Source: Deltaproteobacteria bacterium RIFOXYA12_FULL_61_11
GTDB taxonomy: Bacteria > Bdellovibrionota_F > JAHFAK01 > YA12-FULL-61-11
Length of the DNA: 6,204 nucleotides
Direction: 5' to 3'
Assembly (NCBI GenBank): GCA_001799195.1
Contig: MGSU01000342.1
Location: forward strand, 1 to 6,204
The stretch's first letter is position 1; every line of letters starts with the position of its first letter. Positions 1 through 6,204 of the stretch are shown one piece after another. A model generated the notes under the pieces. That model did not search any database, was not told where the DNA came from, and saw only the letters and a program-made list of their open reading frames with translations. The position numbers were made by a program, and so were the translations under genes.

Positions 1-20
1 TGAAATCCCCCATTTACTGA

Positions 21-185
21 ATGGTTACCCTTCCTGAAATTCCGTTTGAGGAGGTGACGGAACCGATCCTCCGCGGTGTTGAGCAGAACGTCCTCCTGAC
101 CTGTGCTTTTTCGTCGACCTCGGGTCAGAGTATTTGCTATGGTCGCACCGGTCCTGACGGACCTTGGGAACAAGAGGGACGATGA
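21..185 (+). CDS. Doubtful 54-codon small ORF overlapping the exbB start
   Basis: An ATG at 21, directly after an in-frame TGA at 18-20, opens a frame that ends at TGA 183-185. It would encode 54 residues, beginning MVTLPEIPFEEV and ending in GPWEQEGR. Its stop overlaps the exbB ATG as ATGA, the same junction type used twice further down the operon. Against it, I see no Shine-Dalgarno sequence before 21, only about half of its codons end in G or C against a large majority in the neighbouring genes, and I recognise no domain, signal peptide or membrane segment. It may be a coupled leader peptide, the remnant of the end of an upstream gene, or chance. I lean towards chance. Confidence 0.2.
   Translation: MVTLPEIPFEEVTEPILRGVEQNVLLTCAFSSTSGQSICYGRTGPDGPWEQEGR
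114..143 (+). promoter_or_regulatory. Weak candidate sigma70-type promoter upstream of exbB
   Basis: A TATGGT hexamer at 138-143 is preceded by TG at 135-136, as in an extended -10 element. A TCGACC hexamer at 114-119 lies 18 nt upstream as a possible -35. Each hexamer matches four of six consensus bases. This is the less GC-rich stretch before the operon, so a promoter is expected near here, but the match is weak and it lies within the doubtful small ORF. The true promoter may be upstream of the window. Confidence 0.2.
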
Positions 186-850
186 ACGACAGCGGCACCC
201 TGGTCAAAACCCTGCTCGAACTCCCGGTCTTCCAGACAGAGTGGGTCCTCTGGCTCCTGCTCGGGCTCTCGGTGGCCTCCATCGGGGTGATCCTCGAACG
301 CTTGGTCTTCTATCGACGGCACCGCGTCGATGTCGAGGCCCTGCGCAAAGATTTCGGCGCAGCTCTCGACAGAGGCGATTTCGCGGCCGCGGCCGAGGGA
401 TTGCGCCGCCATGATGCCCTGGAGACCAACGTCGTCCTGCTCGGGTTGCAAGCCTATGCCAAAGGACCGGAATCGGTCGAGGACCTACTCGCCGGCGCGC
501 TCGGCCGGGAAAGAGCCCGCTACGAGCGCCGGTTGAACTTCCTGGCAACCCTGGCCAGCAATGCCCCCTACATCGGTTTGTTCGGCACGGTCCTGGGAAT
601 CATCCGGTCCTTCCGCGACCTCTCCACCAATATGGCCGAGGCCAGCTCGGCGGTCATGGCCGGTATCGCCGAGGCCCTCATCGCGACGGCAGTCGGTCTC
701 CTGGTGGCCATCCCCGCGGTCGTCGCCTTCAACTACTTCAAGGCCATCGTCAAAGATGCGGCCACGGATTGCCAACTGTTGAGCCGGACCCTGCTCGCCC
801 AGCTCAAGGCTGCCGACCTGCCGGCTTCTTCTGCGGCGAAGAGGGACTGA
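182..850 (+). CDS. exbB: ExbB-type proton channel subunit (MotA/TolQ/ExbB family)
   Basis: This 222-residue inner-membrane protein is the pore-forming partner of ExbD and passes proton motive force to TonB. Three hydrophobic segments are visible, at about residues 21-43, 118-142 and 160-188, with a charged cytoplasmic stretch between the first two, as in the family. The hallmark SNAPYIGLFGTVLG begins at residue 126, and GIAEALIATAVG begins at 161. Thr136, Glu164 and Thr169 keep the spacing of Thr148, Glu176 and Thr181 of E. coli ExbB, the polar residues lining the channel. I chose ATG 182 over the TTG at 164 because AAGAGGGA lies just upstream and the start forms a normal N-terminus. TolQ is the main alternative, but the adjacent tonB and receptor favour ExbB. 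It lies 2 nt before exbD. Confidence 0.95.
   Translation: MNDSGTLVKTLLELPVFQTEWVLWLLLGLSVASIGVILERLVFYRRHRVDVEALRKDFGAALDRGDFAAAAEGLRRHDALETNVVLLGLQAYAKGPESVEDLLAGALGRERARYERRLNFLATLASNAPYIGLFGTVLGIIRSFRDLSTNMAEASSAVMAGIAEALIATAVGLLVAIPAVVAFNYFKAIVKDAATDCQLLSRTLLAQLKAADLPASSAAKRD
841..846 (+). promoter_or_regulatory. Ribosome binding site for exbD
   Basis: GAGGGA lies within the last codons of exbB and ends 6 nt before the ATG at 853. It decides the exbD start: the frame is open back to 769, but the upstream 28 codons overlap exbB and translate to a segment unlike ExbD, whereas the start at 853 gives the normal short cytoplasmic tail. Confidence 0.6.
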
Positions 851-852
851 AC

Positions 853-1293
853 ATGGCGGTGCAGAGCGAACTCGACGACGAAGGACCTTTGGCCTCGATC
901 AACATCGTGCCCTTCGTGGACATCGTCCTGGTGCTGTTGATCATTTTCATGCTGACCTCTGCGGCCATCGTCAAGGCCAGCTTGAAGGTCGAGCTACCCA
1001 AGGCGGCCAGCGGTGGCACTAAGGTGGAATCGACCCTCAATCTGCTCTATGACCTTCGCGGTCACCTTTTCGTCAACGGCGAACAGGTGGCCGACCTCGA
1101 AGCGGGAGCTGCGCTCGTGCGGGCCGCGGTCGCCGAGAGCCCGACCACCCAAGCGGTCATCGCCGCGGACGAAGGGGTGCCGTACGGCAAGGTGGTCGAA
1201 CTCATCGACCTAGTCAAACAGAATGGCATCTCGACCTTTGCCTTGGATATCGAACGCCGGGCTCCGGCCTCAACCTCGACCCCGGGTTCATGA
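853..1293 (+). CDS. exbD: ExbD biopolymer transport protein
   Basis: This 146-residue protein is the single-pass partner of ExbB. It has a short cytoplasmic tail (residues 1-16), one transmembrane helix at about 18-42 and a periplasmic domain from about 45 to 135. The family signature INIVPFVDIVLVLL starts at residue 16 and contains Asp23, which corresponds to the essential protonatable Asp25 of E. coli ExbD. The periplasmic part shows the expected beta-alpha pattern, with a VNGEQV segment and a VVELIDLVKQNGI helix near the end. The length is normal for ExbD. It lies 2 nt after exbB, and its stop overlaps the tonB start as ATGA, so the three energising subunits are probably made in a coupled way. 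TolR is the alternative, less likely next to tonB. Confidence 0.95.
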   Translation: MAVQSELDDEGPLASINIVPFVDIVLVLLIIFMLTSAAIVKASLKVELPKAASGGTKVESTLNLLYDLRGHLFVNGEQVADLEAGAALVRAAVAESPTTQAVIAADEGVPYGKVVELIDLVKQNGISTFALDIERRAPASTSTPGS

Positions 1294-2195
1294 ACGGACT
1301 CCACCAAACCGACCTACCCCGCACCTCGTTCTACGTCCAACGCCGCAGCGCGGCGCGGGAGCGTGCTCGCGTAGCCGTCGCGGCCAGGACCAGCGTCGGG
1401 TTGACCCCTGAGCAGCAAGCGCTCCTACCCCTGGCACCGCCCGCCTCGACCCGGAGCCGATTAGCCGTGGCAGGCGCGGCTCTCCTCGCTTCCTTGCTCA
1501 CCCACGGCGCCATCGTTGGTCTAGGGCTCGTGGCCGGGAAGTTTCGAACCGTCGAGCTTGCAACCGATCGCGACGTCCGCATCGACATGCGCGTGCCCGA
1601 ACCGCTGCCGCCGCCGCCACCACCGCCGAAGGATCCGCGGCCTCGAACAGTCCGTCCGGACGCCCCTGCGCCGACGCCGGTAGCACCCCCGCCCTCGGTG
1701 GAGCCCCTGCCTCCCCCCAGCGTCAGACCCAGGCGCATCGTCGGCCTCAGCCTCTCTTCCACCGCGGCCGACGGCAGCGGACCGACCTTTACCGTCGGTA
1801 ACACCCGGCTGGGGACGACCCCGGACATCGCGGCTTCCCCTGAGCTTGCGGCCAAGGAGCCACCGCCCCCGGAAAAGGTCAACCGGGTGGCCAGCAGGCT
1901 ACCCCTCGCCGGGGTCAAGTACACCCTGCCGAAGCGCAAGAGACCCAGCCTCCCCGCCTACCCGGAACTCTTGAAACGTCAAGGATTTGAAGCCGACGTC
2001 ACGGTCCTGGTCAGCCTCGATGCCTCCGGCAGGGTCCTCTCCGTCAAGTTGATCAAAGAAGCGCCCTATCCCGAGTTCAATGAGGCCGCCCGCCTGGCCG
2101 CTTTGGCCGAGGAGTTCGAACCAGCCCTGCGCGACGGCGCAGCCGTACCCTATACCCTCAGTTTTACCTATCGTTTTCGCCTGGAAGACCAATGA
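1290..2195 (+). CDS. tonB: TonB energy transducer, long form
   Basis: This 301-residue protein spans the inner membrane once and reaches across the periplasm to drive outer-membrane receptors. An unusually long arginine-rich cytoplasmic tail (residues 1-57, nine Arg) precedes the helix at about 58-82. That helix carries Ser68 and His72 in the S-x3-H pattern (ASLLTHGAIV) of Ser16 and His20 in E. coli TonB, needed for coupling to ExbB/ExbD. A proline-rich spacer covers about 103-147 and includes seven consecutive prolines at 107-113. A distinct block at 148-177 (IVGLSL, then FTVGNTRLG) follows. The TonB C-terminal domain occupies about 220-298, starting with the AYPELLKRQG motif and ending in YRF. 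The start ATG overlaps the exbD stop. No good Shine-Dalgarno sequence is visible, so coupling is likely. Its dedicated target is probably the receptor at 3127. Confidence 0.94.
   Translation: MNGLHQTDLPRTSFYVQRRSAARERARVAVAARTSVGLTPEQQALLPLAPPASTRSRLAVAGAALLASLLTHGAIVGLGLVAGKFRTVELATDRDVRIDMRVPEPLPPPPPPPKDPRPRTVRPDAPAPTPVAPPPSVEPLPPPSVRPRRIVGLSLSSTAADGSGPTFTVGNTRLGTTPDIAASPELAAKEPPPPEKVNRVASRLPLAGVKYTLPKRKRPSLPAYPELLKRQGFEADVTVLVSLDASGRVLSVKLIKEAPYPEFNEAARLAALAEEFEPALRDGAAVPYTLSFTYRFRLEDQ
1947..2183 (+). other. TonB C-terminal domain of the transducer (copy 1)
   Basis: Residues 220-298 of the TonB protein. Key features are Tyr224-Pro225, a Gln-Gly pair, an LDASGRV turn, a second Tyr-Pro, an FEPA motif with DG after it, and a terminal YRF strand. 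This is the region that binds the TonB box of receptors. It is listed separately because the receptor encoded two genes downstream contains a clearly similar domain. Confidence 0.9.
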
Positions 2196-3127
2196 GAAGA
2201 ACCAACCTGATCCTCATGCTCCCGATGCTCTGCTCGTTCGCCGCGTGCGGCGGTGACGAGTTCGATCCCTATGGACGCCTCACCGGCCTCCGGCTGCTCG
2301 CCATCAAGGCCGAACCACCCAGCCCGGGTCCCGGCGAGAAGGCCGTGCTCTCGGCCCTGGTGTATACACCACCCGAGGCTCCTCCCGTGACCTATGCTTG
2401 GTCCTGGTGCCCTTTCGCCGGTCCGTCCAGCCAAGGGTATCCCTGCCTGATGGAGGAAACGGACTTCCTCGGTATGCTCAGCCAAGCAGGGGTCGAGGTC
2501 CCTGCCTATGCCCTGGGCACGGATGCGACCGTGGATTTCTCCAATACGCTCGCTCCGGCCCTGGCCGCGTTGTGCAACGGTCTGCTGCCCATCGAACAGG
2601 AATTCGACTGTGAGGGCGGTTTTGCCGTCCAGGTCCGCCTGACCATCACGAGCGGCGAGGAGGAGGTCAGCGCGGTCCAAAGCTTGCGTCTGCGCCATGA
2701 GGCCGGCCTCGAGGCCAACGCCAACCCGGTCCTGAACGGCTTGGTCGCGGTGCAGGACGAAGGTGAGTACGAGCTCAGTGCCGATCCTTCCTCCACACTC
2801 GAGCGCGAAAAAAAGAATGAGATCAAGGCGCTGTTCGACGAGAACGAGGCCGAACAGTACACCGGCAAAGACTCCCTCGGTGTGGCGCGCCTGCAACGAG
2901 AGCGGTTGATCCTGTCCTGGTTCGTGGAGAGCGGCCATACCAAGCACGAGCGGACCAGCTTCGTCGAAGGCATCGCCCCGCTCAAGCGAGCCGCGACCAA
3001 CACCTGGCTTCCCGGACCGGTCAAGGACTACGACCGCACCAGCGCGACCCTGTACGTCATCTTGCGGGACAATCGCGGCGGCATCGACTGGGCTCTTGGT
3101 CGGGTGTTCCTGAAGGAGGCCGAGTGA
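2192..3127 (+). CDS. Predicted lipoprotein of unknown function in the TonB operon
   Basis: This 311-residue protein has a short basic N-terminus, a hydrophobic stretch and a lipobox-like FAAC ending at Cys19, followed by Gly-Gly, so it is probably a lipoprotein without an obvious inner-membrane retention signal. I do not recognise a named family. The mature part looks like two beta-rich halves: one around residues 30-170 (LRLLAIKAEPPSPGPGE, then YAWSWCP) and one around 180-311 (LSWFVESG, then LYVILRDNRGG). It has four further cysteines, at 73, 85, 128 and 140, two pairs each 12 apart, compatible with two disulfides in the periplasm or on the cell surface. The start overlaps the tonB stop as ATGA, and its stop overlaps the receptor start. 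This suggests it works with the receptor, perhaps as a substrate-capturing or assembly partner. That role is inference only. Confidence 0.85.
   Translation: MRRTNLILMLPMLCSFAACGGDEFDPYGRLTGLRLLAIKAEPPSPGPGEKAVLSALVYTPPEAPPVTYAWSWCPFAGPSSQGYPCLMEETDFLGMLSQAGVEVPAYALGTDATVDFSNTLAPALAALCNGLLPIEQEFDCEGGFAVQVRLTITSGEEEVSAVQSLRLRHEAGLEANANPVLNGLVAVQDEGEYELSADPSSTLEREKKNEIKALFDENEAEQYTGKDSLGVARLQRERLILSWFVESGHTKHERTSFVEGIAPLKRAATNTWLPGPVKDYDRTSATLYVILRDNRGGIDWALGRVFLKEAE
3113..3119 (+). promoter_or_regulatory. Strong ribosome binding site for the receptor gene
   Basis: AAGGAGG lies in the end of the lipoprotein gene. It sits 7 nt before the ATG at 3127 and only 4 nt before the in-frame GTG at 3124, which favours the ATG. 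A strong site here suggests that the receptor also receives independent initiation. Confidence 0.75.
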
Positions 3128-5799
3128 TGCAGAAGCTCGTCCTCGTCCTGCTCCTCTCCCTCTGCGGGCTGGCCCGGCCTCAGGAAGCTGCGCCCCTGGA
3201 ACCCGACCCCGCGGCGTTAGAGGCGGGGCAGCTCAGCAAACTGCCGGTACAGAAAACCTTCATCGAAGCTGAGTATCCGGCAAAGGCTCAGGAGCAGGGG
3301 CTCCAAGCCGAGGTCATCCTGTTGCTCGATATCGGCGCCGACGGTAAGGTTGAAGCCGTAGGGGTACTCGAACCCTCTGCCTACCCGGACCTCGGCTTCG
3401 AAGAAGCGGCCATGGCCGCGGCCCAACAGTTCGAGTTCGAACCCGCCGAGCTGGACGGACAGCCCCTAGCCGTGCAAATCTCTTATAGTTATCGCTTCGT
3501 CCTCAAGCCGAAAGCACCGTTGGTGCCGGAGGATACCAGCGCCGACGTCCCGGCACCGGCCGCTCCCCAGATCGTCAATCTGCAGGGTCTCCTGCTCGAG
3601 CGCGGCACCCGCAACCCGCTCGGCGGCGTCCTCATCACCGTGTTTCGCGAACAAGATGGTGGTCCGGTCGGCTTCGAGGCGGTTTCGGACAAGACCGGGT
3701 CCTTCCAGTTCTACGACCTACCCCCGGGTGAGTGGCGGATCCTGGTCGAGGTGCCGGGCTACTACCCCTTCCGCACTACCGAAGAGATTGTGGCCGGAGA
3801 GAGGGTGGACGCTTCCTATTTCGTGGAGAAGGCCTCGTACAACCCCTTCGACGTGCGCGTGACCGCGCCGCGGCCCAAGAAGGAGGTCAGCCGGACCGTG
3901 CTCGAGGTCGAGGAGATCGAAAAGGTCCCCGGGACCATGGGCGACCCGTTGCGGGTGATCCAGAACCTTGCCGGCGTGGCTCGCGGCGGAGGTGGCATGG
4001 AGGGGGGCGGGATCATCATTCGCGGCTCGGCGCCCGAGGACAGCAAGATCTTCATCGACGGTATCGAGGTGCCCACCGTCTACCATTTCGGAGGTTTGCG
4101 CAGCGTGCTGCCGATCGGCGTGCTGGAGGGCATCGACTTCTATCCCGGCAATTTCTCCTCGCGGTATGGCCGGGCCACGGGCGGCATCGTCGACGTCAGG
4201 ACGAAACGCCTCGAACCGCAGAAAGTCGGCGGCAGCGTGGACGTGAGTCTGCTCGACACCGCGGTCTTCGTCGAAGCCCCACTTGGAGAGAAGGCCTCGA
4301 TCGCCTTGGGAGGTCGCCGCAGCTATATCGACTTCCTGATCGAAGCCGTGGTCCCCGACGATGCCGGCGTGTCCCTCACCGTGGCGCCGCGTTACTACGA
4401 CTGGCAGATCCTCGGACGGTACCGGCCCTCGCCGGCGCACGATTTCCAGACCATGATCTTCGGCTCCGACGATCGTTTTGAGGTGCTCTTCGAAGATCCG
4501 GCGGCGCTCGATATGTCGCTCACCTCCAATGATCTCGGCTTCTCCACCACCTTCTACCGAGCCACGGCCGGCTACCGATACATCCCGAACGCGGGTTTCG
4601 AGAACAATTTCCAGCTTGCCGTGGGCCGCGATCATATGAAGATGAACCTGGCCCAGTTCCTGATGGATTTCGACATCGGCTCGTTCCAGCTCCGAGACAC
4701 GACGAGGACCCGACTCGATCCTACTCTCGACCTGGTGCTCGGCCTGGACCTCTTGACCTATACCGGCGATATCGACGTGCGCATGCCGCACCCTCCCAAG
4801 GAAGGACAATCGACCCTGGAGCAGGGGGGCGGCGACGTGGATCTCGATCAGATGATCTCCCGCCAGATCGAGGATTATCTCGAGGTGAACCCGGCCCTCT
4901 TTGCCGAGTTGGAGTACCAGCCGTTGGAGGGACTGCTCCTGATCCCGGGGTTGCGCCTGGATTACTTCGATCGTTTGGATACCGTAGTTCCCCTGCCGCA
5001 CCTTACCGCCCGCTACGCCCTCGGACCTGTATTGACCCCCAAGGCCGGAGTCGGTCTGTACGCTCAGGATGCCGGGGTCGACGAGAGCGACGAGGGGTTC
5101 GGCAACCCGGACCTCGACTACGAACGGGCGTTGCACTGGTCGGCCGGGCTCGAGTATCGCCCTCGGCCCTACCTGACCTTCGATGTCACGGGTTTCTACA
5201 AAAACCTCTGGAGCCTGGTCAGCCCGACCGACCGTTTCGTGACCGAGGACGGTCAGCCCAGACCCCTGGTCTATGACAACCGGGGCGAGGGTCGGGTCTA
5301 CGGTCTGGAACTGGTCACCCGACACGATCTCTCCTCCGGGCTCTCGGGCTGGATCGCCTATACCCTCTCGCGGGCGGAGCGGCACGACTCCGATCGCGCG
5401 GGCTTCCGACTCTTTGACTACGACCAGACCCATATCCTGACCGCGGTCGCCAGTTATGCGCTGCCCCGCAACTGGCAGGTCGGCACCCGCTTCCGCCTGG
5501 TCAGCGGCAATCCGACCACGCCGGTCACCGGTGCGCTCTGGAACGGCGATACCGATCGCTATTCCCCGATCTTCGGGGACGTGAATTCCGACCGCGACCC
5601 GATCTTCCACCAACTCGACCTGCGGCTGGACAAACGTTGGGTGTACGATCGTTTCCTGCTCGCCTTGTACCTGGACGTGCAGAACGTCTACAGTCACCAG
5701 AGCGGTGGGCAGCGCGAGTACAACTTCGACTACAGTCGGTCCAAAGACGGTGGTGGGCTTCCCCTGTTGACCATCCTCGGCCTGCAGGCCGAGTTCTGA
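3127..5799 (+). CDS. TonB-dependent outer-membrane receptor with N-terminal TonB and regulatory-like domains
   Basis: This 890-residue receptor imports or senses an unknown ligand across the outer membrane. A signal peptide (about 1-16, hydrophobic LVLVLLLSL) comes first. Next is a complete TonB C-terminal-type domain (about 39-127), an Ala/Pro linker (about 130-148) and a carboxypeptidase-regulatory-like beta-sandwich (about 149-236). A TonB-box-like FDVRVTA follows at 241-247. The plug covers about 253-360, with IIIRG at 296, IFIDGIEVP at 308 and GRATGGIVDVRTK at 348. The barrel runs to the C-terminus, with NPDLDYERAL at 660 and a terminal Phe typical of outer-membrane barrels. Plug and barrel are full length, with no frameshift seen. 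The regulatory-like domain is common in myxobacterial and Bacteroidota receptors; the extra TonB domain is not standard. ATG 3127 overlaps the lipoprotein stop as TGATG. The ligand cannot be assigned. Confidence 0.95.
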   Translation: MQKLVLVLLLSLCGLARPQEAAPLEPDPAALEAGQLSKLPVQKTFIEAEYPAKAQEQGLQAEVILLLDIGADGKVEAVGVLEPSAYPDLGFEEAAMAAAQQFEFEPAELDGQPLAVQISYSYRFVLKPKAPLVPEDTSADVPAPAAPQIVNLQGLLLERGTRNPLGGVLITVFREQDGGPVGFEAVSDKTGSFQFYDLPPGEWRILVEVPGYYPFRTTEEIVAGERVDASYFVEKASYNPFDVRVTAPRPKKEVSRTVLEVEEIEKVPGTMGDPLRVIQNLAGVARGGGGMEGGGIIIRGSAPEDSKIFIDGIEVPTVYHFGGLRSVLPIGVLEGIDFYPGNFSSRYGRATGGIVDVRTKRLEPQKVGGSVDVSLLDTAVFVEAPLGEKASIALGGRRSYIDFLIEAVVPDDAGVSLTVAPRYYDWQILGRYRPSPAHDFQTMIFGSDDRFEVLFEDPAALDMSLTSNDLGFSTTFYRATAGYRYIPNAGFENNFQLAVGRDHMKMNLAQFLMDFDIGSFQLRDTTRTRLDPTLDLVLGLDLLTYTGDIDVRMPHPPKEGQSTLEQGGGDVDLDQMISRQIEDYLEVNPALFAELEYQPLEGLLLIPGLRLDYFDRLDTVVPLPHLTARYALGPVLTPKAGVGLYAQDAGVDESDEGFGNPDLDYERALHWSAGLEYRPRPYLTFDVTGFYKNLWSLVSPTDRFVTEDGQPRPLVYDNRGEGRVYGLELVTRHDLSSGLSGWIAYTLSRAERHDSDRAGFRLFDYDQTHILTAVASYALPRNWQVGTRFRLVSGNPTTPVTGALWNGDTDRYSPIFGDVNSDRDPIFHQLDLRLDKRWVYDRFLLALYLDVQNVYSHQSGGQREYNFDYSRSKDGGGLPLLTILGLQAEF
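3241..3507 (+). other. TonB C-terminal-type domain inside the receptor (copy 2)
   Basis: Residues 39-127 of the receptor. Landmarks match copy 1 in order: EYP at 49, QG, AEV, a GADGKV turn, AYP, EEAA, FEFEPAELDG and a final YSYRF. By hand alignment I count about 29 identities over roughly 74 aligned positions with one two-residue gap. No transmembrane anchor or proline-rich span accompanies it, so it cannot itself transduce energy from ExbB/ExbD. Confidence 0.88.
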
Positions 5800-5804
5800 G
5801 GAGG
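5797..5804 (+). promoter_or_regulatory. Ribosome binding site for the downstream barrel protein
   Basis: TGAGGAGG overlaps the receptor stop codon and ends 5 nt before the ATG at 5810. It fixes the start of the truncated last gene. Confidence 0.75.
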
Positions 5805-5809
5805 CGCCG

Positions 5810-6204
5810 ATGCACCGTCCCCCGCTTCTCGTCCTCTTGCTCCTGGTGGGTTTCTCGGTCCAGGCCCAGGAGCTCCCCAAGCCGTTGCCCCGCCAGGGGT
5901 ATTTCCTCTCCGTCGGCCTGCACGGCGCGGCAGCGCTCGTCCGCGACGAGGGCGACTGGCAATTCCCCTGGAGCGGTGGTTTCTTCGGCCTGCGTATGGG
6001 AGAGCTGCTCACCCCCGCTCTGGGCCTCGGGCTGGTCCTCGAGGGCGGCCCATTGTCCGGCCCCGACCTCTCGGGCAGTGGGTTCAGCCTGGGTCTCGAG
6101 GGCCAATGGGAGTTCCTACCCCGCTTGATCGCACGCGGCGGGTTCGGCTTGGGCGTGCTCGCGGTGGCCGATACCGACGAGGACGGCAAGCGGCTCTTAC
6201 GCGG
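5810..6204 (+). CDS. Predicted small outer-membrane beta-barrel protein, truncated by the window edge
   Basis: The frame is open from ATG 5810 to the end of the window, giving 131 full codons with no stop. It begins with a convincing signal peptide (MHRPP, then LLVLLLLVGF, with a VQA cleavage site after residue 19). The mature part consists of alternating polar and hydrophobic, glycine- and aromatic-rich strands: GYFLSVGLHG near 30, FFGLRMG near 58, LGLGLVLEGG near 71, FSLGLEGQWEF near 91 and a GGFGLGVLAV strand near 110. This pattern fits an 8-stranded OmpA/OmpW-like barrel, but no family can be named from the fragment. It follows the receptor by 10 nt with a strong ribosome binding site, so it is the sixth gene of the operon. 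Further genes may follow outside the window. Confidence 0.8.
   Translation, partial: MHRPPLLVLLLLVGFSVQAQELPKPLPRQGYFLSVGLHGAAALVRDEGDWQFPWSGGFFGLRMGELLTPALGLGLVLEGGPLSGPDLSGSGFSLGLEGQWEFLPRLIARGGFGLGVLAVADTDEDGKRLLR

Follow-up and report, generated by a model that had tools for sequence, protein, structure and literature searches.

A Ton gene cluster with a composite receptor

The window, that is, the whole 6,204-nucleotide stretch of DNA analyzed here, carries a compact cluster of plus-strand genes that overlap or abut one another, in the order ExbB, ExbD, TonB, lipoprotein, and receptor, which agrees with the context of operon TonB and lipoprotein described in the initial annotation. The cluster opens with genes for an ExbB-type proton channel subunit (positions 182 to 850; Pfam MotA_ExbB, E = 1.4e-34) and an ExbD-type subunit (853 to 1293; Pfam ExbD, E = 4.2e-26), followed by the operon TonB (1290 to 2195), in which a membrane anchor region and a proline-rich stretch were recognized by inspection and a C-terminal TonB_C domain by its Pfam profile (E = 1.2e-13, residues 222 to 298, window positions 1953 to 2183). 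The next gene (2192 to 3127) encodes a lipoprotein with a lipobox-like FAAC near its start and had no match in Pfam or NCBIfam; it is possibly a SusD-like or BtuG-like partner. This family-less lipoprotein is a recurrent neighbor of the receptor, preceding it in close relatives and following it in distant ones. Behind the receptor, the window holds the start of a further plus-strand gene (5810 to 6204, continuing beyond the window) that had no Pfam match, and this conserved, family-less gene also comes after the receptor in the loci of the closest relatives.

The receptor gene (3124 to 5799) starts at either GTG 3124 or ATG 3127, with an AGGAGG at 3113 to 3118. Its product is a TonB-dependent receptor, as both PF07715 and PF00593 matched above their cut-offs, the former over the plug (3886 to 4185, residues 255 to 354; E = 8.1e-11, 42.8 bits) and the latter, TonB_dep_Rec_b-barrel, over residues 450 to 855 of the beta-barrel (4186 to 5799; E = 3.9e-21, 76.9 bits). 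Foldseek likewise supported the barrel and matched the receptor fold to Cir, FecA, FepA, and BtuB. Ahead of the plug, a signal peptide (3127 to 3183) was assigned by inspection from the hydrophobic MQKLVLVLLLSLCGLA and the polar residues that follow. Within about 20 residues of it comes a TonB C-terminal domain (3244 to 3513, residues 41 to 130, with a Pfam core at residues 49 to 127, positions 3268 to 3504), then a transthyretin-like CarboxypepD_reg domain (3574 to 3825, residues 151 to 234; Pfam E = 5e-8 over residues 158 to 227), and then a candidate TonB box, FDVRVTAPR (3847 to 3873, residues 242 to 250), proposed from its location just before the plug and its likeness to known TonB boxes. 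In the alignment, relatives carry sequences such as YETVVRGRK at this position.

By sequence and predicted fold, the N-terminal domain is that of TonB

The initial annotation had placed a TonB C-terminal-type domain at 3241 to 3507, coordinates that proved correct to within a few codons. Pfam TonB_C (PF03544) matched receptor residues 49 to 127 significantly (E = 5.5e-14, 52.8 bits, cut-off 24.6), NCBIfam tonB_Cterm also matched above its cut-off, and the unit conserved among relatives spans residues of about 41 to 130 (window 3244 to 3513). The proposed likeness to the TonB two genes upstream was borne out by BLASTP, with 39% identity over 88 residues (E = 4e-14). Among sequences of solved structures, the domain matched almost only TonB proteins, the best being the TonB of a FoxA-TonB crystal. 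AlphaFold2 models of the whole receptor (48 relatives in the alignment; mean pLDDT 84) and of the fragment comprising residues 37 to 262 (65 relatives) gave the domain pLDDT values of 86 to 96 over residues 41 to 130 and of 96 to 98, respectively. The best structural match of the modeled domain was 6i97 chain D (Z = 12.4, rmsd 1.9, 90 of 90 residues), with Neisseria and E. coli TonB next and 1u07 also among the matches; the second domain of the model fits carboxypeptidase D and transthyretin folds. Profile, BLASTP, PDB-sequence, and fold evidence together rule out a chance or misassigned domain. An STN/secretin-type fold, named beforehand as the outcome that would contradict the assignment, was likewise rejected, as the best fold matches are TonBs and STN (PF07660) had no match in the receptor at E values up to 1. 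On profile and predicted-fold grounds, the receptor domain is a TonB C-terminal domain.

The receptor shares this C-terminal domain with TonB energy transducers, in sequence signature as well as in fold. However, transducers have an inner-membrane anchor and a proline-rich spacer, whereas the window receptor, with its signal peptide assigned by inspection, has neither an uncleaved inner-membrane anchor nor a periplasm-spanning linker and carries the domain N-terminally on an outer-membrane barrel.

The domain is common in receptors of Myxococcota

Fifty-five relatives, mostly labeled Myxococcota or 'Deltaproteobacteria', were recovered when 84,980 species genomes were scanned. Four of these, cut off short of the N-terminus (L021, L045, L055, and L058), were left out of the domain count; the TonB_C domain was found in 49 of the 51 others and is absent from L053 and L059. 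Of the 49 domain-bearing loci, 29 have a separate TonB gene in the stretch that was retrieved, in most cases immediately upstream. At one locus (L014, 3010 to 7007), the expected place of TonB directly behind ExbB and ExbD is taken by a TonB_C-bearing receptor, and no separate TonB gene adjoins it. Two further loci, L037 and L054, show a Myxococcota-like cluster on contigs labeled Klebsiella pneumoniae, labels that are probably wrong.

Whole genomes of 28 relatives contained TonB_C in many further frames of about 790 to 1320 residues, and many of these genomes encode several TonBs. Other barrel classes also combine TonB_C, plug, and barrel, all above the Pfam cut-offs and without CarboxypepD_reg (L064, L069, L065, and L092). 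Frames were counted as such receptors when their match to the model ran unbroken from TonB_C across most of the second domain. Among the matches listed, 45 of 57 sampled genomes of Myxococcota, the phylum of Plesiocystis pacifica, had one or more. The phylum of genome G026 had such a frame in 3 of 28 genomes, and the sample of the window's own phylum consisted of only two genomes drawn at 85% completeness or more. TonB_C-bearing receptors are a broad class common across Myxococcota, of which the window's protein is one member. The window's own genome encodes four plug-bearing receptors, two of them with a TonB_C domain; the second of these lies in an ExbB-ExbD-TonB-receptor-lipoprotein cluster on another contig (G000:C121; L083, 2446 to 7740).

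The domain is old and kept under selection

Among relatives, mean column conservation was 2.41 bits for the domain, compared with 2.01 for CarboxypepD_reg, 2.26 for the barrel, and 2.99 for the plug. The TonB signature, comprising YP, G74, A95-A96-A99, F105, P107-A108, and the alternating pattern of the last strand, is kept in receptor domains at least as well as in the adjoining real TonBs. The receptor copies also have an extra signature of their own before YP, P-x-L-x-x-F-V-x-A-x-Y-P, at a position that in E. coli TonB is taken by the box-binding region near residue 160 (PMC9249621). In conservation the domain slightly exceeds the barrel; it is old and has been kept under selection.

In TonB_C trees of 82 and 76 domains, receptor and TonB copies fell into largely separate groups, with depth poorly resolved, and on average the receptor domain shared 27% identity with the TonB of its operon, the same figure as with other TonBs. 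These separate groups and equal identities rule out a recent duplication of the adjoining TonB. Distances between receptor domains tracked those between TonBs (r = 0.70); with the remainder of the receptor controlled for, the partial correlation was -0.24, so common descent accounts for the correlation. Once shared descent was removed, no signal was left of the receptor domain having coevolved specifically with the operon TonB.

Relation to MxcH, Oar, and receptors with signaling domains

The NCBIfam model of MxcH, the TonB-dependent myxochelin receptor (NF038079), was matched at model positions 2 to 105 by the window receptor and at 2 to 87 by the operon TonB, which indicates that the MxcH model itself begins with TonB_C. 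The window receptor, with a score of 78 bits where the cut-off is 925, falls outside this family, and it has a CarboxypepD_reg between TonB_C and plug. NF038079 was above its cut-off in 2 of 188 Myxococcota genomes, in L107 (model positions 2 to 790) and L108 (103 to 792). The former has TonB_C, linker, box, plug, and barrel, whereas the latter has no TonB_C, so TonB_C is an optional module even inside one receptor type. L107 and L108 make up a natural deletion pair of MxcH-type receptors.

With Oar of Myxococcus xanthus, the window receptor shares CarboxypepD_reg, TonB box (a candidate in its case), plug, barrel, and an own Ton operon (PMC6434023). It differs in having TonB_C ahead of CarboxypepD_reg, while no TonB_C is reported for Oar (PMC6434023). 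FpvA, FecA, and FoxA resemble it in placing a small periplasmic alpha/beta domain ahead of the TonB box (in the window receptor, the candidate box), but there the domain is STN, whereas the window receptor has TonB_C by profile and fold, with CarboxypepD_reg intervening and no linked FecR.

A tentative model in which the domain mimics TonB

The TonB_C domain has the binding surface needed for strand exchange, and the simplest reading is thus that it may act as a TonB mimic, holding the TonB box by strand addition until exchanged for real TonB. After export, the domain would hang in the periplasm beneath the barrel. In the resting state, its edge strand, the same one as in TonB, would hold the TonB box of its own or a neighboring receptor; once substrate is bound outside, the box would be passed to the ExbB/ExbD-anchored TonB from the same operon. 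The domain might in this way raise the threshold for TonB engagement or select which TonB engages, and its optional presence in MxcH-type receptors fits such a regulatory accessory.

The analogy is with FpvA, in which, as long as the receptor is unloaded, the TonB box provides the signaling-domain sheet with a fourth strand (PMC11658791, PMC9249621). Ferric pyoverdine loosens the pairing of sheet and box, and TonB displaces the signaling domain and takes the box (PMC11658791, PMC9249621). In FoxA, the signaling domain can be deleted with TonB binding kept, provided that the stretch upstream of the box stays (PMC6699858), so extensions of this type do not necessarily lock the box.

Pairing of the box with the domain in cis was not seen in the two single-chain AlphaFold2 models, which were built on shallow alignments (48 and 65 rows). 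Residues 243 to 248, the middle of the candidate box, had pLDDT below 50 in the whole-receptor model and formed no strand, remaining unpaired. In the fragment model, a predicted strand at receptor residues 254 to 259, after the box, seems to join the CarboxypepD_reg sheet, since transthyretin alignments extend to model residue 224. A TonB-box-like stretch is kept in most domain-bearing relatives of the alignment, and one clade (such as L038 and L047) has a divergent box region. Between domain and box, MxcH and other receptor subfamilies have no CarboxypepD_reg but a proline-rich linker of some 30 to 70 residues, which makes cis reach plausible there; the interposed CarboxypepD_reg leaves the cis geometry of the window's receptor less certain. 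Given that the FoxA signaling domain is dispensable for TonB binding and that our models give no direct support, we favor the box-holding TonB mimic tentatively, with somewhat less than even confidence. That such proteins form a receptor class with a built-in energizer decoy, in which a TonB rather than an STN fold would serve as a cis strand-exchange switch holding the box until TonB takes over, is a doubtful extension of this reading.

The domain could instead partner with the operon TonB and so form a docking platform. TonB C-terminal fragments crystallize as dimers, 1u07 is among the fold matches of the domain, and a TonB gene accompanies the receptor in 29 of 49 loci, mostly directly upstream. 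FoxA, moreover, binds TonB constitutively via residues beside the box (PMC6699858). Partnership of this kind nevertheless appears unlikely: the correlation of 0.70 falls to a partial value of -0.24, the own TonB is no more alike than others at 27% each, and 20 loci show no TonB gene, though some of their contigs end close by. We give similarly little credence to a role as adaptor or spacer, in which the domain, as one interchangeable N-terminal extension among several, would stabilize the receptor or aid its choice among TonBs without holding a box. Such a role would accord with the adjoining CarboxypepD_reg extension, with the presence or absence of the domain among MxcH-type receptors, and with the several TonBs of many genomes; CarboxypepD_reg extensions are required for the function of many Bacteroidetes receptors (PMC12204202). 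A mere spacer, however, needs no full TonB signature, edge strand included, at TonB-like conservation.

Two further roles would direct the domain toward other proteins. It might bind a TonB-box-like peptide of another protein, for example the lipoprotein of the operon or some periplasmic partner, and thereby assemble an uptake complex, and the same kind of lipoprotein does adjoin the receptor in many loci, but a surface-exposed lipoprotein would be out of reach of a periplasmic domain, and we regard this as improbable. Cell-surface signaling, in which the domain would stand in for STN and contact an inner-membrane anti-sigma factor, is similarly improbable even though the domain occupies the position held by STN in FecA, FpvA, and FoxA: its fold is that of TonB, not STN. 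No STN match was found in the genome, no FecR is encoded in the window, and the genome's single FecR match lies on another contig, all of which speaks against classical cell-surface signaling.

A natural series of zero, one, and two domains

A literature search, with most subscription journals outside its reach, returned no paper on this architecture or its function, and the passages found in a recent force-transducer survey, which searched these Pfam families too, do not mention the fusion (PMC12204202). The guess of the initial annotation that databases may already contain the architecture was right; it is present there as uncharacterised sequence and is commoner than was supposed. Two long-standing questions are how competition for TonB plays out among receptors that exceed it in number and by what means TonB recognizes a loaded receptor. 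A receptor family that bears TonB's own binding domain, with natural copies that have none or two, offers a direct genetic handle on both, and the same family provides a handle on nutrient uptake in Myxococcota. The doubled form was found in L076 (G026:C24), with two TonB_C domains in tandem at protein residues 36 to 121 and 229 to 314, ahead of the second domain and the plug. Two other frames, G075:C166:3218-4126 and G065:C102:39373-40338, look like tandem TonB_C receptors too.
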